In this document: positions 1 through 54,547 of the stretch, in pieces
How the letters are laid out: every line of letters starts with the position of its first letter
How positions within the stretch are numbered: the first letter of the stretch is position 1
From: Sphingobacteriaceae bacterium
GTDB taxonomy: Bacteria; Bacteroidota; Bacteroidia; B-17B0; Aurantibacillaceae
Direction of reading: 5' to 3'
Assembly (NCBI GenBank): GCA_023251775.1
Contig: JAHEYC010000004.1
Coordinates: 1-54,547, forward strand
DNA length: 54,547 nt
Translations under genes and position numbers: made by a program
Notes under the pieces: generated by a model
What the model saw: only the letters and a program-made list of their open reading frames with translations
What the model was told of the DNA's origin: nothing
The model's database searches: none

Positions 1-28
1 TAAAAATTAATTTTCGTATATTTAGTTC

Positions 29-415
29 GTGCAAACAAGACCTCTCATTTTTATTTTACTAATTACACTAACGCTCGTTAATTTCGCGCAGGCACAGAAA
101 AAAAGTTCGTACACCGTAAAAAGAGAGCCTAACACAACTATCAAAAAAGGCAAATGCATGTTCAATATTAAATTTGTTGGGGCTGATGGAACTCCCCATA
201 CCGGCGGTGTTCGACTGATTTTTAATAATGATACCCTCTTCCCTAAAACCGACGCCAAAGGAACATATCACGATTGGATGGCAGAAGGCAAATACAAGAT
301 CGTGGCCTTTGTTCCTTATTGGCATGAAGTAATTACCGACTCTATTGTGTTTAGCAAGGATAAGATCATTACTATTCGGATGAAGTTTGAGGCTAAAGAA
401 TTACGGCATCATTAA
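29..415 (+). CDS. Small exported protein with a CarboxypepD_reg-like beta domain
   Basis: The 128-residue product begins with a hydrophobic signal peptide (about residues 6-22, ending in AQA) and contains one compact beta-rich domain. The region around GADGTPHTGG and TDAKGTYHDWMAEGKYKI resembles the transthyretin-like or carboxypeptidase-regulatory fold used in Bacteroidota envelope proteins. The start is a GTG; no upstream ATG is available in this frame. A near-consensus -7 element (TATATTTA, 17-24) lies only 4 nt upstream, so the mRNA may be leaderless. Function is unknown. The next gene encodes another exported protein on the same strand. Confidence 0.6.
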   Translation: MQTRPLIFILLITLTLVNFAQAQKKSSYTVKREPNTTIKKGKCMFNIKFVGADGTPHTGGVRLIFNNDTLFPKTDAKGTYHDWMAEGKYKIVAFVPYWHEVITDSIVFSKDKIITIRMKFEAKELRHH

Positions 416-490
416 GCAATAAAGTCTAAATTCCCTCGTTATTCTACAAAACACAACCCTTTGAACAAACCATTACTAAATTTCATACCC

Positions 491-1123
491 ATGAAAAAAG
501 CAGTAATGGTTTTTGCTATCTTATCCGCAACAGGGCAAATAGCCGCACAAACCAACGAAACATTAGAGTTGACAAAACTGAAGTTTGGTTTTAACATTGG
601 GCTTAATTATTCTAATGTGATAACGCAAGGAAGTCCCTCCGCTAGGTCAAAAAACGGAGCAGGATTTAGATTAGGACTCATTATGAGCGAGGACATTAAC
701 GAACGGTTTGCTCTATCGCCAAAAGCAGAACTTAGTTTCAACGATTGCAGTGTTGTTTATAACCCTTCCGGAAATTTGGATGTTGCATATGATGTTTATC
801 CGGTGAACGTTGATCTTATGACGCATGTTCTTTATAGGTTAAAGAATAAAAAATATAAATGTTATTTTTTAGCAGGGCCCAACGTTAAAATTCCTTTGAT
901 GACCGAAGAAGTTGGTGGAGTGCAAATAGTAAACGCTAATAAGCCTGGTAACAATCCTGATGTTGCCATTGATCTTGGTTTTGGATTTGAAAAGAACATG
1001 AAGTATTTTATACTTGCACCAGAATTACGTTATTCGTTTGGATTACTCAACGTTAACAAAGATCCAAGTCTTGATCACGTGTATTTCCATAATATTACTT
1101 TTGTGATAAATTTTAAAGGATAA
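491..1123 (+). CDS. Outer-membrane beta-barrel protein (porin-family type)
   Basis: From the ATG at 491 the product is 210 residues with a signal peptide ending near IAAQ. The mature part alternates amphipathic strands and ends in an aromatic-hydrophobic strand (YFHNITFVINF), typical of the small eight-strand OmpA/PorT-like 'outer membrane beta-barrel' family in Bacteroidota. The frame extends upstream to a TTG at 461, but the ATG places the signal peptide directly at the N-terminus and is preferred. No ligand can be inferred. It follows gene 29-415 by 75 nt and may be cotranscribed. Confidence 0.7.
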   Translation: MKKAVMVFAILSATGQIAAQTNETLELTKLKFGFNIGLNYSNVITQGSPSARSKNGAGFRLGLIMSEDINERFALSPKAELSFNDCSVVYNPSGNLDVAYDVYPVNVDLMTHVLYRLKNKKYKCYFLAGPNVKIPLMTEEVGGVQIVNANKPGNNPDVAIDLGFGFEKNMKYFILAPELRYSFGLLNVNKDPSLDHVYFHNITFVINFKG

Positions 1124-1187
1124 AATTTAGAACTAATTAACTATTCCTGTCTTGTGATTGATCTATTGCTTGAGTAATTTTATTCAA

Positions 1188-1787
1188 ATGAAATTTCTAA
1201 GCTTCATAGTATTTTTTGCGCTTTGTGTTTCATCGTTCACGTTTTCTCCAAAAATTCATTCCACAAAAAAGATCATCATCGATCTTCAACCATTTGATGA
1301 TCTTCCGAAAGACTATTTGAATTACGTTCATGCCGAACTCAAAAAAATGTATACCGATATTGAACTAAAAAAATCAATGCCTCTTCCTAAATTAGCATGG
1401 TATGCACCGCGTAAACGTTATAGAGCAGATTCTTTAATTCAATATTTAAGCAGAATAACTCCCAAAGGACATCTTACAATTGGATTAACTACAAAAGATA
1501 TTAGTACTACAGATGGTGCAATAAAAGATTGGGGAATAATGGGACTTGGTTATTGTCCCGGCAAGTCTTGCGTTGCTTCTTCATTTAGATTGAGTAAAGA
1601 CAATAAACTCCTTCAATTATTTAAAGTTTCGATCCATGAATTAGGACATACGCAAGGTATTCCTCATTGCCCAAACAAAACTTGTTATATGCAAGATGCC
1701 GAAGGGAAGAATAAAACCGATGAAGAAGTGGGATTTTGCGATAAATGTAAGAATATCTTACTTAAGTCAGGTTGGGCGTTAAAATAA
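1188..1787 (+). CDS. Secreted archaemetzincin-family zinc metalloprotease
   Basis: The 199-residue protein has a signal peptide (about residues 1-19) and the archaemetzincin zinc signature: HELGHTQGIPH at residues 150-160, followed by C161, C166, M168, C184 and C187. The three His ligands and Glu151 form the catalytic zinc site. The four Cys form the structural zinc site that separates archaemetzincins from other metzincins. The spacing between Met168 and the last Cys pair is 15 residues, where I recall about 17 for the family. Archaemetzincins are usually cytoplasmic, so the signal peptide is notable. The ATG at 1188 was chosen over a TTG at 1158 because it puts the hydrophobic segment at the N-terminus. 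Substrate unknown. Confidence 0.85.
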   Translation: MKFLSFIVFFALCVSSFTFSPKIHSTKKIIIDLQPFDDLPKDYLNYVHAELKKMYTDIELKKSMPLPKLAWYAPRKRYRADSLIQYLSRITPKGHLTIGLTTKDISTTDGAIKDWGIMGLGYCPGKSCVASSFRLSKDNKLLQLFKVSIHELGHTQGIPHCPNKTCYMQDAEGKNKTDEEVGFCDKCKNILLKSGWALK

Positions 1788-1835
1788 AACCATTTTTATT
1801 GACTTTTCTTGAACTTAATGTTATCTTGCAGAGGT

Positions 1836-2774
1836 ATGTTCAAGAAATTTATTCCCCTCTTCGCCCTCCTATTAATTGGTTGCGGCAATAAAAAAAATTC
1901 TGACTCTAAAGATGGGTCGGGCGATCAAAAGAACGAGGCAAGTTATAAGATCGTTTATTTAACTGCGCCATACAAAAGTTATATTGATGCGGTAAAAAAA
2001 GATTATTCCAATAAAGGGAAGATCTACGACGAAAAATTGATCAATCCTCTTATTAATAATTATTTTTCAAAGTGCGAGTATCTTGATCTGTTTAGGTATG
2101 GTTATTCGTATTTTATTCCGGATACCATGGGAATTGAGCATGCGATCAATGGAATTACTTCAAATAAAAGTGAGATCGAAGAAGCTATTCATAAATCGAT
2201 AAACAAATGCAACGATTATTTAAAAGATGATAGCATTACATTTTATGTTCAGCCTCCAAATATCTCAAAGAGCGAGATCCTAAACAGAATGGGCGGCGTA
2301 ACCGGAATGACCATTGGAAGCAAACACATTTTAATTACGGTTGATACCGATGTGAACGGTTGGAAAGAAGGAATGGAATATTGCGTAGCTCGTGAATTTT
2401 TGCATTCGTATTGGACAACCACGCATTATGATTCAACTTTTAAGTGGACCCTACTCCGCTATCTTGTGTATGAAGGAAAAGCAGATGTTTTCGCGAAAAA
2501 ATTATATCCCAATGCAAAAGCACCATGGACAAGCGCTTTGGATGAACCAAAAAAATTAGAATTGTGGGAAAAAATAAAACCAAGATTGAGCACACGCAAT
2601 TTCTTTTTTATTCCTGAAGTAATGTTTGGTTCAAAAGATTATCCTTTATGGAGCGGTTATACCATGGGTTATAAAATGGTGCAAGATGGATTAAAATCAC
2701 AACCCAATTTAAAATTAGAAGAATGGGTGGCGCTTGATGCCGAAAAAATACGCGACATGAGTGGTTGGAAGTAA
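1836..2774 (+). CDS. DUF2268-like lipoprotein with a degenerate HExxH
   Basis: The 312-residue product has a lipoprotein signal (lipobox LLIGC, Cys16) and an acidic Ser/Asp/Lys linker. The segment MGGVTGMTIGSKHILITVD, followed by VAREFLHSYW and YEGKADVFA, has the layout of DUF2268 putative zinc proteases (YjaZ-like), where the motif is HExxH followed by an E-G-x-A-D/E helix. Here the first metal-ligand His is Arg186 (RExxH, codon CGT at 2391-2393; CAT would be His), while Glu187, His190 and Glu213 are retained. It may be an inactive protease-like binding protein. The ATG at 1836 was preferred over an upstream TTG because it gives a clean lipobox. It lies in a run of exported proteins. Confidence 0.65.
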   Translation: MFKKFIPLFALLLIGCGNKKNSDSKDGSGDQKNEASYKIVYLTAPYKSYIDAVKKDYSNKGKIYDEKLINPLINNYFSKCEYLDLFRYGYSYFIPDTMGIEHAINGITSNKSEIEEAIHKSINKCNDYLKDDSITFYVQPPNISKSEILNRMGGVTGMTIGSKHILITVDTDVNGWKEGMEYCVAREFLHSYWTTTHYDSTFKWTLLRYLVYEGKADVFAKKLYPNAKAPWTSALDEPKKLELWEKIKPRLSTRNFFFIPEVMFGSKDYPLWSGYTMGYKMVQDGLKSQPNLKLEEWVALDAEKIRDMSGWK

Positions 2775-2787
2775 ACTGCTTTAAAAA

Positions 2788-3381
2788 ATGAAAGCCGTAT
2801 TATTCATTTCTTATTTTCTATTCTGTTTTTCAAGTAATGCGCAATTCTCTTCCGAATGCTTTGATGAAGCAAAACAAAAGATCGTAAAAGATGCCAAGGA
2901 AGGTGTTTTCGGACAGAAAGATTCTACAGGAATGATCTATATTACTCCGGAGCAAAGAGCGGGTTACTTTATCGGCTGTAAATTTCCGTATGCCCCTTTA
3001 AGATCTTACGACGATAAAGAGATCAATCCTATAAATATTAAGGCGGATCTAACCATCATTAATTACAATTATACGTATTGCCAGGAGTGTTTATTGCAAC
3101 TTGATAAACTTATGGCTTTCAAAAAGGAATCCAAGAAAGATATCAAGATCATTGTTCTATTCAAGGAAAAAAAAGAAGATCTAAAGGAGATCATAGAAAA
3201 GTATAAAGATCATTTGTTCATTGCAGCCGATGCTGAGAACTGGATGAAAGCTTATAATTTGGGAATGGGCTATCCACTGAATTATATTTTGGATAAAAAC
3301 AAGAGCATAAAATATCTTATAAGTGGGGGAAGTTATGATGACACCGATGAATTCTCAAAGACTTTGCGGGCGATAAAATAA
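2788..3381 (+). CDS. Exported thioredoxin-fold protein with CQEC motif
   Basis: The 197-residue protein has a signal peptide ending at NAQ (about residue 19) and a thioredoxin/TlpA-like core. The strand LTIINYNYTY leads into C98-Q-E-C101 at the start of a helix, and a later YPLNYILDKN corresponds to the cis-Pro strand and following strand of the fold. It is probably a periplasmic thiol-disulfide or redox-sensing protein. It starts 14 nt after the DUF2268-like lipoprotein gene, consistent with cotranscription. The CxxC is intact, so oxidoreductase activity is possible, but the substrate is unknown. Confidence 0.7.
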   Translation: MKAVLFISYFLFCFSSNAQFSSECFDEAKQKIVKDAKEGVFGQKDSTGMIYITPEQRAGYFIGCKFPYAPLRSYDDKEINPINIKADLTIINYNYTYCQECLLQLDKLMAFKKESKKDIKIIVLFKEKKEDLKEIIEKYKDHLFIAADAENWMKAYNLGMGYPLNYILDKNKSIKYLISGGSYDDTDEFSKTLRAIK

Positions 3382-3392
3382 AATCATGTCTT

Positions 3393-3411
3393 GCGGGACA
3401 AAATGTCCCGC
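3393..3411. repeat. REP-like hairpin, left copy
   Basis: The arms GCGGGACA and TGTCCCGC flank an AAA loop. Its central 17 nt are the exact reverse complement of the second hairpin at 3441-3459, so the two copies form an inverted pair about 30 bp apart, as in REP/BIME arrangements. Confidence 0.75.
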
Positions 3412-3440
3412 TCAACCTGAACATCCCGATCTCAAGTTGG

Positions 3441-3459
3441 ACGGGACATTTTGTCCCGT
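3441..3459. repeat. REP-like hairpin, right (inverted) copy
   Basis: The arms ACGGGACA and TGTCCCGT flank a TTT loop. This is the inverted partner of the hairpin at 3393-3411. Confidence 0.75.
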
Positions 3460-3522
3460 AGGCAACCTGTATTTAAACTCCAATTTTCCAAACTGCTGCG
3501 TGAGGGATTGCAGCGGAAATCC

Positions 3523-3553
3523 TTTTTTGCTGAGTAATTCCATTAGCAAAAAA
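3523..3553. repeat. Stem-loop inside a GGATTGCAGCGGAAATCC-type extragenic repeat
   Basis: TTTTTTGCT (3523-3531) pairs with AGCAAAAAA (3545-3553), giving a 9-bp stem. The surrounding text, from GAGGGATTGCAGCGG to AAGCCCGACCCC, is of a kind I recall as a common intergenic repeat in Flavobacteriia; that recollection is not verified here. Confidence 0.55.
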
Positions 3554-3780
3554 GATTGAAGCGAAAAGCCCGACCCCGCATGGTTAATTCCACCTGCGGG
3601 GGCACGCCCAAATTATTCTTCCTAACTAACTCCGATTGGAATCCTCCGTCACTCCGTGACACCTCCTTTTTCAAAGGAGGATAACTTCATTAGAATTACC
3701 CATTTTTCCACTAAGCCTATTGTGATGCATCGTGAACTTCGTTCTTCTTCGTTTACTTCGTGGTTTCTGCCTCTAAAAAA

Positions 3781-4437
3781 TTAAACAGTTTCCACGATCA
3801 TACACTCTGCAGCCTTTGAACTAATTGTAACTTCTTTTTTATTGCAGATCAGTACAATAGTATTATCAAACTCTTCAATTCCTTTAACTTCAATATTAGC
3901 ACCAATGATCAATTGGTGTTTTTCAAGGAATTTTAAAAATGCAACTGAGTGATCGGTAACGCCCATCAATTTATAATTGCTTTTTGTTTTTGCTTCGGAT
4001 AATTTTATGAAATTACTTTTCTTTATTTTTCCCTTTGCGTCAGGAATTGGGTCTCCGTGAGGATCGAACATTGGATTTCCTAATATCGTAGATAATTTAT
4101 TAATGAGCTTGTCATTTTTAATATGCTCTAACTCCTCCGCTATCTCGTGCACTTCATCCCAACCAAAACCTAATTCTTTAGCTAAATAAGTTTCCCAAAT
4201 TCTATGTCGGCGAACAATACTCAAAGCTAATTTAGCGCCCGCTGTGGTTAATCGTGTGCCATAAGATTTTTCATATACCACATATTTTAACTCATGAAGC
4301 TTACGCAAACCTTCTGTTACCGAGGCAGGACTAATGCTCAACTTATTGGCTAATTGCTGATTTACAACCACCGCGCTATTATTGGAAGAAAGATTATAGA
4401 TGGTTTTTAGGTAATTCTCTACGGTTTCTTGTCTCAT
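3781..4437 (-). CDS. DtxR/MntR-family metal-dependent transcriptional repressor
   Basis: The 218-residue protein has an N-terminal winged helix (about residues 1-65, with recognition helix around SISPASVTEGLRKL). A metal-binding dimerisation domain follows (RRHRIWE at 76-82 and EELEH at 101-105 carry the expected His/Glu ligands), then a C-terminal FeoA/SH3-like domain (about 145-218). The length matches DtxR/IdeR (about 226) rather than short MntR (about 140). Whether it senses Mn(II) or Fe(II) cannot be decided by eye. It is divergent from a di-heme oxidase operon, and a palindrome (4446-4462) 9 bp from its start codon is a plausible operator for both directions. Confidence 0.85.
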   Translation of the reverse strand: MRQETVENYLKTIYNLSSNNSAVVVNQQLANKLSISPASVTEGLRKLHELKYVVYEKSYGTRLTTAGAKLALSIVRRHRIWETYLAKELGFGWDEVHEIAEELEHIKNDKLINKLSTILGNPMFDPHGDPIPDAKGKIKKSNFIKLSEAKTKSNYKLMGVTDHSVAFLKFLEKHQLIIGANIEVKGIEEFDNTIVLICNKKEVTISSKAAECMIVETV

Positions 4438-4445
4438 AAATTATC

Positions 4446-4462
4446 TTTTAGGTATACCAAAA
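4446..4462. promoter_or_regulatory. Putative DtxR/MntR operator palindrome
   Basis: TTTTAGGTATACCAAAA is a near-perfect palindrome centred on GGTATACC; only the A/A pair flanking the core is unpaired. It lies in the 71-bp divergent region between the DtxR-family gene and the di-heme oxidase gene. The AGG..CCT/CCA layout resembles DtxR-type boxes. It would autoregulate the repressor and control the operon starting at 4509. Confidence 0.6.
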
Positions 4463-4508
4463 TTAATAATTTATTCTTAATAAAAAATAGGCACCTTTGC
4501 TTTTCTTA

Positions 4509-5696
4509 ATGAAACGCCTATTTATATACTTCACTTTTTTAACCATCTTGGTAATTAGCTGTAAAAAGTTAACACCTAAGCTTCCTGAAGATCATCAGAT
4601 CCTTGAGGGACCTATTAAGGGCCTTACCGCTGCCGAGCAAGATCAATTTTTGAAAGGTGATATTGGTTTTGGTGCTGTTTTTACACCACAAAACGGATTG
4701 GGTCCCATTTTTGTTGCAAATTCATGTGCCTCTTGTCATGCCGGCGATGGAAAAGGACATCCATTTACAACCCTTACTCGTTTTGGACAAACTGATAGCA
4801 CGGGAAATCAATTTGTACAATTGGGCGGACCGCAATTACAAAATCGTGCAATTCCGGGTTATTCGCCCGAAATAATTCCAAGTGGTGCAACATCTTCGAA
4901 AATTTTACCTCCTGCAAATACAGGTCTTGGTTATTTGGATGCTGTAAGCGATCAGGATCTTTTATTAATGAGCGATCCAAATGATGCTGATGCAGATGGA
5001 ATAAGCGGCGTTCCAAATTGGGTGAATGTTCCGGCTTATTGTCAATTTCGCGCAAATGCCATAAGCATGAACGGAAAACATATGGCGCGTTTCGGAAAAA
5101 AAGGTGCAGCATACGATCTTATACAACAAACAGCGAATGCCTACAATCAAGATATGGGAATTAATAGCACTTACGAATCAATTGATACTTACCGAAAACA
5201 ACCTGTGGAACCCGAAGTAAGTAACACAACTTTACAAAATGTGGTATTTTATTTAAAAACATTAAAAGCACCGGTGCAACGCAATGCAAATGATGCGGAC
5301 GTAATTGCAGGAAAACAAATTTTTATGTCTACAGGTTGTGATAAATGTCATCGTGCGGAATTAAAAACAGGATCATCGCCAATTAAAGTTCTTTCTAACA
5401 TTACATTTCATCCATACACTGATCTTTTATTACATGATATGGGTCCGGCATTAGATGATAATTATACCGAAGGTTCAGCAAAAACATCTGAATGGAAAAC
5501 GCCTGCGCTTTGGGGTTTGGGCCTTTCAAAAAAGTCACAAGGTGGTTCGTATTTTTTAATGCATGATGGCAGAGCACATTCTATTGATGAGGCTATTCAA
5601 TTACATGGAGGCGAAGCTTTACAAATTCGGTTGGCTTACGGAAACTTAAGTATGACAGAACGTGATCAATTGCTAAAATTTTTGGAAAGTTTGTAA
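4509..5696 (+). CDS. Di-heme c-type cytochrome lipoprotein of the DHOR (DUF1111) family
   Basis: The 395-residue product has a lipobox (LVISC, Cys18) and two CxxCH heme sites: CASCH at 73-77 and CDKCH at 277-281. The first region, GLGPIFVANSCASCH followed by GDGKGHP, is typical of the 'thiol oxidoreductase' or di-heme oxidoreductase family related to cytochrome c peroxidases. The C-terminal LMHDGRAHSIDEAIQLHGGEA is also family-typical. It is probably a periplasm-facing electron-transfer enzyme. The ATG at 4509 gives a correct lipoprotein signal; a CACCTTTG element at 4492-4499 is a plausible -7 box. It is the first gene of a tightly packed operon with a Rieske protein and a porin. Confidence 0.85.
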   Translation: MKRLFIYFTFLTILVISCKKLTPKLPEDHQILEGPIKGLTAAEQDQFLKGDIGFGAVFTPQNGLGPIFVANSCASCHAGDGKGHPFTTLTRFGQTDSTGNQFVQLGGPQLQNRAIPGYSPEIIPSGATSSKILPPANTGLGYLDAVSDQDLLLMSDPNDADADGISGVPNWVNVPAYCQFRANAISMNGKHMARFGKKGAAYDLIQQTANAYNQDMGINSTYESIDTYRKQPVEPEVSNTTLQNVVFYLKTLKAPVQRNANDADVIAGKQIFMSTGCDKCHRAELKTGSSPIKVLSNITFHPYTDLLLHDMGPALDDNYTEGSAKTSEWKTPALWGLGLSKKSQGGSYFLMHDGRAHSIDEAIQLHGGEALQIRLAYGNLSMTERDQLLKFLESL

Positions 5697-6139
5697 TGAA
5701 CCGCAGAGATTTTATACATACATCGTGCGTTGCATGTGCAGCAAGTATAGGAGTGCTTTCATTATTACAATCGTGCACAACAAATAAATATGTAAGTAAT
5801 ATAAAGATAGAGCAAAATAAACTATCAGTGAAGCGTACAGAGTTTACGGTGGTGAAAAAAGGAAAAGCAATTCAACAAAAATTTATTATACTAAAACCTG
5901 AAAATTCTCCGTTTCCTATTGCTTTATATCAATTGCCAAATGATGAATTCAAGGCCTTATACTTACAATGCAGTCATTTGGGATGTGAGTTAAATGCGTT
6001 TGAAACTACTTTAGTTTGCCCTTGTCACGGAGCCGAATTCAATACAAATGGAGAAGTTACTCAAGGCCCGGCAATAATACCTATAAAAACATTCGTCACA
6101 AGCAGCGATGCAGAAAACGTTTATATACAATTAGCGTGA
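5696..6139 (+). CDS. Tat-exported Rieske [2Fe-2S] lipoprotein
   Basis: The 147-residue protein begins with a twin-arginine motif (NRRDFI) and a lipobox-like LLQSC (Cys27). Its Rieske domain carries CSHLGC (92-97) and CPCHG (108-112). Cys92, His94, Cys108 and His111 would bind the cluster; Cys97 and Cys110 would form the disulfide seen in bc1/b6f Rieske proteins. No cytochrome b gene is adjacent, so this is a stand-alone Rieske subunit. Its ATG overlaps the upstream stop codon by 1 base (TAATG) and its own stop overlaps the next gene, indicating translational coupling. It is likely the electron partner of the di-heme protein. Confidence 0.9.
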   Translation: MNRRDFIHTSCVACAASIGVLSLLQSCTTNKYVSNIKIEQNKLSVKRTEFTVVKKGKAIQQKFIILKPENSPFPIALYQLPNDEFKALYLQCSHLGCELNAFETTLVCPCHGAEFNTNGEVTQGPAIIPIKTFVTSSDAENVYIQLA

Positions 6140-7353
6140 AGAATATTTTGATCATATTTAGTTTACTTGCATTGAATTTGAATTCGCAATCTGATTCGAG
6201 TAAAATAAAACGCGCTCCAACAGATACTTCCAAAATGCTTTTGAATATGGACGCGGTGTATAACCGTCCTTTTTTACAATACGGAAAAATTCCGGTTGCG
6301 CTTGGAGGTTATATGGAAGCAAATACAAATTACGCCGTAACCGATGGTATTACCGAAGGTTTATCATTTCAAATGCGACGAATGACCTTATTTGTTTCTT
6401 CAAGTATTCATCGCAAAATAAAATTTTTATCGGAAATAGAGTTTGAAGATGGAACTAAAGAAATAAATATTGAATTTGCTGCGCTCGACTTTCAATTGCA
6501 TCATTTAGTGAATTTCCGTGGAGGAATTATCATGAACCCTATTGGTGGTTTCAATCAAAATCATGATGGTCCAAGATGGGAATTTATTGACCGACCAATT
6601 TCGGCCACGCAATTATTGCCTGCTACATTTAGCAATGTTGGTTTTGGATTTTACGGAAAAACATACCAACCAAAATATGTTTGGGCCTATGAATTGTATT
6701 TAACTAATGGGTGGAACGATCGTATCATTGGAAATTCACAGAACAAAACGTATTTACCTGCCACCAAATTAGATCCTGAACGTTTTGAAGAAAGTTTTAA
6801 CGGCGTACCAATGACCAATGCAAAAACATCGTTACGTTTTAAAGGTATTGGTGAAATTGGTTTATCGTATATGGGTGGAGTTTATAATAAATTTCAAGAT
6901 GATGGCTTAACTTTTGATAAAAAAAGAAGAGCTGATGTGTTTGCAGTTGACTTTAATACAAGCTTAAGAACAAAAACAAATATAACAGCCGAATTTGCTT
7001 GGACATTTATTGACGTTCCTGATACATACACTCAACAATACGGGAAAAAACAACATGGAGGTTTTATTGATATTGTTCAACCCTTAATTAAACGACCAAT
7101 GTTTGGTTTTGAAAAAGCAAGTTTTAATATAGCCATGCGTGCTGAGTATGTGGATTGGAATGTTGGAACCTTTAATGAGACCGGCGGAAATATTGCCGAT
7201 GATATTTTTTCAATAGTGCCCGCTATTAGTTTCCGAACCTCTTCGCAAACGGTTATCCGTTTAAATTACCGTTACCAATGGCAAAAAGATCTGTTGGGTA
7301 ATCCTGCCTCGCGCACTGCTGCTATTCAATTTGGAATAAGTAGTTATTTCTAA
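6136..7353 (+). CDS. Outer-membrane porin (phosphate-selective porin O/P-like barrel)
   Basis: The chosen start is the GTG at 6136, inside GTGA overlapping the Rieske stop codon. It gives a 405-residue protein whose N-terminus is a signal peptide ending near NLNSQS. A longer reading of the same frame from 6016 lies inside the Rieske gene and lacks a leading signal. The mature part consists of beta-barrel strands (GYMEANTNYAV, FQMRRMTLFVSS, IKFLSEIEFEDG, RGGIIMNPIGGFNQNHDGPR) typical of OprO/OprP-like porins, ending in QFGISSYF with terminal aromatic Phe. Coupling to the di-heme and Rieske genes suggests uptake of a substrate or metal connected to their redox function. Confidence 0.75.
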   Translation: MKNILIIFSLLALNLNSQSDSSKIKRAPTDTSKMLLNMDAVYNRPFLQYGKIPVALGGYMEANTNYAVTDGITEGLSFQMRRMTLFVSSSIHRKIKFLSEIEFEDGTKEINIEFAALDFQLHHLVNFRGGIIMNPIGGFNQNHDGPRWEFIDRPISATQLLPATFSNVGFGFYGKTYQPKYVWAYELYLTNGWNDRIIGNSQNKTYLPATKLDPERFEESFNGVPMTNAKTSLRFKGIGEIGLSYMGGVYNKFQDDGLTFDKKRRADVFAVDFNTSLRTKTNITAEFAWTFIDVPDTYTQQYGKKQHGGFIDIVQPLIKRPMFGFEKASFNIAMRAEYVDWNVGTFNETGGNIADDIFSIVPAISFRTSSQTVIRLNYRYQWQKDLLGNPASRTAAIQFGISSYF

Positions 7354-7374
7354 TAAAATCGTAAATTAGTGCTT

Positions 7375-7842
7375 ATGCAACTAAGCGCCAAACGTAAAGA
7401 GATCCTTATTTATGGCATTTCCATGGCTGCACTTTTATTATTGCTTAAGTGGCTCGAAACTCATTTCATTATTTATAATTACCGTCTTGAAATTTTCATA
7501 GGAGCAATTTCTATTACATTTACTGCTTTAGGAATTTGGCTTGCTCTAAAACTTGTAAAACCAAAAGTGGAGACCCGTATAGTAGAAAAGGAAGTTTATA
7601 TTGATACCTCTTTGCAAACCGAGATCAATCAAAAAGAAATAGATAAGCTTGGAATTAGCAAACGCGAACTGGACGTTTTAGGATTAATGGCCACCGGTTT
7701 AAGCAATGAAGAGATAGCCGAAAAATTATTTGTAAGTTTGAATACAGTAAAAACACATTCGTCCAATATTTTTTTGAAATTGGATGTAAAACGAAGGACT
7801 CAAGCAGTTGAAAAAGCTAAACGATTGAATATCATTCATTAA
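7375..7842 (+). CDS. Membrane-anchored LuxR-type HTH regulator
   Basis: The 155-residue protein has two N-terminal transmembrane helices (about residues 10-28 and 37-58), a short linker and a C-terminal LuxR/NarL-type helix-turn-helix (ISKRELDVLGLMATGLSNEE to about residue 150, with VSLNTVKTHSSNIF as recognition region). It has no receiver domain, so this is a membrane-bound one-component regulator. The ATG at 7375 follows a GTG 6 nt upstream; either is possible. It sits just upstream of a DUF4199-VOC gene pair, whose promoter carries two imperfect direct repeats that could be its targets. Confidence 0.75.
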   Translation: MQLSAKRKEILIYGISMAALLLLLKWLETHFIIYNYRLEIFIGAISITFTALGIWLALKLVKPKVETRIVEKEVYIDTSLQTEINQKEIDKLGISKRELDVLGLMATGLSNEEIAEKLFVSLNTVKTHSSNIFLKLDVKRRTQAVEKAKRLNIIH

Positions 7843-7848
7843 AATATC

Positions 7849-7902
7849 TCACCCTTAAGTATGAATGCAATAAAATAAAACCAAAATCACCCAAAAGTGT
7901 GA
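7849..7902 (+). promoter_or_regulatory. Pair of imperfect 16-bp direct repeats upstream of the DUF4199 promoter
   Basis: TCACCCTTAAGTATGA (7849-7864) and TCACCCAAAAGTGTGA (7887-7902) match at 13 of 16 positions and are 38 bp apart. They lie 23-76 bp upstream of the putative -7 box at 7925. They are candidate activator sites. Confidence 0.4.
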
Positions 7903-7924
7903 AGGAAAACGAGAAAAGTGAGGG

Positions 7925-7932
7925 TACTTTTG
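7925..7932 (+). promoter_or_regulatory. Putative -7 element for the DUF4199-VOC genes
   Basis: TACTTTTG matches the Bacteroidota -7 consensus TAnnTTTG exactly and lies 28 nt upstream of the ATG at 7961. I see no good TTG at the -33 position, which would suit an activator-dependent promoter. Confidence 0.5.
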
Positions 7933-7960
7933 TCGCATATTAACCAATTAAAAAAATAAT

Positions 7961-8488
7961 ATGAAAAGAACAATTTTAATTTACGGAACAATTTCGGGAA
8001 CAATAGTAGCCACTTTTATGGCAACAGCAATGGCTTTAACCTCAAAAGGCAGTGATATGGCAGGCAGCATGATCGTTGGTTATGCAAGCATGATGGTTGC
8101 CTTCTTGTTGATATTTGTTGCCGTAAAAAATTACCGCGACAAACAAAACGGTGGCATTATCTCCTTTGGCCAGGCATTTAAAATGGGGATCTTGATCGCG
8201 ATCATTGGTTCAACATTTTATGTTGTTACTTGGTCGATCGAATATAAATATTTTCTTCCTGATTTTATGGATAAGTACAGCGCCATGCAAATAAAACAAG
8301 TTCAGGAAGCCGGTGTTTCGGGAACAAAGCTTGAAGAAGCTATCAAAAGTATAGAGGACAGCAAAGAAATGTATAAAAATCCGTTCTTTTTTACATTGAT
8401 CACATACGCAGAAATTCTTCCGGTAGGAATAATAATAACACTCATTAGTGCATTGATCCTAAAAAGGAAAATTGCAAAAACGGCATAA
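7961..8488 (+). CDS. DUF4199 integral membrane protein
   Basis: The 175-residue protein has four predicted transmembrane segments (about residues 5-27, 34-56, 72-94 and 143-165). A soluble loop between helices 3 and 4 includes YSAMQIKQVQEAGVSG. This layout and the FGQAFKMGILIAIIGS region fit DUF4199, a Bacteroidota membrane family of unknown function. It is probably cotranscribed with the VOC gene that begins 2 nt after its stop. Confidence 0.8.
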   Translation: MKRTILIYGTISGTIVATFMATAMALTSKGSDMAGSMIVGYASMMVAFLLIFVAVKNYRDKQNGGIISFGQAFKMGILIAIIGSTFYVVTWSIEYKYFLPDFMDKYSAMQIKQVQEAGVSGTKLEEAIKSIEDSKEMYKNPFFFTLITYAEILPVGIIITLISALILKRKIAKTA

Positions 8489-8489
8489 C

Positions 8490-8963
8490 ATGAAAAAAAT
8501 AATTCTCATTGCAGCAGTAGCCGCATCTTTTTGCTGCGGATTTGCTATCAGATCAACAATTAATGAACCTATAAAACAAACAAAAATGAAAAAAGTAACA
8601 GGTATAGGCGGCATTTTTTTTAAATGCAAAGACCCAAAAGCAATTAACGAATGGTATAAAACACATCTTGGTTTTGATACAACTCCCTATGGAACAACAT
8701 TTGAATGGTTGCAAAAAGAGGATAGTAAAAAAACGGGGCAAACTCAGTGGAATTCTTTTCCTGAAAAAACAAAATTTTTCGAGCCTTCAACAAAAGACTT
8801 TATGATAAACTATAGAGTGGACAATTTAGTTGAGCTGGTTGAGCAATTAAAAAAAGAAGGCGTGACCATTGTCGACAAAGTTGAAACATACGATTACGGA
8901 AAGTTTGTTCACATCATGGATCCCGAAGGAAATAAAATTCAATTGTGGGAGCCTGTTGATTGA
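8490..8963 (+). CDS. VOC (glyoxalase/dioxygenase-like) superfamily protein, exported form
   Basis: The product is 157 residues from the ATG at 8490. An N-terminal hydrophobic stretch (about 3-20) precedes a VOC domain: FFKCKDPKAINEWYKTHLGF at the start, and GKFVHIMDPEGNKIQLWEP at the end, which is the classical last-strand motif with a metal-ligand-type Glu. Similar Bacteroidota proteins often lack the leader, so an internal start at 8586 (MKKVTGIGGIFF) is possible and would make it cytoplasmic. Substrate unknown. It starts 2 nt after the DUF4199 stop. Confidence 0.8.
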   Translation: MKKIILIAAVAASFCCGFAIRSTINEPIKQTKMKKVTGIGGIFFKCKDPKAINEWYKTHLGFDTTPYGTTFEWLQKEDSKKTGQTQWNSFPEKTKFFEPSTKDFMINYRVDNLVELVEQLKKEGVTIVDKVETYDYGKFVHIMDPEGNKIQLWEPVD

Positions 8964-8968
8964 GTTTA

Positions 8969-10282
8969 TTATGAAGAGATCTCCATTTTCACTTTTTTAT
9001 TCTTGATCTTTTCTTCTTTTACTAACTGCAGAGTTTTTACTATTTTACTTGCTTTAACAGCGGCGTAAGCAGAATGATCGAGTACTTCAATTTTCCCCAG
9101 TTCATCTTTTTGCAATTGTCCTTTTTGAAGTAACATTCCTACAATATCCATTTTATTGATCTTATCTTTTTTTCCTGCACCAATGTATAAGGTTTTCCAT
9201 TCGGCTGCTTTTGGTAAGATCAATTTCTTTGGCAATTCCATCTCTTCGGGAGTTTGATCCAAAAACACAGGCAAGTGATCGTCCTTATCCAATAAAAAAT
9301 AACTGGTCCCTACCCCATTCATTCGCGCTGTTCTTCCGTTTCTATGGATCATCACATCTTCGGTTGCAGGAAATTGATAATGAATTACCGCATCAATTTC
9401 GGGAATATCCAATCCTCGCGCCGCCAGATCGGTAGTAATTAATAAATTAATACTTCCGTTACGTAATTTTATTAAAGTTTTTTCTCTATCAATTTGCTCT
9501 AATCCCCCATGATAAAAACCATGCGCCACTTTATGAATTTCCAATTGTTCCGAAATACGATTCACCGCATCGCGATGATTACAAAATACAATGGCCGATC
9601 GTGCATTTATTCCGCCCAATAATAACATCAAGGCTTCCAATTTATCATCACTTCCAACTCTTACCGCTTTTACAATAAGTGATGACTTTAATTGATGATG
9701 ATCGGTGGTATAATTCAAAACTTTCTTATTGCCCATTCCAACAAAATCAGGAATTTCTTTTAAAGTTGTAGCTGATATCAAAATGCGCTTATGAATATTT
9801 TTGCAAGACCGGATGATATCTTCCATTTCTACTTTGAAACCCATTTCTAAGGATTTATCAAATTCATCTAAGATCAAAGTTTGTATAAGTTCCGTTCTCA
9901 AATTATTTTTACGCAAATGATGAGAAATTCTTCCAGGTGTTCCAACTAAAACTGCAGGTGGATGCGCTAAATTATTTTCTTCAACTCCAACTGCGTGTCC
10001 GCCATAACACGAATTAATTTTGTACGGCGTACTCATTTGCTTAAATACTTTTTCAATTTGTATGGCTAATTCGCGAGTAGGAACTAAAATTAAAACCTGA
10101 ACGCCTTCTTTTTCGCTATCGAGTAATTGTAAAATGGGTAATAAGTATGCTAAAGTTTTTCCCGAACCGGTTGGTGCAATTAAAACAATGTCATTTTGCT
10201 TTTGAATTGAATCAATGGCAGCTTTCTGCATTTCGTTAAGCTCAGTGATATTGAAATGTGACAGTATGGAAGAAAAGTTCAT
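8969..10282 (-). CDS. DEAD-box ATP-dependent RNA helicase
   Basis: The 437-residue protein carries the helicase motifs in order: Q motif (NEMQKAAI), motif I APTGSGKT (36-43), PTRELA (68-73), GG, TPGR, motif II as DEFD rather than DEAD, SAT, and in the C-terminal RecA domain ARGLD and HRNGRTAR. The C-terminal part (PKAAEWKTLYIGAGKKDKIN to about residue 420) matches the DbpA RNA-binding-domain type, which would target 23S rRNA. A role in ribosome assembly or RNA remodelling is likely. A -7 box (CAAATATA on the plus strand, 10307-10314) lies 24 nt upstream of its start. Confidence 0.88.
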   Translation of the reverse strand: MNFSSILSHFNITELNEMQKAAIDSIQKQNDIVLIAPTGSGKTLAYLLPILQLLDSEKEGVQVLILVPTRELAIQIEKVFKQMSTPYKINSCYGGHAVGVEENNLAHPPAVLVGTPGRISHHLRKNNLRTELIQTLILDEFDKSLEMGFKVEMEDIIRSCKNIHKRILISATTLKEIPDFVGMGNKKVLNYTTDHHQLKSSLIVKAVRVGSDDKLEALMLLLGGINARSAIVFCNHRDAVNRISEQLEIHKVAHGFYHGGLEQIDREKTLIKLRNGSINLLITTDLAARGLDIPEIDAVIHYQFPATEDVMIHRNGRTARMNGVGTSYFLLDKDDHLPVFLDQTPEEMELPKKLILPKAAEWKTLYIGAGKKDKINKMDIVGMLLQKGQLQKDELGKIEVLDHSAYAAVKASKIVKTLQLVKEEKIKNKKVKMEISS

Positions 10283-10306
10283 GAAATAGCCTTTTTAAAT
10301 AAAGTG

Positions 10307-10314
10307 CAAATATA
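10307..10314 (-). promoter_or_regulatory. Putative -7 element for the DEAD-box helicase gene
   Basis: On the minus strand this reads TATATTTG, an exact TAnnTTTG match, 24 nt from the helicase start codon. Confidence 0.5.
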
Positions 10315-10340
10315 CCACAAATAAGTTGGAGTCATCAGTC

Positions 10341-10511
10341 GCAGCTTCGCTGCTCATTCATCTTTTAGCCACGAATTTCACTAATTTTCACTAATCTGCG
10401 TGCAAGTTATTATGATTTCACTAAACCGTGTTTAATAAGCTTAACATTTTACACGTAGATTAGTGTAATTATAATAAACCCAGATTAGTGTTAATTCGTG
10501 TAATTCGTGGC
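10341..10511. repeat. Dispersed inverted-repeat element, copy A
   Basis: The core (10368-10511, about 144 bp) begins GCCACGAATTTCACTAATTT and ends with the near-inverse TGTAATTCGTGGC. A 13-bp palindromic block GCAGCTTCGCTGC sits just outside (10341-10353). A second copy with the same ends and the same flanking block, in inverted order, is at 48782-48955. It lies between the start of the helicase gene and the 3' end of cphA, both on the minus strand. Confidence 0.7.
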
Positions 10512-10526
10512 AAAATTGCAAGTAAA

Positions 10527-13142
10527 CTACGAACTTCTCTCTTTATCCAAATATGACTGTACTACATCAATGGCGTTATCTATCACATCGCTTAGCGCGC
10601 AGACAAAAGTTCCCGGTTTTGCCATATCTAATGCATGCTTTAATGCTTCTATTTCTTTTGGAATATATTCGTACGATTGCTTTGGATTTACTTCTTGAAT
10701 TCCCTCTACCAATAATTTCACAATATCCTCGGCTAAGCGTCCGCGTAAAAATTTATCCTGACGAATAATGATATGATCGAACATCTCGGCTGAAATTCTT
10801 CCCATGTCCCTAATATCATCATCTCTTCGATCTCCTGTGCCTGTGATGATACCAATTTTATAAGGCGATTCAATTCCGGATAAATATTCTTTTATTCCTC
10901 TAAAACCATCTGCGTTATGGGCAAAATCAATAAGCACTTTATATTCTTTGAAATCAAAAATATTCATTCGTCCCGGTGTTTGGGCGGCAGAAGGAATAAA
11001 TGTGGCGAGATTCGTTTTTATATCATCAATTGTAAATCCGTAAACGTAAGTTGCTAAAGTTGCAGCCAACACGTTATAGATCATAAATGTTACTTTTCCA
11101 CCAAAGGTCAAAGGAATGTGAGATGCTTTTTCAACTCTAAATTTCCAATCGCCTTTTTTTATAGTAATGTATCCATTTTCATAAATAGCTGCAATACCTC
11201 CTGTTCTACAATGTTCCTTTATGATCTTATTATTTTCGTTGATGCTGAAATATGCAATTTTACAATCTGTAGTTTTTGAAATGGAAACGCAATGTTCATT
11301 ATCTGCATTTAAAACTGCATAGCCATCCCGTTTCACTGCTCTTGCAACCACGCCTTTTACATTCGCCATTTCGGCAAGTGTATTAATATCCGAAAGACCC
11401 ATATGATCTTCCTGAATATTTGTTACAACGGCTACATCACATTTTCCAAAACCTAAACCTGCACGTAAAATTCCACCACGCGCTGTTTCCAAGACAGCAA
11501 ATTCTACCGTTGGATCCTTTAAAATAAATTCGGCGCTTATTGGTCCTGTTGTATCTCCTTTGGTCAACATCGAATTTTGCACATAAATTCCATCAGAGGT
11601 TGTAAACCCAACTCTGAATCCATTATTTTTTACAATGTGTGAAATTAATCTCGTAGTTGTTGTTTTACCATTAGTACCTGTGATCGCAATAATAGGAATG
11701 CGACATGTCTTACCTGTTGGATAAAGCATATCAAGAACCGGAGCGGCAACATTTCGTGGTAATCCTTTTGCAGGTGCTAAATGCATTCTAAATCCGGGAG
11801 CAGCATTCACTTCTAATACTACACCCCCATTGGTTTGTAAAGGCTCACTTAAATTGGATGCCATGATATCGATCCCGCAAATATCCAATCCAATAACGCG
11901 AGAAATGCGTTCGCAAATAAAAATATTATGTGGATGAACAATATCTGTTACATCGGTTGATGTTCCGCCAGTACTTAAATTCGCTGTTCCTTTTAAATAA
12001 CAATGATCTCCTTTTTTTAGAATTGTATCTAAAGTATAATTCAATTTCGCCAATTGTTCGTGCGTTTCTCTGTCAATTGTAATTTCAGTCAACACATTTT
12101 CATGTCCGTATCCTCTGCGTGGATCTTTATTTTCAAGATCAATTAATTGCTGAATGGTCGATTTGCCATCGCCAACCACATGCGCAGGCTCTCTTAATGC
12201 AGCAGCAATAAATTTGTGGTTGATCACCAAAACTCTAAAATCATATCCAACAATAAACTTCTCGACAATTATTTTGCGTGAATATTTTTTAGCGTGTTCA
12301 AATGCAGCTTTTGCTTCTTCCAAAGTTTTTACGTTTATGGAAGCGCCTTTGCCATGATTTCCATCCAAAGGTTTAAATACCAAAGGAAAACCAACTTTCT
12401 CAATTACAGTTTCAATTTCATGTTCGTGAATGATACACATTCCTTTTGCAACAGGAATAGCTGCTTCTTCTAACATGCGTTTTGTTTCATCTTTATTACT
12501 GGCAAGATCAACCGCAATTGAACTTGTTTTATCGGTCATGGTTGCTCTAAAGCGCACTTGATTTTTTCCGTAACCTAATTGTACCAGTGAATCACTATTT
12601 AATCGAATGTATGGAATATCACGTGCTACGGCTTCATCAACAATACTTCCTGTACTTGGGCCAAAACGTTCGCGCTCGCGCATTTCGCGCATGGTTTTTA
12701 TATCTGCTTCAACGTCATATTCAGTTCCTAAAGCAATGGCTTCTGCAATTTTCACAGAAGCTTTAGCGGCATAAACACCAACATTTTCTTCCATGTACGA
12801 AAATACCACGTTATACACGCCGGGTTTTCCTGTACCTCTTGTTCGGCCGTATCCAACATCCATTCCTGCTAAAGTTTGGATCTCTAATGCAATATGTTCA
12901 ATCACATGTCCCATCCAAGTTCCTTCCTTTACGCGCTCAAAAAATCCACCTTCATGATCCTTCGAACAACGATGTTTGATCATAGTAGGAAACGTTTTCT
13001 CTAATCGCTCAACAAACCCCTTGATCTTGTTGGTGGGTTTATCCTCCATATCTTCAAGGTCGAGTTTCATCACAATTAGTTTTTTGCGATAATTCGACCA
13101 ATAATTAGGCCCTCGGAGGGTCTTTATTTCAATGATATTCAT
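10527..13142 (-). CDS. cphA: Cyanophycin synthetase
   Basis: The 871-residue length matches CphA (about 870-900). The N-terminal domain (1-160) precedes an ATP-grasp module (about 220-475, with GFPLVFKPLDGNHGKGASIN at 251-270) that adds aspartate. A Mur-ligase-like module (about 480-871, P-loop GTNGKTTTT at 489-497) adds arginine to the Asp side chain. Both active modules look intact, so it should polymerise the Asp-Arg storage polymer multi-L-arginyl-poly-L-aspartate. It is divergent from cyanophycinase, with the isoaspartyl dipeptidase beyond. A promoter-like TTG-N20-TACTTTTA (minus strand, 13159-13189) precedes it. Confidence 0.96.
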   Translation of the reverse strand: MNIIEIKTLRGPNYWSNYRKKLIVMKLDLEDMEDKPTNKIKGFVERLEKTFPTMIKHRCSKDHEGGFFERVKEGTWMGHVIEHIALEIQTLAGMDVGYGRTRGTGKPGVYNVVFSYMEENVGVYAAKASVKIAEAIALGTEYDVEADIKTMREMRERERFGPSTGSIVDEAVARDIPYIRLNSDSLVQLGYGKNQVRFRATMTDKTSSIAVDLASNKDETKRMLEEAAIPVAKGMCIIHEHEIETVIEKVGFPLVFKPLDGNHGKGASINVKTLEEAKAAFEHAKKYSRKIIVEKFIVGYDFRVLVINHKFIAAALREPAHVVGDGKSTIQQLIDLENKDPRRGYGHENVLTEITIDRETHEQLAKLNYTLDTILKKGDHCYLKGTANLSTGGTSTDVTDIVHPHNIFICERISRVIGLDICGIDIMASNLSEPLQTNGGVVLEVNAAPGFRMHLAPAKGLPRNVAAPVLDMLYPTGKTCRIPIIAITGTNGKTTTTRLISHIVKNNGFRVGFTTSDGIYVQNSMLTKGDTTGPISAEFILKDPTVEFAVLETARGGILRAGLGFGKCDVAVVTNIQEDHMGLSDINTLAEMANVKGVVARAVKRDGYAVLNADNEHCVSISKTTDCKIAYFSINENNKIIKEHCRTGGIAAIYENGYITIKKGDWKFRVEKASHIPLTFGGKVTFMIYNVLAATLATYVYGFTIDDIKTNLATFIPSAAQTPGRMNIFDFKEYKVLIDFAHNADGFRGIKEYLSGIESPYKIGIITGTGDRRDDDIRDMGRISAEMFDHIIIRQDKFLRGRLAEDIVKLLVEGIQEVNPKQSYEYIPKEIEALKHALDMAKPGTFVCALSDVIDNAIDVVQSYLDKERSS

Positions 13143-13158
13143 AGTTCTGTGTAGTTTT

Positions 13159-13189
13159 TAAAAGTACCGTTTGTTTCTTATATAAACAA
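13159..13189 (-). promoter_or_regulatory. Putative cphA promoter
   Basis: On the minus strand TTG (13187-13189) is followed after 20 nt by TACTTTTA (13159-13166), one mismatch from the TAnnTTTG -7 consensus. The ATG of cphA is 17 nt further on. Confidence 0.5.
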
Positions 13190-13251
13190 TATGCTGTTTA
13201 AAATAAGGGCTAATAAAGGCAACTTTCATTCTTTTCTAATGGCGATTAGTC

Positions 13252-13259
13252 TAAATTTG
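13252..13259 (+). promoter_or_regulatory. Putative -7 element for cyanophycinase
   Basis: TAAATTTG matches TAnnTTTG exactly and is 18 nt upstream of the ATG at 13278. This supports 13278 as the translation start rather than the ATGs at 13191 or 13239, which lie upstream of the presumed transcript start. Confidence 0.5.
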
Positions 13260-13277
13260 TTACCTAATTCAAATATT

Positions 13278-14159
13278 ATGAATAGCCCCAAAGGGAAATT
13301 AATAATTATAGGCGGTTCGGTTGATAGAGGCAGTTTTTCTGAAAGCCCCGCAGATCTACAGCGTAATTTAAAATTCTTTGAGAAAGGGATCTTAAAGCGC
13401 ATCACAGTCGAGTCCTTAAAAAATAATTTATCGCGTTTTGAAATTATCACTACTGCTTCAAGTATTCCCGAAGAAGTTGGTCAAGAATATATTAAAGCGT
13501 TTGCTCAATTGGATGTAAAAAATGTTGGCGTTTTACATATTAAGACGCGTGAAGAAGCAAATTCGCCCGACTATTTACAACGTTTAAAAAATGCGAATGT
13601 GGTAATGTTCACGGGTGGAGATCAATTACGTTTAACTTCTATTTTTGGCGGTACTCAATTTCATCATTTATTGCTTGAAAAATACGAGAACGAATTTTTT
13701 GTTATTTCCGGAACATCAGCCGGCGCTGCAGCAAGCTCAAATAATATGATCTATCAAGGCAGCAGTCATGGTGCCCTATTAAAAGGCGAAGTAAAAATTA
13801 CGGGAGGTTTAGGATTTATCAATAATGTGATCATTGATACACATTTTGTACAGCGTGGAAGAATTGGACGTTTGCTTTATGCCTGCGCAAGTAACCCAAT
13901 TAATATTGGTATAGGTTTGGGAGAAGATACAGGTTTACTAATTGTGAACGGAAACGACATGGAAGCTATTGGTTCTGGATTAATTATTTTAGTTGACGGA
14001 ACTCAAATGCGATTTACAAACATGACCGATGTAGAAATGGGAGAGCCGGTGTCGATAGAAAATTTAATTGTTCATGTGATGTCTCTTGGAGATCACTTTG
14101 ATCTGAAGCTCCGGAAATTAACTATTGATCATTATAAACCGAAGATAAAGATAGAGTGA
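13278..14159 (+). CDS. cphB: Cyanophycinase (S51-family serine exopeptidase)
   Basis: The 293-residue protein opens with KGKLIIIGGSVDRG and has FTGGDQ (111-116) and the nucleophile elbow ISGTSAGAAA with Ser147. It also has the QGSSHGALLKGEVKITGGLGF segment typical of CphB. It would cleave cyanophycin at the alpha-carboxyl side to beta-Asp-Arg dipeptides in the cytoplasm. In the same frame ATGs exist at 13191 and 13239, but the extension is unlike the family and lies upstream of the -7 box at 13252. It is divergent from cphA and convergent with the isoaspartyl peptidase that would finish the degradation. Confidence 0.95.
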   Translation: MNSPKGKLIIIGGSVDRGSFSESPADLQRNLKFFEKGILKRITVESLKNNLSRFEIITTASSIPEEVGQEYIKAFAQLDVKNVGVLHIKTREEANSPDYLQRLKNANVVMFTGGDQLRLTSIFGGTQFHHLLLEKYENEFFVISGTSAGAAASSNNMIYQGSSHGALLKGEVKITGGLGFINNVIIDTHFVQRGRIGRLLYACASNPINIGIGLGEDTGLLIVNGNDMEAIGSGLIILVDGTQMRFTNMTDVEMGEPVSIENLIVHVMSLGDHFDLKLRKLTIDHYKPKIKIE

Positions 14160-14189
14160 TGAATTATTAGAGATCGTCGCAATTCATAA

Positions 14190-15119
14190 TTATTTATAGA
14201 TCCCAACAAAAATATCTTCACCACTTCTTTTACTTGCTCTGTACATTCCATCCGAATTAAACGGCAATTCAATATTTCCCTTAGCATCCAAAGCAATCAA
14301 TCCACCTTCGCCACCAATTTTTACGAGCTTATCCATCACTACGATCTTGCAAGCCTCTTTTAATGATAAGCCTTTGTATTCCATTAAACACGAAATATCA
14401 TAAGCTACAACGGCCTTCATAAAAAATTCTCCGTGTCCGGTGCAACTTATGGCGCATGTTTTGTTATTGGCATAAGTTCCTGCTCCAATTACAGGACTAT
14501 CACCTACTCTTCCAAATTTTTTATTGGTCATGCCGCCTGTGCTCGTACCTGCAGCAATATCACCATGAATATCTAAAGCAACAGCGCCAACTGTACCAAA
14601 TTTCTTTTCCTTATCATCGGTATGATCTAAGATCATTTTATTTTCTTTTTTAGCAGCTTCTAATTGATCATAACGCATTTGAACAAAAAAGTAAGCATCA
14701 TCTGCAAACTCTGCATTAATTTTTTTTGCGAACTCGATAGCACCAAGCCCTGTCAACAAGACGTGATCAGACTTTTCCATCACACCTCGCGCTAAACTGA
14801 TGGGATTTTTAATATGCGTTACACCTGCAACAGCGCCTGCAGCAAGATCTTTTCCATTCATCAATGAAGCATCCATTTCGTTTTTGCCTTCATTTGTAAA
14901 CACAGAACCTTTACCGGCATTAAACAAGGGACAATCTTCCAAACTTCGTATGGCCATTTCAACTGCATCAATTGCTCTACCATCCTTTTTCAGCACAGTT
15001 TCAGCAGCATACACAGCATCTTCTAAAGCTTTTGTATAGGCTTTTTCTTTTTCGGCGGTCATGGTACTTTTTAAAATTGTACCTGCTCCTCCATGTATGG
15101 CAATAGCGTATTTCGACAT
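14190..15119 (-). CDS. iaaA: Isoaspartyl dipeptidase / plant-type L-asparaginase (Ntn hydrolase)
   Basis: The 309-residue Ntn-hydrolase precursor has IAIHGGAGTI at the N-terminus, FNAGKGSVFTNEGKNEMDAS (66-85), and the autocleavage site FGTVGAVALD with Thr176 as the new N-terminal nucleophile. GTSTGG (191-196) follows, then HGEFFM near 240. It would hydrolyse beta-Asp-Arg released by cyanophycinase to aspartate and arginine, and may also act on asparagine or isoaspartyl peptides. It ends 30 nt from the cphB stop (convergent), placing the three cyanophycin steps within 4.6 kb. The symbol is by family, not proven. Confidence 0.88.
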   Translation of the reverse strand: MSKYAIAIHGGAGTILKSTMTAEKEKAYTKALEDAVYAAETVLKKDGRAIDAVEMAIRSLEDCPLFNAGKGSVFTNEGKNEMDASLMNGKDLAAGAVAGVTHIKNPISLARGVMEKSDHVLLTGLGAIEFAKKINAEFADDAYFFVQMRYDQLEAAKKENKMILDHTDDKEKKFGTVGAVALDIHGDIAAGTSTGGMTNKKFGRVGDSPVIGAGTYANNKTCAISCTGHGEFFMKAVVAYDISCLMEYKGLSLKEACKIVVMDKLVKIGGEGGLIALDAKGNIELPFNSDGMYRASKRSGEDIFVGIYK

Positions 15120-15294
15120 CTTTATGGATTCAATTACCCAACTAAGATAGCGGTTTTTATAAAGCGCGAAGGAAAAAAATGAGTTTACTCATCAATATTC
15201 AGTCCTCACTAAATGGTCTTGATATTTGGTTTAGGATTACCATTCTTTAACATTTATAAATTCCATTTTAGAGGTCAAAATCTTAATATTGTAT

Positions 15295-15882
15295 ATGCTA
15301 AACAGAATTTACATAAGGAAGATACTATTTATCTCTTTTCTTCATTTTTTATTGAGCATTACCATTGCGTTTGCTCAAAAATCAGGAACATCGGCTAAAC
15401 CAACTAAGGCTGCAAAAGAAGTTTCGGTAAAAGAACCGCAAGCGCTTGAGTGGTATACCGATCTTTTTAAGGTTTACGACATCTCTAAAAAAACAAAGAA
15501 ACCTATCTTTGCTTTTTTTACCGGAAGCGATTGGTGCGGTTGGTGTAAAAAATTGCAAGCAGATGTATTTGCAAAACAAGAATTCATTACTTGGGCTAAC
15601 AAAAATGTGGTTTTATTAGAATTAGATTATCCGCGTTTTAAACAATTACCGCCTGAGTTAATGCAACAAAATCAAAATCTTCAACAAACATTTCAAATTT
15701 CGGGCTACCCAACTATTTGGATGTTCAACCTTTCAAAACCTGATACCGCCAATAAATTCACTATTGATGCCATTGGTTCAACAGGCTACCCGCAAGGCGC
15801 CGAAGTTGGTAACGAACAAAAGAAATTTCTGGAGGACGTTAACCGCTTGATCGATGCGAAGAAGAACGCCGGAACTAAGTAA
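15295..15882 (+). CDS. Exported thioredoxin-family protein (CGWC)
   Basis: The 195-residue protein has a signal peptide ending at AFAQ (about residue 28) and a DsbD-gamma/thioredoxin_7-like domain: KPIFAFFTGSDWCGWCKKLQ, with the redox pair Cys81 and Cys84. GYPTIWMFN supplies the cis-Pro loop. It is probably a periplasmic thiol-disulfide reductase. The ATG at 15295 is preferred over a TTG 6 nt upstream. A TAATATTG element (one mismatch to the -7 consensus) ends 3 nt before the ATG, so the transcript may be leaderless. Confidence 0.82.
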   Translation: MLNRIYIRKILFISFLHFLLSITIAFAQKSGTSAKPTKAAKEVSVKEPQALEWYTDLFKVYDISKKTKKPIFAFFTGSDWCGWCKKLQADVFAKQEFITWANKNVVLLELDYPRFKQLPPELMQQNQNLQQTFQISGYPTIWMFNLSKPDTANKFTIDAIGSTGYPQGAEVGNEQKKFLEDVNRLIDAKKNAGTK

Positions 15883-15970
15883 ACATTCTCCGTTTTAACT
15901 GCAGCGCTTCACCCTTCGACAAGCTCAGGGACCGAAGCATTTGGCACTAAAAAATCCGTGTAAATCATAT

Positions 15971-15992
15971 GCAATCCGCGTTATCCGCGTGC
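15971..15992. repeat. 22-bp extragenic repeat, copy 1
   Basis: These 22 bases, GCAATCCGCG followed by TTATCCGCGTGC, recur exactly as the reverse complement at 33210-33231. It lies in the tail-to-tail gap between the thioredoxin gene and the TonB receptor gene, together with a CTTCGACAAGCTCAGGG segment (about 15910-15927) of another extragenic repeat class. Confidence 0.7.
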
Positions 15993-16005
15993 TATTTATC
16001 CGAAT

Positions 16006-18456
16006 CTAAAAATCAACCTTCACATACAATAGCGGCAAAAACCCTAATTGATAATTTCGTATCAATGGGTCTTTTTTAAGATCAGCAGGGTCAGGAGCAT
16101 AACTTAATGCTAAAATATTTTTTGTAGAAAGGATATTTAAAATGTCTAAAGCAATTTCAGTTGAAACTTTTTTACCGTTTATTTTATAAGACAATCTCAG
16201 ATCTAAACGATTATACGGCGCAAACTGTTTTGTATTTACCGAATCACTTACAGGAATAACATCCATAACAGCATTACTTGCAGGAATATTTACGGGCGAA
16301 TAACGACGTCCGCCACCGTAAGTTGCTTTTGTTCCAATACTAATACTATTCTTTTTTGATTTCCCCAATGCAAATTCAAGTCCCGTTAATAAATTCATCA
16401 TGTAATTACCATTGAAATCGGTATTATGAACTTTTTTATCGCTTCCCGTGTATTTACTTTGAAATAAACTAGCACTGTATAATAAGAACCAGTGTTTGTG
16501 GAATAATTTCTCTAACGTGAATTCTAAACCGTAATTATAGCCTGTTCCATTGTTCACCATGGTGTACACCGGGAAGAAACGCGTAAATGTTGCGCCCCTG
16601 TTCAATAATGAAGTACTATTAGGCATAACATAAACGGGAATATTCCAAAGATATTGGTAATACAATTCGGTTTTGAGGCGTAAATATTTTGAAGGGAAAA
16701 TATCATATCCCAAAACTATATGCTGACTTTTTGAAAAATCGAGATTCTTGTTGGCTGGAGTACGACTTCTATTAGGAATTAATACACCATTATTTACAAT
16801 ACTATCTGGTCGCGCATAATAAATATAGGTTGGTTGCATTTGGCTGTGCAAGCCATAAGCCAAACTAATTGATTGGTTATTTCTTATATCGTATTTAACA
16901 CTTGCGCGAGGTTCAATAGCGTATTTATTATTAAGCGTTAGGAATTGCGTAAATAAACCTGCGTTGAAAGTTAGTTTATCATTGAACTTATGTACATATG
17001 AAAAATAAGGCTGTATCAAACAAAAACTGGTAATAACCTCTTCGCGTTTTTTAAATGGTTTGTTTTGGATAACTGTTGGAACAGTATCATACAAGGAGTT
17101 GATCTTGATATTATCGTAAAAATTAATACCGATAACATTAGCGAAGAATCCTGTTTTAAAACTATTCCGCGAATTTATTTTATGCTTTACGAACCAGGAT
17201 AAAGTGGATTTGTATTCATTAAAATTATAATCCAAAATATTTGGCAAGGTATCTTTTGGTTTAAAGTTTGGATAACGCAATACCTGATAATGTTTTGAAT
17301 TTACACTTTGTCCCGATTGCGCCAAGGTTGCACGCATTAATGTCTTTGAATTAAATGAATACACATGACTCAAAATTCCAACGCCCATATTGGTTCGGAA
17401 GTACTGATCGCGGTTAAGATCTCCGTATAATTCGCGCGGACGAACTGTATCTTTACTTAAAATAATATCAATGGTGCTCAATCCTCCAATTCCACTGAAC
17501 GTAAATATCCCCGCTTTTTTTGTCGGGAAATTCAAACGAATGCCTACATCTTGATATCCCGGCACGGCGCTTGTTCCTAAATTAAAATTAACGGCAGAAA
17601 ATAATTTCAATGTTGAATAACGATACGTAATTAAATAACTTGCTCCCGATTTTTTACTTAACGGACCTTCCAGCGCCAATTCAGTCCCTAAAAAACCAAA
17701 TTGAAAAGTACGTTCGTGTTTTTCGCTATTTCCGTTACGCATTTTAAGATCGAATACCGCGCCAAGGGCATTTCCGTAATTTGCAGGAAAAGCACCAGTA
17801 TAAAAATCACTATTCGCTAAATATTTATTGTTTATTAAACTTTGTGGTCCGCCCGCTGAACCTGCCACCGCAAAGTGATTTGGATTTGGAATATCAACTT
17901 CTTCTAAACGCCATAATAAACCGGCAGGACTATTTCCCCTCACCACAATATCATTTCGTGCATCATTATTTCCTTGAACGCCCGCAAAATTTTGCGCCGC
18001 GCGTGCAGGATCTTGACGAGAACCCGGGTAACGCTCTGTTTCTTCTAAATTAAACGATTTTACATTTATAGATTGCATGGTAAGAACATCACCGCTATTG
18101 GCATCAGCTTTTACTTCTACCTCTGCCAGATCCTGCGCGCTTTCATCCATTTCTATTTCTAAATAAAATTCTTTTCCCGATCTAATTATTTGATCGGACA
18201 CAATACGAGGTTTGTATCCCATCATCATATAAATGATCGTTTGTCTTCCAATTGGAACACCGGTGATCTTATAATTACCATTTGCATCCGAAGTTGTTCC
18301 AAGCTTTGTATCGTCGCCTTTTATTTTTACAATAACACCGGGCAATCCAATACCCGTTGCTTTATCGGTAATTTTTCCTTTAACTGTTTGGGTTATTTGA
18401 GCGAACATGCCCCCTATAAGGAGTATAAAAGAATAAAGAAATAGTTGTCTTTTCAT
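16006..18456 (-). CDS. TonB-dependent receptor with carboxypeptidase-regulatory-like N-terminus
   Basis: The 816-residue protein has a signal peptide (ending near GMFAQ), a CarboxypepD_reg-like domain (about residues 22-110, VKGKITDKATGIGLPGVIVKIK), a plug (GVQGNNDARNDIVVRGNSPA and following) and a long outer-membrane barrel ending LLYVKVDF. It is a typical Bacteroidota TonB-linked receptor, but no SusD partner, riboswitch or biosynthetic neighbour reveals a substrate. The start at 18456 is preferred; a start at 18477 adds only seven residues before the signal peptide. Confidence 0.85.
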   Translation of the reverse strand: MKRQLFLYSFILLIGGMFAQITQTVKGKITDKATGIGLPGVIVKIKGDDTKLGTTSDANGNYKITGVPIGRQTIIYMMMGYKPRIVSDQIIRSGKEFYLEIEMDESAQDLAEVEVKADANSGDVLTMQSINVKSFNLEETERYPGSRQDPARAAQNFAGVQGNNDARNDIVVRGNSPAGLLWRLEEVDIPNPNHFAVAGSAGGPQSLINNKYLANSDFYTGAFPANYGNALGAVFDLKMRNGNSEKHERTFQFGFLGTELALEGPLSKKSGASYLITYRYSTLKLFSAVNFNLGTSAVPGYQDVGIRLNFPTKKAGIFTFSGIGGLSTIDIILSKDTVRPRELYGDLNRDQYFRTNMGVGILSHVYSFNSKTLMRATLAQSGQSVNSKHYQVLRYPNFKPKDTLPNILDYNFNEYKSTLSWFVKHKINSRNSFKTGFFANVIGINFYDNIKINSLYDTVPTVIQNKPFKKREEVITSFCLIQPYFSYVHKFNDKLTFNAGLFTQFLTLNNKYAIEPRASVKYDIRNNQSISLAYGLHSQMQPTYIYYARPDSIVNNGVLIPNRSRTPANKNLDFSKSQHIVLGYDIFPSKYLRLKTELYYQYLWNIPVYVMPNSTSLLNRGATFTRFFPVYTMVNNGTGYNYGLEFTLEKLFHKHWFLLYSASLFQSKYTGSDKKVHNTDFNGNYMMNLLTGLEFALGKSKKNSISIGTKATYGGGRRYSPVNIPASNAVMDVIPVSDSVNTKQFAPYNRLDLRLSYKINGKKVSTEIALDILNILSTKNILALSYAPDPADLKKDPLIRNYQLGFLPLLYVKVDF

Positions 18457-18522
18457 AATTGCGTATAAAAATAGCATTTTTTTGAAAAGGCAAAAGAGGA
18501 AGTAAAAAAAAGATGTGAAAAC

Positions 18523-19059
18523 TTAGTTATTAAGCTTTATCAGAGCGAATACACTATAATTAAGCATATCCATATAATTAGCGTCAACGCCTTCGCTAAT
18601 GATGGTTTGACCTTTATTATCCTCGATCTGTTTTACGCGGAAGATCTTCATTAAAATAAGATCGGTTAAACTACTCAAACGCATATCGCGCCAAGCCTCG
18701 CCATAATCGTGGTTCTTATCTTCCATAAGACTTTTGGTTTTGGTGGCGTATTTATTAAATAATTCTTCTACTTCTCCGTAAGGAAGATCAACCCGAGGAT
18801 CATTCTCCAGTTCCAATTGTATCAGCGAAATAATGCAATAGTTGATAATACCAATATATTCTCCCTTAATATCATCATTTACCTTTTGAGTACCTTTCTC
18901 CTCAATACTTTTAATGCGCTGAGCCTTAATGAATATCTGGTCGGTAAGTGAAGTAGGCCTTAAATTGCGCCAAGCAGTGCCATAATCCTTCATTTTCTTT
19001 AAAAAGATATCTTTGCATAGTTTTATGGCTGCGTCGTATTGCGTTGAAGTAGTTTGCAT
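18523..19059 (-). CDS. DUF1599 protein with two tandem copies of the domain
   Basis: The 178-residue protein is an internal duplication. KMKDYGTAWRNLRPTSLTDQ (about residues 21-40) and NHDYGEAWRDMRLSSLTDL (about 110-130) are clearly homologous, each followed by an I-K-x-x-R-hydrophobic helix and a YxxxxNY..ISLI/FALI helix. This matches DUF1599, a small all-alpha family of unknown biochemistry. It is divergent from folP with only 21 bp between the start codons, a neighbourhood I recall as common in Bacteroidota. Confidence 0.8.
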   Translation of the reverse strand: MQTTSTQYDAAIKLCKDIFLKKMKDYGTAWRNLRPTSLTDQIFIKAQRIKSIEEKGTQKVNDDIKGEYIGIINYCIISLIQLELENDPRVDLPYGEVEELFNKYATKTKSLMEDKNHDYGEAWRDMRLSSLTDLILMKIFRVKQIEDNKGQTIISEGVDANYMDMLNYSVFALIKLNN

Positions 19060-19080
19060 GAAGCCCTAAAATTAGTAATA

Positions 19081-19908
19081 ATGATGTACCAAGCCAACCA
19101 AAAAATACTAAATTTTGAACAGCCTTTGATCATGGCTATTGTAAACCTTACGCCCGATAGTTTTTACGATGGCGGAAAGTACGATTCGGCAAAGGATATT
19201 TTAGCTGATATAAGTCAAAAGATCAAGGCCGGGGCTCATATTATAGATATTGGAGCGGCTAGTTCACGTCCGGGTGCTAAAGAAATAAGCGAACAAGAGG
19301 AATGGGAACGTTTAGAAAAGAATTTGGAAGCTCTTCGAAAAGAATTCCCTAAGATCATCATTTCAATTGATACGTACAGAAGTTCTATTGCGGAAAAAAG
19401 CGCAGGTCTTGGTGCTGACATGATCAACGATATTGCAGCAGGAGATAAAGATGCGAAAATGTTCGAGACAATGGCTGAGCTTGATATTCCTTATGTATTG
19501 ATGCATATGAAAGGAGATCCATTAACTATGCAAAAAGATCCTGTTTATGCGGATGTTATTAGTGAGGTTAAAAGTGAATTAGAAATTAAAATTAAAAAGC
19601 TCGAAGGTTTAGGATTCAAAAAAATAATTATCGATCCCGGCTTTGGATTTGGAAAGAATACGGAACATAATTTTAAATTACTGAAACATTTGCCGGAATT
19701 GAATTCACTTAACTATCCGGTTCTTGTTGGAATTTCACGAAAAAGCATGGTCAATAAGGTCATAAATACCAGTCCCGTTACAGCTTTGAACGGAACAACC
19801 GTATTACATACCATTGCCCTGTTAAATGGTGCTAAAATGTTACGAGTTCACGATGTTAGTGAAGCAAAACAAGCTATTGAATTGGTTCAGTATTACAAAA
19901 ATGTTTAA
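19081..19908 (+). CDS. folP: Dihydropteroate synthase
   Basis: The 276-residue protein carries MAIVNLTPDSFYDGGKYD near the N-terminus (pterin-binding loop), DIGAASSRPGAKE (loop 2, pABA/sulfonamide region), ISIDTYRS, MINDIAAGD, HMKGDP, IIDPGFGFGKNTEHNF and GISRKSM. It condenses dihydropterin pyrophosphate with p-aminobenzoate in folate synthesis. The ATG at 19081 (or 19084) was chosen; a TTG at 19054 would overlap the divergent DUF1599 gene. Confidence 0.95.
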   Translation: MMYQANQKILNFEQPLIMAIVNLTPDSFYDGGKYDSAKDILADISQKIKAGAHIIDIGAASSRPGAKEISEQEEWERLEKNLEALRKEFPKIIISIDTYRSSIAEKSAGLGADMINDIAAGDKDAKMFETMAELDIPYVLMHMKGDPLTMQKDPVYADVISEVKSELEIKIKKLEGLGFKKIIIDPGFGFGKNTEHNFKLLKHLPELNSLNYPVLVGISRKSMVNKVINTSPVTALNGTTVLHTIALLNGAKMLRVHDVSEAKQAIELVQYYKNV

Positions 19909-20052
19909 ATTTAATTCGTGAGTAACAAACTTAAATATCTAGAACACATCTCAAGAATAGGTTTTAATTCTTTCACAGGTATTTTTTCGACAGACGAGGC
20001 GCTTTTTGCAGGCCATACTCAGAGAGTGTCTGGCCAAAAAAAGCAACGAAGT

Positions 20053-20772
20053 ATGACGGAAAAATACGAAGGGAAAGGAAAAAAGATATTCTTGAGATGT
20101 GTTCTTATTTTTATTCTTCCTCTGTTTATTTTTTTACAGAGTTCGTTCATACAAAAACCTGCCTATGCGTATCAAATAGCTGTTCTAAAATATAATGGCG
20201 GAGGAGATTGGTATGCAAATTTAGAAACTTCACTGCCCAACCTCATTAAATTTTGCAATAAGGAATTAAAAACAACTATTGATCCCGAACAAGGTGTTGT
20301 TGAGGCAGGAAGTGCAGAAATTTATAATTATCCTTTTGTGCATATGACAGGGCATGGAAATGTGATATTTAATATGCAAGAGACAGATAATCTTAGAAAA
20401 TATTTGATCTCGGGAGGATTTTTGCATGTGAGTGATAATTATGGGATGGACCAATTCATTCGTTTACAATTGAAAAAAGTTTTTCCGGAATTGGACCTTG
20501 TAGAATTACCTTTTAGTCATCCTATTTATCATCAAAAATTCGAATTCACTAATGGTTTACCAAAAATTCATGAGCATGATAATAAATCGCCAAAAGGTTT
20601 GGGATTGATTTACAACGGACGCTTAGTTTGCTTTTACGATTATGAGTGTGATCTTGGCGATGGTTGGGAGAACCCCGAGATCCATAACGATAGTGAAGAA
20701 GCAAGGACTAAAGCTTTAAAAATGGGCGCCAATATAATTTCGTATGCCTTTACCACTTATGAAAAAAAATAA
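20053..20772 (+). CDS. DUF4159 membrane-anchored protein
   Basis: From the ATG at 20053 the product is 239 residues: a basic N-terminus, one transmembrane segment (about 14-35), then a DUF4159 domain (AVLKYNGGGDWYANLETSLP, GHGNVIF, GGFLHVSDNYGMDQFIR, LPFSHPIYH). The domain resembles a glutamine-amidotransferase-like fold, and the function is unknown. The frame stays open upstream to a GTG at 19918, just after folP. That 45-residue extension precedes the membrane segment and looks unlike the family, so I prefer 20053. The gene abuts the DUF5686 gene with no gap. Confidence 0.8.
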   Translation: MTEKYEGKGKKIFLRCVLIFILPLFIFLQSSFIQKPAYAYQIAVLKYNGGGDWYANLETSLPNLIKFCNKELKTTIDPEQGVVEAGSAEIYNYPFVHMTGHGNVIFNMQETDNLRKYLISGGFLHVSDNYGMDQFIRLQLKKVFPELDLVELPFSHPIYHQKFEFTNGLPKIHEHDNKSPKGLGLIYNGRLVCFYDYECDLGDGWENPEIHNDSEEARTKALKMGANIISYAFTTYEKK

Positions 20773-23235
20773 ATGATGAAACACTTCTTCATTCTTTTTA
20801 TTTTCATAACGCAATTCATTTCCGCACAAACCTTCACCATTAAAGGCAAGATCACCAGCAATACCAACGAAGCTTTACCTTTTGCAACGGTTTATGTAAA
20901 AGGAACAACTATTGGAACCAATAGTAACGAAGAAGGCGATTTCTCGCTAAAATTAAAACCCGGTAATTACGAATTGGTATTTCAATATGTTGGTTATGCC
21001 AAAAGAATTGAGATCATAAACCTTAACGAGAATAAAGTATTGAATATTGTTTTAGAGAATGAAGGCGTTGCGCTTAAAGAAATTGTAGTTAAGGCTGGCG
21101 AGAATCCTGCGAACATCATCATTCGTAAAGCCATAAAAAAACGCAAATATTATTTGGGTCAAGTTGAGGATTATTCTTGTAATACTTACATCAAAGGTTT
21201 ACAGCGTTTAAAAGGCATCTCTAAAGGCGTAATGAAAATGATAAAAATGGCTGATAAGGATATAAAAGATTCTTCAGATATTCTTGGTGTTATTTATTTA
21301 TCGGAAAGTCAGAGTGAATTTAATTACAAGAATAAGAATGATATAAAGGAAATAATGTTAAGCAGTAAAGTGAGCGGTTCGAGTCGCGCCTTCAGTTTTA
21401 ACCAATACCGTTATTTGAATTATAATTTTTACGAGAATTTGATCGAAATGCAAGATGTAAGTAATCGTCCTTTTATTTCGCCCATAAATGAAAATGCATT
21501 TTTATATTACCGTTATAAATTATTAGGCTCATTTTTTGAAGACGGAAAAGAGATCAATAAGATACAGGTCATTCCAAAACGCGAAACGGATCCTGTTTTT
21601 AGTGGTATTATTTATATTGCCGAGAATACGTGGAGAATTACAAGCGTGAATTTATTCCTTACAAAAAAGAATAAGATCAATTTTGTGGATACCATTACGG
21701 TAAAACAAATTTTAACGCCCGTTTCGGGAGATAGTATTTGGTTGCCTACATCTACAAATATGAGTTTTGAGTTCTCCATTTTTGGTTTTAGAGGTAATGG
21801 TTATTTTAATACCGTGCTCTACAATTATAACATTGATCCCAAATTCGATAAGAAATTCTTTAGTGATGAGATAGCCATCATTGCAAAAGGCGCAAATAAA
21901 AAAGACAGTGCTTATTGGGAACAGAACCGCCCTATTCCACTTACGGATGAGGAAAAGAAAGATTATCACAAAAAAGACAGTGTGGCTAAGATCGTTGAGA
22001 ATCCAAGATATATTGACTCTATGGATCGCCGTGGTAACCGTTTTAAATTTATGGATATCATTAACGGTTATACTTACCAAAAACGAAATAAGAATTTGCG
22101 AATAAGTATGCCCGGAATTACCGATGCAGGGGTTCAGTATAATACCGTTGAAGGATTGAATTTGAGTTATAATTTTAATATCACAAAAAGTGATAGCAAT
22201 TTGCGCGAACATCGATTGAACGGACGAGCTCGTTATGGTTTTAGCAATAAATTATGGGGCGGTGAATTGGATTGGAATTATTTATTTAACCATAATAAAT
22301 TCAGCAGCTTTGGAATAAATGCAAAAAGTATTGTAGAGCAATACAATAATCGCGATCCTATTACTGCTTTGGTAAATTCGGCCTATACCTTATTAATGAA
22401 TGATAATTACATGAAATTGTATAAGGAAACAGGTGTTGGTGCGCATATAAGAACTGAATTAGGAAAAGGTTTGAATGGAAGAATAGATGTGAAATATGTT
22501 GATCGTACGCCTTTAGTGAATAAGAGTGATATTTTATTTATTGATGATTCAAAGAAATTATTCACTTCTAATGACCCTTTACACCCCACAACAGAAGATT
22601 CGGTGTTTAAGCGCAACAATACATTTTTAGTTGATCTGAGTTTGAATATTCGCTTCAAACAACGTTATTATAATATTACCGGTTTCCGTTTTTATGCGGA
22701 GAATAGATTTCCACGATTATCTGTCTTTTATCGCAAAGCAATTCCACTTAATGCACAGTCGGCCGATTTTGATCTTGTTGGCGCACAAGTTCGCGATAAT
22801 ATTGATATGGGTTTATTTGGGGAATTTAAATATAATTTGAAAGCGGGCTATTATGTGCGTTTGGGTAAGATCTATTACATGGACTATAAACATTTTAGCG
22901 GTAACCAAACCATTATTTCGAATAACGATCATTTAAATTCGTATAAATTATTGCCATATTATAATGTGAGCACAAAAGATTGGTACGCTGAATTTCATGC
23001 CGAACATCATTTTAATGGATTTATTTTAAATAAAATTCCTTTGGTCAAAAAATTATTTATTCAGGAGGTTGTAGGTTTTCACGCATTAGTGAATGACAAA
23101 ACAAGTCATTATTTTGAGTTAGATTTTGGAATAAAAAATATATTCAAATTCATTCGCATAGATTATGTGATCTCGTTCAAAGAGAATAATAGATTTGGAA
23201 ATGGATTCTTGGTTGGATTCTCGCAGGATTTTTAA
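20773..23235 (+). CDS. DUF5686 outer-membrane protein with CarboxypepD_reg-like domain
   Basis: The 820-residue protein has a signal peptide (ending FISAQ), a carboxypeptidase-regulatory-like domain (about 20-110, FTIKGKITSNTNEALPFATV and NVVLENEGVALKEIVVKAGE type), then the DUF5686 region (AENPANIIIRKAIKKRKYY-like start, residues about 115 onwards). It ends in a barrel-like C-terminus (GFLVGFSQDF). Members are predicted surface or outer-membrane proteins of unknown role in Bacteroidota. The ATG follows the DUF4159 stop codon immediately, so the two are probably cotranscribed. Confidence 0.85.
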   Translation: MMKHFFILFIFITQFISAQTFTIKGKITSNTNEALPFATVYVKGTTIGTNSNEEGDFSLKLKPGNYELVFQYVGYAKRIEIINLNENKVLNIVLENEGVALKEIVVKAGENPANIIIRKAIKKRKYYLGQVEDYSCNTYIKGLQRLKGISKGVMKMIKMADKDIKDSSDILGVIYLSESQSEFNYKNKNDIKEIMLSSKVSGSSRAFSFNQYRYLNYNFYENLIEMQDVSNRPFISPINENAFLYYRYKLLGSFFEDGKEINKIQVIPKRETDPVFSGIIYIAENTWRITSVNLFLTKKNKINFVDTITVKQILTPVSGDSIWLPTSTNMSFEFSIFGFRGNGYFNTVLYNYNIDPKFDKKFFSDEIAIIAKGANKKDSAYWEQNRPIPLTDEEKKDYHKKDSVAKIVENPRYIDSMDRRGNRFKFMDIINGYTYQKRNKNLRISMPGITDAGVQYNTVEGLNLSYNFNITKSDSNLREHRLNGRARYGFSNKLWGGELDWNYLFNHNKFSSFGINAKSIVEQYNNRDPITALVNSAYTLLMNDNYMKLYKETGVGAHIRTELGKGLNGRIDVKYVDRTPLVNKSDILFIDDSKKLFTSNDPLHPTTEDSVFKRNNTFLVDLSLNIRFKQRYYNITGFRFYAENRFPRLSVFYRKAIPLNAQSADFDLVGAQVRDNIDMGLFGEFKYNLKAGYYVRLGKIYYMDYKHFSGNQTIISNNDHLNSYKLLPYYNVSTKDWYAEFHAEHHFNGFILNKIPLVKKLFIQEVVGFHALVNDKTSHYFELDFGIKNIFKFIRIDYVISFKENNRFGNGFLVGFSQDF

Positions 23236-23237
23236 AA

Positions 23238-23639
23238 CTACCTCTCTATTTTATTTTGTAAAGCATTTGGATCATACTTACTGAACATATTTATCCAAAT
23301 TGCTCTAGAGGTTCTAAAAACCAACGGCAATAATAAAACTAAAATACTTAATAGTGTAATTAATTGCGGAGCTATATCCCATCCGTAAAAATGATAAACT
23401 GTAAAATGGACGATAACAGCAATTATAGTTGTGGTTGCATGACTCACCATCATAGCACCATAATAAAAACCAACTTCTCTTTGTAGATCCTCGCCACACT
23501 TGGAACAGTAATGCGGCATTTTATCAATGGTCCAAGGGTTATAAGGATTTTTATTTATAAAAAGATCAGTCTGCTGACATCTAGGACATTTATGCCTTAG
23601 GATACTGTACAATTTTGAACCCTTACCAAATAATTTCAT
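23238..23639 (-). CDS. DUF983 membrane protein with zinc-ribbon-like N-terminus
   Basis: The 133-residue protein starts KLYSILRHKCPRCQQTDLF and continues with HYCSKCGEDL, giving two CxxC pairs likely to bind zinc. Two transmembrane helices follow (about 57-80 and 86-108). This matches DUF983. Function unknown. It converges with the DUF5686 gene, leaving only 2 bp between stop codons. Confidence 0.85.
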   Translation of the reverse strand: MKLFGKGSKLYSILRHKCPRCQQTDLFINKNPYNPWTIDKMPHYCSKCGEDLQREVGFYYGAMMVSHATTTIIAVIVHFTVYHFYGWDIAPQLITLLSILVLLLPLVFRTSRAIWINMFSKYDPNALQNKIER

Positions 23640-23738
23640 CTTCTTAGTACATTCTCACAAAACTTCTTTCCAAACTCAATTAGGGTCTTATCTCGATAAT
23701 AATTATTTGAAGTTCAAAATATCTGTAGATCAAAAAAT

Positions 23739-25373
23739 TTATTCCTTCACAAATTTAATGGTCTTTGATCGTCCATCACTTTCGATCTTCAATAAATAAA
23801 CCCCATTTGTAAGATTGCCAAGATTAATATTACTCTTACCTTTTTCAACTTTCTTGTCGTAAATTAATTTACCTAACATGTCTGTTATCACAACAGAACT
23901 TCTCAAAGGAACATCTATGGTGAACGAACCGTTATTTGGATTTGGATAGATATTCATATCGATAGTTTCGGTATTACCAATTAGCGTGATGCCTGAACAT
24001 GTGGAAGCAGATTGTGTAATGACCGCTGATCCTGTACATCCGTTAGCACCGGTTCCTGTGACTGTATAGCTAGTAGTGACAGTTGGGGAAACAATGATCA
24101 TACTTGTTGTTGCGGTTGTGTTCCATGTATACGAATTAGCTCCACTCGCAGTTAGGTTTGCGGTTTGTCCGGGACATAAAAAACTTGCGCTTGAAACCGC
24201 AGTTACTGTTGGTGCGGGACTAACCGTTACGTTAGATGTTGCCGTGTTTGATAAACAACCAAGTGAACTTGTACCAACAACTGTATAACTTGCATTTATA
24301 GTTGGGCTAACCACAGCGCTTCCTCCCTGATAAGTATACGTGCTTGCACCTGAAGGTACCATTGTAAAATTACTTCCCGAACAAATTGATCCGCTATTCA
24401 CAGTTATGGTTGGATTTGGATTCACGGTTACAGTTGATGTTACCACATTTGAAGTACAACCATTTGTTCCTGTACCAACTACAGTATAGGTTGAATTTGT
24501 TGTTGGACTAACAACCGCGCTTCCTCCTTGAAAAGTGTACGTGCTTGCACCTGTTGGAACCATGGTAAAACTCTTCCCCGAACAAATAGAACCGCTGTTC
24601 ACAGAAATAGTTGGTGAGCCCGGTACATTTGATGATGTGATGGCAATGAGTTGTGCGCCTGTTACCCATCCGGTACCTGAACATCCCGATAATGCAGCTG
24701 TTCTGCTTCCTGTGGCACCGGCAATATTTATTAGTTCGTCGGAAAGTTCTACATTTTCATTACCCCAAGGATGATTTCCTGTTGTTCCCACATCAAAACG
24801 TTCGGTTAAAGAGCCTTGTGGGAGAATATTGGTCATTGAACTATTTACGCTACAAAAAAATACCGAAATCAAACGGGCGCAAGAGAGTGATGTTGTTACA
24901 CCACTTGCAACAATATTAGTGCATGAACTTTGTGCTCCGTTATTACTGCTCACATGAATTGGTGTAACTGTATTTGCACCTGAGTATGCTGCAATTCCTC
25001 CAACATAAAATTGATTAGATACTGCAGAGAAACTATAACTAAGTGGTTCTGCCATACCTGCAATTTTATAAAATGTTGCCATTTGAATAGTTGTATTCGC
25101 GGCGCCACATCCCGAACCTGTATTACTTGTACTATTGATCAATGTCCAACCTGCAGGAGGAGTTATTGCGCTACCCGAATTACACCATCCCACATGAATA
25201 GCTGCTATCATTAAATGACCGGCCGCTACACCAACAGGTTTTGGTATTAATACCCCTGTGGCATTTCCTGTAGCTTGCGAAGCAGCCACAAAAGGAATGG
25301 AGCATGCACATTGCGCATTTGATCTAAAAGAAGAAGCTATGATAATAGCCAGTGCAATTAAAAGTCTATTCAT
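23739..25373 (-). CDS. T9SS-secreted Ig/PKD-like repeat protein
   Basis: The 544-residue protein has a signal peptide (ending SNAQ), an N-terminal domain of about 230 residues, and two near-identical repeats starting TISVNSGSICSG and TITVNSGSICSG with STYTxQGGSAVVSPT. A third related repeat (APTVTAVSSASFLCPGQTAN) follows, then a type A sorting domain (NIYPNPNNGSFTIDV to KTIKFVKE). T9SS would export it and anchor it to the surface or release it. The repeat region looks like recent duplication. Confidence 0.82.
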   Translation of the reverse strand: MNRLLIALAIIIASSFRSNAQCACSIPFVAASQATGNATGVLIPKPVGVAAGHLMIAAIHVGWCNSGSAITPPAGWTLINSTSNTGSGCGAANTTIQMATFYKIAGMAEPLSYSFSAVSNQFYVGGIAAYSGANTVTPIHVSSNNGAQSSCTNIVASGVTTSLSCARLISVFFCSVNSSMTNILPQGSLTERFDVGTTGNHPWGNENVELSDELINIAGATGSRTAALSGCSGTGWVTGAQLIAITSSNVPGSPTISVNSGSICSGKSFTMVPTGASTYTFQGGSAVVSPTTNSTYTVVGTGTNGCTSNVVTSTVTVNPNPTITVNSGSICSGSNFTMVPSGASTYTYQGGSAVVSPTINASYTVVGTSSLGCLSNTATSNVTVSPAPTVTAVSSASFLCPGQTANLTASGANSYTWNTTATTSMIIVSPTVTTSYTVTGTGANGCTGSAVITQSASTCSGITLIGNTETIDMNIYPNPNNGSFTIDVPLRSSVVITDMLGKLIYDKKVEKGKSNINLGNLTNGVYLLKIESDGRSKTIKFVKE

Positions 25374-25412
25374 GATACTAAGTTTAAATTATTATTGTTT
25401 TTGGGGGACAAA

Positions 25413-25420
25413 CAAATATA
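25413..25420 (-). promoter_or_regulatory. Putative -7 element for the T9SS protein gene at 23739-25373
   Basis: On the minus strand this reads TATATTTG, 39 nt upstream of the start codon at 25373. Confidence 0.45.
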
Positions 25421-25475
25421 TAAAATTTTTAAATGAAATGTAACAGAAATGAGTTAAATCAGTTCCGATAGTGAC

Positions 25476-26678
25476 CTACAAACTTCTACCCAAATTTCTA
25501 ACCAAGCGAATACAAACTTTCTCTAATTCTTCATTAGTGATGGTTAATGGTGGTGCAATTCGTAAAGCCGTAGGGCAAAACAAGAACCAATCGGTAATGA
25601 TCCCGTTCTCGATAAAAAATTTGCAGATCTTCATGTTCAGTTCTTCGTTGCCAAAGTCAATTGCTCCTAAGGCCCCAATGATACGAAGCTCTTTAATTTT
25701 TGGATGAACTAATGTTTTACGAATGATCTTTTCAATTTCTTTAGCTCTTGCAACTAAATTATCACGAATAATGATATTTAAAGTAGCTTCGGCTGCAGCA
25801 ACACAAACAGCATTTCCACCAAAGGTGTTGATGTGTCCTAAAATTGGATCATGAGATAAAGTACTCATTATTTCTTTTGAAGCTACAAACGCACCAATTG
25901 GTAATCCCCCGCCCATTCCTTTGGCAACACATAAAATATCAGGTATAATTCCAAATTGCTCAAAGGCAAATAAAGTTCCGGTGCGACCAAAACCTGTTTG
26001 TATCTCATCAACAATTAATAAAGCACCAACTTTTTCACATCTTATTTTTAAAGCTTCAATAAAATTTATTTTACCAATGCGAACACCGGCCTCGCCTTGC
26101 ACAAGTTCTAAAACAACTGCTGCGGTTGCTGAAGTGATCTGGTCTAATTCGGAAACATTATTAAATTCTAATTGTTTTGTTCCCGGCAATAAAGGACGAA
26201 ACGCGTTCTTAAAATTCTCATCACTCATTAAACTTAAAGCGGCTTGTGTGCTTCCGTGATACGAATTTTTAAAAGAAATTATCTCGTTTCTTCCGGTTGC
26301 GCGTTTGGCTAATTTCATAGCGCCTTCAATTGATTCACTTCCGCTTGTGGTAAAATAAACAGAGTTCAATGTTTTAGGAAGAACGGAACATAAAAGTTTG
26401 GCGTAAGTAACTTGGGGTGTTTGGTTAAACTCACCATACACCATCAAGTGCATATATTTTTCTGATTGTTGTTTTATGGCCTCCACAACTTCAGGATGGC
26501 AATGTCCAACATTACTTACCGAAATTCCACTTATAAGATCAATGTATTCTTTTCCATGAACATCGGTGAGCGTTATGCCTTTTGCTTTTACAATATTCAC
26601 ATCAAGGCCCAATAAAGGCGTATCGCTGGTTTGTGCAACATGCTTTAAAAACAATTGCCTTTGCGTGATGTGATCCAT
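25476..26678 (-). CDS. Class III PLP-dependent aminotransferase
   Basis: The 400-residue protein has the fold-type I class III pattern: DLISGISVSNVGHCHPEVV (48-66), TSGSESIEGAMKLAK (111-125), LIVDEIQTGFGRTG (221-234) and CVAKGMGGGLPIGA, with the PLP lysine at Lys253. It resembles acetylornithine/ornithine or omega-amino acid aminotransferases. The true argD of this genome is probably the separate gene at 54346, so this paralogue likely has another substrate. Its ATG overlaps the stop of the upstream methyltransferase by one base, within a three-gene operon. Confidence 0.85.
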   Translation of the reverse strand: MDHITQRQLFLKHVAQTSDTPLLGLDVNIVKAKGITLTDVHGKEYIDLISGISVSNVGHCHPEVVEAIKQQSEKYMHLMVYGEFNQTPQVTYAKLLCSVLPKTLNSVYFTTSGSESIEGAMKLAKRATGRNEIISFKNSYHGSTQAALSLMSDENFKNAFRPLLPGTKQLEFNNVSELDQITSATAAVVLELVQGEAGVRIGKINFIEALKIRCEKVGALLIVDEIQTGFGRTGTLFAFEQFGIIPDILCVAKGMGGGLPIGAFVASKEIMSTLSHDPILGHINTFGGNAVCVAAAEATLNIIIRDNLVARAKEIEKIIRKTLVHPKIKELRIIGALGAIDFGNEELNMKICKFFIENGIITDWFLFCPTALRIAPPLTITNEELEKVCIRLVRNLGRSL

Positions 26679-27268
26679 TAATGTTTTTGGAGAATAATAA
26701 AGAGCTCTCTACCGGCACGGGCAGGAACAGAGTGGTAACATTTTTCGAATACTTTTATTTGGAATAATTTTTTGAAGTACGAATAATATAATAATTGATT
26801 TCCTCCATAAGGCGGCTTATCATTATTTAAAACATCATTAAACAGAACTCCCGCTAAAATTCCTTTTGGATTAAGCATCTCGCTCATCTTTTCAAAATAT
26901 TGCGTACGTAACATGGGTGTAATAGCGCAGAAAAATGTTTGTTCAAGTATAAGATCAAATTTATGTCCTTCTAATTCAAAAAAATCTACTTGCAATAATT
27001 GTTTCTTTGGAAAGTTCGGAACGCGTTCTAAAAAATTCTTTAGTGGTTCCTCTGCGTAATCACACAAATAAACATTTTTAAATCCCAAATTATAAAGGTA
27101 CTCTGCTTCATATGAATTTCCTGCACCTGGAATAAGGATCTTTAAATTCTTATCGGTAAGTATATCAATATAATTCTTTAATGGTGTTGAAACATAACCA
27201 ATATCCCATTCGAATTCATTATTCAAATACCTGTCGTTCCAGTATTCGGCATCTAATTGTAAATTCAT
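26678..27268 (-). CDS. TPMT-family SAM-dependent methyltransferase
   Basis: The 196-residue protein has WNDRYLNNEFEWDIGYVSTP near the N-terminus, the SAM motif ILIPGAGNSYEAEYL (44-58) and LILEQTFFCAI, all typical of the thiopurine S-methyltransferase-like family in bacteria. The natural substrate is unknown. It overlaps the upstream CBS-protein gene by 4 bp and the downstream aminotransferase by 1 bp, indicating translational coupling. Confidence 0.85.
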   Translation of the reverse strand: MNLQLDAEYWNDRYLNNEFEWDIGYVSTPLKNYIDILTDKNLKILIPGAGNSYEAEYLYNLGFKNVYLCDYAEEPLKNFLERVPNFPKKQLLQVDFFELEGHKFDLILEQTFFCAITPMLRTQYFEKMSEMLNPKGILAGVLFNDVLNNDKPPYGGNQLLYYSYFKKLFQIKVFEKCYHSVPARAGRELFIILQKH

Positions 27269-28560
27269 GCAGCTTCTAACACTTTTAATTTAATGCTTTC
27301 TACACTTTGTCTATTACGTTTCATGATCACTACTTCGTATCCATCTACTTTTTTAACATCGTTTGTGGCCGGTATTCTTCCAAACACATAATTCACATAT
27401 CCCGAAACAGTTTCATAATGCGGATTAAGCGGTAATGCAATTGGTAAAACTTCATTCACATCGGCAATGGTTGCTTGTGCGTTCACCAAAAATTCATTCT
27501 CATTCTTTTTCTCCACGTTCGGTTTTTCTTCATCATGCTCATCTTGTATCTCGCCTACTAATTCTTCAATGATATCTTCCATGGTTATTAAACCCGCAGT
27601 TGCGCCAAACTCGTTGGTTACAATTGCCATTTGAATATGGTGTTTCTGAAAATCGCGTAAAAGTTCGTTGATCTTCATACTCTCCGGTACAAAATGTGGA
27701 GGCCTCATGATTTCTTTTATAGAACGATATCTGTTCTCAATTAATGCCTTCAACAGATCCTTGCTGTGAACAATACCAATGATATTATCTACGTCACCCA
27801 AATATACGGGTAATCTTGAAAATCCCTCATCAATTACCAATTTACTTACCTGATCACGTCCTTGTTCTACATCAATGGCCGATATTCTGTTTTGAGGCAC
27901 CATGATCTGTTTAACAACTCTATCATCAAAATCAAAAACATTCTGTATGAGCTCATTCTCACTGGGTTTAATAGCGCCACCTTCTTCACTTTCGGTTAAA
28001 ATTAAACGCAATTCCTCTTCGGTGTGGACCTCTTCTTCCCCATGTTTTTTAATTCCGATGACCTTTAAAATTGTATTGGAAGAAAGACGTAGTAACCAAA
28101 TGAAAGGCACGCACACCAAGTAAAATATACGCATTGGATAGGCGAACAATAAAACAACCGGCATAGAATGTTTAATACCTATCATTTTTGGAATTTGCTC
28201 TCCTAAAGTGATGTGCAAAAAGGTTAAAACGGCAAATGCCATAGGGATAGAGAGGCTGTGAACAGCCCATCCTGTAGGGTTTGCGCCGAATTTCATAAAT
28301 GAAGCCGAAACAACATGCGCAAAAACATCTTCGCCTATCCAACCCAAACCTAAACTTGATAAAGTAATGCCTAATTGCGTGGAAGAAAGGTAAGAGTCCA
28401 TTCGCTCCGAAAGAAGCTTGGCTAATTTGGCCCTTTTGCTGCCCTTTTGAATTTTAATGTCGAGTTGAGAAGGCCTTACCTTTACCATGGCAAACTCTGC
28501 TGCCACAAAAAATCCATTCAAAAAAACCAGTAAAAGTGTAAATAAAAGTTCAACAAACAT
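27265..28560 (-). CDS. CNNM/HlyC-CorC-family membrane protein (DUF21, two CBS domains)
   Basis: The 431-residue protein has an N-terminal DUF21 transmembrane domain (about 1-190, with FLNGFFVAAEFAMVKVRPSQ), a CBS pair (about 205-330, containing IMVPQNRISAIDVEQ and GATAGLITMEDIIEELVGEI) and a C-terminal CorC_HlyC domain (about 345-425). These proteins are linked to Mg/Co efflux and named 'hemolysin family' by convention. It leads the operon with the methyltransferase and aminotransferase. A -7 box is at 28578-28585 on the minus strand. Confidence 0.9.
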   Translation of the reverse strand: MFVELLFTLLLVFLNGFFVAAEFAMVKVRPSQLDIKIQKGSKRAKLAKLLSERMDSYLSSTQLGITLSSLGLGWIGEDVFAHVVSASFMKFGANPTGWAVHSLSIPMAFAVLTFLHITLGEQIPKMIGIKHSMPVVLLFAYPMRIFYLVCVPFIWLLRLSSNTILKVIGIKKHGEEEVHTEEELRLILTESEEGGAIKPSENELIQNVFDFDDRVVKQIMVPQNRISAIDVEQGRDQVSKLVIDEGFSRLPVYLGDVDNIIGIVHSKDLLKALIENRYRSIKEIMRPPHFVPESMKINELLRDFQKHHIQMAIVTNEFGATAGLITMEDIIEELVGEIQDEHDEEKPNVEKKNENEFLVNAQATIADVNEVLPIALPLNPHYETVSGYVNYVFGRIPATNDVKKVDGYEVVIMKRNRQSVESIKLKVLEAA

Positions 28561-28577
28561 ATTCGTTTCTCCTATTA

Positions 28578-28585
28578 CAAATATA
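28578..28585 (-). promoter_or_regulatory. Putative -7 element for the CNNM/methyltransferase/aminotransferase operon
   Basis: On the minus strand this reads TATATTTG, 17 nt upstream of the start codon at 28560. Confidence 0.5.
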
Positions 28586-28613
28586 ACATTTTAAAGGAGA
28601 TATGAGAAGGAGA

Positions 28614-29870
28614 TTAACGAGTATTGAACTTAGTTCCGTTTATAAATACGCTCTCTATCAGAAAGTTAGCAAAGCTATACGGAACAAAAGAATAACTGTT
28701 GATAGGCTTAGTAATGAAGAAATTTGCCCTTTTTCCAACCGTAATACTACTAACTTGATCGCTTAAGTTCATTGCATAGGCCGAATTAATGGTGAGCGAA
28801 TTAATAGCTTCTTCGGGTGTTAATTTATATTGAACACAAGCCATACTTAATGCAAAATTTAAATTTCCACTTGGCGATGATCCCGGATTATAATCGGAAG
28901 CAAATGCAACAGGCAAACCTGCATCTATCATTTTTCGTGCGGGTGGTAATGGTAAATTTAAAAAGAAAGCAGCGCCGGGTAAAATGGTTGGCATGGTATT
29001 GCTCATTTTTAATAATTCAATATCGCTGTCATTACAAAATTCTAAATGATCAACGCTTATAGCTTTACATTCTACTGCTGCTTTTATTCCTCCGGTATGA
29101 CTCATTTGTTCGGCATGAACTTTTCCAACTAAGCCATGTTTTGCACCAACCTCTAGAACTTGTTTGGTTTCTTCTGCACTAAAATATCCTTTCTCGCAAA
29201 ACACATCAACAAAATCAGCCAGCTTTTCTTTTGCAATAGCAGGAAGCATTTCATTTATGATAAGATCAATATATCCTTTTCTATTTTCTTTAAATTGTTT
29301 TGGAACTGCGTGCGCTCCAAGAAATGTAGCTTTTACAGGTATCCAATTCAGATCTTTTAAGCGTTTTATAACGCGCAACATTTTTAATTCGCCCTCAACA
29401 CTTAAACCGTAACCGCTTTTTATTTCTATCGCGCCTGTTCCTAATTCAATTACTTCTTTAAACCGTTGCAACGATTGTGCGTACAGTTCATCCTCGCTGG
29501 TTTTATTTAAAAGTTCGGCGGAATTTAAAATTCCTCCACCTTTGTTCGCGATCTCTTCATAACTTAATCCTTTAATGCGATCGGCAAATTCTCCTTCTCT
29601 GTTTCCTGCATAAACAATGTGTGTATGACTATCGGCATAACTCGGAAAAACTAATTTACCGCTGCAATCAATTACTTCTAGATCTTTCCAATCGGTAATT
29701 CCAGGAAAATCTTCCATACTTCCAAAATCGACAATAACACCATTTTCACAAGCCATCCATGCATTATCAATGCAAGGCAATTCGCTCATTTCTTTTCCAC
29801 TTAATTTTAATGGAGCAGTTTTGCGAACCTGTACTAATGTTTTTATATTTTTAAGAAGGAGTTTACTCAC
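28614..29870 (-). CDS. hutI: Imidazolonepropionase
   Basis: The 418-residue amidohydrolase has FPSYADSHTHIVYAGNREGE (metal-binding HxH), the GLSYEEIANKGGGI segment, IEIKSGYGLS, HAEQMSHTGG (metal His) and SDYNPGSSPSGN (metal Asp), as in HutI. It hydrolyses imidazolone-5-propanoate to N-formimino-L-glutamate in histidine degradation. The start codon is GTG. An exact TAGATTTG -7 box lies 4 nt upstream of it, so the mRNA should be nearly leaderless. No hutH, hutU or hutG is in the window. Confidence 0.94.
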   Translation of the reverse strand: MSKLLLKNIKTLVQVRKTAPLKLSGKEMSELPCIDNAWMACENGVIVDFGSMEDFPGITDWKDLEVIDCSGKLVFPSYADSHTHIVYAGNREGEFADRIKGLSYEEIANKGGGILNSAELLNKTSEDELYAQSLQRFKEVIELGTGAIEIKSGYGLSVEGELKMLRVIKRLKDLNWIPVKATFLGAHAVPKQFKENRKGYIDLIINEMLPAIAKEKLADFVDVFCEKGYFSAEETKQVLEVGAKHGLVGKVHAEQMSHTGGIKAAVECKAISVDHLEFCNDSDIELLKMSNTMPTILPGAAFFLNLPLPPARKMIDAGLPVAFASDYNPGSSPSGNLNFALSMACVQYKLTPEEAINSLTINSAYAMNLSDQVSSITVGKRANFFITKPINSYSFVPYSFANFLIESVFINGTKFNTR

Positions 29871-29874
29871 GGTA

Positions 29875-29882
29875 CAAATCTA
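29875..29882 (-). promoter_or_regulatory. Putative -7 element abutting the hutI start
   Basis: On the minus strand this reads TAGATTTG, then TACC, then the GTG start. The short gap implies a leaderless or near-leaderless hutI transcript. Confidence 0.55.
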
Positions 29883-29907
29883 AACATAAAAAAACAAACT
29901 TATCCAT

Positions 29908-30065
29908 TTTAGAGGCAGAAACCACAGAGATGCTTCGCATCTCACAGGGGTTTACACAGTGGTCACAGAGAAAAACTGTTTTTATTAATTAGGCGTCTAG
30001 TGAGCTCAGTGTACTCTGTGAAAAACTCTGTGAGGCCGAAGGCCTCTGTGGTTTCTGCCTCTAAA
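29908..30065. repeat. 158-bp element with perfect 22-bp terminal inverted repeats
   Basis: The left end (29908-29929, TTTAGAGGCAGAAACC...) and right end (30044-30065) are exact reverse complements over 22 bp. The interior is rich in CTCTGTG/CACAGAG words. 17 bp of the right-end sequence recur at 3761-3777. There is no ORF inside. It sits between the start of hutI and the 3' end of the T9SS gene, both on the minus strand. Confidence 0.8.
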
Positions 30066-30073
30066 TACTTAAA

Positions 30074-31435
30074 TTATTTTGCAATAATCAATTTGACCGA
30101 ATAAGTATTATTACCAGCATTCAACCGCAAGTAATAAGCGCCATTTGGTAAACTTTGAAGATCGATCTCTTTATTTTTTCGCCCTTGAACTTCTTCAACA
30201 TTTTGATGAACCAATTCACCAAAGATATTATAAACCGCAATATGAATAGAAGAAAAATTCGAATTAACTTGACCTATATCTAAAGTGAAGAAACCATTAC
30301 TTGGATTTGGGAAGATCTTGATATTACTATTCTCAAATATAAATTCCGGTATGCCTACTGTACAGTCAATAAGAATTGATTTACAAACAGAGTGTGTGCA
30401 AGCTGGTGAAAGATTTATCATTTTTAAGCAAACAGTTGCTGTATAAGGCGCTGGTGGACCGCTTGGCGGCGAACTATACGTCCAACTATAAGTTGTGGAA
30501 CTAGTAGTACCGCTTGATGTACTCCAAAAATTTACCTGCCCATTATTGCAAGGGGAATTTGTAAAATTAGCCTGACATGACGGTGTGGGAACACATGTAA
30601 CTGTGATAACTTTGCAAATGTTACTATTACAAGGAGGTGAACCGGAAGTAATACTTAAACAAACTGTATAAGTGCCGTTGGCAGTATAGGTACCTAATGG
30701 GTTCTGCAAATTGCTTGTAGTACTGTTTCCAAAATTCCAAGTATAGCTTGTTGGAGCACTTAATCCTGTTGAAGCATCGAAGAATGGGATTACACCATTA
30801 CCTACACAGGCAGAGTCAATGAAATTGGCATTACATGAAGAAGTAACACAACCTATACTAACTGTTTTACAAATTGAGGCACTACATGTAGCCGGTGCAA
30901 ATGTTGTATAAGTTAAACAAACCGTGTAAATACTGTTGGTGGCATAAGTAGCTGTTGGACTCGTCAAAGTGCTTGTACTGCTATTTCCAAAATCCCAATT
31001 ATAAACAGTAGTACTATTTGTTCCCAAAGAGGTGTTTGTGAAAGTCATTTGTCCACTATTACATACCACCGTATTAAAATTTGCAGTGCACAACGATGAA
31101 GTAAAACAATTCACAGTAATTGTTTTACAAATACTGGCACTACACGAAGGCACCGTGCTTACTATGAATAAACAAACTGTATAAGTGCCATTGGCCGTGT
31201 ACGTAGCGGTTGGGTTCTGCATCGCTGAAGTTGGCGTGATCGCAGATGGGAAATTCCAGGAATAAGTTACCATGCTGTTACTTGGTGTCGACAAATTGGT
31301 AAACTGTACTACACCACATGTGGCGGTTGTTGTATCATTAAAAAAGGCAGTACATTGCGCTTTGGCAAAATTCACAACCAAACTCAATAGTAAACTGAGA
31401 AAACTGATCTTGATATAACGCTTAGTCGCCTTCAT
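30074..31435 (-). CDS. T9SS-secreted protein with four PKD-like repeats
   Basis: The product is 453 residues from the start at 31435, with a signal peptide ending NFAKAQ. Four PKD-type repeats of about 85-95 residues follow, each with a YSWNFG/YNWDFG/YTWNFG-like core, a TANGTYTVCL strand and a CSASICKTI or CNSNICKVI ending. The C-terminal sorting domain is IKIFPNPSNGFFTLDIGQ to YSVKLIIAK. It is likely a surface adhesin or matrix protein. Frame-compatible starts at 31462 and 31447 exist, but the third Met gives the cleanest signal peptide. Confidence 0.83.
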   Translation of the reverse strand: MKATKRYIKISFLSLLLSLVVNFAKAQCTAFFNDTTTATCGVVQFTNLSTPSNSMVTYSWNFPSAITPTSAMQNPTATYTANGTYTVCLFIVSTVPSCSASICKTITVNCFTSSLCTANFNTVVCNSGQMTFTNTSLGTNSTTVYNWDFGNSSTSTLTSPTATYATNSIYTVCLTYTTFAPATCSASICKTVSIGCVTSSCNANFIDSACVGNGVIPFFDASTGLSAPTSYTWNFGNSTTSNLQNPLGTYTANGTYTVCLSITSGSPPCNSNICKVITVTCVPTPSCQANFTNSPCNNGQVNFWSTSSGTTSSTTYSWTYSSPPSGPPAPYTATVCLKMINLSPACTHSVCKSILIDCTVGIPEFIFENSNIKIFPNPSNGFFTLDIGQVNSNFSSIHIAVYNIFGELVHQNVEEVQGRKNKEIDLQSLPNGAYYLRLNAGNNTYSVKLIIAK

Positions 31436-31616
31436 TTTTGGGCCCATTTTGGCCCATTTCAAAATTAAAACATTTCTTATAACTATAAGACTATGAATAG
31501 GCCCAAACGCTGCCTGGGTTTTGAAATAAAGTTCTTAATTACAGTCTCGGTTCCATTGCGCTACTTAACTTATACCTTAATTGTCTGTCCTAACCCATTC
31601 ATTACCAAACTATCAC

Positions 31617-31624
31617 TATATTTG
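31617..31624 (+). promoter_or_regulatory. Putative -7 element abutting the aroC start
   Basis: TATATTTG ends 5 nt before the aroC ATG at 31630. I see no TTG at about -33. Confidence 0.5.
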
Positions 31625-31629
31625 TATCT

Positions 31630-32709
31630 ATGGCAGGTAATAGCTTTGGACATATTTTTAAATTGACCTCTTTTGGCGAGAGTCATGGTATTGCTATTGG
31701 AGGGATCATTGATGGTTGTCCTGCAGGATTGGAAATTAACCAAGAATTCATTCAAAATGAATTGAACCGAAGAAAGCCGGGACAGTCGGATATTTCTAGT
31801 CCGCGCAAAGAAGATGATAAAGTAGAATTTTTGTCAGGAATATTTGAAGGAAGATCGCTTGGGACTCCAATAGCATTCATGATAAAAAATTCTGATCAAA
31901 AAAGTGCTGATTACTTTAAACTAAAAGATGTTTACCGTCCAAGCCACGCCGATTTTGTTTACGAAAAAAAATATGGTATTCGCGATCACAGAGGTGGCGG
32001 AAGAAGTAGCGCTCGTGAAACAATTGCACGCGTAGTTGCAGGAGCGATTGCAAAATTATTTTTAATGCAATATGGTATACAAATAAATGCTTTTGTAAAA
32101 CAAATTGGACCTATACAATTAATAGGAGAGCACACAGCGTTTGATATAAAAATGGCAGAGAGTAATATTGTTCGTTGTCCTGATAAAGACATTGCACAAC
32201 AAATGATCGCGCATATTGAAAAATTACGCGATGAAGGTGATACGTGCGGGGGAATTATTCAATGTGTGATAGAAAATACGCCTGTTGGATTAGGCGAACC
32301 TGTGTTTGATAAATTACACGCTGAACTTGGAAAAGCCATGCTAAGTATTAACGCCGTAAAAGGTTTTGAAATTGGAAATGGTTTTGAAAGTGTGATCTAC
32401 AAAGGGTCGCAGTTGAATGATGAGTTCGAGCAAAAAGATGGAAAAGTTACAACGCGAACAAATCATAGTGGTGGTATTCAAGGCGGAATAAGTAATGGAA
32501 TGCCAATTTATTTTAATGTGGCCTTTAAACCTGTGGCCTCTATAAAAAAACAACAAACTACTATTACTAAAGAGGGAGAAAAAACACAAATACAAATTGA
32601 AGGACGCCACGATCCTTGTGTTGTTCCGCGCGCAGTTCCAATAGTAGAAAGCATGGCAGCCATTGTGATCATGGATCATTTTTTACTGCAAAAAACAAAT
32701 TCAAAATGA
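31630..32709 (+). CDS. aroC: Chorismate synthase
   Basis: The 359-residue protein has the family signatures [20 protein letters not shown] (residues 9-28), [16 protein letters not shown] (FMN and substrate-binding region), GVNAV-like [15 protein letters not shown] and the C-terminal [16 protein letters not shown]. It converts EPSP to chorismate, the last shared step of aromatic amino acid synthesis. A -7 box only 5 nt upstream suggests a leaderless mRNA. The next gene (GNAT) starts inside its stop codon. Confidence 0.97.
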
Positions 32710-33203
32710 AGGCAAAACTTCGTCCATTTGAATTAAGTGATGCCGAACGTTTAGCCGAACTTGCCAATAATTACGAGATCGCGAGATTTCTTACGAATCG
32801 TTTTCCTCACCCCTACACTGTTGAACATTCGAAACAATTCATTGAACTATTTCAAAAAGACATTCCTTGTCAACGATTTGCAGTTACGGTAAATGGCGAA
32901 CTTGTTGGCGGATGCGGAATTCATTTGCAAGAAGATGTTTTTGTGAATAATGCCGAGTTAGGTTATTGGATAGGAGAAGAATATCAGAAGAAGGGATATA
33001 TGAGTCAGGCTTTGCAATTAATAAGCGATTATGCTTTTGCAAATTTTCCTGTGACGCGTTTATATTGTAGAATTTACGGCAACAATCCCGGATCAATGCG
33101 TGTTGCTGAGAAAGTTGGATTTAAATTAGAAGCAAAATTCGAGAAAACACTTCTTAAATACGGAGAGGTTCTGGATGAGTATATTTATGCCAAACGTAGG
33201 TAA
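32706..33203 (+). CDS. GNAT-family N-acetyltransferase (RimJ/RimL-like)
   Basis: The 165-residue protein has [20 protein letters not shown] at its N-terminus, [20 protein letters not shown] (acetyl-CoA-binding Q/RxxGxG/A region) and [20 protein letters not shown], characteristic of acetyltransferase_3. The substrate is unknown. The ATG at 32706 overlaps the aroC stop (ATGA), which fixes the start and implies cotranslation. Confidence 0.88.
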
Positions 33204-33209
33204 GTGATG

Positions 33210-33231
33210 GCACGCGGATAACGCGGATTGC
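33210..33231. repeat. 22-bp extragenic repeat, copy 2 (inverted)
   Basis: This is the exact reverse complement of 15971-15992. The following 60 nt contain AATCATATAGATCTGCGTCATCAGCGTTCTATT-like text, and CGCGGAT-type words, of the same repeat class; it begins 6 nt after the GNAT stop. Confidence 0.7.
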
Positions 33232-33378
33232 TTATGATTAGATATGATAGATCAGCGAAAATCATATAGATCTGCGTCATCAGCGTTCTATTGATTGTAT
33301 TTTAACAAATAAATATCCTAAATTGCATTAAACTGAACGCAATTTTACTGGTCAAATTAATACCTAATACTTAAAGCC

Positions 33379-34596
33379 ATGAAAAAATTAATCGCACTAA
33401 TAGCTTTGATCATTTTAAATTTAAATGTCAATGCACAAGCACCGGTTGTTTATATTGATTATGTAACGCATAACGAAGACGTAACTTCATGGACAGGCGC
33501 GTCAGCCTATTATACAAACAACAGAGCAAAATTACTCACACTCGCTCCTTATTTTCAACTCAAGGGTGCTAAGTGGAATATGCAATCGGATTATACGTAT
33601 TTGCAAGCGCATATTGCCAAAGAAACCGGAACACTTATCACAAGTGCAACCAATAGTAAAACAGTGTTACGTTGGTTAGCAGAAGATATGGGCGTAGAAA
33701 TGGACCCGCACAGCCACGAGAACGTTTATATTTATCCGGATGTTGTGAAGCTAATGGATTCAATTGGTTTAGCCGAAAGTAAAATGGTTGGTGGAAATTT
33801 ATACGCACAACCAAACGGAATAAATACATGGACCGCTTTAGCAAATGTGAACGGACAAAATGGTATTATTTTTCCATCGCGTAATTGGAAACCAAAATAC
33901 ATGATGGGTGGAGGAACACCAATGCATGTGGCAGATATAAACATGTACGGGTTTTGGAATCCACAAAGTATGAGTACTTATACAGTGCATGATATAACGC
34001 AACCTTTAGTTCATATGGGTGTTGGCTGTCCAATAAAAATACAAGACGGGAGCACAGTTCAAGGAATTGTGGATTCAGTTAGAACATTAATAAATAATGT
34101 ACAAAGCGGAGCTTACCCGCAAAGTGGATTTTATTTTCAAAGTATCTTTTTTGAGCAGGGCGACCTAAATACAACTGCATTCTATAATAAAGTGGTAACC
34201 ATAACCGATAGTTTATCGGCCATAGTTTTAACAGGCAAGGCACAATGGAAAACTATGAAACAAACATACACGCTTTGGGAAACAGTTTATAATAAGCAAA
34301 AATTTCAATGGAGTTGCGGGCAGATAGCATCAGGTGTTGAAGAACAAAGTTTGGTAGATAATTCTTTAAAAGTTTTTCCAAATCCTAATAATGGATCGTT
34401 CATTGTGAATTTAGATAGAGAAATAGTAAATGGAGAGCTCGTTTTGATGAATTTATTAGGACAAAAAATATATACTCAACACGTTGACTATGGTAAAAAC
34501 ACTATCGAGTTAAAAGAGTTACCAAAAGGCTTGTATCATTGTATATTACAAGAAGGAGAACAAAAAATAGCAAGCGGTAAGATCATTATTGAATAG
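33379..34596 (+). CDS. T9SS-secreted protein with a deacetylase-like HSHE motif
   Basis: The 405-residue protein has a signal peptide ending NVNAQ, a globular domain of about 300 residues and a C-terminal T9SS sorting domain (LKVFPNPNNGSFIVNLD to ASGKIIIE). The globular part has VEMDPHSHENVYIYPDVV with His111, His113 and Glu114. Together with an N-terminal strand ending in Asp27, this resembles polysaccharide-deacetylase or NodB-like metal sites, but the match is by eye and weak. It is probably cotranscribed with the lipoprotein gene 10 nt downstream. Confidence 0.72.
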   Translation: MKKLIALIALIILNLNVNAQAPVVYIDYVTHNEDVTSWTGASAYYTNNRAKLLTLAPYFQLKGAKWNMQSDYTYLQAHIAKETGTLITSATNSKTVLRWLAEDMGVEMDPHSHENVYIYPDVVKLMDSIGLAESKMVGGNLYAQPNGINTWTALANVNGQNGIIFPSRNWKPKYMMGGGTPMHVADINMYGFWNPQSMSTYTVHDITQPLVHMGVGCPIKIQDGSTVQGIVDSVRTLINNVQSGAYPQSGFYFQSIFFEQGDLNTTAFYNKVVTITDSLSAIVLTGKAQWKTMKQTYTLWETVYNKQKFQWSCGQIASGVEEQSLVDNSLKVFPNPNNGSFIVNLDREIVNGELVLMNLLGQKIYTQHVDYGKNTIELKELPKGLYHCILQEGEQKIASGKIIIE

Positions 34597-34606
34597 TTGT
34601 TGGAGC

Positions 34607-35080
34607 ATGAAAAAAATACTATTATTTTTTTGTCCTCTCTTGCTTTTAAACTGCACTACTGATGAATCTGAAAGAATATTGGCTTGGAAAGAGCAATATG
34701 AATTAATAACGCATATTGAATTACCAAACAACTATAAGATCATCTCAAATGATACGTCAAGCTCCGGCTCTCTGGTAAAAAAAACCATCATAGAATTAAA
34801 CAGAACAGACTGCATTGAGTTTTGCAAGAATAACGGCTTTGGCCCTGTTAACGATAGTATTTCACCACTTCTTTTTGGTAGTAGTTTAATGGATAGTATT
34901 TATAGACTAATTCCTGATAGAAGTAAATTTCTTCATAAATATGGTAAACGATCAGCAAGTCCTAAGTATTTTAAATACGATACAGAAAAAAATACCAACT
35001 GGGTTTACTTACTCGACACAACAACTTGTAAACTTTACTGCTTAGTTTCTTTTGCCGATCTAAATGGGTATGCAAAGTAA
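34607..35080 (+). CDS. Small lipoprotein, function unknown
   Basis: The 157-residue product begins MKKILLFFCPLLLLNC, with the lipobox Cys at residue 16, followed by a Thr/Glu-rich region and a mixed alpha/beta domain. I recognise no family. The ATG at 34607 puts the lipoprotein signal at the N-terminus; a TTG at 34589 overlaps the upstream gene. It lies 10 nt after the T9SS gene. Confidence 0.6.
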   Translation: MKKILLFFCPLLLLNCTTDESERILAWKEQYELITHIELPNNYKIISNDTSSSGSLVKKTIIELNRTDCIEFCKNNGFGPVNDSISPLLFGSSLMDSIYRLIPDRSKFLHKYGKRSASPKYFKYDTEKNTNWVYLLDTTTCKLYCLVSFADLNGYAK

Positions 35081-35129
35081 TTTCAAAGCAAACCTTTGAT
35101 CCTCCTGCATTTCAAACCTTCATCTTACA

Positions 35130-35168
35130 TTACATATGTAAGATTTTGCACCTAACTGTATAGTTTTT
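35130..35168 (+). promoter_or_regulatory. Operator-like palindrome TTACATATGTAA with a downstream -7-like box
   Basis: The 12-bp perfect palindrome (35130-35141) is followed after 19 bp by TAGTTTTT (35161-35168), one mismatch from TAnnTTTG, and then by the start at 35209. The palindrome therefore overlaps the expected -33 region. The same arrangement occurs at 40206-40242. Confidence 0.4.
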
Positions 35169-35208
35169 GGCTCATGATAAAAATACCTTTATCATAAGCA
35201 ATTACTAT

Positions 35209-36432
35209 ATGAATTTCAAACTTAAAAACATCTTTATAATTCTTTCAGTGCTGCTTTCATGCACAATTTCTTCACAGGTATATAATTTTTCCAATGCAGG
35301 GGCAACTGCAAGCGTTGGGCCAACACAAGCGCAATTAAATTTAGCTTATGCAACTACAAATTTAAGCAACGCAGTTAGTTCAAATTCAGGAATTCAAAAT
35401 TGGACAGTTCCCACAACCGGAGCTTATAAAATTTCTGCCATTGGTGCAAGCGGTGCGGGTAATGGTGGTTATGGTTCACAAATGCAAGGTGAATTTAATT
35501 TAATTGCAGGCCAAGTTTTACAAATTGTTGTTGGTCAGCAAGGACAAAGTGGAACCGGCGCTGTAAACAACAGCGGAGGCGGTGGTGGCGGATCGTTTGT
35601 AGTTTTAGGTATTGATTCGTTATTGATCGCAGCCGGCGGTGGTGGTGCAGGTTCATTAAATGCACCGGGTGGAAATGCATCCACACTAACTTTAGGAGGT
35701 TCTACCATTTGGAATGGTGCCGGTGATAATGGAAATGGTGGAACAAGTGGAATTACTAATGGAGACGCTGCAGGTGGTGGAGGTTTTTATACTGATGGCG
35801 GAAATTCATATAATACTGCACAAACTATTTGTGAAGGCGGAAAAGCATTTTTAAATGGCGCAACAGGTGGTGCAAGTGGGACGTGTGGAAATTACTATGG
35901 CGGTGCAGGCGGATTTGGCGGTGGCGGTTCGGGTTGGCACAATGGCATTAATCGCGGTGGTGCAGGTGGCGGTTATTCGGGTGGACAAGGAGGAACTTTA
36001 AGTTCAATTATTTCAGGAGGTGGCGGCGGTTCATATAATAGTGGTACAAACCAAAATAACTTTGAGGGAATTGGAAATGGAAATGGCTCGGTAATGATCA
36101 CATCTCTTAACGGTCTTCCTGTAACTCTTTCTCCAAATAATTTAGGCACCGGTACTATTATAACCAAAACTTATATAACAACAAATTTAGTTCAGGCTAC
36201 AGAGAGCAATTCGCGAGTAAGTATCTATCCTAATCCAAACAATGGCATATTTCAAATTGAAATGAAAGACAATTCTAAAATGCAAGAGTATCTCATCTAT
36301 GATATGAATGGAAGAATTGTTTTAAAGAAAAGATCAGAGGATGAAATTCTAAAGTTTGATATCACTGAATTAAGTAACGGAATTTACTATGTAAAGATCG
36401 GTAGTAAGGCAGTAAAAATAGTAAAAGACTAA
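35209..36432 (+). CDS. T9SS-secreted glycine-rich domain protein
   Basis: The 407-residue protein has a signal peptide (ending near TISSQ). A glycine-rich region spans about residues 75-285 with repeated GGGGGSF, GGGGAGS and GGAGGGYSGG blocks, of the type seen in the ALK/LTK-like Gly_rich domain (NWTVPTTGAYKISAIGASGA entry strand). A T9SS sorting domain ends it (VSIYPNPNNGIFQIEM to AVKIVKD). The ATG at 35209 was chosen because it directly precedes the signal peptide. The role is probably adhesive or structural. Confidence 0.8.
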   Translation: MNFKLKNIFIILSVLLSCTISSQVYNFSNAGATASVGPTQAQLNLAYATTNLSNAVSSNSGIQNWTVPTTGAYKISAIGASGAGNGGYGSQMQGEFNLIAGQVLQIVVGQQGQSGTGAVNNSGGGGGGSFVVLGIDSLLIAAGGGGAGSLNAPGGNASTLTLGGSTIWNGAGDNGNGGTSGITNGDAAGGGGFYTDGGNSYNTAQTICEGGKAFLNGATGGASGTCGNYYGGAGGFGGGGSGWHNGINRGGAGGGYSGGQGGTLSSIISGGGGGSYNSGTNQNNFEGIGNGNGSVMITSLNGLPVTLSPNNLGTGTIITKTYITTNLVQATESNSRVSIYPNPNNGIFQIEMKDNSKMQEYLIYDMNGRIVLKKRSEDEILKFDITELSNGIYYVKIGSKAVKIVKD

Positions 36433-36435
36433 ATT

Positions 36436-39400
36436 CTATTTACTCACGGATAATTTCTGAACCGATGTTTTTTTATCCAGCTCTATAGATAAAAAATAAA
36501 TTCCTGCTTGGTAGTTAGAAAGGTCAAGATCAATATTAACGCCATTCACCGAACGTTTACTTTGCTCAAGTACTAATTTTCCTTGTGCATCTTTTAAGGT
36601 ATAACCTAGGTTGGCTGATGAGCGCAATTCTTGTTCTATGATATAATGGTTATTCGAAATCGTACGTATTTTTAATTCGCCATTATAACTTAAACTTTTT
36701 ATTCCTACAGCTTTATTTACAACTATAACATTCCTTGCGATTGAATCAACACAACCACTCGAGCTATTACCAACTAATGTAACCATGTAATTTCCGACAG
36801 AAGAATACTGATGCTGCGGTGCAAAAACAGTTGACGTATTTGAATCACCAAAATTCCATGTTTGCGAAACAGAATTAGGAGTTGTATTATTAAATAAAAC
36901 CGTTGGGTTTAGATCTAAAAAACAAGTATCCACACATGTAAAGTTTGAATATGGTAGATCTTTTTGAATGATAGCGTATGTTGAATGATTATTATCGCAT
37001 CCGCCAACCGTTGTTACATCTAACTGATAATTTCCTGTCCATAAACTTTGTAATGTATCCGCAGTCGGCTTATTCAAAGTTGTTTGAATAGGATTTCCTT
37101 GTCCGTCCTTCCAATAATAGTTCCATGGTCCCGCATTATTTCCAATCGCAATAATTTCTCCGCCTGTAAGATTTTGACACGTTGGCTGAATTAAATTAGA
37201 AGTGATCTGTAATTGATTTAGGGTGATTGACAAAACAAAACGAGCTACGGTTGTTGTATCTGCTAAATTGAAAACATAATTGGATGTATTAAGATCTGTT
37301 GTTGTGTTCGTGAATTTATCAAACAACTTTATACATGTCCCAATGGGAAATCCGATTATTTCAGAAGCACTGATGGTATAAATTCCGGCATAACCTGTAA
37401 GTGTTTTTAAAGACGTTGTATATGTTCCTGCGATCGAAGGCACACCATTTATTTGAAAAATATCCGTTCCATTTTCGATCTGTATAGTTGGCGCGTAAAC
37501 ATCTTGTCCCGCCATTTTTATTGCATCGTAATCACTATCAAAATTTGATGTTGCTCCTTGCTGAGTATAAACAACAGTTTCGTCGCTATAATTATTCGGA
37601 CCACCGCTCATATTCACACGTAAAAGATCCAATGTACTTTGTGTTGAAGCGTCACGTAAAAAAACCTGATTACTTGCTACTTTATTTGCTTCGGTAGCAT
37701 TTAATGCTGTAGCTCCTGTTGAGTGAACATAAAATCCCTGACACATTGGAATTGCATCACCTATTCCACCCGATCCAACAGCAGGACTGCTAACTCCATT
37801 CACATAAGATGCATTTGCGCCTGCTCCTCCGTTAAGATCGGCATTAAAAACATAAATTGCATTATCAATATTTGCAGTTGCGCCTTTTAATAAAGCCCAA
37901 CTAATTGGCGAAGGATAAGGATTATGAATTAAATTCCATCCAATATCAGCTGCGGCACTGTTATTTGTATAATTCAATGGAATGGTTTGATTTCCTTTTC
38001 TAACAGTTCCAATAACATCAAGCGTAATAGGATTTGTTGTAGTAAAGCCATCACCCAAATATACCCAATATCCTTTGTTGGCAACAATTGGATCGTTTAT
38101 AGTGCTTAATGGTATATATGAGGCGGCATCAGAGTATGTTCCTGTTGCTGTTTCATCATAGGTATAAATAGAAGGAAAATTAGGAACGTAACCATCTGGG
38201 CATGTAGGACAAGAAATAGCAATGTTATCATCCCAATCGGTTAAGCTTAACGCCGAAGAAATTGGTGTTCCTAAAAAAGCCCAACCAGTTGTCCCGCCCG
38301 GTGCGTATCGTTGAACACGAACTGGTCCGTTTATATCGCCACCTGTTATTTGTGCAATTCGAGCGGTGGCTGTTGCTGTAGAAACCATGGTGAACATTTG
38401 CAAATTAGTGCTGAATGTTCCAGATGTCAAAGTTAATGTGCCTATTAAATTTTCAGGATTAGTTAAGCGCGCGCCTAAAGCATTTGATAATGTTATATCA
38501 AAAAAATCGGTTGTGCTACTTCCGCCAATAGTTTGTGTTGCTACACCATTCAAAAACACTAATCCGCTTTGCGAATTAAATGTTCCGCTATTGATAAAAT
38601 TTCCTTTTGCAGTTAGTTGATGATTTGTAGAACTCACATCAACACTTGATCCTGCAGAAATAGAAAAATTACCGTTTGCAGTAACCGGGGCTGAAAATGA
38701 TTTTACACCGGTGCCTGAAAATCTTAAATGATTGAATGTTTCTCCACCCGCTTTAAAAATACTTTGTGCAGAAGAAGAATTAAATGTAACTGTTGATGTT
38801 CCCGGAGTGAATGTTCCTCCATTGTTCTGCCAATTTCCTCCGAGTGTAATTCCAAGATTGTTTGAATTCAAAGTTCCTAATGTGATCTTAATGGTATTTG
38901 TAACGGTCATTGCATTTGTGAGAAGACTTGCTGTGGTAGTTGCATTATTTAAAACCAAGTTCGGAATAAGCGCAGTTGAATTTATTTTCATTACCTGCGT
39001 AGCCGGTGAAGTGGCGCTTCCGATCTGCACTGTTCCACCGGTCACCGCTCCTGATCCTGCGAGATTCACATAACCAAGATCTTGAGTTCCTGTTCCGCCT
39101 TCGCGATTAACTAAAATTGTTCCACCACTCATATTGAATTGCGAGCCTGCAGCTCCAATTTGAAATGGTGCATCAGTTGTATTATTTGTACTAACCGAAG
39201 GAACATTAAAATTTCCTCCACTCATATTAAAATTACAAGTACTTGCGGCAACATTTCCGTTAAATCTTCCAGCTATATTTGTTACACCACCGGTAAAGCT
39301 GAATGTTCCTCCTGAATACAAAAGTGTTTCGTTGTTAGCACTTCCAACATTGATAGTACCGTTTGAGTTACTTAGTTTTCCGGAAAAAATAATACCATTA

Positions 39401-40146
39401 GGCAAACTCATAACAGATGGCGCAGAATTCATCCACAATCCACCATTTGCAGGTATTGTAACAGCGGAAGTATATGGACTGATGTTAGTAGCTGATGGTA
39501 CGGAATATTTAAATGTTCCACTTGTAAGAGTTAAAAAATCATTACTAACCACAAAAGAGCTCGTGCTAAAATCAGCAATATTATTAAAACTGGCGCCCAT
39601 TTGAAGTTTGATCAAATAGAATTCGGTATAAATACCTGCCCCGCTAATGTTTTGATTTCCGCCTCTTATCAAGATCAATTCAGCCTTCTTATTCGCAGAA
39701 CGAAAAAGATCTAGAGTTCCATTATTTGTTATGTCACCGTTCGCAAAAAGTGTATGCGTGGCGTTCTGCCCCCTTATTCTAAATTGGGCATTGGCGCCAA
39801 TTACAATATTTCCTCCAACAGTAAACGTAAGGTTGGTTCCATTATCAAAACGAAGTTGAGCTGTACTTCCCGTTCCAACAGTTAATGAACGACAAGCCGA
39901 ATTTGAAACTATATTAACCTTATGATTGCTTGTGATGATCACATCATTTCCTGCAGTTGGTACACCAGCGGGTGACCAAGTACCTGCAACATTCCAATCG
40001 CCGCTACCGGCCGATGTTTTGGTTTGCGCTAATGCAGTATTGTAAATAAGTAAACTTAAAAAAAGCGTTAGGGTAATTACAACATTAGGTTTATAAAAAT
40101 TCTTTATAAGGCTCATATTAATTTTGATCATTTTTTCCGTATTCAA
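36436..40146 (-). CDS. Very large T9SS-secreted surface protein with a PKD domain
   Basis: The 1236-residue protein is the largest in the window. After a signal peptide (ending NTALAQ) comes the GDWNVAGTWSPAGVPTAGND module often found at the N-terminus of Bacteroidota adhesins, then a long beta-helix-like region rich in repeated G-N-T-F/NGTxNVGS motifs (about 60-600). A domain with paired Cys (ISCPTCPDGYVPNF) follows, then a PKD domain near 1090-1160 (TWNFGDSNTSTVFAPQHQYS) and a C-terminal sorting-like domain ending VQKLSVSK. An operator-like palindrome overlaps its promoter. Confidence 0.82.
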   Translation of the reverse strand: MNTEKMIKINMSLIKNFYKPNVVITLTLFLSLLIYNTALAQTKTSAGSGDWNVAGTWSPAGVPTAGNDVIITSNHKVNIVSNSACRSLTVGTGSTAQLRFDNGTNLTFTVGGNIVIGANAQFRIRGQNATHTLFANGDITNNGTLDLFRSANKKAELILIRGGNQNISGAGIYTEFYLIKLQMGASFNNIADFSTSSFVVSNDFLTLTSGTFKYSVPSATNISPYTSAVTIPANGGLWMNSAPSVMSLPNGIIFSGKLSNSNGTINVGSANNETLLYSGGTFSFTGGVTNIAGRFNGNVAASTCNFNMSGGNFNVPSVSTNNTTDAPFQIGAAGSQFNMSGGTILVNREGGTGTQDLGYVNLAGSGAVTGGTVQIGSATSPATQVMKINSTALIPNLVLNNATTTASLLTNAMTVTNTIKITLGTLNSNNLGITLGGNWQNNGGTFTPGTSTVTFNSSSAQSIFKAGGETFNHLRFSGTGVKSFSAPVTANGNFSISAGSSVDVSSTNHQLTAKGNFINSGTFNSQSGLVFLNGVATQTIGGSSTTDFFDITLSNALGARLTNPENLIGTLTLTSGTFSTNLQMFTMVSTATATARIAQITGGDINGPVRVQRYAPGGTTGWAFLGTPISSALSLTDWDDNIAISCPTCPDGYVPNFPSIYTYDETATGTYSDAASYIPLSTINDPIVANKGYWVYLGDGFTTTNPITLDVIGTVRKGNQTIPLNYTNNSAAADIGWNLIHNPYPSPISWALLKGATANIDNAIYVFNADLNGGAGANASYVNGVSSPAVGSGGIGDAIPMCQGFYVHSTGATALNATEANKVASNQVFLRDASTQSTLDLLRVNMSGGPNNYSDETVVYTQQGATSNFDSDYDAIKMAGQDVYAPTIQIENGTDIFQINGVPSIAGTYTTSLKTLTGYAGIYTISASEIIGFPIGTCIKLFDKFTNTTTDLNTSNYVFNLADTTTVARFVLSITLNQLQITSNLIQPTCQNLTGGEIIAIGNNAGPWNYYWKDGQGNPIQTTLNKPTADTLQSLWTGNYQLDVTTVGGCDNNHSTYAIIQKDLPYSNFTCVDTCFLDLNPTVLFNNTTPNSVSQTWNFGDSNTSTVFAPQHQYSSVGNYMVTLVGNSSSGCVDSIARNVIVVNKAVGIKSLSYNGELKIRTISNNHYIIEQELRSSANLGYTLKDAQGKLVLEQSKRSVNGVNIDLDLSNYQAGIYFLSIELDKKTSVQKLSVSK

Positions 40147-40205
40147 TTTTCGTTGTAGAGCTTTTGTTTTTTGTGCCTTTCTTCTTGTGCTTTTGGTAAC
40201 AAGAA

Positions 40206-40242
40206 TAAAGATACATTTTAACGTTTTATATTACACGTGTAA
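40206..40242 (-). promoter_or_regulatory. Operator-like palindrome TTACACGTGTAA overlapping the promoter of the 1236-residue T9SS gene
   Basis: The 12-bp perfect palindrome (40231-40242) is 17 bp upstream, on the minus strand, of TATCTTTA (40206-40213), a one-mismatch -7 box. The start codon is at 40146. The remaining intergenic sequence (40243-40413) shows no other recognisable feature. Confidence 0.42.
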
Positions 40243-40413
40243 GTTTTCCCAAATTTACTACAAAAAGGGTCAAAATCTTCTACTAAATTGCTTTAGGTAA
40301 GTTATTTAGACAGGGAACGGTAATTCAGCCGTTTCATTAATGGAATAATGACATGAAATAGCTTTTATTCAAGACCAATTAATAGTTGTGAGAAACTACT
40401 TGAGTTTACTAAA

Positions 40414-41553
40414 CTACTTTTTTAGGAAGATCTGTTTGTCGAAGTTAATGTAAAGTCCAAAATCACAGTTGAATCTGTGAAAATCAAAGTCCCATTGCGG
40501 TTCGGTTCTTAGTGTCAAATTTATATCCTTTGCCAATTTGAACTTTGTTGTTAATCTCAATATTAAATAATTTCTATAACTTTTGTATGTACCGGCATAT
40601 GTTACCGACGTAGATTCGCTGGAGTATAAAGCTCCACCAAATTCGCTCTTGTAATCGCTTCCGTACCAATACGACAACATGATGTCGGAACCAAAAACAT
40701 TAAGTCCTGCGCTGGCCAACATTCCATCGCTATAGCGCTTATAAACATAAACACTTGTATCCTTTGTATTGTTTTGGTTTCCAACATAGCGCGCATCGAA
40801 GTATATGTTCTTGAGATGTTTTTTTTCGGTATTGTATTTTAAATATACACCAACACTTCCATTTAAATGAGTATAAACTCCCTCTACATCCGGACGATTG
40901 ATATACCCTCCCCTAGCAATTTGTCCACCATTATGCCTCCCGGTACCTTGAATGATCGTTTTGAATTCAAATTTCTCTGTCTTTATTTTTAAAGCATTCA
41001 CATTCACACCAACCAAAAGACGTTCATAATCATTATTTAATTTGTAAAGCATATGTTGCCAATCGATCCAAACATCTACATCAAATTTTTTCTTTTTCAA
41101 TATATACTGGACACCGTTCTCCACTCTATTGGTCATTACTCGTTCAAAAGCGTAAATTGGTTCAATCAAGCCATGGTTAAGACTTCCATCCAAATTACCA
41201 AATATCATTTTGAAATCTTTTTTATGATAACGAATTGAGAATGTAGGAAGGATCTCGTTAAAATCTTTGTGCCCAAAATCTTTTCTTAAATAAACGCCCC
41301 CTTCTATGCAAACATTTTTTGAGACCTGATATCCCAGTTGAGGATTGAATTGATATCCAAACATGGTGTAACCATCGAGCAGAGGCCCAAAATTCTCAAT
41401 ATCTTTTTGATAAGCTAATCCCTGCAATTTGAAGTATGCTTTTTCCTCAGCCAAAGTATCGTCATATTGATTTTGATATAAAGAGGTATTATCAACTTGC
41501 GAAAACAAATTGGTAGAAATAAATAAAATAAAGATGAACTTTAGATGTTTCAC
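40414..41553 (-). CDS. Predicted outer-membrane beta-barrel protein
   Basis: The 379-residue protein has a signal peptide (ending NLFSQ) and a mature part of alternating beta-strands with many Tyr/Phe/Trp (GYQFNPQLGYQVS, IRYHKKDFKMIFGN, GVYLKYNTEKKHLKN, INLTLRTEPQWDFDFH), consistent with a porin-like barrel. I recognise no family. The start codon is GTG. It lies 45 nt downstream of the GH3-serine hydrolase gene on the same strand and is probably cotranscribed, which suggests a link to uptake of wall or glycan fragments. Confidence 0.65.
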   Translation of the reverse strand: MKHLKFIFILFISTNLFSQVDNTSLYQNQYDDTLAEEKAYFKLQGLAYQKDIENFGPLLDGYTMFGYQFNPQLGYQVSKNVCIEGGVYLRKDFGHKDFNEILPTFSIRYHKKDFKMIFGNLDGSLNHGLIEPIYAFERVMTNRVENGVQYILKKKKFDVDVWIDWQHMLYKLNNDYERLLVGVNVNALKIKTEKFEFKTIIQGTGRHNGGQIARGGYINRPDVEGVYTHLNGSVGVYLKYNTEKKHLKNIYFDARYVGNQNNTKDTSVYVYKRYSDGMLASAGLNVFGSDIMLSYWYGSDYKSEFGGALYSSESTSVTYAGTYKSYRNYLILRLTTKFKLAKDINLTLRTEPQWDFDFHRFNCDFGLYINFDKQIFLKK

Positions 41554-41598
41554 AGCTTTAAATAGAAGCCGTAAAGATATGAAATTTAATCGAATAGA

Positions 41599-44529
41599 TT
41601 AATTTTGAACTTCCGGCTTTATAGCCTCATAAAACGCCTTATGCACCTTACCTCTGATCCCTAATTTTGCCAACTTATTATCTTCAGCATCCGGAAAAAC
41701 CCTGTTGCTTAAAAATACAACCACTAATTTACTTTTTGGATCGGCCCATGCAAAAGTTCCTGTAAAACCGGTGTGACCAAAGCTTTCTAAACTACAATCG
41801 CTTGTAACGGGACTATCTTTTTTATCATCGGGTTCGGGCTTTTCAAAGCAAATGCCACGGCGATTACCCGGACAATATCTACAAGAGGTGTATAAATTCA
41901 CAACATTGCTATCCAAATATCTTTTTCCATTGTAAACACCTTTGTTCATATACATGCTCATCAACTTTGCAACATCCATGGCATTTCCAAATAATCCTGC
42001 ATGCCCAGCAACTCCGCCCATTAATGCTGCACCTTGATCGTGCACATAACCATGCACAATTTGTTTACGGAACTTTGAATCATTTTCGGTTGGAGCAATA
42101 TTTTGTAAAGGGAAATGTCGGAGCGGTTTATACGTTAAGCTTAATCCCATTTGCGAATAAATTTCACCCACATATTCATCCAAGGGTTTTTTAGAAATAT
42201 CTTCAATGATGAGTTTTGCATAATAATATCCCAGATCGCTGTATAAATACTTTCCGGGCTTTTCCAATTTACTTTCGGTAATACGTTTGTAAATACTATC
42301 GGTAAAACCTCTTACTACAAATACTTTATTAGCCACCAATGTTGGAAAATTATCTGAACGTTTTTTAGAGATATACTCCTGTTTGAAATTTCCTTTCTTA
42401 TCTATTGTTCGCAAAAAGAAAGGGATCCACGCTTGCATTCCCGCTTGATGCGTAAAAATATCTTCCATGGTCATGTCGGCTTTATTTGTACCCTCTAATT
42501 GCGGAAGATATTCTACAAGACGTTTTGTATGATCAAATCTCTGTTCGCTTTCCAATTTCATCATCGCTAAAGCACTCGCAGTTATTTTTGTTATACTTGC
42601 CAGATCGTAAATGGTTGCTTCATCTACTTTTGGAGATTCGGCTGCATAACTCTGCGTTCCAAAATATTTATTATAGATCACCTCTCCATCATACATCGCC
42701 ACAATTTGACAACCGGGATAAGCTTTCTCGTTTATGCCATAAATAGCAATGCTATCAACCTTTGCGAATTTCTTTTTCTGGTAATCAATTTTATTGATCT
42801 TAACTTCTACCGGAATTGGCATGATGTGCAAACCGCTGCCATAAGGAAAATAATTAGTTGTTACAGGTAAAGTTGCGTCGGTATAAAAATAGCCTAACAT
42901 GGCTTCTCCACTTGCTTTTACCAAGCCGGGAAGATATTCGTAACCCAAGAGTATGGATTTAAAATTACTTATCGACTTTAATTTATTTAGGGCGTATGGA
43001 TTTGCAAAAACACTAAGCACCGTTGGTTTTATTTTTGCAATAGAATCTATCAATTGCAATGTTTGATCGCCTATCCCAAAATTGTTCGCCGCTTTTAATG
43101 TTGTTTTATTTAGTTGGATCACTACTACATCACTTTCAGCAATTCCGGCGAATAGTTGTGCAATAGCTTCCGGTTTTGCATCATGCTTTAATCCAAAATG
43201 CTGTACATAAGCTGTTGATTTCAAAACATCAAATAATTGATTTTGTTTTTCATCACCAAACGAAATTTCGGCGATCTTTAATGTATCGGCACGTTTTAGC
43301 GGTAAAAAATTATTGTCGTTCTTCAGAACTGTTATCGCTGCTCTTCCTAATCTATCATTAAGTTCCGCACTTTCTTTTGTATTTAGATCTTTATTCACAT
43401 TTCTGAAAACGATCTCTTGCTTGGTATTTAAACCGCACCAATATTTTGCTTGTAATATTTTTTTACAACGTGAATCAATTTCTTCTTGAGTGATCTCTCC
43501 ATTTTTTATTGCGAGTTCAATAGCTTCAATAGCCTTTGGAACATTTTCGCTGAACAATAACACATCATTTCCAGCCAATAATGCCTTTACATCAACTTTT
43601 CCGGGTTCAAAATATTTCGAAACACCTTTCATATTTAGGGCATCTGTAAATATCAAACCTTTAAATCCCATTTGTGCTTTTAAAAGATCGTTCACAACTT
43701 TAGGAGAAAGTGTTGAAGCAAGATTTTGTGTTGTATCCAAACTTAGAATGTTCATATGTGCCACCATAATACTTGCCAATCCTCTTTCAAATAAATATCG
43801 GAAGGGATATAATTCCAAAGTATCCAAACGTTCTTTACTATGATTTATGATCGGTAATCCTTTGTGCGAATCAACATCGGTATCACCATGTCCGGGAAAA
43901 TGTTTTGCATTGGCCATCACATGTTCATACTGCATTCCCAACATGTACATGGCCGCTTTTTGAGAAACTTTGAATTTATTTTCTCCAAAACTTCGCATGC
44001 CTATTACAGGATTGTTGGGATTATTATTGATATCAGCAACAGGTGCAAAATTTACATGAATACCCAAACGTTTACACTCTCGCGCAATTTGTCGGCCCAT
44101 ATAAAATATCAAACTATCATTTTGAATGGCACCAAGCGTCATTTGTTTTGGATATTGCGGTGTGCTATCCAAACGCATGGCCAAACCCCACTCTCCGTCG
44201 ATACTGTACAACAAAGGAGTTTTTGCAACACTTTGGTAATAATTCGCCAGTTTTGCTTGTCTGCCCGGACCGCCTTGCATCCAGATCAATCCTCCAATAT
44301 TATATTTATCAATTAGCTCATGAATTTCGCGAACGTGTTTCATGTCTTTATTGCTGTAGGCCGCTATCATAAAGAGTTGCGCGAGACGCTGACGTGGCGA
44401 AAGTGAATTAAATACAGAGTCAACCCACTTGTTTTGGGATACTAAAAATTCAGGTTCTTGCTTCTCTCTAAATCCAAGAAAAACCAATGAACCCAATGCT
44501 ATAAACAGTATAGACCGCAATTTGTTCAA
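41599..44529 (-). CDS. GH3 beta-N-acetylhexosaminidase-like / serine hydrolase fusion
   Basis: The 976-residue protein has an N-terminal hydrophobic signal, then a GH3 domain (about 30-560) with the NagZ-type motif AKHFPGHGDTDVDSHKGLP and a TDALNMKGV segment. A C-terminal class C beta-lactamase-like serine hydrolase domain (about 590-976) has SITK (SxxK nucleophile), YSDLGYY (YxN/D) and HTGFTGT. The pairing suggests an exported enzyme acting on peptidoglycan fragments: one half cleaving GlcNAc linkages, the other a peptide or ester bond. The start is TTG with a TAATTTTA -7-like box 4 nt upstream. Confidence 0.88.
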   Translation of the reverse strand: MNKLRSILFIALGSLVFLGFREKQEPEFLVSQNKWVDSVFNSLSPRQRLAQLFMIAAYSNKDMKHVREIHELIDKYNIGGLIWMQGGPGRQAKLANYYQSVAKTPLLYSIDGEWGLAMRLDSTPQYPKQMTLGAIQNDSLIFYMGRQIARECKRLGIHVNFAPVADINNNPNNPVIGMRSFGENKFKVSQKAAMYMLGMQYEHVMANAKHFPGHGDTDVDSHKGLPIINHSKERLDTLELYPFRYLFERGLASIMVAHMNILSLDTTQNLASTLSPKVVNDLLKAQMGFKGLIFTDALNMKGVSKYFEPGKVDVKALLAGNDVLLFSENVPKAIEAIELAIKNGEITQEEIDSRCKKILQAKYWCGLNTKQEIVFRNVNKDLNTKESAELNDRLGRAAITVLKNDNNFLPLKRADTLKIAEISFGDEKQNQLFDVLKSTAYVQHFGLKHDAKPEAIAQLFAGIAESDVVVIQLNKTTLKAANNFGIGDQTLQLIDSIAKIKPTVLSVFANPYALNKLKSISNFKSILLGYEYLPGLVKASGEAMLGYFYTDATLPVTTNYFPYGSGLHIMPIPVEVKINKIDYQKKKFAKVDSIAIYGINEKAYPGCQIVAMYDGEVIYNKYFGTQSYAAESPKVDEATIYDLASITKITASALAMMKLESEQRFDHTKRLVEYLPQLEGTNKADMTMEDIFTHQAGMQAWIPFFLRTIDKKGNFKQEYISKKRSDNFPTLVANKVFVVRGFTDSIYKRITESKLEKPGKYLYSDLGYYYAKLIIEDISKKPLDEYVGEIYSQMGLSLTYKPLRHFPLQNIAPTENDSKFRKQIVHGYVHDQGAALMGGVAGHAGLFGNAMDVAKLMSMYMNKGVYNGKRYLDSNVVNLYTSCRYCPGNRRGICFEKPEPDDKKDSPVTSDCSLESFGHTGFTGTFAWADPKSKLVVVFLSNRVFPDAEDNKLAKLGIRGKVHKAFYEAIKPEVQN

Positions 44530-44559
44530 CGTTTAAAATTACCTTAATACAAGGCTCTA

Positions 44560-44571
44560 TTACATGTATAA
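44560..44571 (-). promoter_or_regulatory. TTACATGTATAA near-palindrome upstream of the GH3 gene
   Basis: It lies 18 bp upstream (minus strand) of the -7-like TAATTTTA (44534-44541 on the plus strand as TAAAATTA). It resembles the TTACAnnTGTAA palindromes at 35130 and 40231, with one half-site changed to TATAA. Confidence 0.3.
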
Positions 44572-44615
44572 TGCCAATGTTTTAAACAGGTACTTATTAA
44601 TTGCTAAAAATTGTT

Positions 44616-44623
44616 TAACTTTG
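44616..44623 (+). promoter_or_regulatory. Putative -7 element for the Tyr leader and phenylalanine hydroxylase
   Basis: TAACTTTG matches TAnnTTTG exactly. The leader-peptide ATG begins 4 nt later, so transcription would start at or within a few bases of the ATG and the leader peptide would be read from a leaderless mRNA. Confidence 0.6.
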
Positions 44624-44627
44624 CATC

Positions 44628-44693
44628 ATGTTAAACAACAAAGCATATTATTATTGGTATCCTAATCCCAAGGGAACCGGTATGCTTTATTGA
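44628..44693 (+). CDS. Tyrosine-rich leader peptide of the phenylalanine hydroxylase attenuator
   Basis: This 21-codon ORF reads MLNNKA, then YYYWY (codons 7-11), then PNPKGTGMLY and TGA. Five of 21 residues are Tyr, four of them within a run of five aromatic codons. It is directly upstream of a terminator and of the gene for the enzyme that makes Tyr from Phe. Helix 1:2 is AAAGCATA (44640-44647) with TATGCTTT (44681-44688). Helix 2:3 is ACCGG-TAT (44676-44683) with ATACCCGGT (44721-44729, one bulged C). A ribosome stalled at codon 11 would cover region 1 and leave region 2 free; a ribosome at the stop codon would cover region 2. This is the geometry of classical attenuation. Confidence 0.8.
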   Translation: MLNNKAYYYWYPNPKGTGMLY

Positions 44694-44722
44694 TAATTTT
44701 CAATTTTTTCAAAACAACATAT

Positions 44723-44750
44723 ACCCGGTCTTAAGCCGGGTTTTTTATTT
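44723..44750 (+). terminator. Attenuator (intrinsic terminator) before phenylalanine hydroxylase
   Basis: ACCCGG (44723-44728) pairs with CCGGGT (44736-44741) over a 7-nt loop, and TTTTTTATTT follows at once. The 5' arm can instead pair with leader-ORF sequence 44676-44683, giving an antiterminator. The hydroxylase ATG is only 10 nt beyond the T-tract. Confidence 0.85.
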
Positions 44751-44759
44751 TATCTCACT

Positions 44760-45512
44760 ATGAAAACTTACAAATTAAAACAAAACCTAACTCAGGTTTA
44801 CAAGAACTACACAAACGAAGACCTCACTGTATGGAAACTACTGTTCAAGCGTCAATTTGCATTGCTTAAAACCCTTGCAGCGCCGGAGTATTTGCAAGCA
44901 TTGGAGAAAATTGGTTTTACGGCCAATAAAATTCCTGATTTTAGCGAAACCAATACCATTTTAAGTAAAATAACAGGATGGAAATTGGAAGTTGTAGAAG
45001 GGATCATCAGCGAACCCGATTTTTTTGAATTACTTTCTCAAAAGCGTTTTCCTGCCACAACTTGGCTAAGAAAATTGAATGAATTGGATTATTTACCGGA
45101 GCCCGATATGTTTCACGATGTATTTGGACATGTACCCTTATTAATTGAACCAAAGTTCAGCACTTTTTTTGAAGAGTTCGGTAAATTGGGAGTAAAATAC
45201 AAGTGTGACCCTCAGACAGTTCAGATGCTTGGAAGGATCTATTGGTTTACTATTGAGTTTGGCTTGATCAAAAGTAAAAATGAACTAAAAATTTACGGCG
45301 CAGGTATTCTTTCTTCGCATGGAGAAAGCAAATACTCGGTAGGAAATCAGCCTGCACATTTACCATTTGATGCTAAAATCATTATGAATACACCATTTGA
45401 GAACGATAAGATCCAGGATAAATATTTTGTTATTGATTCGTTTGATCAATTATACGAAAGCATGCAGCTTATTAAGCGTACGATATTTGAAAAGTTCAAG
45501 GTGCAGGTTTGA
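44760..45512 (+). CDS. phhA: Phenylalanine 4-hydroxylase
   Basis: The 250-residue, single-domain bacterial-type aromatic amino acid hydroxylase has PDMFHDVFGHVPLL with iron ligands His119 and His124, and the third ligand Glu166 in YWFTIEFGL. GAGILSSHGESKYS is also family-typical. It hydroxylates Phe to Tyr using Fe(II), O2 and a tetrahydropterin, either to supply tyrosine or to start Phe breakdown. A leader peptide rich in Tyr codons plus a terminator precedes it, so expression probably rises when charged tRNA-Tyr is scarce; this supports a biosynthetic role. It is the only enzyme gene in the transcription unit before the cobalamin riboswitch. Confidence 0.95.
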   Translation: MKTYKLKQNLTQVYKNYTNEDLTVWKLLFKRQFALLKTLAAPEYLQALEKIGFTANKIPDFSETNTILSKITGWKLEVVEGIISEPDFFELLSQKRFPATTWLRKLNELDYLPEPDMFHDVFGHVPLLIEPKFSTFFEEFGKLGVKYKCDPQTVQMLGRIYWFTIEFGLIKSKNELKIYGAGILSSHGESKYSVGNQPAHLPFDAKIIMNTPFENDKIQDKYFVIDSFDQLYESMQLIKRTIFEKFKVQV

Positions 45513-45573
45513 TGTTTGTAGTTTCTTTTAGGCACAAAGAACCGGAAACTAGAAACCAGAAACAAAAATATCG

Positions 45574-45581
45574 TATATTTG
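45574..45581 (+). promoter_or_regulatory. Putative -7 element for the cobalamin riboswitch transcript
   Basis: TATATTTG matches TAnnTTTG exactly and lies just before the riboswitch. Confidence 0.55.
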
Positions 45582-45587
45582 TCACGT

Positions 45588-45800
45588 TATTGGTTCTTTC
45601 CTTTAATAAAAAGGAAGATTAAATGGGAATAGTGTTGAACTCACTAACAGTACCCGCTGCTGTAATTCTCTAAAAAGAACCGGTCATTCTAAAGCCACTG
45701 CCCTCGGAAGTTCCGAGACGGGAAGGCGACCGGAAAGAGATAAGTCAGAAGACCTGCCGTAACATTGGATCTTGAAGCTTTCGGGAAGTGAAGCTGAATA
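45588..45800 (+). ncRNA. Cobalamin (B12) riboswitch
   Basis: The region contains the conserved core in order: GGGAATAGTG, then CTAACAGTACCCGCTGCTGT, then AAGCCACTGCCC, a stem TCGGAAGTTCCGA, GGGAAGGCGACCGG, and the B12 box AGTCAGAAGACCTGCC (45743-45758). An AGCTT...AAGCT hairpin downstream (about 45777-45795) may be part of the expression platform. It precedes a BtuB-like receptor, the expected target, and should repress it when adenosylcobalamin is abundant. Exact ends are estimates. Confidence 0.92.
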
Positions 45801-45814
45801 GAACGCTATAAAAC

Positions 45815-47752
45815 GTGTTACATTTAAAAACACATACACACTTCGGTGTCGGTTTTTGCTTTATAAAAACGGGCCTGATCTTTATTTTTGTTTTTGGAAC
45901 AGCAAAAGCACAAAATAAAGACACTACTTTATTGCATGAAGTAACAGTTAAAGCAACAAAATTAAATTCTTCCATCGTTGGCAAAAAATTTCAGAAGATC
46001 GATTCGTTGAGTTTAGAATTATTCAAAAATCAAACTCTAGATGTTCTGTTAAGTAACAACACACCAATTTTTGTGAAGAATTACGGTCCCGGTGCTTTGC
46101 AAACTACAACCTTTCGCGGAGGCAACGCATCGCAAACAGCAATTTTATGGAATGGTTTGAATATTCAGAATAGTATGTTGGGACAAACTGATCTTAGTAA
46201 TATTTCGGGAAGTTTATTTAATTCGGTGGAAATTGAATATGGCGGATCATCGACCCTTTGGGGCTCGGGAGCCATGGGTGGTGCGGTTCATTTAAATAAT
46301 ACGCATTTATTCAATAGTGGAGTTCACTCAAAATTAAATACCATGATTAGTACCATTGGTTCGCGATCCGCATTTACCGACGTGGGTTATAGTAATTCAA
46401 AATTTAGCTTTGCCTTAAAAGCATTTGTTGTAAAAAATAAAAATGAATACGCTTATTATAATGACAGCAATAGTGTAGTAAAACAAAAAGATGCTTCGCA
46501 TGATCAATTTAGTGCCATGCCCGAATTAAAGTGGTTGATCAACAAAAATAATACAGTGCAAACGGGGGCTTGGTTAACCAAAGGACAAAGAAATATTCCA
46601 AATTTCAATACCATCCATAATAAAATTCAACAACAGGATGAAAGCGAGCGCCTGAACGTGAATTGGCAGCATTCTAAAAATAAGATCACAAATAATTTAA
46701 GGGCGGCTTATTTTACGGAGTTTTTGAATTATACGGATAGTTTAGCAAGGATAGATTCAAAAAGCACCATGCAAACACGGATAGTTGAAGATGAACTTTA
46801 TTTTAAATGGAAAAGTGATCATACACTTAACTTGGGATTCAATTATACAAAAAACGAAGGAAGTACCGAGAATTATAACGGAAGTAAATTCATAGAGAAA
46901 TATGCATTCCTTGTATCACACAAAGATGTTTTCTTAAATGAAAAGATCTCAACTAATGTGGCTATTCGTTTAGAACATACAAGTTCAAACCTAAACCCAA
47001 TTACCTTCAATATTGGAGCAAATTATTTAGCTCATAAAAATATCATTCTAAAATTAAATACGGGAAAAGTGTACCGAATCCCTACCTTAAATGATCTTTA
47101 CTGGATACCGGGTGGAAACCCTGATCTAAAACCGGAAGAAGGATACACGGCAGATGGGACGATCGAATATTCTACCACAAAAGATGCGTATGATATAAAA
47201 ATAAGTGGAAGTGCGTTTTCTAAATTGATCTCAAATTGGATCCAATGGGTGCCTTATGGAGTTGGCAGTTACAAACCAATTAACCTGCAAGAAGTTTTTA
47301 GCAGAGGGAGCGAAACACAATGGCAAATTGGATATACAAAGAATGAATTTAAAGTTCAATTAAAATGCATCACCTCTTATGTGCTTTCTACTGTGAACAA
47401 AACTGAATTAGAAAGTGATCAAACCCTTAATAAGCAATTGATCTATACGCCACGTTACACTATTAATTCATCAATCACTTTAAAATACAAAACATTTGCC
47501 ATTTCTTATTTCCATAATTATATTGGTTATAGATTTACATCGAGCGATAATACCCAATGGTTGAGTCCTTACCACTACTCTACTTTAAGAGCAACTTGCA
47601 CTTATCAATTACAAAAAATGGAATTTGGATTCTTTTCGAACATCAATAATGTTTTAAATAAACAAATAGAGGTCTTGGCGAACCGACCAACTGCTTTACG
47701 CTATTTTGAAATAGGCATACAATTAAATTATAAAAACATAAAAAAAACATAA
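45815..47752 (+). CDS. btuB: TonB-dependent cobalamin receptor, BtuB-like
   Basis: The 645-residue protein has a signal peptide (hydrophobic about 16-30, ending AKAQ), a short TonB-box region (TTLLHEVTVKATK), a plug (TTTFRGGNASQTAILWNGLN, QNSMLGQTDLSNI, GSSTLWGSGAMGGAVHL) and a 22-strand-type barrel ending FEIGIQLNYKN. The start is a GTG; no ATG lies upstream of the signal peptide in frame. It lacks the CarboxypepD_reg domain of the other TonB receptor here. The immediately upstream cobalamin riboswitch and the downstream DUF4465 gene, 1 nt away, assign it to B12 uptake. Confidence 0.9.
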   Translation: MLHLKTHTHFGVGFCFIKTGLIFIFVFGTAKAQNKDTTLLHEVTVKATKLNSSIVGKKFQKIDSLSLELFKNQTLDVLLSNNTPIFVKNYGPGALQTTTFRGGNASQTAILWNGLNIQNSMLGQTDLSNISGSLFNSVEIEYGGSSTLWGSGAMGGAVHLNNTHLFNSGVHSKLNTMISTIGSRSAFTDVGYSNSKFSFALKAFVVKNKNEYAYYNDSNSVVKQKDASHDQFSAMPELKWLINKNNTVQTGAWLTKGQRNIPNFNTIHNKIQQQDESERLNVNWQHSKNKITNNLRAAYFTEFLNYTDSLARIDSKSTMQTRIVEDELYFKWKSDHTLNLGFNYTKNEGSTENYNGSKFIEKYAFLVSHKDVFLNEKISTNVAIRLEHTSSNLNPITFNIGANYLAHKNIILKLNTGKVYRIPTLNDLYWIPGGNPDLKPEEGYTADGTIEYSTTKDAYDIKISGSAFSKLISNWIQWVPYGVGSYKPINLQEVFSRGSETQWQIGYTKNEFKVQLKCITSYVLSTVNKTELESDQTLNKQLIYTPRYTINSSITLKYKTFAISYFHNYIGYRFTSSDNTQWLSPYHYSTLRATCTYQLQKMEFGFFSNINNVLNKQIEVLANRPTALRYFEIGIQLNYKNIKKT

Positions 47753-47753
47753 A

Positions 47754-48746
47754 ATGAAAAAAACAATTACTTTACTTGCTTTAGCTTTAGGTCTCACGGT
47801 CATAAAAGCTCAAACCGCAACCGTTGCTATCAGTTTCGAAACTTTTACGCTTTCACCAAATTCAGCCTATAGCAACACAAACAGTGTAGCTTTCTCAACA
47901 TCAAGTGTATCCTTTCAATATAAATGGGATACAGGATTTGGTTTTTGGAGTGGCGGATTTGCTTATACCAATAAATATGATTCAGCCACTGCGGGCTTTG
48001 GAAATACTTATGGCGTAAAACCTTTAAAGGGTTATAATAGCTCTAACATGTATGTTGTTGCCCAGGCTAATGCTATTCTTAATCTTAGTGCGCCGTCTAC
48101 CACAGTGGATGGATTTTATATCACCAATACAACTTACGCTTTCAAATCAATCCGTAATGGCGATGCGTTCTCAAGAAAATTTGGCGATACAACAGGAACA
48201 GGTTCTGGCACAACAATTGCGCAAGGCTCTTATCCCGATTTTTTTAAGGTAACTGTGAAAGGTTATAAGAACGGGACATTAAAAGCAGATAGTGTTCCAT
48301 TTTATTTAGCCGATTATCGTTCATCTAACAATGCACTTGATTATGTTGTGAATAATTGGCAATGGGTAAATACAAATATCCTCGGAGAAGTCGATAGTCT
48401 AAAATTCTACATGTACACAAGCGATAATGGACAATTTGGTCCGAATACACCTTTATTCTTTGGAATGGATAATTTCACAATTAAATATTCTACTGCAGGA
48501 GTTCACGAATTAAGCGCACTTAACGAAACAAAACTTTATCCAAATCCCGTTATAAATGATCTGATCATTGATAATTCAAAAAATTCAGTTTTAAATATTC
48601 AGTTGATCAACATGAATGGTTCGATCATTAAAGAAGAAAAAATAAATACATCTGTAAAATGGGATCTTTCTGAACTTGCTCAGGGAATTTATCTTGTAAA
48701 AATTTCAGATGATGAACATTCGCTCATAAAGAAGTTTATGAAATAA
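47754..48746 (+). CDS. DUF4465 protein with T9SS sorting domain, probable surface B12-binding protein
   Basis: The 330-residue protein has a signal peptide (ending VIKAQ) and a DUF4465 domain (about 20-245: VAISFETFTLSPNSAYSNTN, WSGGFAYTNKYDSAT, GVKPLKGYNSSNMYVV, VDGFYITNTTYAFKSI, FGMDNFTI). A T9SS sorting domain ends it (TKLYPNPVINDLIIDNS to LIKKFMK). As I recall, DUF4465 includes the BtuH-type cobalamin-binding lipoproteins of gut Bacteroides. Here the lipid anchor is replaced by T9SS export. It starts 1 nt after the btuB stop, under the same riboswitch. Confidence 0.82.
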   Translation: MKKTITLLALALGLTVIKAQTATVAISFETFTLSPNSAYSNTNSVAFSTSSVSFQYKWDTGFGFWSGGFAYTNKYDSATAGFGNTYGVKPLKGYNSSNMYVVAQANAILNLSAPSTTVDGFYITNTTYAFKSIRNGDAFSRKFGDTTGTGSGTTIAQGSYPDFFKVTVKGYKNGTLKADSVPFYLADYRSSNNALDYVVNNWQWVNTNILGEVDSLKFYMYTSDNGQFGPNTPLFFGMDNFTIKYSTAGVHELSALNETKLYPNPVINDLIIDNSKNSVLNIQLINMNGSIIKEEKINTSVKWDLSELAQGIYLVKISDDEHSLIKKFMK

Positions 48747-48781
48747 TAAATAACGCCGCAGCACCGCTGCTGGCTCTTTTT

Positions 48782-48955
48782 GCCACTAATTGCACTAATT
48801 TTCACTGATCTATATGTATGTGCCTAACATATTACACTAAACTGTGTTTAATGATCGAGATCGGTTTACACACAGTTTAGTGAAATTTTTGTAAACCCAG
48901 ATTTGTGTTAATTAGTGTAATTCGTGGCTAAAAAAGAAATTAGCAGCGAAGCTGC
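48782..48955. repeat. Dispersed inverted-repeat element, copy B
   Basis: The core (48782-48928) begins GCCACTAATTGCACTAATTT and ends TAGTGTAATTCGTGGC, as in copy A at 10368-10511. It also has an internal inverted pair (CACTAAACTGTGT with ACACAGTTTAGTG). The block GCAGCGAAGCTGC (48943-48955), the reverse complement of the one beside copy A, flanks it on the other side. It lies in a tail-to-tail gap. Confidence 0.7.
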
Positions 48956-48972
48956 GTCACGCATATTGTAAT

Positions 48973-49698
48973 TTATTTTGTTCGTTCCAAAACCACCATT
49001 ATCTCGGTATAGTTTAAGAACAATAATTTAATTTCGAATTTCATTGATAAAACATCGTTTATTTTATAAAGATGTTCGCCAAAAGTACTTACGGTCCAGT
49101 TATGGAAATGCACACTATAATCTTGACCAAACAATTCTTTAGTTCGTTTATCAATAGCTTCTTTTCCTTTACATTCGTTCCAATGTATAGCCCATTCTTC
49201 AAAATGCGGATAATGATCTAATTCTCCACGGTAGTCACTCAATATGTGTTCAAATGAAGTGTTTGCTCTATTCTTATCGGGACAAAAACGTTTATCGGGC
49301 ACCGCATAAAAAAGAATTCCTCCGAGTTTTATTTTTTTGAGATGCGTTTCAATCGTTGTCATTGGACTTTTGCAATGCTCCAACATATGATTGGCGATAA
49401 TAAAATCCAATGAACCATCGGCAAACGTTGTTAATTTTTCTCCATCGTCAATTACATCCACATTCACAAGATCATAAGTTGCTAATTCGGCATAATGATG
49501 GCGAAGATCGGGTTTACTCATACGATCCACATATTTCACATGAGCGTTTACGGGTAACTGAAGCGGAATATGTAAAGCCCCTATCTCGATGCCATTGCCC
49601 CGAAGGTATTTAGCGGCAAAAAAATAACGGTTCTTCTCAACCGTATTAAAAGCAGATGAGGCGGTTCGAAGTACGCGTTTCTTAAGGTCTTTAAGCAT
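48973..49698 (-). CDS. SAM-dependent class I methyltransferase
   Basis: The 241-residue protein has GNGIEIGALHIPLQLP (about 34-49), VKYVDRMSK, VNVDVIDDGEKL and FIIANHMLEHCKSP (motif with HxLEH), typical of Methyltransf_11-like enzymes, some of them associated with glycan or lipid synthesis. The substrate is unknown. An exact TATATTTG -7 box lies 4 nt before its ATG (minus strand), so the mRNA is probably leaderless. Confidence 0.83.
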   Translation of the reverse strand: MLKDLKKRVLRTASSAFNTVEKNRYFFAAKYLRGNGIEIGALHIPLQLPVNAHVKYVDRMSKPDLRHHYAELATYDLVNVDVIDDGEKLTTFADGSLDFIIANHMLEHCKSPMTTIETHLKKIKLGGILFYAVPDKRFCPDKNRANTSFEHILSDYRGELDHYPHFEEWAIHWNECKGKEAIDKRTKELFGQDYSVHFHNWTVSTFGEHLYKINDVLSMKFEIKLLFLNYTEIMVVLERTK

Positions 49699-49702
49699 GT
49701 TT

Positions 49703-49710
49703 CAAATATA
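49703..49710 (-). promoter_or_regulatory. Putative -7 element abutting the methyltransferase start
   Basis: On the minus strand this reads TATATTTG followed by AAAC and then the ATG. Confidence 0.55.
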
Positions 49711-49779
49711 GGAAAAATACGCTATTCTATTTGAAATTGAAGACTTGCTTTATTTTTAATTTATACTGACATTTACATA

Positions 49780-50355
49780 ATGAATATTAAAATTGCCAAA
49801 ACAAATAATCCCGTTATTGATCTTATAAAAGATCGCTGGAGCGCGCGTTCGTTCTCACCTAAAGATATTTCTCAACACGAACTGGAAACAATTTTAGAAG
49901 CGGGTTCCTGGGCTTTTAGTTCGAGCAACTCGCAACCCTGGAATTTTATTTATACGCATCGTAAAGATGCTTCATTTCAAAAGTTGGTGGATTGCTTAAT
50001 GGGAGGAAATCAACCCTGGGCCAAGAACGCTTCTGTTTTGATAGCAGTACTAGCCAATAAAAAAAATGACAATGGCACCGAAAATAAAATTGCCAAGCAT
50101 GATGTTGGTGCAGCAAACGCTACTTTAATGTTACAGGCTTTAAGCATGGGCATATATGGACACGTGATGGGGGGATTTCATGCCGACAAAACCATTGAGA
50201 CCTTAAGTATCGACGCTGAAAAGCACGAACCAATTGTATTTATTGCTTTGGGATACTTAGATTCGGCCGACAAACTGGAAGAACCATTCAAAGCCCGCGA
50301 ACTAACAGCGCGCTCACGAAAAAGTTTGAGCGAGATCTCGAAACATTTTGTTTAA
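49780..50355 (+). CDS. Nitroreductase-family FMN oxidoreductase
   Basis: The 191-residue protein has IKDRWSARSFSPKDIS (FMN phosphate-binding Arg/Ser), LEAGSWAFSSSNSQPWNFIY, a LMLQALSMGIYGHVMGGF segment and IALGYLD, as in small nitroreductases. It probably reduces nitro compounds or quinones with NAD(P)H. It is followed with no gap by an Fe-S protein gene, suggesting a shared redox function. Confidence 0.88.
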   Translation: MNIKIAKTNNPVIDLIKDRWSARSFSPKDISQHELETILEAGSWAFSSSNSQPWNFIYTHRKDASFQKLVDCLMGGNQPWAKNASVLIAVLANKKNDNGTENKIAKHDVGAANATLMLQALSMGIYGHVMGGFHADKTIETLSIDAEKHEPIVFIALGYLDSADKLEEPFKARELTARSRKSLSEISKHFV

Positions 50356-50775
50356 TTGAACGATATTACAAAAAAATATAGTAATGAGGAGATAACGGTT
50401 ATTTGGAGACCGTCTCTTTGTATTCATTCAAAAAAATGTTGGACCAATTTATCTTCCGTATTTAAACCTCGCGAAAAGCCTTGGATCACACTTGAAGGCA
50501 CAGATACAGAAATTATCATGAAACAAATTGATCAATGCCCTTCAGCGGCATTATCCTATCGCTTAAATAAACAGATTATGAGCGCAGCACATTCAGAAAA
50601 CAAAATAGAAATAGCACCTAACGGGCCAATTTTGGTTCATGGCACTATAGAGATCACCCACTCTAATGGCAAAAAAGAAACCAAAGAAAAAGTTACCGCT
50701 CTATGCCGTTGTGGCGCTTCGGGCAATAAACCTTTTTGTGATGGATCGCATCGCAAAATAGATTTTAAAGACTAA
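50356..50775 (+). CDS. Two-cluster Fe-S protein: YjdI-type mono-cluster domain plus CDGSH domain
   Basis: The 139-residue protein joins an N-terminal YjdI/Fer4_19-like domain (about 10-72, with Cys22, Cys28 and Cys61-Pro) to a CDGSH domain (Cys117, Cys119, Cys128, His132 in CRCGASGNKPFCDGSH). The second motif binds a mitoNEET-like [2Fe-2S] cluster with three Cys and one His. The start is a TTG that abuts the nitroreductase stop. The neighbouring nitroreductase may be its electron donor or acceptor. Confidence 0.86.
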   Translation: MNDITKKYSNEEITVIWRPSLCIHSKKCWTNLSSVFKPREKPWITLEGTDTEIIMKQIDQCPSAALSYRLNKQIMSAAHSENKIEIAPNGPILVHGTIEITHSNGKKETKEKVTALCRCGASGNKPFCDGSHRKIDFKD

Positions 50776-50777
50776 AC

Positions 50778-51044
50778 TTGGAATCTATCCTTATAAAAGT
50801 AAAACCCGGATCTTTCAAAGATTCGATCGAATTTGATACCGAAGGGACTTTGGTGGTAAAACTTCGGGCAAAACCAATTGATGGCGAGGCCAACGAGGCT
50901 CTTATCAAATTTCTTTCCAAAGAATTTAACCTTAGCAAAAGCGCAATTGTTCTCGAAAAAGGACAAACAAGTCGCTACAAAAAATTGTTGCTTCACATCT
51001 CTCAAACTGAACTTGACAAGCTTCTTGAGAAGTACAAAAAATAG
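50778..51044 (+). CDS. DUF167 (YggU-family) protein
   Basis: The 88-residue protein has IKVKPGSFKDSIEFDTEG, VKLRAKPIDGEANEALIKFL and KGQTSRYKKLLL, the DUF167 pattern. Function unknown. The start is TTG, 2 nt after the upstream stop, and the gene is probably in the nitroreductase operon. Confidence 0.85.
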   Translation: MESILIKVKPGSFKDSIEFDTEGTLVVKLRAKPIDGEANEALIKFLSKEFNLSKSAIVLEKGQTSRYKKLLLHISQTELDKLLEKYKK

Positions 51045-51084
51045 ATCCCTAAATCAATAAAGTTTTGCCTGCTCAAAAATAATT

Positions 51085-51116
51085 TTGGATAATTGAAATA
51101 TTATTTAGAATATTTG
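51085..51116 (+). promoter_or_regulatory. Putative arginine operon promoter
   Basis: TTG (51085-51087) is followed after 21 nt by AATATTTG (51109-51116), one mismatch from TAnnTTTG. The transcript would carry about 40 nt before the leader ORF at 51163. Confidence 0.45.
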
Positions 51117-51162
51117 CAACAATTAAATTAAAACTAAAACACTAAGAGCACAAATCAAAAAA

Positions 51163-51300
51163 ATGAAAACACTTAATTTCATTCTTTGCTCAGCCGGCAT
51201 CACCGGTAAATTAAGCTCCTTGAGCAAGAGTGTGTTTTTTTCAACAGCTAACCTGTTGTTTATTTTACCAGCACGCCCGGTATTCTATATCCGACGTTGA
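51163..51300 (+). CDS. Arginine operon leader peptide (ends Arg-Arg-stop)
   Basis: This 45-codon ORF starts ATGAAAACACTTAATTTC and ends ARPVFYIRR then TGA; its only Arg codons are CGC, CGA and CGT, all in the last nine. It lies 87 nt upstream of the first gene of an arginine biosynthesis operon. A terminator-like hairpin (CAACAG/CTGTTG at 51242-51258 followed by TTTATTTT) is inside the ORF. A second hairpin (51331-51346) lies after it, and its GTCGG can alternatively pair with CCGAC (51291-51295) spanning the last Arg codons. I infer an arginine-sensing leader; whether it acts by codon stalling or nascent-peptide arrest is not decidable from one sequence. Confidence 0.6.
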   Translation: MKTLNFILCSAGITGKLSSLSKSVFFSTANLLFILPARPVFYIRR

Positions 51301-51330
51301 TTCAGCTATTTTTCGCGTTCACTAATTAAT

Positions 51331-51346
51331 TCTGTCGGTCGGCAGA
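51331..51346 (+). promoter_or_regulatory. Hairpin between the Arg leader ORF and the first arginine gene
   Basis: TCTGTC and GGCAGA pair (six pairs, one G-U) around a GGTC loop. The T-rich run follows only after about 13 nt, so it is not a canonical terminator by itself. Confidence 0.45.
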
Positions 51347-51387
51347 GTTGATCTTCCTTATTTTTTAATCAAAATTAATTTTTTGAC

Positions 51388-52047
51388 ATGCAACATTTTA
51401 ATGTGCAAGTTGCCCATGAGCAACATTTGCATTACGCAGAAATTATCTGCAACGAAATGGAGTTGTCGGCAAATGCCAGGGGAACAGGCATAGCCAAACG
51501 AACTCCAGAATATATCCGGCAAAAAATGCTGGAAGGAAAAGCTGTAATTGCTCTTACAAAACAAGGCGACTGGGTAGGCTTTTGCTATATCGAAACATGG
51601 AGCCATGGAAATTATGTGGCGAACTCAGGCTTAATTGTTTCTCCTTCATTCAGAAAAAGCGGATTGGCAACGCAGATCAAAGAAAAGATCTTTGAACTTT
51701 CGAAGAGTAAATATCCCAATGCGAAAATTTTTGGATTAACCACAGGACTTGCCGTTATGAAGATAAATTCTGATCTAGGATACGAACCTGTAACTTATTC
51801 GGAATTGACACAAGATGAATCTTTTTGGAAAGGTTGTCAAAGTTGCGTGAACCACGAGATCTTAATAAGTAAAGACCGAAAAAATTGCTTGTGCACGGCC
51901 ATGCTTTACGACCCAAAAGAAAAGAACAAGCCACGCTGGTTCGATTTCAAAGGGAAGAAAAAAGTAATGGAACGTTTGCTCAAAATAAAACAAGGCGTAT
52001 TCCTTAAACCAATAAAAACATTAAAAGAAGAATTAATAAAAATTTAA
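51388..52047 (+). CDS. GNAT acetyltransferase of arginine synthesis, N-acetylglutamate synthase-like
   Basis: The 219-residue GNAT protein has WVGFCYIETWSHGNYVANSG and LIVSPSFRKSGLATQIK (CoA-binding segment). It carries an unusual four-Cys module near the C-terminus: Cys150-x2-Cys153 and Cys167-x-Cys169 (GCQSC...NCLC). As first gene of an operon with argG, argC and argD it most likely acylates glutamate, the first step of arginine synthesis. In Bacteroidota the acyl group may be succinyl rather than acetyl. No argA/argJ homology beyond the GNAT fold can be claimed. Confidence 0.78.
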   Translation: MQHFNVQVAHEQHLHYAEIICNEMELSANARGTGIAKRTPEYIRQKMLEGKAVIALTKQGDWVGFCYIETWSHGNYVANSGLIVSPSFRKSGLATQIKEKIFELSKSKYPNAKIFGLTTGLAVMKINSDLGYEPVTYSELTQDESFWKGCQSCVNHEILISKDRKNCLCTAMLYDPKEKNKPRWFDFKGKKKVMERLLKIKQGVFLKPIKTLKEELIKI

Positions 52048-52048
52048 A

Positions 52049-53272
52049 ATGGATAACAAAAACGTGATACTTGCATTTAGTGGTGGATTAGACACCAGCT
52101 TTTGCGCATTATACTTAAAAAACGAACTCAGTTTGAATGTTCACGCTGTTACAGTTGATACAGGCGGTTTAACCGAAAAAGATAAGGCCCAGCTCGAAAA
52201 ACACGCAACTGCACTCGGTGTTGCTTCATTTAAAATTGTAGATGCAAAACCATCATATTATCAAAAAGTGATAAAATACTTGGTGTTTGGAAATATTTTA
52301 AAGAACAACACCTACCCGCTTTCTGTAAGTGCCGAAAGGATCATTCAAGCCTTAACTATTGCAGAAGAGGCAAAATTATTTGGTGCATCGGCCATTGCCC
52401 ACGGTAGCACGGGCGCAGGCAACGATCAAGTGAGATTTGATATGGCTTTTACTATTCTGTTACCGGACGTAAAAATAATTACGCCCATCAGAGATCTTAA
52501 ATTATCACGGCGAGAAGAAATTGAGTATTTGAAAAAGGCCGGGATAGAAATGAATTTCGAAAAAGCCCTTTACAGCATCAATAAAGGAATTTGGGGTACG
52601 TCGGTTGGCGGAAAAGAAACATTAAGCTCTCACCTTCCACTTCCTGAACAAGCTTGGCCAACTTCAGTTACTAAAACTGCCGAAGAAAAAATAAAACTAG
52701 GTTTTGAAAAAGGTGAATTGAAAAGTATTAACGATTCATATTATGAAGATCCTGTAGATGCCATCGAAGAATTGGCAAACATCGCTGCTCCTTTTGGAAT
52801 TGGAAGAGATATTCATGTTGGTGATACAATTATCGGCATCAAAGGAAGAGTTGGCTTTGAAGCTGCTGCATCTATCATCACAATTAAAGCACATCACGCA
52901 TTAGAAAAACATGTGCTCACCAAATGGCAATTGTATTGGAAAGATCAGTTGGCTTTGTGGTATGGCAATTGGTTACATGAAGGTCAATATTTAGATCCAA
53001 GCATGCGCGACATGGAAGCTTTTTTTGAAAGCACACAGCAAATGGTAAATGGAGAAGTATTTGTGAGTTTACTTCCGTACAGGTTTACGATCGATGGAAT
53101 TTCTTCTCCTCATGATCTAATGAACGATAAATTTGGATCGTATGGTGAAATGAACAGATCATTTACAGGCGATGATGTGAAAGGATTTACAAAAATATTT
53201 GGGAATCAAACGGCTATCTATTATCAAGTAAATTCATTAGAACATACTTTAACCCCAGTTGAAAATGATTAA
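52049..53272 (+). CDS. argG: Argininosuccinate synthase
   Basis: The 407-residue protein opens with VILAFSGGLDTSFCALYLK (PP-loop ATP pyrophosphatase motif SGGLDTS), has AHGSTGAGNDQVRFD and the GISSPHDLM-type C-terminal region. It joins citrulline and aspartate to argininosuccinate. It starts 1 nt after the GNAT stop and overlaps argC by 8 bp. Confidence 0.97.
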   Translation: MDNKNVILAFSGGLDTSFCALYLKNELSLNVHAVTVDTGGLTEKDKAQLEKHATALGVASFKIVDAKPSYYQKVIKYLVFGNILKNNTYPLSVSAERIIQALTIAEEAKLFGASAIAHGSTGAGNDQVRFDMAFTILLPDVKIITPIRDLKLSRREEIEYLKKAGIEMNFEKALYSINKGIWGTSVGGKETLSSHLPLPEQAWPTSVTKTAEEKIKLGFEKGELKSINDSYYEDPVDAIEELANIAAPFGIGRDIHVGDTIIGIKGRVGFEAAASIITIKAHHALEKHVLTKWQLYWKDQLALWYGNWLHEGQYLDPSMRDMEAFFESTQQMVNGEVFVSLLPYRFTIDGISSPHDLMNDKFGSYGEMNRSFTGDDVKGFTKIFGNQTAIYYQVNSLEHTLTPVEND

Positions 53273-54239
53273 GGCAGGAATAATCGGCGGCGCAGGTTAT
53301 ACCGGTGGCGAAACTTTGCGGTTATTACTTCATCATCCTGAAGCTGAAATTGCTTTTGTACAAAGTGAAAGTCAAGCAGGCAAAAAAGTTTATGATACCC
53401 ATCACGATTGTTATGGCACAACAGAGCTTATATTCCAAAATGAATTAGGAGATGCGGATGTTTTATTCTTATGCAAAGGTCATGGCGAATCAAAAAAGTT
53501 CCTGGAAAATAATAAGATCAACCAAAAAACAAAGATCATTGACCTAAGCACCGACTTCAGACATAAAAGCAATTCTTCACACACCAATTTGGAATTTGTT
53601 TACGGTTTACCTGAATTAAATAAGGAAAAAATAAAAAAGGCAAATGCAATTGCTAATCCTGGTTGCTTTGCCACTTGTATTCAATTAGCGCTTCTACCCT
53701 TAGCACAAAACAAACGGTTAGATTCTCATATTCATGTTACTGCAACAACAGGTTCTACCGGCGCAGGACAAAGTTTAACGGAGACGAGTCATTTTTCATG
53801 GAGAAGCAATAATCAAAGTGCTTATAAAATTTTGGAACATCAACACGAAAAAGAAATTCTTGAATCTATTACTCAATTGCAAAGTTCCTTCACTAAACAA
53901 TTAATATTCGTCCCACAAAGAGGGGCTTTTACAAGAGGAATTTATTCCGTATTACACATAAATGACAAGCATGATCTTGACGAAATAAAATTTCTTTATA
54001 AACAATTCTACAAAACTCATCCCTTTGTTCATTTAGCACCTTTTGATGTAGATGTAAAGCAAGTTGTAAATACCAATAATTGCTTTTTGAACATTTACCA
54101 ACAAAAAGATCATTTGGTAATTGTTTCGGCTATTGATAATATGATCAAAGGCGCAGCGGGACAAGCCATACAAAATATGAATCTCATGTTCAATTTAAAC
54201 GAAACAACAGGATTAAACTTAAAACCATCAACATACTAA
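53265..54239 (+). CDS. argC: N-acetyl-gamma-glutamyl-phosphate reductase
   Basis: The 324-residue protein has the NADP motif AGIIGGAGYTGGETLRLLLHH with catalytic Cys134 in NPGCFAT, and TGSTGAGQSL. It reduces the acylglutamyl phosphate to the semialdehyde in arginine synthesis. The ATG at 53265 overlaps the argG stop by 8 bp. Confidence 0.96.
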   Translation: MIKAGIIGGAGYTGGETLRLLLHHPEAEIAFVQSESQAGKKVYDTHHDCYGTTELIFQNELGDADVLFLCKGHGESKKFLENNKINQKTKIIDLSTDFRHKSNSSHTNLEFVYGLPELNKEKIKKANAIANPGCFATCIQLALLPLAQNKRLDSHIHVTATTGSTGAGQSLTETSHFSWRSNNQSAYKILEHQHEKEILESITQLQSSFTKQLIFVPQRGAFTRGIYSVLHINDKHDLDEIKFLYKQFYKTHPFVHLAPFDVDVKQVVNTNNCFLNIYQQKDHLVIVSAIDNMIKGAAGQAIQNMNLMFNLNETTGLNLKPSTY

Positions 54240-54260
54240 AATAATAGGCATGTCGTCCAT

Positions 54261-54309
54261 CGACTACGCTCAGGATGACAGCGCTAGAGTGTCACACTGA
54301 GCGTAGTCG
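54261..54309. repeat. Long hairpin repeat between argC and argD
   Basis: CGACTACGCTCAG (54261-54273) pairs perfectly with CTGAGCGTAGTCG (54297-54309). An inner TGACA/TGTCA pair and an outer TGTCG/CGACA pair extend it. There is no T-tract. The CTTCGACnnnCTCAG text is shared with a partial copy near 15910. Confidence 0.75.
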
Positions 54310-54345
54310 AAGTGCGACACAAAGAAATAAAAAACAAAACTAAAT

Positions 54346-54547
54346 ATGAAAACATTCAACGTATACCCATTACTGCCCATCACGCCTGTAAAAGCACAGG
54401 GTTCGTATCTGTGGGGTCAAAACAATAAAAAATATTTGGACCTTTATGGCGGTCATGCTGTAATTTCTATTGGGCATAGTCACCCACATTATGTTCAAAA
54501 AATAACCGAGCAATTAAATAAGATCGCCTTTTATTCTAATTCTGTAC
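54346..54547 (+). CDS. argD: Acetylornithine (or succinylornithine) aminotransferase, 5' part only
   Basis: The first 67 codons are present and the gene runs off the window end. The start MKTFNVYPLLPITPVKAQGS, followed by LDLYGGHAVISIGHSHPHYV, is the conserved N-terminal region of class III ArgD-type PLP enzymes. It follows argC after a 106-nt gap holding a hairpin repeat, in the order argG-argC-argD expected for a Bacteroidota arginine operon. Confidence 0.88.
   Translation, partial: MKTFNVYPLLPITPVKAQGSYLWGQNNKKYLDLYGGHAVISIGHSHPHYVQKITEQLNKIAFYSNSV

Follow-up and report, generated by a model that had tools for sequence, protein, structure and literature searches.

The locus raises a simple question: why does a short open reading frame (ORF) rich in tyrosine codons, followed by an intrinsic terminator, precede the gene for phenylalanine 4-hydroxylase (PAH)? 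An earlier note on the window, by which we mean the whole 54,547-nt stretch of DNA analysed, had read the arrangement as a tyrosine-sensing attenuator. When the sequence was re-read to the base, the ORF, three helices, the terminator and the 4-nt gap between the promoter box and the leader ATG all lay exactly where that note had placed them (Table 1). On the strength of these sequence parts, their conservation, the covariation of the terminator stem, a weaker covariation of the antiterminator, and a gene content that fits an anabolic PAH, we put at about 0.92 the probability that the window leader is a ribosome-mediated transcription attenuator sensing charged Tyr-tRNA(Tyr).

Table 1. Features of the leader and PAH gene in the window, and of the leaders of tRNA arrays in related genomes
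Feature	Position	Strand	Basis or remark
-7 promoter box TAACTTTG	44616-44623	+	exact match to consensus TAnnTTTG; read in the sequence
Predicted transcription start, A of leader ATG	44628	+	inferred from box spacing
Leader ORF MLNNKAYYYWYPNPKGTGMLY	44628-44693	+	21 codons; sequence and ORF list
Segment 1	44640-44647	+	pairs with 44681-44688 (helix 1:2); pairing check
Regulatory codons TAT TAT TAT TGG TAT (Tyr-Tyr-Tyr-Trp-Tyr)	44646-44660	+	codons 7-11; sequence
Segment 2	44676-44688	+	44676-44683 with segment 3 form the antiterminator; 44681-44688 pair with segment 1
Leader stop codon	44691-44693	+	ORF list
Segment 3	44721-44729	+	common to antiterminator and terminator; helix 2:3 has one bulged C
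Intrinsic terminator	44723-44750	+	stem 44723-44741 and T-rich tail; terminator search, covariation
Phenylalanine 4-hydroxylase (PAH)	44760-45512	+	NF008877, 283.8 bits (cut-off 247); TIGR01267, 277 bits (cut-off 264.75)
Array-leader ORFs	L256:4987-5191	+	genome G004
Array-leader ORF	L257:15407-15487	-	genome G012
Array-leader ORFs	L258:5968-6204 and 7501-7557	+	genome G024
Similar leader, for comparison	L285, about 16520-16603	-	resembles the leader of L258

The folding energy of the 135-nt window leader is -28.9 kcal/mol, compared with a mean of -17.8 (sd 2.7) among its shuffles (z -4.05), and none of 200 shuffles did as well. Its own pairing of segments 2 and 3 reaches p = 0.050 against shuffles, which is marginal when taken alone; the strength of the case is conservation across loci. 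The terminator ends 9 nt before the PAH ATG. As the upstream neighbour (41599-44529) lies on the opposite strand to the leader, a plus-strand terminator cannot serve a co-directional upstream gene and therefore belongs to the leader/PAH transcript. No clear -33 element was seen by eye at the usual distance before the window leader.

From these parts we infer a start site, ribosome stalling and a response to Tyr shortage that would work together as follows. Transcription would begin at the leader AUG or within 1-2 nt of it, and a ribosome would initiate directly at the transcript's 5' end. With ample Tyr-tRNA, it would reach the leader stop codon and mask segment 2; helix 3:4 would then form, and RNA polymerase would halt at 44741-44750, ahead of PAH. 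With Tyr-tRNA scarce, the ribosome would stall at codons 7-11 and mask segment 1, leaving segment 2 to pair with segment 3, so that no terminator would form, PAH would be made and Phe would be converted to Tyr. Without translation, helix 1:2 would form and the terminator would stand.

In this class of attenuator the product of the regulated gene makes the amino acid sensed, and PAH is such a gene, as judged by its NCBIfam matches, its closest solved structures (bacterial PAHs) and a genome of its own in which TyrA and PheA have no match. H119, H124 and E166, which we take to be the iron ligands, are invariant in 15 sequences. The window's own genome (98.5% complete) has one PF00351 match, retains chorismate synthase, and gave no match for TyrA, PheA, homogentisate dioxygenase or pterin carbinolamine dehydratase; a gene for the last of these lies directly 3' of PAH in L010. 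Among the 87 genomes of the family, PAH is present in 27, PheA (prephenate dehydratase, PF00800) in seven and chorismate synthase in 83, and a homogentisate dioxygenase domain gave two weak matches, neither in the window's own genome. PF02153 (TyrA, prephenate dehydrogenase) gave 20 matches in the 87 genomes, of which one is a clear TyrA (G050). The other 19 were set aside as weak, four of them just above the Pfam cut-off; two of the 19 were read, the strongest (L110) being a pyrroline-5-carboxylate reductase (ProC) by NCBIfam and the other (L111) nearly the same protein. On this gene content, the organism probably takes up its Phe or makes it by a route not yet recognised, and produces Tyr with PAH. 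PAH is thus probably the family's route to Tyr, and its members are probable Phe auxotrophs.

Bacterial PAH is usually described as catabolic, but fitness data have led to the proposal that it serves as a Tyr source in Dyella and, beside TyrA, in Echinicola (PMC7311316, partial text). The earlier suggestion that PAH here is anabolic, making Tyr from Phe, is thus backed both by gene content and by the Echinicola fitness data (PMC7311316, partial text). The idea that the leader generally goes with loss of TyrA was rejected: outside the family, TyrA occurs in 15 of 28 genomes with a leader and 11 of 20 without, a comparison of 48 genomes drawn from 50 loci (L037 and L077 omitted), with 26 further loci of the collection outside it.

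If the Tyr codons matter, they should recur before PAH elsewhere. Within the family, a Tyr-rich ORF stands at the same place in 25 of the 26 PAH loci with readable upstream DNA; the sole exception, L028, has a PAH that is 38% identical and lies in the only family genome with a clear TyrA. A second collection comprised 80 named PAH loci. Across both collections, a short ORF rich in Tyr, or in Tyr and His, precedes PAH at 66 of the 102 distinct loci, 25 of them from the family and 41 from the named collection, and 36 lack the device; the 102 are L002-L108 (107 loci) less the repeats L032, L044, L047 and L080 and less L021, which has no upstream DNA. The named carriers are Algoriphagus, Roseivirga, Marivirga, Fulvivirga, Litoribacter, Hymenobacter, Solirubrum and one record labelled Flavobacteriales. 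A terminator was found by rule in 64 of the 66, one of them (L087) dubious. The 66 comprise leaders found by rule and seven added by hand (L005, L008, L016, L017, L027, L046 with a GTG start, and L048), with the spurious L031 and L101 removed. A purely mechanical rule (an ATG ORF of 10-40 aa within 250 nt, with at least three Tyr in six codons) found 49 of the 102 loci, 47 with a terminator after the ORF; from 40 dinucleotide shuffles of each locus, 1.5 and 0.025 loci, respectively, would be expected.

The leader peptides share little besides their Tyr (and His) codons, with runs such as YYYWY, YYYYY, SKYYY, RYYAYAYY, YHYHYYY, HNHYYYY and TYVHHSYH, and Tyr accounts for 19.7% of the residues in leaders but 4.4% of those in PAH. 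The check that the earlier note had proposed thus found conserved Tyr codons in relatives while the remaining peptide varies. Trp is not claimed as a second signal, as outside the window's group only L048 retains the W of YYYWY.

A fresh sample was drawn from the order of Marivirga, which we take to be Cytophagales. There were 117 genomes with PAH, yielding 110 loci (L146-L255) after exclusion of seven weak matches with 26-29% identity, and 106 once the repeats L146, L149, L162 and L174 were dropped. The Tyr rule finds the device at 18 of these 106 loci and 88 are without it; it is a minority among PAH loci of that order at large. A rule blind to composition, which takes an ORF 3-8 nt past a promoter box and then a terminator, picks out 69 of 208 loci in both samples together. 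Its 21 loci among the fresh 106 are 14 Tyr or Tyr/His leaders, L188 (of no clear type) and six with a different conserved leader. This second PAH leader type (L232, L234, L235, L236, L237 and L239) has an ORF of the MMNQTAKCFCLNIRPVVDGVGLYCRYGS type, without a Tyr run, that starts 155-173 nt 5' of PAH and has a perfect promoter box 4-8 nt ahead of it; the leader also has an internal hairpin and a GAGTCGGGC-like segment opposite the terminator arm GCCCGACTC, and reached no Rfam cut-off.

Attenuation further requires alternative helices. Over eight near sequences, helix 1:2 is paired in 95.3% of cells with one pair changed on both sides, and the terminator stem (3:4) in 100% with three such pairs; together they give 97.5% and four double-changed pairs, and slid versions 23-49%. 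Terminator arms prefer their own partners to exchanged ones at z -13.3 in 27 dissimilar representatives of 63 loci. In the same number of representatives, segment 2 pairs with its own segment 3 at -10.7 kcal/mol versus -9.1 with another's (p 0.0004), though it outranks every other segment 2 for that segment 3 in only 2-3 of the 27. Against shuffles, the 2:3 pairing has p at or below 0.05 in 28 of 64 loci and above it in 36 (median z -1.7); the loci are related, and the p-values of this test, like those of the His-codon and TAT/TAC comparisons below, overstate independence. The covarying helices expected of relatives were thus recovered clearly for the terminator stem and more weakly for the antiterminator. 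In 60 of 64 loci the start of segment 2 falls 43-60 nt from the beginning of the ORF, beyond the Tyr run, and because of this placement a Tyr-stalled ribosome would leave it free; a ribosome at the stop codon of the window leader would cover it. Over the set of loci, an antiterminator exclusive with the terminator is present and placed as attenuation requires.

A conserved terminator with alternative helices is also what a riboswitch would look like, and an RNA aptamer or T-box-like element, binding a ligand or tRNA, could make use of it with the Tyr ORF incidental. We consider this very unlikely: no Rfam family reaches its cut-off at the leader, and what the lineages keep, at the Tyr excess given above, is in-frame Tyr codons and not RNA sequence. 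In the whole window only two Rfam families reach their cut-offs, both elsewhere: a Cobalamin riboswitch (45574-45775, 87.8 bits), which precedes a TonB-dependent receptor gene (45815-47752), and a Flavo-1 RNA (3487-3579, 64.9 bits). At 51163-51300, the frame MKTLNFILCSAGITGKLSSLSKSVFFSTANLLFILPARPVFYIRR (by eye) has Arg codons at its end and precedes what reads as an argG-/argC-like gene set; no terminator was seen by eye after it.

A match of at least 5/6 to TAnnTTTG lies within 24 nt upstream in 51 of 66 leaders versus 28% of shuffles, and a 6/6 match in 28 of 66 versus 2.3%, scores somewhat raised by the practice of favouring, among several in-frame ATGs, the one with the best box. In 43 of the 66 the box (at least 5/6) stands 4-6 nt before the leader ATG, and only two have one within 24 nt of the PAH ATG itself. 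In Flavobacterium psychrophilum the box lies at -12 to -5 (PMC9723704, partial text), and with the window's gap of 4 nt the predicted +1 is therefore the A of the leader ATG. The leaderless translation that the earlier note had proposed is supported by this conserved spacing, with the start site a prediction. Leaderless mRNAs make up about 5.5% in F. psychrophilum (PMC9723704, partial text), and 5' UTRs shorter than 10 nt about 3.7% in Bacteroides thetaiotaomicron (PMC7366714, partial text); given this rarity, a conserved, predicted leaderless layout deserves attention.

The composition of the leaders follows that of the operon behind them. L062, for instance, has the order trpF-trpB-trpA-aroG, leader and terminator, PAH, hisH, hisA, hisF, hisIE (the trp genes named, and hisA distinguished from hisF, by reading). 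Of the first set, 24 leaders are followed by hisH at a distance of at most 2.5 kb, and every one of them has two or more His codons; among the 39 without hisH, 25 have none, nine have one, four have two and one has three. With the fresh loci added, at least two His codons occur in 33 of 36 leaders with hisH versus 7 of 44 without. The ten exceptions among these 80 are L166, L171 and L201, with hisH and fewer than two His codons, and L018, L019, L068, L079, L099, L217 and L218, with His codons and no hisH found in the stretch examined; L217 and L218 are in this count and absent from the PAH tree, and the doubtful L157 was left out of the count. On the PAH tree hisH changes only five times, and a tree test of the association had three supported independent pairs, too few for significance. 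With so few independent changes, the association makes a strong pattern, but the independent evolution behind it is thin.

Leader codon content thus tracks operon content, His codons being usually present where hisH follows PAH, and the leaders of PAH-hisH operons probably sense both Tyr and His. A single leader with codons of several amino acids is familiar from the thr and ilv operons of enterobacteria; here the mix is Tyr and His, and usually follows the presence of hisH in the operon. We consider it somewhat more likely than not that Bacteroidota have a leaderless attenuator module that can be re-written, its run of codons evolving to match the operon, purely Tyr before a stand-alone PAH and interleaved Tyr/His (YHYHYYY, HHYYYYY, YVHHSYH) before PAH-hisH, one switch for two unrelated amino acids.

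The same observations bear on two further explanations of the leader. The terminator could be constitutive, a moderator of read-through that does not respond to any amino acid, with the ORF merely coupling translation to transcription; that Tyr codons are enriched and conserved, and that His codons usually appear with hisH, makes this as improbable as an aptamer. Tyr and His tRNAs both carry queuosine (Q), and pterin and Q are fed by the same early enzymes. Least probable, by a little, is that the leader reports slow NAU decoding, through Q modification, rather than Tyr charging: the first 66 leaders do prefer TAT over TAC (202:65 versus 317:382 across the PAH genes of the same loci; odds ratio 3.7) with an opposite lean in non-Q NNY codons (odds ratio 0.73), but the preference was not replicated in 16 fresh leaders (42:27 versus 106:88, odds ratio 1.3, p 0.4), Asn shows no AAT bias, Asp is depleted, and hisH in the operon explains the His codons better. 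TAT bias was accordingly no longer taken to indicate queuosine sensing. Within the first set, the lean to TAT holds also in the G+C-rich Hymenobacter.

An attenuator sensing charged Tyr-tRNA thus remains our reading, and the mechanism class is long known; the less usual traits are the predicted leaderless start and the Tyr/His mix. As in E. coli trpL and pheL, a short ORF holds codons for the operon's product and expression follows charged tRNA (PMC11802643, partial text); here the target is PAH, the start is predicted to be leaderless and the phylum is Bacteroidota. The Corynebacterium glutamicum aroR leader (Phe-Tyr-Phe) before aroF is likewise an aromatic attenuator with a Tyr codon, but it belongs to another phylum, controls DAHP synthase under Phe limitation and, as presented in the partial text, has no Tyr run (PMC11802643). 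Mycobacterial poly-Cys attenuators are likewise short leaderless ORFs in which the codons for one amino acid stand in an unbroken row, and they control downstream genes (Canestrari 2020, via PMC9031893, partial text); they differ in phylum and amino acid, and the intrinsic terminator switch is the window leader's. Closest in phylum and promoter type are attenuators predicted before amino-acid operons of F. psychrophilum from structured leaders, in a study whose main text contains neither "tyrosine" nor "phenylalanine" (PMC9723704, partial text). Among the papers listed by searches of open-access full text, none described PAH attenuation, Tyr/His leaders or such a leaderless layout in Bacteroidota. 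The earlier note, too, knew of no described case for this enzyme in the phylum, but attenuation before Flavobacterium amino-acid operons had already been inferred (PMC9723704, partial text).

A covariance-model search for copies of the PAH leader before other genes gave strong matches only at the eight PAH loci behind the model. Among the 11 loci with weak matches listed, three led to tRNA arrays adjoining RNA-repair genes, each in a different genome of the genus to which the window belongs (G004, G012 and G024). Neighbours in L256 are RtcB (twice), an RF-1 domain protein, TROVE, RlaP and WYL, and in L258 an RNA ligase and WYL; the L257 contig has RlaP some kilobases from the array, and the window's own genome has no RlaP. 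The arrays include tRNA-Ile with anticodon UAU, and short ORFs with terminators were seen by eye 5' of them. The codons of six such ORFs cover 7/7, 7/7, 9/10, 7/9, 8/9 and 9/9 of the arrayed tRNAs (p 0.0058, 0.0004, 0.0027, 0.032, 0.0063 and 0.00005, respectively, versus random ORFs of the same codon usage), p-values that are optimistic because the ORFs were picked by eye and the decoding rules were our own. Of eight further tRNA stretches, six have no ORF with terminator, a second array in L257 is covered 4/9 or 3/9 (p above 0.9), and L285 is covered 6/8 (p 0.24). It is possible that these leaders are attenuators sensing depleted or cut tRNAs and releasing a backup tRNA array; a single, limited literature search found nothing like a tRNA-array attenuator.

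For a phylum with few worked-out examples, the PAH leader offers a clear, testable RNA switch. If its leaderless start is true, attenuation would proceed there without the usual ribosome-binding site. The Tyr/His leaders amount to a natural experiment that supports the mechanism without bench work, and leader codons suggest a way to read the contents of operons. If the attenuator reading is true, it would mark a bacterial PAH as a Tyr-biosynthetic enzyme under feedback by Tyr.
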